NCBI GenBank assembly: GCA_016932965.1
Contig: JAFGBW010000168.1
Location: 1-8,850 of the forward strand
Origin: Candidatus Auribacterota bacterium
Lineage (GTDB): Bacteria; Auribacterota; JAFGBW01
Direction of reading: 5' to 3'
Length of the DNA stretch: 8,850 nt
The position numbers were made by a program, and so were the translations under genes. Of the stretch, positions 1-8,850 are shown one piece after another. Position 1 is the first letter of the stretch; each line of letters begins with the position of its first letter. Under the pieces are notes generated by a model. That model saw only the letters and a list, made by a program, of their open reading frames with translations. It had not been told where the DNA came from and made no database searches.

Positions 1-3000
1 CCGGATGTCAAATGGAACCAGAGTGAAATACTCCGTCTTCCCCCTTCTGAAAATCGTTTTACACTGATATCTGAAGCCAGCGATGACAACGGGATCACGA
101 AAGCCGTGTTGAAATACAGAAGGAAGGGGGACATCCAATGGATGCCTTTGGAAACACGTGAAATCAACAATCTCCGTCAATGCACTCTGAACTGGACCCC
201 TGACTGTTCAAAGCTCACCAGTGATGAGGAATGGGAATTTGAAGCCGTCTTCCATGACGCATTGACTGAAAATTCATCCCCCGTTTTAAGGGTCATTTGG
301 CTGTCTGAGCTGGAAATGCGATTCATGCTCCTGCAGAATCTTTGTTCTTTGATCCGGTCTATCCGAATCTCTGTTACAACCTATCTTCTGGAGGGGAGAG
401 GGACTTATACCAAAATACAATGGATTGATCTTCTCGATGAAATGTCCAGATTTGATTCGTGGAATTCAGAGATAAAAAAGTCAGGATTGTCTCCTCCGCG
501 TTTATTTCAGGCTGCCAAGACTATTTCTTCGATCAGGAATCTCTTTCAGTCCCTGGAGCGTTCTCCTTCTAAAGAGGAGATGAAACGTACGGAGGGTGAA
601 TTGATCCATGCCTGGTCTGATTTTCAGACTTTGGCTTTGAGTCTCCAGAGCCTCATTGTCCAGAAGGAATTTCAGAATCTTAAAAAGAAGCTGCTCCGTT
701 CAAAGGAATCCGGATGTTCGGTATCTGACCTGCTGCAGGCGGCCAAGAAAGGGGTCCATCTTCAGAAGATTCTTTATGAACAGAAAGATTATTTTTTAAA
801 TAACGGTGAAATCCGGATGCAACAACACATGGAGCCCTGTTTTCAGTTTATGGATAAACTTTCATTTTCTTCATTTTTTCCTCTTTTTTTACAGAAAATA
901 AAGGAAGGGAAAAAAACGGAGTCTGTTTCCATGATTGGGCCGTTTCTGGAGAAATGGGAAAAGGAGGGAAAAATTTTAGCCGGTTTTGGGATGAAGAAAA
1001 AATCGGGCAGCCTGGACAGGGATCCGCTCCTTAAAGGGGTCATAAAAAAGCTAAAAACAATCAGGGGCATTTTAAACAGAATGGAATTATCCAGGACTGT
1101 TCCGGATGAAGAATTTAAATGGATGAAGGAAGCCCTGAAGAGTTCCCTTTTTCTCTGCATTGATGAACTGAATGCTATTCAGGTGCAGACAGCATCCACG
1201 GGGCTCCACGGATTGACTTTTTTGAACTCGGCTGGTTATGATCTGGATGAGATGGAATCCTGGTATCTCATCGGAAGCAGTCTCAAGGCTGAGAGTAAAT
1301 TGAAAAAAGCCATCGGGAATATCACAGGCTGTCTGTACGCATTGGAAAAACAAATCGCCGTCTCTTTGAATAGAAATGAGACGGCGAAAGAAAGTAAGGA
1401 TTTCAAACAAGCACAGATTTTCATCCGGATCATCAGACCTATAGGGGATCTTGTGGCCCCATCTCAAGGGACTGTCGAGATAAAGGCTCTGGTGAAAAGT
1501 CCTGAGGGTATCTCACAGGTCTGGATCCATGCTGAACCTGCTGAATCTCATCAAGAAGAGAAGAAAATTTTTTCATCTCTTGTTGAGGACCATCCGGACC
1601 TTCCCGAGAGTGTTTCCGTAACGGCGAGGCTTCCAATTTCGGATTTGAAACTGTCTGTGCAACAAACCATCCGGGTTTATTTAAGCGCTCTTGATTCGAA
1701 CCAGAATTCTGCAAACAGCGATCCTTTTTTTATCCGCGTGAAGAAAATCGGTGATACTATCAATTTGAACCATTACTTCCGTTTTAAGGCCATGGCCTCT
1801 GAAGTGCTTTCCCTTCTTGTTGAGTCGGAAAAGGATGTGTTGCGCCTTCTGGAACAATCAGAATACGCCCTCATCCAGGGGAAGCCTATTCAGAAAGAGT
1901 CCTGGCAGGAAATGATGACCATGCAGGATTTGATTCAGGAAAAATTTCTTGATTTTATTTCGAAAACCGAGACAGAGGCAGAGAAATGCAGCCATTTTCC
2001 TGAGAAGGATTTCATCACATTCCTCAATCTGGGAAGATCATCGTCTGTCAAGGAATTTCATGATGTTAAGCATGCCCTTCTCCAGATTCAAACCGTTTTA
2101 GATGAGGGGGATTTTTCCAAAGAGGCCGCGATTTCGCTTTTTTTTGAGTCCCGAAACCGTCTGCAATCCATAGTGCGAGATTTGGAAGAAATGCGGAAGT
2201 TTTTCGGACTCTCTATGAATGACGCGGTTCAGAACAACAAGACTGCAAAAAAATGGGTGCAAGCGAAAACATTCTGGAAGAAATGGGTTCAACAGACCAA
2301 ACAAGACATGAAAGATGGCCGATTCGGAAAAGAGCTTGTCCCTGAAATGAAAAAACGATCCGGAGATTGTCTTTCGTATTTGAAATCCCTGGAGTTGGAT
2401 ATCACTCCTATTCAGGAAAAAATGACATCCTTTTTAAATCAGCTGGATGAACCGAAAAAAGCGGATCTGCTTGAATATTTCAGTTTTTTTGCGCGGGAGA
2501 TGGAACGAATGATGGGAAGAAATCTGGAAACGGTTTTATCTCAGACTTTCACCGATGCTATTATTGAACTGGCGGAGAACAAGGGGGATGTGCCATCCAG
2601 CCTGCAACGGGCTGAAAATTCCCTTGCCGGGCTTTCCTCGCTGGGGAATCTTTCCTCAGACAAGCAACTGGCTTTGGAAATGCTCAAATTTTCCGGAAAA
2701 CAGGGCCCTATTAAGGATGTCCGAAGCATCACGGACCTCTTGAAACAGTCTTTTCCTGTTTTGGATGAAAGGAATCTCGGCATCTGGGAACGGATTTCTT
2801 TAAATGAGCATAAATTGCAACTTTTGTCTCCAGCTCTTTCTGATCTGGAGAGCGTTCAGGATTTTAATATGAAGGATATCCAGTTTTTAGAAAAAATCAG
2901 TTCACTTATCGACATCTTTTCCAATCAGATCGAAGAATTGAAAAAACAGGCGGAAATGAACAGCCGGCCTGAAGAGAAAGAAAAGCAGCTCGCCCAAATC

Positions 3001-4551
3001 CATATTCTTTTGGAAAAATTGTCCGGCCTGGACCGTAAACGAAAAAATATTGAAGAAATGATCAGGGCGGATGCCTGGCAGTTTGAAGAAGATCATCGAA
3101 TTGAAGTGGAAAAGCAGGTCAAAGACCTCATCCGTTTTGATAAGGAAAAAACAGGCCCGAAAGAATTGATTCCGCGTGTGAAAGAGAAAGCATCGCTCCT
3201 GAAGGAAATCATGAAAACATTTTTGGACAGCCGGAACAGGGATGAGGCCATGAAAACAGCCGAGGGTCCCGTTCAAAGCGCTCTGGAATTATTTTATCTC
3301 TTTCATCAGCTTGATGAGAAGAGCTTTGAGAGAAAGGTCCCTTTTATGACGGATTTTCTCAAAAGCATCCTGTTATACAAACTTTCGGTTGAAAAACAGC
3401 ACTGCAGAGCACAAGATAATTTTTTGAAGCGAATCAGGGAAAACGCACGGATGATAGACCAGGTTTGCTCTGAATTTCTGAATGAACTAGCGAATACGGC
3501 TTACGTGGAGTTCAGACGAAGGGGAGAAAAAGATTTGACGGAAAAAATATCGGCTCTTGGACAGAATATTCATGATGCGAGAAAATTGCTGGCGACCCTT
3601 CAGGCTAAAATGAACAGGACCATTGAGGATGAAAAGGAAATGGACCGTCTTCAGAAGTATCTGGTTGAGGCGAAAAGTATGTTAAATGATCTGGAAAAGG
3701 AACGGGATACTGTCATGAATTTAAAGGGGATCACCATCAGCATTGTTCCGCAGGAACAGGGAAAAACTACGTTATTGACAAAACTGGGTCTCGATGAGCT
3801 GGAAGAAAAGGCCGGTGAGATGGCCCATTTGGTGAATGAAGAAGAGGAAAAATTGGATCAGAAAATCTTAAGAAATCTGAGCGAAGAATTGGAAGAGATG
3901 GAGTCCCAACGAGAGAAAGACGGTGAGGAAAGGGAAGAAAAGCTCCGCCGGATCGCTCAAACAGCTTCCCTGATGGATGTCCCTCTCAAAGGGACGACTG
4001 CTGCCGAGTTAAAGCAGAGCCTTGAGAATGCGGTTATCGACGGGATGAAACAGCAGGAAACCACTTCCGTTGCGCAGGTATTGAAATCATTGAAAGATGC
4101 TGCTGAATTTGTTGAATCCGGGGAGAAAGAAACAGAAGGGGGATATGGAAAATCACAAAAGGAAGCCCGTTTCCGTTATCTTCAGCAGTTTCAGAGTCAA
4201 AAACAACAGTTGGAACGGATCCAGGATTTCATGGGTGAAGCGAACCTTCTTTCTTCCCATTTCAAAAGTAAAAGCGATGAACTGCTTTCCAAATTGGATC
4301 ATCAGATGGAGGAACTCCGGCAGTCCATGACCGGCGAAGAGTGGCTGATCAAGCAGAGGGAAGCCAGGGAAATCATTCAGCAGGTGACCCTCGAATTCAA
4401 TAAGGAAACTCAAATACGTCTGGAGGGCAGGAAGCCGATCACGCTTGATGAAAAAAAGATACAGCGCAGTTTTCCTCTTTTCATTCAGAAGGATATTCCC
4501 GGATATGGTCTATTGATTCGGAAATATCTGGAGGCGGTCGCCACTAAATAA
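1..4551 (+). CDS. Large helical/coiled-coil protein with two Ig-like modules, 5'-partial (DUF4175-like?)
   Basis: The frame is open from base 1 with no in-frame stop upstream of the GTG at 106, and codons 1-35 read as part of a beta-rich domain, so the gene starts left of the window. 1516 residues are visible. Residues about 1-100 look like an Ig-like module (SDDNGITKAVLKYR). Residues about 100-465 are mostly helical. Residues about 471-585 form a second Ig-like module (VEIKALVKSPEGISQVWIHA). From about 590 to the end the protein is highly charged and helical, with the clearest coiled coil at about 1165-1330, rich in E, K, L and Q. The C-terminus (DIPGYGLLIRKYLEAV) resembles the PPxYxxLVxxYF ending common in large DUF4175-like proteins. 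No transmembrane segment is visible; in that family they lie N-terminal, outside this window. If the assignment holds, the visible part would be a periplasmic or surface-exposed domain of an inner-membrane protein. The function is unknown, and family membership is inferred from architecture only. Confidence 0.8.
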   Translation, partial: PDVKWNQSEILRLPPSENRFTLISEASDDNGITKAVLKYRRKGDIQWMPLETREINNLRQCTLNWTPDCSKLTSDEEWEFEAVFHDALTENSSPVLRVIWLSELEMRFMLLQNLCSLIRSIRISVTTYLLEGRGTYTKIQWIDLLDEMSRFDSWNSEIKKSGLSPPRLFQAAKTISSIRNLFQSLERSPSKEEMKRTEGELIHAWSDFQTLALSLQSLIVQKEFQNLKKKLLRSKESGCSVSDLLQAAKKGVHLQKILYEQKDYFLNNGEIRMQQHMEPCFQFMDKLSFSSFFPLFLQKIKEGKKTESVSMIGPFLEKWEKEGKILAGFGMKKKSGSLDRDPLLKGVIKKLKTIRGILNRMELSRTVPDEEFKWMKEALKSSLFLCIDELNAIQVQTASTGLHGLTFLNSAGYDLDEMESWYLIGSSLKAESKLKKAIGNITGCLYALEKQIAVSLNRNETAKESKDFKQAQIFIRIIRPIGDLVAPSQGTVEIKALVKSPEGISQVWIHAEPAESHQEEKKIFSSLVEDHPDLPESVSVTARLPISDLKLSVQQTIRVYLSALDSNQNSANSDPFFIRVKKIGDTINLNHYFRFKAMASEVLSLLVESEKDVLRLLEQSEYALIQGKPIQKESWQEMMTMQDLIQEKFLDFISKTETEAEKCSHFPEKDFITFLNLGRSSSVKEFHDVKHALLQIQTVLDEGDFSKEAAISLFFESRNRLQSIVRDLEEMRKFFGLSMNDAVQNNKTAKKWVQAKTFWKKWVQQTKQDMKDGRFGKELVPEMKKRSGDCLSYLKSLELDITPIQEKMTSFLNQLDEPKKADLLEYFSFFAREMERMMGRNLETVLSQTFTDAIIELAENKGDVPSSLQRAENSLAGLSSLGNLSSDKQLALEMLKFSGKQGPIKDVRSITDLLKQSFPVLDERNLGIWERISLNEHKLQLLSPALSDLESVQDFNMKDIQFLEKISSLIDIFSNQIEELKKQAEMNSRPEEKEKQLAQIHILLEKLSGLDRKRKNIEEMIRADAWQFEEDHRIEVEKQVKDLIRFDKEKTGPKELIPRVKEKASLLKEIMKTFLDSRNRDEAMKTAEGPVQSALELFYLFHQLDEKSFERKVPFMTDFLKSILLYKLSVEKQHCRAQDNFLKRIRENARMIDQVCSEFLNELANTAYVEFRRRGEKDLTEKISALGQNIHDARKLLATLQAKMNRTIEDEKEMDRLQKYLVEAKSMLNDLEKERDTVMNLKGITISIVPQEQGKTTLLTKLGLDELEEKAGEMAHLVNEEEEKLDQKILRNLSEELEEMESQREKDGEEREEKLRRIAQTASLMDVPLKGTTAAELKQSLENAVIDGMKQQETTSVAQVLKSLKDAAEFVESGEKETEGGYGKSQKEARFRYLQQFQSQKQQLERIQDFMGEANLLSSHFKSKSDELLSKLDHQMEELRQSMTGEEWLIKQREAREIIQQVTLEFNKETQIRLEGRKPITLDEKKIQRSFPLFIQKDIPGYGLLIRKYLEAVATK
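1356..1386. repeat. Hairpin inside the coding sequence (9-bp perfect stem)
   Basis: The arms cgccgtctc (1356-1364) and gagacggcg (1378-1386) are perfect reverse complements around a 13-nt loop, and ttt/aaa inside the loop can extend the stem. It lies about 25 codons before the second Ig-like module, near a domain junction. It may be chance or may slow translation locally. No function is claimed. Confidence 0.5.
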
Positions 4552-4585
4552 AAATCATACCGGCTTTCCGAAGTGTGATTTTTTT
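4550..4585 (+). terminator. Intrinsic terminator of the large helical protein gene
   Basis: The stop codon TAA (4549-4551) overlaps the left arm. The arm aaaaatcatac (4550-4560) pairs with gtgtgattttt (4573-4583) over 11 bp with one G-U pair. A small inner cgg/ccg stem sits in the loop, and a seven-T run follows at 4579-4585. This is a typical Rho-independent terminator. A downstream pyrimidine-rich tract (4586-4600) has no further structure. Confidence 0.85.
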
Positions 4586-4655
4586 CTTCTTTTTCTTTTT
4601 CAACTTATTCTTATAAACATAATGAGTTCTGCTTTGTAGAAGAAGAAGGGATTTT

Positions 4656-4768
4656 TTAGACAGAAGTAATGGATGACTCCTTTTTATTAGGCTTATAGCG
4701 CCAGTTTAATAGTTAAAATTTAATTTGAACTATCCAAAAAAGTGCAGTCATCCATTACTTCTGTCTAA
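4656..4768. mobile_element. 113-bp MITE-like element with 23-bp perfect inverted repeats
   Basis: The arms at 4656-4678 (starting ttagacagaagtaatgg) and 4746-4768 (ending ccattacttctgtctaa) are perfect reverse complements over 23 bp around a 67-bp AT-rich centre. If the ends proper are gacag...ctgtc, each is bordered by TA (4657-4658 and 4766-4767), the target duplication typical of Tc1/mariner and IS630 elements; no longer direct repeat is visible. The centre has its own imperfect hairpin (4709-4733, 12 bp with one mismatch). There is no coding capacity, so it would be non-autonomous and mobilised by a transposase encoded elsewhere. It lies between a terminator and a promoter. Alternatives are the relic of an internally deleted insertion sequence, or a structured intergenic repeat that never transposed. 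Confidence 0.6.
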
Positions 4769-4796
4769 CAGAGCCCATTTTTTATTTGAATATTTC

Positions 4797-4824
4797 TTGA
4801 GGATTCACGTCAAACGGTTATAAA
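4797..4824 (+). promoter_or_regulatory. Likely sigma-70 promoter of the DUF3060 gene
   Basis: TTGAGG (4797-4802) is separated by 16 bp from TATAAA (4819-4824). The implied transcript would have a leader of about 35-40 nt before the ATG at 4869. It lies downstream of both the previous gene's terminator and the MITE-like element, so the DUF3060 gene probably forms its own transcription unit. Confidence 0.5.
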
Positions 4825-4855
4825 TCACAGGATTAATCAGTAAACGACGATCAAG

Positions 4856-4860
4856 AAAGG
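4856..4860 (+). promoter_or_regulatory. Ribosome-binding site for the DUF3060 gene
   Basis: AAAGG within a purine-rich stretch (gaaaggaaaaa), 8 nt before the ATG at 4869. It supports that start, which also places a signal peptide exactly at the N-terminus. Confidence 0.6.
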
Positions 4861-4868
4861 AAAAACGA

Positions 4869-5471
4869 ATGAAGAGTACATGGTTCCGGAGTGTCTTTCT
4901 AATGGGTTTGATCTGCTTACTTTGTTCAGTGGTATGGTCTGCTGCATCAGATGATGAAACAGCCGGACAGGGGAAACAAAGCGTTCTTCTGGCTCCCGGC
5001 AAACTGTTGGTCAAGGATAGTTCAACAGGGGATTCCGTCAATATTTTTAATAATAAGATTCAGGCCGAGGAAGGCAGCGGGAATCAGGCAACCATTGAAA
5101 AGAATCAAATCACAGCCACAGAAGGGACAGGCCGGAATACTGCCGTGATCAGTAACATGCAGGAGAGTCCAGACACACCTGGGGCATCCTCCAAACAGAT
5201 TGTCATCGACGGAGTGGATACGAAACGGGTCCTGGAATGCAAAGGCGAAAACGTCGTTGTTTCCGGAACGGGTAATAAAGTCACGATCAAGGGGTTCTGC
5301 TCAGCAGTTTCGATCACCGGAGTGGACAACAAGGTGAATGTTGAAGCATCTGTCCCCAAGATTGACCTGACAGGAACAGACAACAAGCTGAATTGGAGCA
5401 CCAGCGCCAATCCAAAGCCGCCCTCCATCAGTAATACCGGCATAGATAACCGGGTATCTACTATCGACTAA
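4869..5471 (+). CDS. Exported DUF3060-domain protein
   Basis: This is a 200-residue protein. Residues 1-26 form a signal peptide: K2 and R7, then a hydrophobic core at about 9-23, with probable signal peptidase I cleavage after S24-A25-A26. C16 and C19 are not in a proper lipobox, so a lipoprotein is unlikely. Residues about 120-200 match the DUF3060 pattern: short strands each ending in a G-x-x-N turn (SGTGNKVTIKG, ITGVDNKVNVE, LTGTDNKLNW, NTGIDNRV). C124 and C144 flank the first repeat, as is usual in this family, and may form a disulphide. Residues 55-96 carry similar looser repeats (GSGNQATIEKNQI), so the mature protein may be a small right-handed beta-helix. It would be periplasmic or secreted. 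The molecular role of DUF3060 is not known. It has its own promoter and terminator, so it appears monocistronic. Confidence 0.85.
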   Translation: MKSTWFRSVFLMGLICLLCSVVWSAASDDETAGQGKQSVLLAPGKLLVKDSSTGDSVNIFNNKIQAEEGSGNQATIEKNQITATEGTGRNTAVISNMQESPDTPGASSKQIVIDGVDTKRVLECKGENVVVSGTGNKVTIKGFCSAVSITGVDNKVNVEASVPKIDLTGTDNKLNWSTSANPKPPSISNTGIDNRVSTID

Positions 5472-5505
5472 ACACGGTTTGGAATAATCACTTATTAAGA
5501 TAATC

Positions 5506-5548
5506 ATCCCCCTCGTCCCCTAAAAAAGGGAATGAGGGGGATTTTTTT
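5506..5548 (+). terminator. Strong intrinsic terminator after the DUF3060 gene
   Basis: atccccctc (5506-5514) pairs with gagggggat (5534-5542). A further tccc/ggga stem lies inside, beyond a small asymmetric bulge, around an A-rich loop. The seven-T run at 5542-5548 gives typical Rho-independent termination in the + direction. It separates this gene from typA. Confidence 0.9.
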
Positions 5549-5617
5549 ATGGATATTCTGGATTTCCTTTGAGAAAGTACCCGCTTTTGAAAAAATAGTA
5601 ATCTTTTGTACAAGTAT

Positions 5618-7405
5618 ATGAACCAGAAAAATATCAGAAACATCGCAATCATCGCCCACGTTGACCATGGCAAAACGACCCTCGTGGATAAACTCTTCAG
5701 GCAGAGCGGCCTCTTCAGGGAGAATCAGATCGTGGAAGAAAGATTGATGGATTCCATGGACCTGGAACGTGAGCGCGGAATCACCATCGCGTCGAAAAAT
5801 GGATCCTTTCATTATAAAGGGCATCTCATCAATATCGTGGACACTCCCGGACATGCCGATTTCGGCGGACAAGTGGAACGGGTCCTTAAGATGGTGGACG
5901 GAGCCCTCCTCGTAGTCGATGCCCAGGAAGGCCCCATGCCCCAGACCTATTTTGTCCTTAAAAAAGCCCTTTCCTATCATTTGAAGATCATCGTGGTCAT
6001 CAATAAAATCGATAAACCCCACGCCCGGCCCGACTGGACCGTGAACCAGGTGTTCGACCTTTTCGTGAAATTGAAAGCACCCGACCATATCCTGGATTTT
6101 CCCGTCATCTATGCTTCAGCCAAAGACGGTTATGCAAAAATCCATTTAAATGAAAAAAGCAGTTCCATGATACCCTTATTGGATGCGGTTGTTCATCATA
6201 TTCCTCCACCCGCAGGAGACCCGGACGGGCCTTTGCAGATGCAGGTTTCATCCATTGATTATTCGTCTTTCCTTGGAAGACTGGGCATAGGTAAGATCAC
6301 CTCCGGCTCCATGCAGATCAATCAGAATATTGTCCTGGCCAATCAGGAAGGCCGGAACACTTCTGCAAGAATCACAAAAATATACCGGTTTCAGTCGAAC
6401 CAGAAAATTCCCGTGGAGTCAGCCGGCATGGGGGAAATCGTCGCTGTTGCCGGCGTCGAGGATGTCATGATCGGTGACACCTATACTGATCCTATTGATC
6501 CTCTCCCTTGTCCCATGCTGAAAATCGATCCTCCAACTATTTCCATGAATTTTATTCCCAATGATTCCCCTTTTTCCGGCAAAGAAGGCACCTATTGCAC
6601 CTCACGCCATTTATCCGGACGCCTTAATAAAGAAACCCTTTCTGACGTGGCTCTGGTCGTTGAAGAACTGGACGGTACACCCGGGTTCAAAGTGTCCGGC
6701 AGAGGAGAACTCCATCTCTCCATCCTCATAGAAAAAATGAGGCGCGAAGGTTATGAGTTCCAGGTCACCTGTCCGCAGGTGATCATGGAAACAGACGGCG
6801 ATCAGGTTTTGGAACCCTTCGAAGAATTGATCATCGACGTGGCTGAAGAATATCTCGGCCCGGTCATGGAAAAACTCGGCAGCCGTAAGGCCCAGATGCT
6901 TGAAATGCACGTGGATAACGGGATGGTCCGCCTCAGATACAATATCCCGACCCGCGGACTCTTAGGTTTCCGCTCAGGATTCATGACCGATACCAAAGGA
7001 ATGGGTGTCATGAATTATGTGTTTTCCGGATTCGCTCGTCACGCAGGCGATATCCCCAGAAACCGTAAAAACGGCGCCATGGTCTGTAATTGCGTCTGCG
7101 AAACCGTGGCCTATGCGCTCTTTAACCTCCAGGAACGCGGCACGTTGTTCTATGGGCCCAATGCCCAATGCTATACAGGCCAGATCGTTGGCGAACACTG
7201 CCGCGAAAGAGACCTCACCGTCAACCCCGCCAAAGGGAAAAAACTCACCAACGTCCGCTCCGCCGGAAGTGATGAAAATGTCATCCTCACCCCGCCCACC
7301 GTCCTCAGCCTCGAGGAATCCATCGCGTACATCAACGACGATGAGCTCGTCGAAATCACCCCCAAAAATATCAGATTGCGAAAAAGAAAATTTGTCCCCA
7401 GATAA
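5618..7405 (+). CDS. typA: GTP-binding ribosome-associated protein TypA/BipA
   Basis: Translational GTPase of the EF-G-like family. It binds 70S ribosomes, helps 50S assembly and acts in stress and low-temperature responses (family knowledge). From ATG 5618 the protein has 595 residues, normal for the family. G1 is AHVDHGKTT (13-21), G2 lies in RGITI, G3 is DTPGHADF, G4 is NKID, and an ASAKDG segment marks G5. Domain II, the EF-G-like domains III and V, and the BipA-specific C-terminal domain follow, with [22 protein letters not shown] and the ending [18 protein letters not shown]. An in-frame TTG at 5606 would add MYKY, but the ATG gives the usual start just before [13 protein letters not shown]. 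No Shine-Dalgarno motif precedes either start, and an in-frame TGA at 5588 bars longer forms. Oddity: a CNCVCE cluster at 490-495, where relatives usually have a Ser/Met/Thr/Gly segment, plus two more cysteines further on. Base composition is GC-richer than its neighbours. Confidence 0.97.
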
Positions 7406-7406
7406 A

Positions 7407-7489
7407 TTTTTTTTTCAAAGGGAAAGAAAATGCGGGAAAATCTTTTTTAAAGAAAAAAGATTTTCCCGCACCCTTTTCAAAAAATTTTA
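7407..7489 (+). repeat. Type A palindromic element, copy 1 (downstream of typA)
   Basis: The core at 7431-7470 is a perfect 18-bp stem (starting tgcgggaaaatc) around the loop aaag. Outside it, aaaggg (7419-7424, approximate) can pair with ccctttt (7471-7477) across an 8-nt one-sided bulge, and flanking T and A runs extend this imperfectly. The linker 7475-7489 (tttcaaaaaatttta) is identical to the linker of copy 2. The element starts directly after the typA stop codon with a nine-T run. There is no clean U-tract after the core stem, so it is not a standard intrinsic terminator, though it could stop or process the typA transcript. Confidence 0.8.
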
Positions 7490-7493
7490 TTGG

Positions 7494-7558
7494 CGAATAC
7501 AAAGGACGACGGCTGGAAAAAAGATTCACTCTTTTCCAGCCGTCGTCCTTTGTATTCG
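7494..7558. repeat. Type B hairpin, copy 1: 27-bp perfect inverted repeat
   Basis: The arms 7494-7520 (starting cgaatacaaaggacgacgg) and 7532-7558 are exact reverse complements around an 11-nt loop. It begins 23 nt after the type A core and lies between the convergent typA and DRHyd genes, 25 nt from the stop of the latter. No T-run of terminator type follows on either strand. Its stem is unrelated in sequence to copy 2, although length and placement agree. Confidence 0.9.
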
Positions 7559-7583
7559 GAATAAGTTATCAATATGAAGCTTT

Positions 7584-8306
7584 TTAAGTTAATGGATTTT
7601 CTTCAAAATTCAACGGGCCTAAAGTCGCCTCGATCCGGTTTTGTAATCGCTGTCTTAAATCTTCCGGATGCTCTTCATTCCAAAGGATGAAATTGTATTG
7701 TCGGTTATCGAAATGGATGTTATTGATCTCAGTTTCTTTGCATAGCCAGATAACAGGTAATCCCAATCCCAAAGCATAACCTGCTTCAAAATAGACCCCG
7801 CCTCTTTGTCCTGTAAAATCATATACCGCAAAACGGCTCTTTCGGATCATAGCGATAATTTCATCGTCAATTTTATTGTTGTGCTCAAGTCTGTCTATGC
7901 GTTTAGGTTCATATCCTGAAGCATGAATAGCTTTTTCGATTGATTGATGTAGGGAATTCATTTTCGGATCAAACCACATCGCTACAAAGCCAAGATGACT
8001 ATCAGGATTGATTTGTTGTAAACTATCAAGATAAGCCCAGCCTGTAGGACTGATTTTAACACTATGGTTCATTCCATCTGTGTTGAGGATGAATTGTTTA
8101 GTAGTATTTAAATAACCATGGAAAAGATAATCCAATTCCTGTTTATCGATTGCCCAGCATATTCCGCAATAAGGAAGATAATCATTGATATTTTTTATTT
8201 GGAATATAGAAGTGAATATTTTACCCGGTGTTGAGTTTTTTTCGGATAAATAGAACAATAATTTCTCAGCTTTTTCTCCTACAGCGGGAGGTTTGATGTT
8301 TTTCAA
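7584..8306 (-). CDS. Winged-helix plus nucleoside 2-deoxyribosyltransferase-like (DRHyd) protein
   Basis: 240 residues if it starts at the TTG at 8306. Residues 1-100 are a small helical region with a winged-helix-like end (VKISPTGWAYLDSL, 83-96). Residues 105-230 match the nucleoside deoxyribosyltransferase/DRHyd Rossmann-like fold: GFVAMWFD (106-113), KIDDEIIAMIRKSRF (145-159), YDFTGQRGGVYFEAGYALG (162-180) and HFDNRQYNFILW (198-209). The likely catalytic acid is E174, with D163 in the binding site, by analogy with the family. Members cleave or transfer at N-glycosidic bonds of nucleosides or nucleotides, and related domains serve as effectors in anti-phage and stress systems; the substrate here is unknown. 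It follows valS in the same direction but is separated from it by two strong hairpins, and it converges on typA. It is AT-rich beside typA, which hints at transfer. No good ribosome-binding site or promoter was found. The start is doubtful; see the next entry. Confidence 0.8.
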   Translation of the reverse strand: MKNIKPPAVGEKAEKLLFYLSEKNSTPGKIFTSIFQIKNINDYLPYCGICWAIDKQELDYLFHGYLNTTKQFILNTDGMNHSVKISPTGWAYLDSLQQINPDSHLGFVAMWFDPKMNSLHQSIEKAIHASGYEPKRIDRLEHNNKIDDEIIAMIRKSRFAVYDFTGQRGGVYFEAGYALGLGLPVIWLCKETEINNIHFDNRQYNFILWNEEHPEDLRQRLQNRIEATLGPLNFEENPLT

Positions 8307-8354
8307 TTTTTCGAATTCATATTCAGTTATGGTGGGATTATCCTGTTCCCTGAT
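8307..8354 (-). other. In-frame upstream extension of the DRHyd gene lacking a standard start
   Basis: The frame stays open for 16 codons upstream of TTG 8306 until a TAG at 8355-8357, without ATG, GTG or TTG. Translated, it continues as ordinary protein-like sequence (TITEYEFEKLKNIKPP). An ATA codon at 8328-8330 is preceded by AGGA (8341-8344) at 10 nt, whereas TTG 8306 has no Shine-Dalgarno sequence. The true start may be this ATA, or an ATG here may have mutated to ATA. Confidence 0.45.
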
Positions 8355-8394
8355 CTAACTGGAGATGTGTTTTTTTAGATTATTAAATTTGTCT

Positions 8395-8449
8395 GCACGC
8401 GATACGGAAAATACACAAGCATTGCTTGTGTATTTTCCGTATCGCGTGC
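8395..8449. repeat. Type B hairpin, copy 2: 27-bp perfect inverted repeat
   Basis: The arms 8395-8421 (starting gcacgcgatacggaaaatac) and 8423-8449 are exact reverse complements around a single central base. A real hairpin would open a few central pairs (aag/ctt closing). It is GC-rich at the base and AT-rich near the tip, and no terminator-like T-run follows on the minus strand. It lies between the end of valS and the start of the DRHyd gene. Confidence 0.9.
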
Positions 8450-8454
8450 GCCTT

Positions 8455-8517
8455 TAAAATTTTTTGAAAGGTGCAGGAAAACTTTTTTATAAAAAAGTTT
8501 TCCTGCATTTTCCAAAA
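8455..8517 (-). repeat. Type A palindromic element, copy 2 (downstream of valS)
   Basis: The core 8472-8507 is a perfect 36-bp palindrome (starting tgcaggaaaactttttta). Its outer part differs from copy 1 by one base in each arm (tgcagg/cctgca against tgcggg/cccgca), a paired change that keeps the stem. The 15-nt linker at 8455-8469 is the exact reverse complement of 7475-7489. On the minus strand the order is valS stop, type A, linker, type B, as after typA. Confidence 0.8.
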
Positions 8518-8850
8518 TCATTTGAAAAATTGAAAAACAGTTTTCAATTTTTGCAATTCTTCCTGGGCCTGGGTGTGTTTGGATTTTTCATTATTGACGG
8601 CTTCGGGGGAGGCTTTGGAGAGGAAGCCGGGGTTGGAGAGTTTCCGGGAGAGGGTGGTGATGAAGGAGGATAGGTTCTCGATTTTGGCGGAGAGTTTGGT
8701 TCTTTCGGAATCGAAGTCGATGAGGGATTTATCGAGTTCCATGGAAACGGTTGCGATGGGTGTGACTTCGGAGGGCATGGGGGACTGGGGAGGATTTTCC
8801 GAGATTTCGATTCTGGAGGCCTTGAGCATTTTGAGGAGAAGGGGGTGTTC
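8518..8850 (-). CDS. valS: Valyl-tRNA synthetase, C-terminal end (3' part only)
   Basis: The frame is open to the right edge (the first codon read is 8848-8850), so only the last 110 residues plus TGA (8518-8520) are seen. The sequence matches the ValRS C-terminal tail: a short strand region, then IDFDSERTKLSAKIENL, then NPGFLSKASPEAVNNEKSK, and a closing helix. This is the antiparallel coiled-coil arm that contacts the tRNA elbow in ValRS; the catalytic core lies outside the window. The internal ATG at 8829 is not a real start. The extreme C-terminus (TVFQFFK) is AT-rich and abuts the type A element, which may overlap the last codons. Confidence 0.93.
   Translation of the reverse strand, partial: EHPLLLKMLKASRIEISENPPQSPMPSEVTPIATVSMELDKSLIDFDSERTKLSAKIENLSSFITTLSRKLSNPGFLSKASPEAVNNEKSKHTQAQEELQKLKTVFQFFK
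8525..8552. repeat. 12-bp perfect hairpin in the last codons of valS
   Basis: aaaaattgaaaa (8525-8536) and ttttcaattttt (8541-8552) are exact reverse complements around a 4-nt loop. It lies just inside the valS stop codon and adds to the stack of hairpins at this gene end. Its high A/T content makes a weak stem, and it may simply reflect local composition. Confidence 0.55.

Follow-up and report, generated by a model that had tools for sequence, protein, structure and literature searches.

The genome examined here carries a dispersed family of composite double hairpins, in which a long palindrome (A), an A/T-rich linker and a second, unlike palindrome (B) follow one another in fixed order, mostly just past stop codons. 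We came upon the family through two copies in the window, the whole 8,850-nt stretch of DNA that was analysed, which corresponds to contig C244 of a 3.14-Mb genome (300 contigs, 92.6% complete). In our estimate, the probability is roughly 0.6 that the A-B element is a REP/BIME-like dispersed 3'-end double hairpin, which would act as a 3' block in transcripts and whose spread and correction would take place in the DNA itself. Both stems would fold in the transcript right after the stop codon, where they would hinder read-through by RNA polymerase and/or exonucleases working 3' to 5', in the manner of REPs and terminator hairpins. The copies would spread and homogenise as DNA, by transposition or gene conversion, and hairpin-templated correction would carry each change across to the opposite arm.

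Two copies in the window and the gene between them

Both loci in the window share one order, A palindrome, linker and B palindrome, located 3' of typA on the forward strand and of valS on the reverse strand (Table 1). The 15-mer TTTCAAAAAATTTTA is identical in the two linkers, and a GGCG straddles the boundary between linker and B. The coordinates thus bear out the arrangement claimed in a preliminary description of this DNA, namely A, a linker with an identical 15-mer, GGCG and a 27-bp B hairpin, present twice as mirror images. The A sequences and linkers of the two copies are alike, and their B sequences are mutually unrelated. A genome search with the B arm of copy 1, allowing up to 3 mismatches, returned only the arm itself, ruling out its derivation from elsewhere in the genome. 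At copy 1, RNA folding extends the A stem by pairing of the upstream AAAGGG with the downstream CCCTTT, leaving a one-sided 8-nt bulge; the AAAAGGG flank and the bulge recur in other copies of the same subfamily (subfamily 1).

Table 1. Coordinates of the two A-B copies, their neighbouring genes and the sites of repeat C (window positions, unless a locus is given)
Feature	Position	Strand	Details
typA/bipA	5606-7405	+	TIGR01394, E 9e-254; stop at 7405; upstream of copy 1
5' flank of A, copy 1	7407-7430	+	T-run, then CAAAGGG
A hairpin, copy 1	7431-7470	+	perfect 18-bp arms; TGCGGGAAAATCTTTTTT-AAAG-AAAAAAGATTTTCCCGCA; typA stop 26 nt before
A-B linker, copy 1	7471-7493	+	CCCTTTTCAAAAAATTTTATTGG, 23 nt
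B hairpin, copy 1	7494-7558	+	27 perfect pairs; 30-nt arms at 97%
Bracketed gene, 240 aa	7584-8306	-	PF05014, E 3e-5 (below cut-off); PADLOC TIR effector, E 4e-11
B hairpin, copy 2	8395-8449	-	27 perfect bp, loop 1 nt
A-B linker, copy 2	8450-8471	-	CCTTTCAAAAAATTTTAAAGGC, 22 nt
A hairpin, copy 2	8472-8507	-	TGCAGGAAAACTTTTTTATAAAAAAGTTTTCCTGCA; valS stop 11 nt before
valS 3' end (tRNA-binding arm)	8518-8850	-	PF10458, E 2e-13; stop at 8518; upstream of copy 2
Repeat C sites	L052:1402-1474; L045:1550-1620; L112:112-184; L137:9218-9289, 13763-13833; also L185, L182, L188		

The gene between the two copies encodes a protein whose C-terminal half is related to nucleoside 2-deoxyribosyltransferase and TIR-like effector domains. 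The preliminary description proposed that the A-B pair might delimit a small defence-gene cassette, here a mobile one with this DRHyd gene inside, and the mirror-image copies around a gene with a C-terminal domain matching the PADLOC TIR-effector profile are in line with that proposal. However, about 58 other copies adjoin ordinary genes, and closely spaced copies elsewhere lie around or between ordinary genes, among them dapA, dapB and a XerD-like gene (names assigned by sequence recognition, without a profile search). Moreover, the two B hairpins are wholly different in sequence, whereas a single transposon would have matching ends, and the position of each A is set relative to its own upstream gene. 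We thus reject the cassette as highly improbable. The bracket is a coincidence of neighbouring genes with one copy each, and the mirror image arises because typA and valS are convergent and a separate 3' element follows each of them.

In more distant relatives valS does not adjoin typA, and a conserved typA-valS neighbourhood was rejected. TypA (window 5606-7405 and locus L191) shares 67% identity with its counterpart in G013, from another family of the phylum, but only about 52% with that of G001, from the same order, a pattern that, as far as sequence identity can tell, may reflect gene transfer. The window also contains a further long inverted repeat, not of the A-B type, at 4643-4781 (two 46-nt arms, 80% alike, separated by 47 nt; core AGACAGAAGTAATGGATGACT), located between a large ORF and a DUF3060 gene. 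The ORF (1-4551, forward strand) encodes at least 1516 aa, is apparently coiled-coil-rich and had no match in Pfam, NCBIfam or PADLOC.

A repeat family anchored to gene ends

Eight canonical copies served to build a covariance model, and a search with it recovered about 60 distinct A-B copies in the 3.1-Mb MAG (62 in one tally). The two window copies are therefore not the chance pair of palindromes that the preliminary description had allowed for should no further copies be found. The copies fall into several sequence subfamilies with a single architecture. Their A sequences begin with TGCGGGAAAAnCTTTT, TGCGGAAAAACCTTTATGAATAAAGG, GAAGGnnnACTTTTCTTTT, GAAGGGAACCCATTCTTTG, GCGGGGGAAACCTTTTTT or TGCAGGGAAACTTTTTG, and the linker and B are specific to each subfamily, the most frequent B being CGCTTTCATGGGAACAnnnTGTTCCCATGAAAGCG. 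Although the sequences differ, the A-B gap is 20-27 nt in all subfamilies, as judged from copies with both stems intact, and intact stems mostly measure 15-31 bp. By comparison, Markov shuffling of sequence from the same genome gave 140 kb that contained 0-1 hairpins with arms of at least 13 and none with arms of at least 15; this control, together with the approximately 60 composite copies, rules out chance palindromes. Long hairpins of other kinds were rare in 150 kb of sampled genomic sequence, and about 15 B arms had no second copy in the 560 kb of this genome's sequence searched.

A full inverted A-B-A' arrangement was scored in 7 of 55 copies, in addition to loci L073 and L131, and A-L-B-L'-A' was accordingly rejected as the general form. 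At L131:1316-1475 and L073:1437-1596, one B is common to two opposed A hairpins, and in such arrangements the two A hairpins sometimes belong to different subfamilies.

Position relative to genes was assessed from simple ORF calls, so that single cases may be wrong, and with subfamily 4 left out. Among 41 copies, 39 have their A end closer than their B end to the neighbouring gene (p=8e-10), and at 32 of 43 copies the gene on the A side is oriented toward the element (p=0.002). A starts at a median of 21 nt past the stop codon, and within 40 nt in 30 of the 32 copies with a gene reading toward them. Thus, the suggestion of a new class of gene-3'-end element has largely held. The arrangements comprise 18 codirectional genes in the A-to-B sense, 8 codirectional in the B-to-A sense, 13 convergent and 2 divergent; about a quarter of the copies are placed in reverse, adjoining a start codon. 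The 9 copies of subfamily 4 lie 40-245 nt from genes and follow no orientation rule; they have conserved flanks beyond A and B, and no shared target duplication was seen around them. REPs located no more than about 15 nt from a stop codon have been reported to affect translation (PMC12306157), and some A hairpins lie as near.

Terminators, mobile elements and the distribution of A-B

The A-B element was absent from 38 genomes of the same phylum and order, including two of the same order, and was not found behind typA of relatives. The A part, down to an exact 24-mer that extends out of A into the linker, occurs in one Lentisphaerae MAG and in three MAGs of Clostridia, of which two come from goat gut samples; there too it lies past stop codons. 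The Lentisphaerae MAG has the A-linker-B architecture at two loci and five matches in all, and the three Clostridia MAGs (G040-G042) have 30, 52 and 145 A matches, both strands counted, mostly without B. Where a gene reads toward a clostridial A hairpin, the hairpin lies 9-22 nt past the stop codon in 7 of 8 cases. A strict A pattern was present in G042 and in none of 147 other genomes of its class. Judging from sequence comparison, this distribution would fit horizontal spread; mis-binned contigs are an alternative explanation, which is hardest to exclude for the Lentisphaerae MAG. The phages, plasmids and viral contigs searched contained no match to the element, and an origin from any of these was rejected on that basis.

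At the 3' end of ftsH, classical terminators made of a hairpin and a T-run are found in many family relatives of G042, and G042 has two A hairpins there, indicating that A stands in the terminator's place. A-like hairpins without a U-tract were also observed behind ftsH in family relatives G262 and perhaps G237 (L232:3099-3339 and L217), and these are possible intermediates between terminator and A element.

This replacement, the location past stop codons and the convergent genes at 13 of 41 copies could mean that A-B is simply the organism's bidirectional intrinsic terminator, homogenised in sequence and not mobile at all. Bidirectional intrinsic terminators with a 5' A-tract have been described in low-GC Firmicutes (PMC1590033), offering a parallel, and A-B resembles intrinsic terminators in having a hairpin right after the stop codon and an upstream AAAAGGG complementary to a downstream CCCTTTT. 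However, a proper U-tract is missing: the sequence 3' of A is CCCUUUUC or CCCTTTTC, that 3' of B is GAA or AAA, and on the A-to-B strand neither A nor B is followed by a run of at least five T. (In the scan of the window, the listed A and B1 matches were antisense to the upstream gene.) A-B further differs from intrinsic terminators by the second long hairpin 20-27 nt downstream, by the conserved stem and linker sequence, of which A and the linker would not need to be conserved for termination alone, and by its modest number of about 60 copies, most gene ends in 150 kb of the genome lacking the element. In six copies, for example between dapA and dapB, the next codirectional ORF begins 14-56 nt past B, which leaves scant room for a promoter and argues against full termination at those copies. 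On balance, we regard a terminator of this kind as rather improbable.

With REP, BIME and REPIN sequences, A-B shares short dispersed palindromes located mostly 3' of genes, tens of copies, paired hairpins and a conserved spacer, and, as in palindromic dispersed repeats generally, the many extragenic palindromes are biased to gene 3' ends. REPs with a GTAG tag, which are sometimes inserted within other palindromes (PMC3733652), have stems of 5-13 bp (Table 1 of PMC3733652), whereas those of A-B measure 15-31 bp. In addition, A-B lacks the tag, being preceded by ATTGG, AAATG or similar before B and by purine-rich sequence before A, and consists of two unlike hairpins in fixed order. The Y1 (HUH) transposase (PF01797) had no match in this 92.6% complete genome, while control genomes were positive. 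With the transposase and the tag absent and the stems too long, a RAYT/REP system was rejected. CGTC-tagged repeats, including RPE-4/RPE-6 and dRS3, are likewise palindromic and without a known transposase (PMC3733652), but A-B lacks the CGTC tag, has stems longer than their 8-9 bp and keeps a fixed A-B order.

A selfish, MITE-like miniature element, moved by a transposase with a preference for terminator hairpins or the ends of genes and affecting the host only incidentally, is a possible but unlikely alternative. Like MITEs, A-B is short, non-coding, dispersed inverted-repeat DNA, and A-B-A' resembles a unit with inverted ends; the few full copies of that form, the very patchy distribution with an exact 24-mer common to different phyla and the location of subfamily 4 away from genes all point in this direction. 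So does a third repeat, C (72 nt, 9 matches, GCTGCGGCCATCCTGGCC...CTTCGCTT), which is inserted directly behind CTTTT in A loops or A-B linkers, with no visible target duplication, and indicates that small elements move in this genome and use hairpins as targets. In contrast, most A-B copies lack the second end, and around most of them no constant target duplication or terminal inverted repeat was seen; no parent transposon or autonomous partner was found, the Y1 transposase is absent, the collections of phages, plasmids and viral contigs searched did not contain the element, and the strong anchoring to stop codons would demand a special target rule. Transposition of the A-B copies, as entertained in the 3'-block reading, is something we only infer, no empty site having been seen. 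A copy of repeat C on contig C150 is itself split by about 280 bp, and a 33-nt part of the repeat has an 88% match in a genome of another phylum (L181).

Location past stop codons and a conserved structure with variable sequence are also features of integron attC sites, which recombine as folded single strands behind gene 3' ends. However, the A-B arms are perfectly paired, no attC boxes or extrahelical bases were recognised by eye in the aligned copies, and single copies are scattered at core genes without cassette arrays, making attC-like recombination sites extremely unlikely. In Rfam, all matches of the window scored below the gathering score and nine element-bearing loci had none. Literature searches covering open-licence papers found no description of the element, and its literal sequence was not found in papers.

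Arm changes and the maintenance of palindromy

Of the 2087 stem pairs counted over the whole family, 2039 are Watson-Crick, the remainder comprising 10 G.T, 20 A.C and 18 other pairs. Within subfamilies, 148 double changes preserve Watson-Crick pairing, compared with 4 G.T, 11 A.C and 10 other mismatches, and a structure count on the eight aligned copies gives a matching picture. Thus, the sequence turns over while the palindromes stay near-perfect. An RNA acting on the A-to-B strand would tolerate G.U, visible as G.T, more readily than A.C; the counts do not show this and argue against selection on a one-strand RNA alone. The two strands may be of equal importance, or the palindrome may be maintained in the DNA itself. 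We infer the latter, which could involve, for instance, hairpin-templated correction, in which one arm would be copied from the other.

In favour of our preferred reading are the roughly 60 copies, the gene-proximal A, usually just past a stop codon, the A-B gap kept across subfamilies, the near-perfect pairing of the arms, the clostridial A hairpins past stop codons, the occurrence of only 2 divergent sites and the terminator position at ftsH. Against it are the missing U-run behind A and B, the reversed quarter of the copies, the location of subfamily 4 and the lack of enrichment in G.U. A bolder version, which we consider doubtful, would see in A-B a double-hairpin DNA element that spreads horizontally, corrects itself and takes over gene 3' ends, in places replacing terminators, in unrelated animal-associated bacteria, and that is moved by an enzyme other than a known REP transposase.

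Short palindromic repeats 3' of genes are already known. None of the REP classes, Rfam families and terminator descriptions compared covers two unlike hairpins in fixed order that occur partly across phyla and whose palindromes are kept perfect despite sequence turnover. If the palindromes are indeed maintained at the DNA level, A-B would be a clear-cut example from nature of arm correction templated by a hairpin, and would provide a handle on how dispersed elements replace gene ends.
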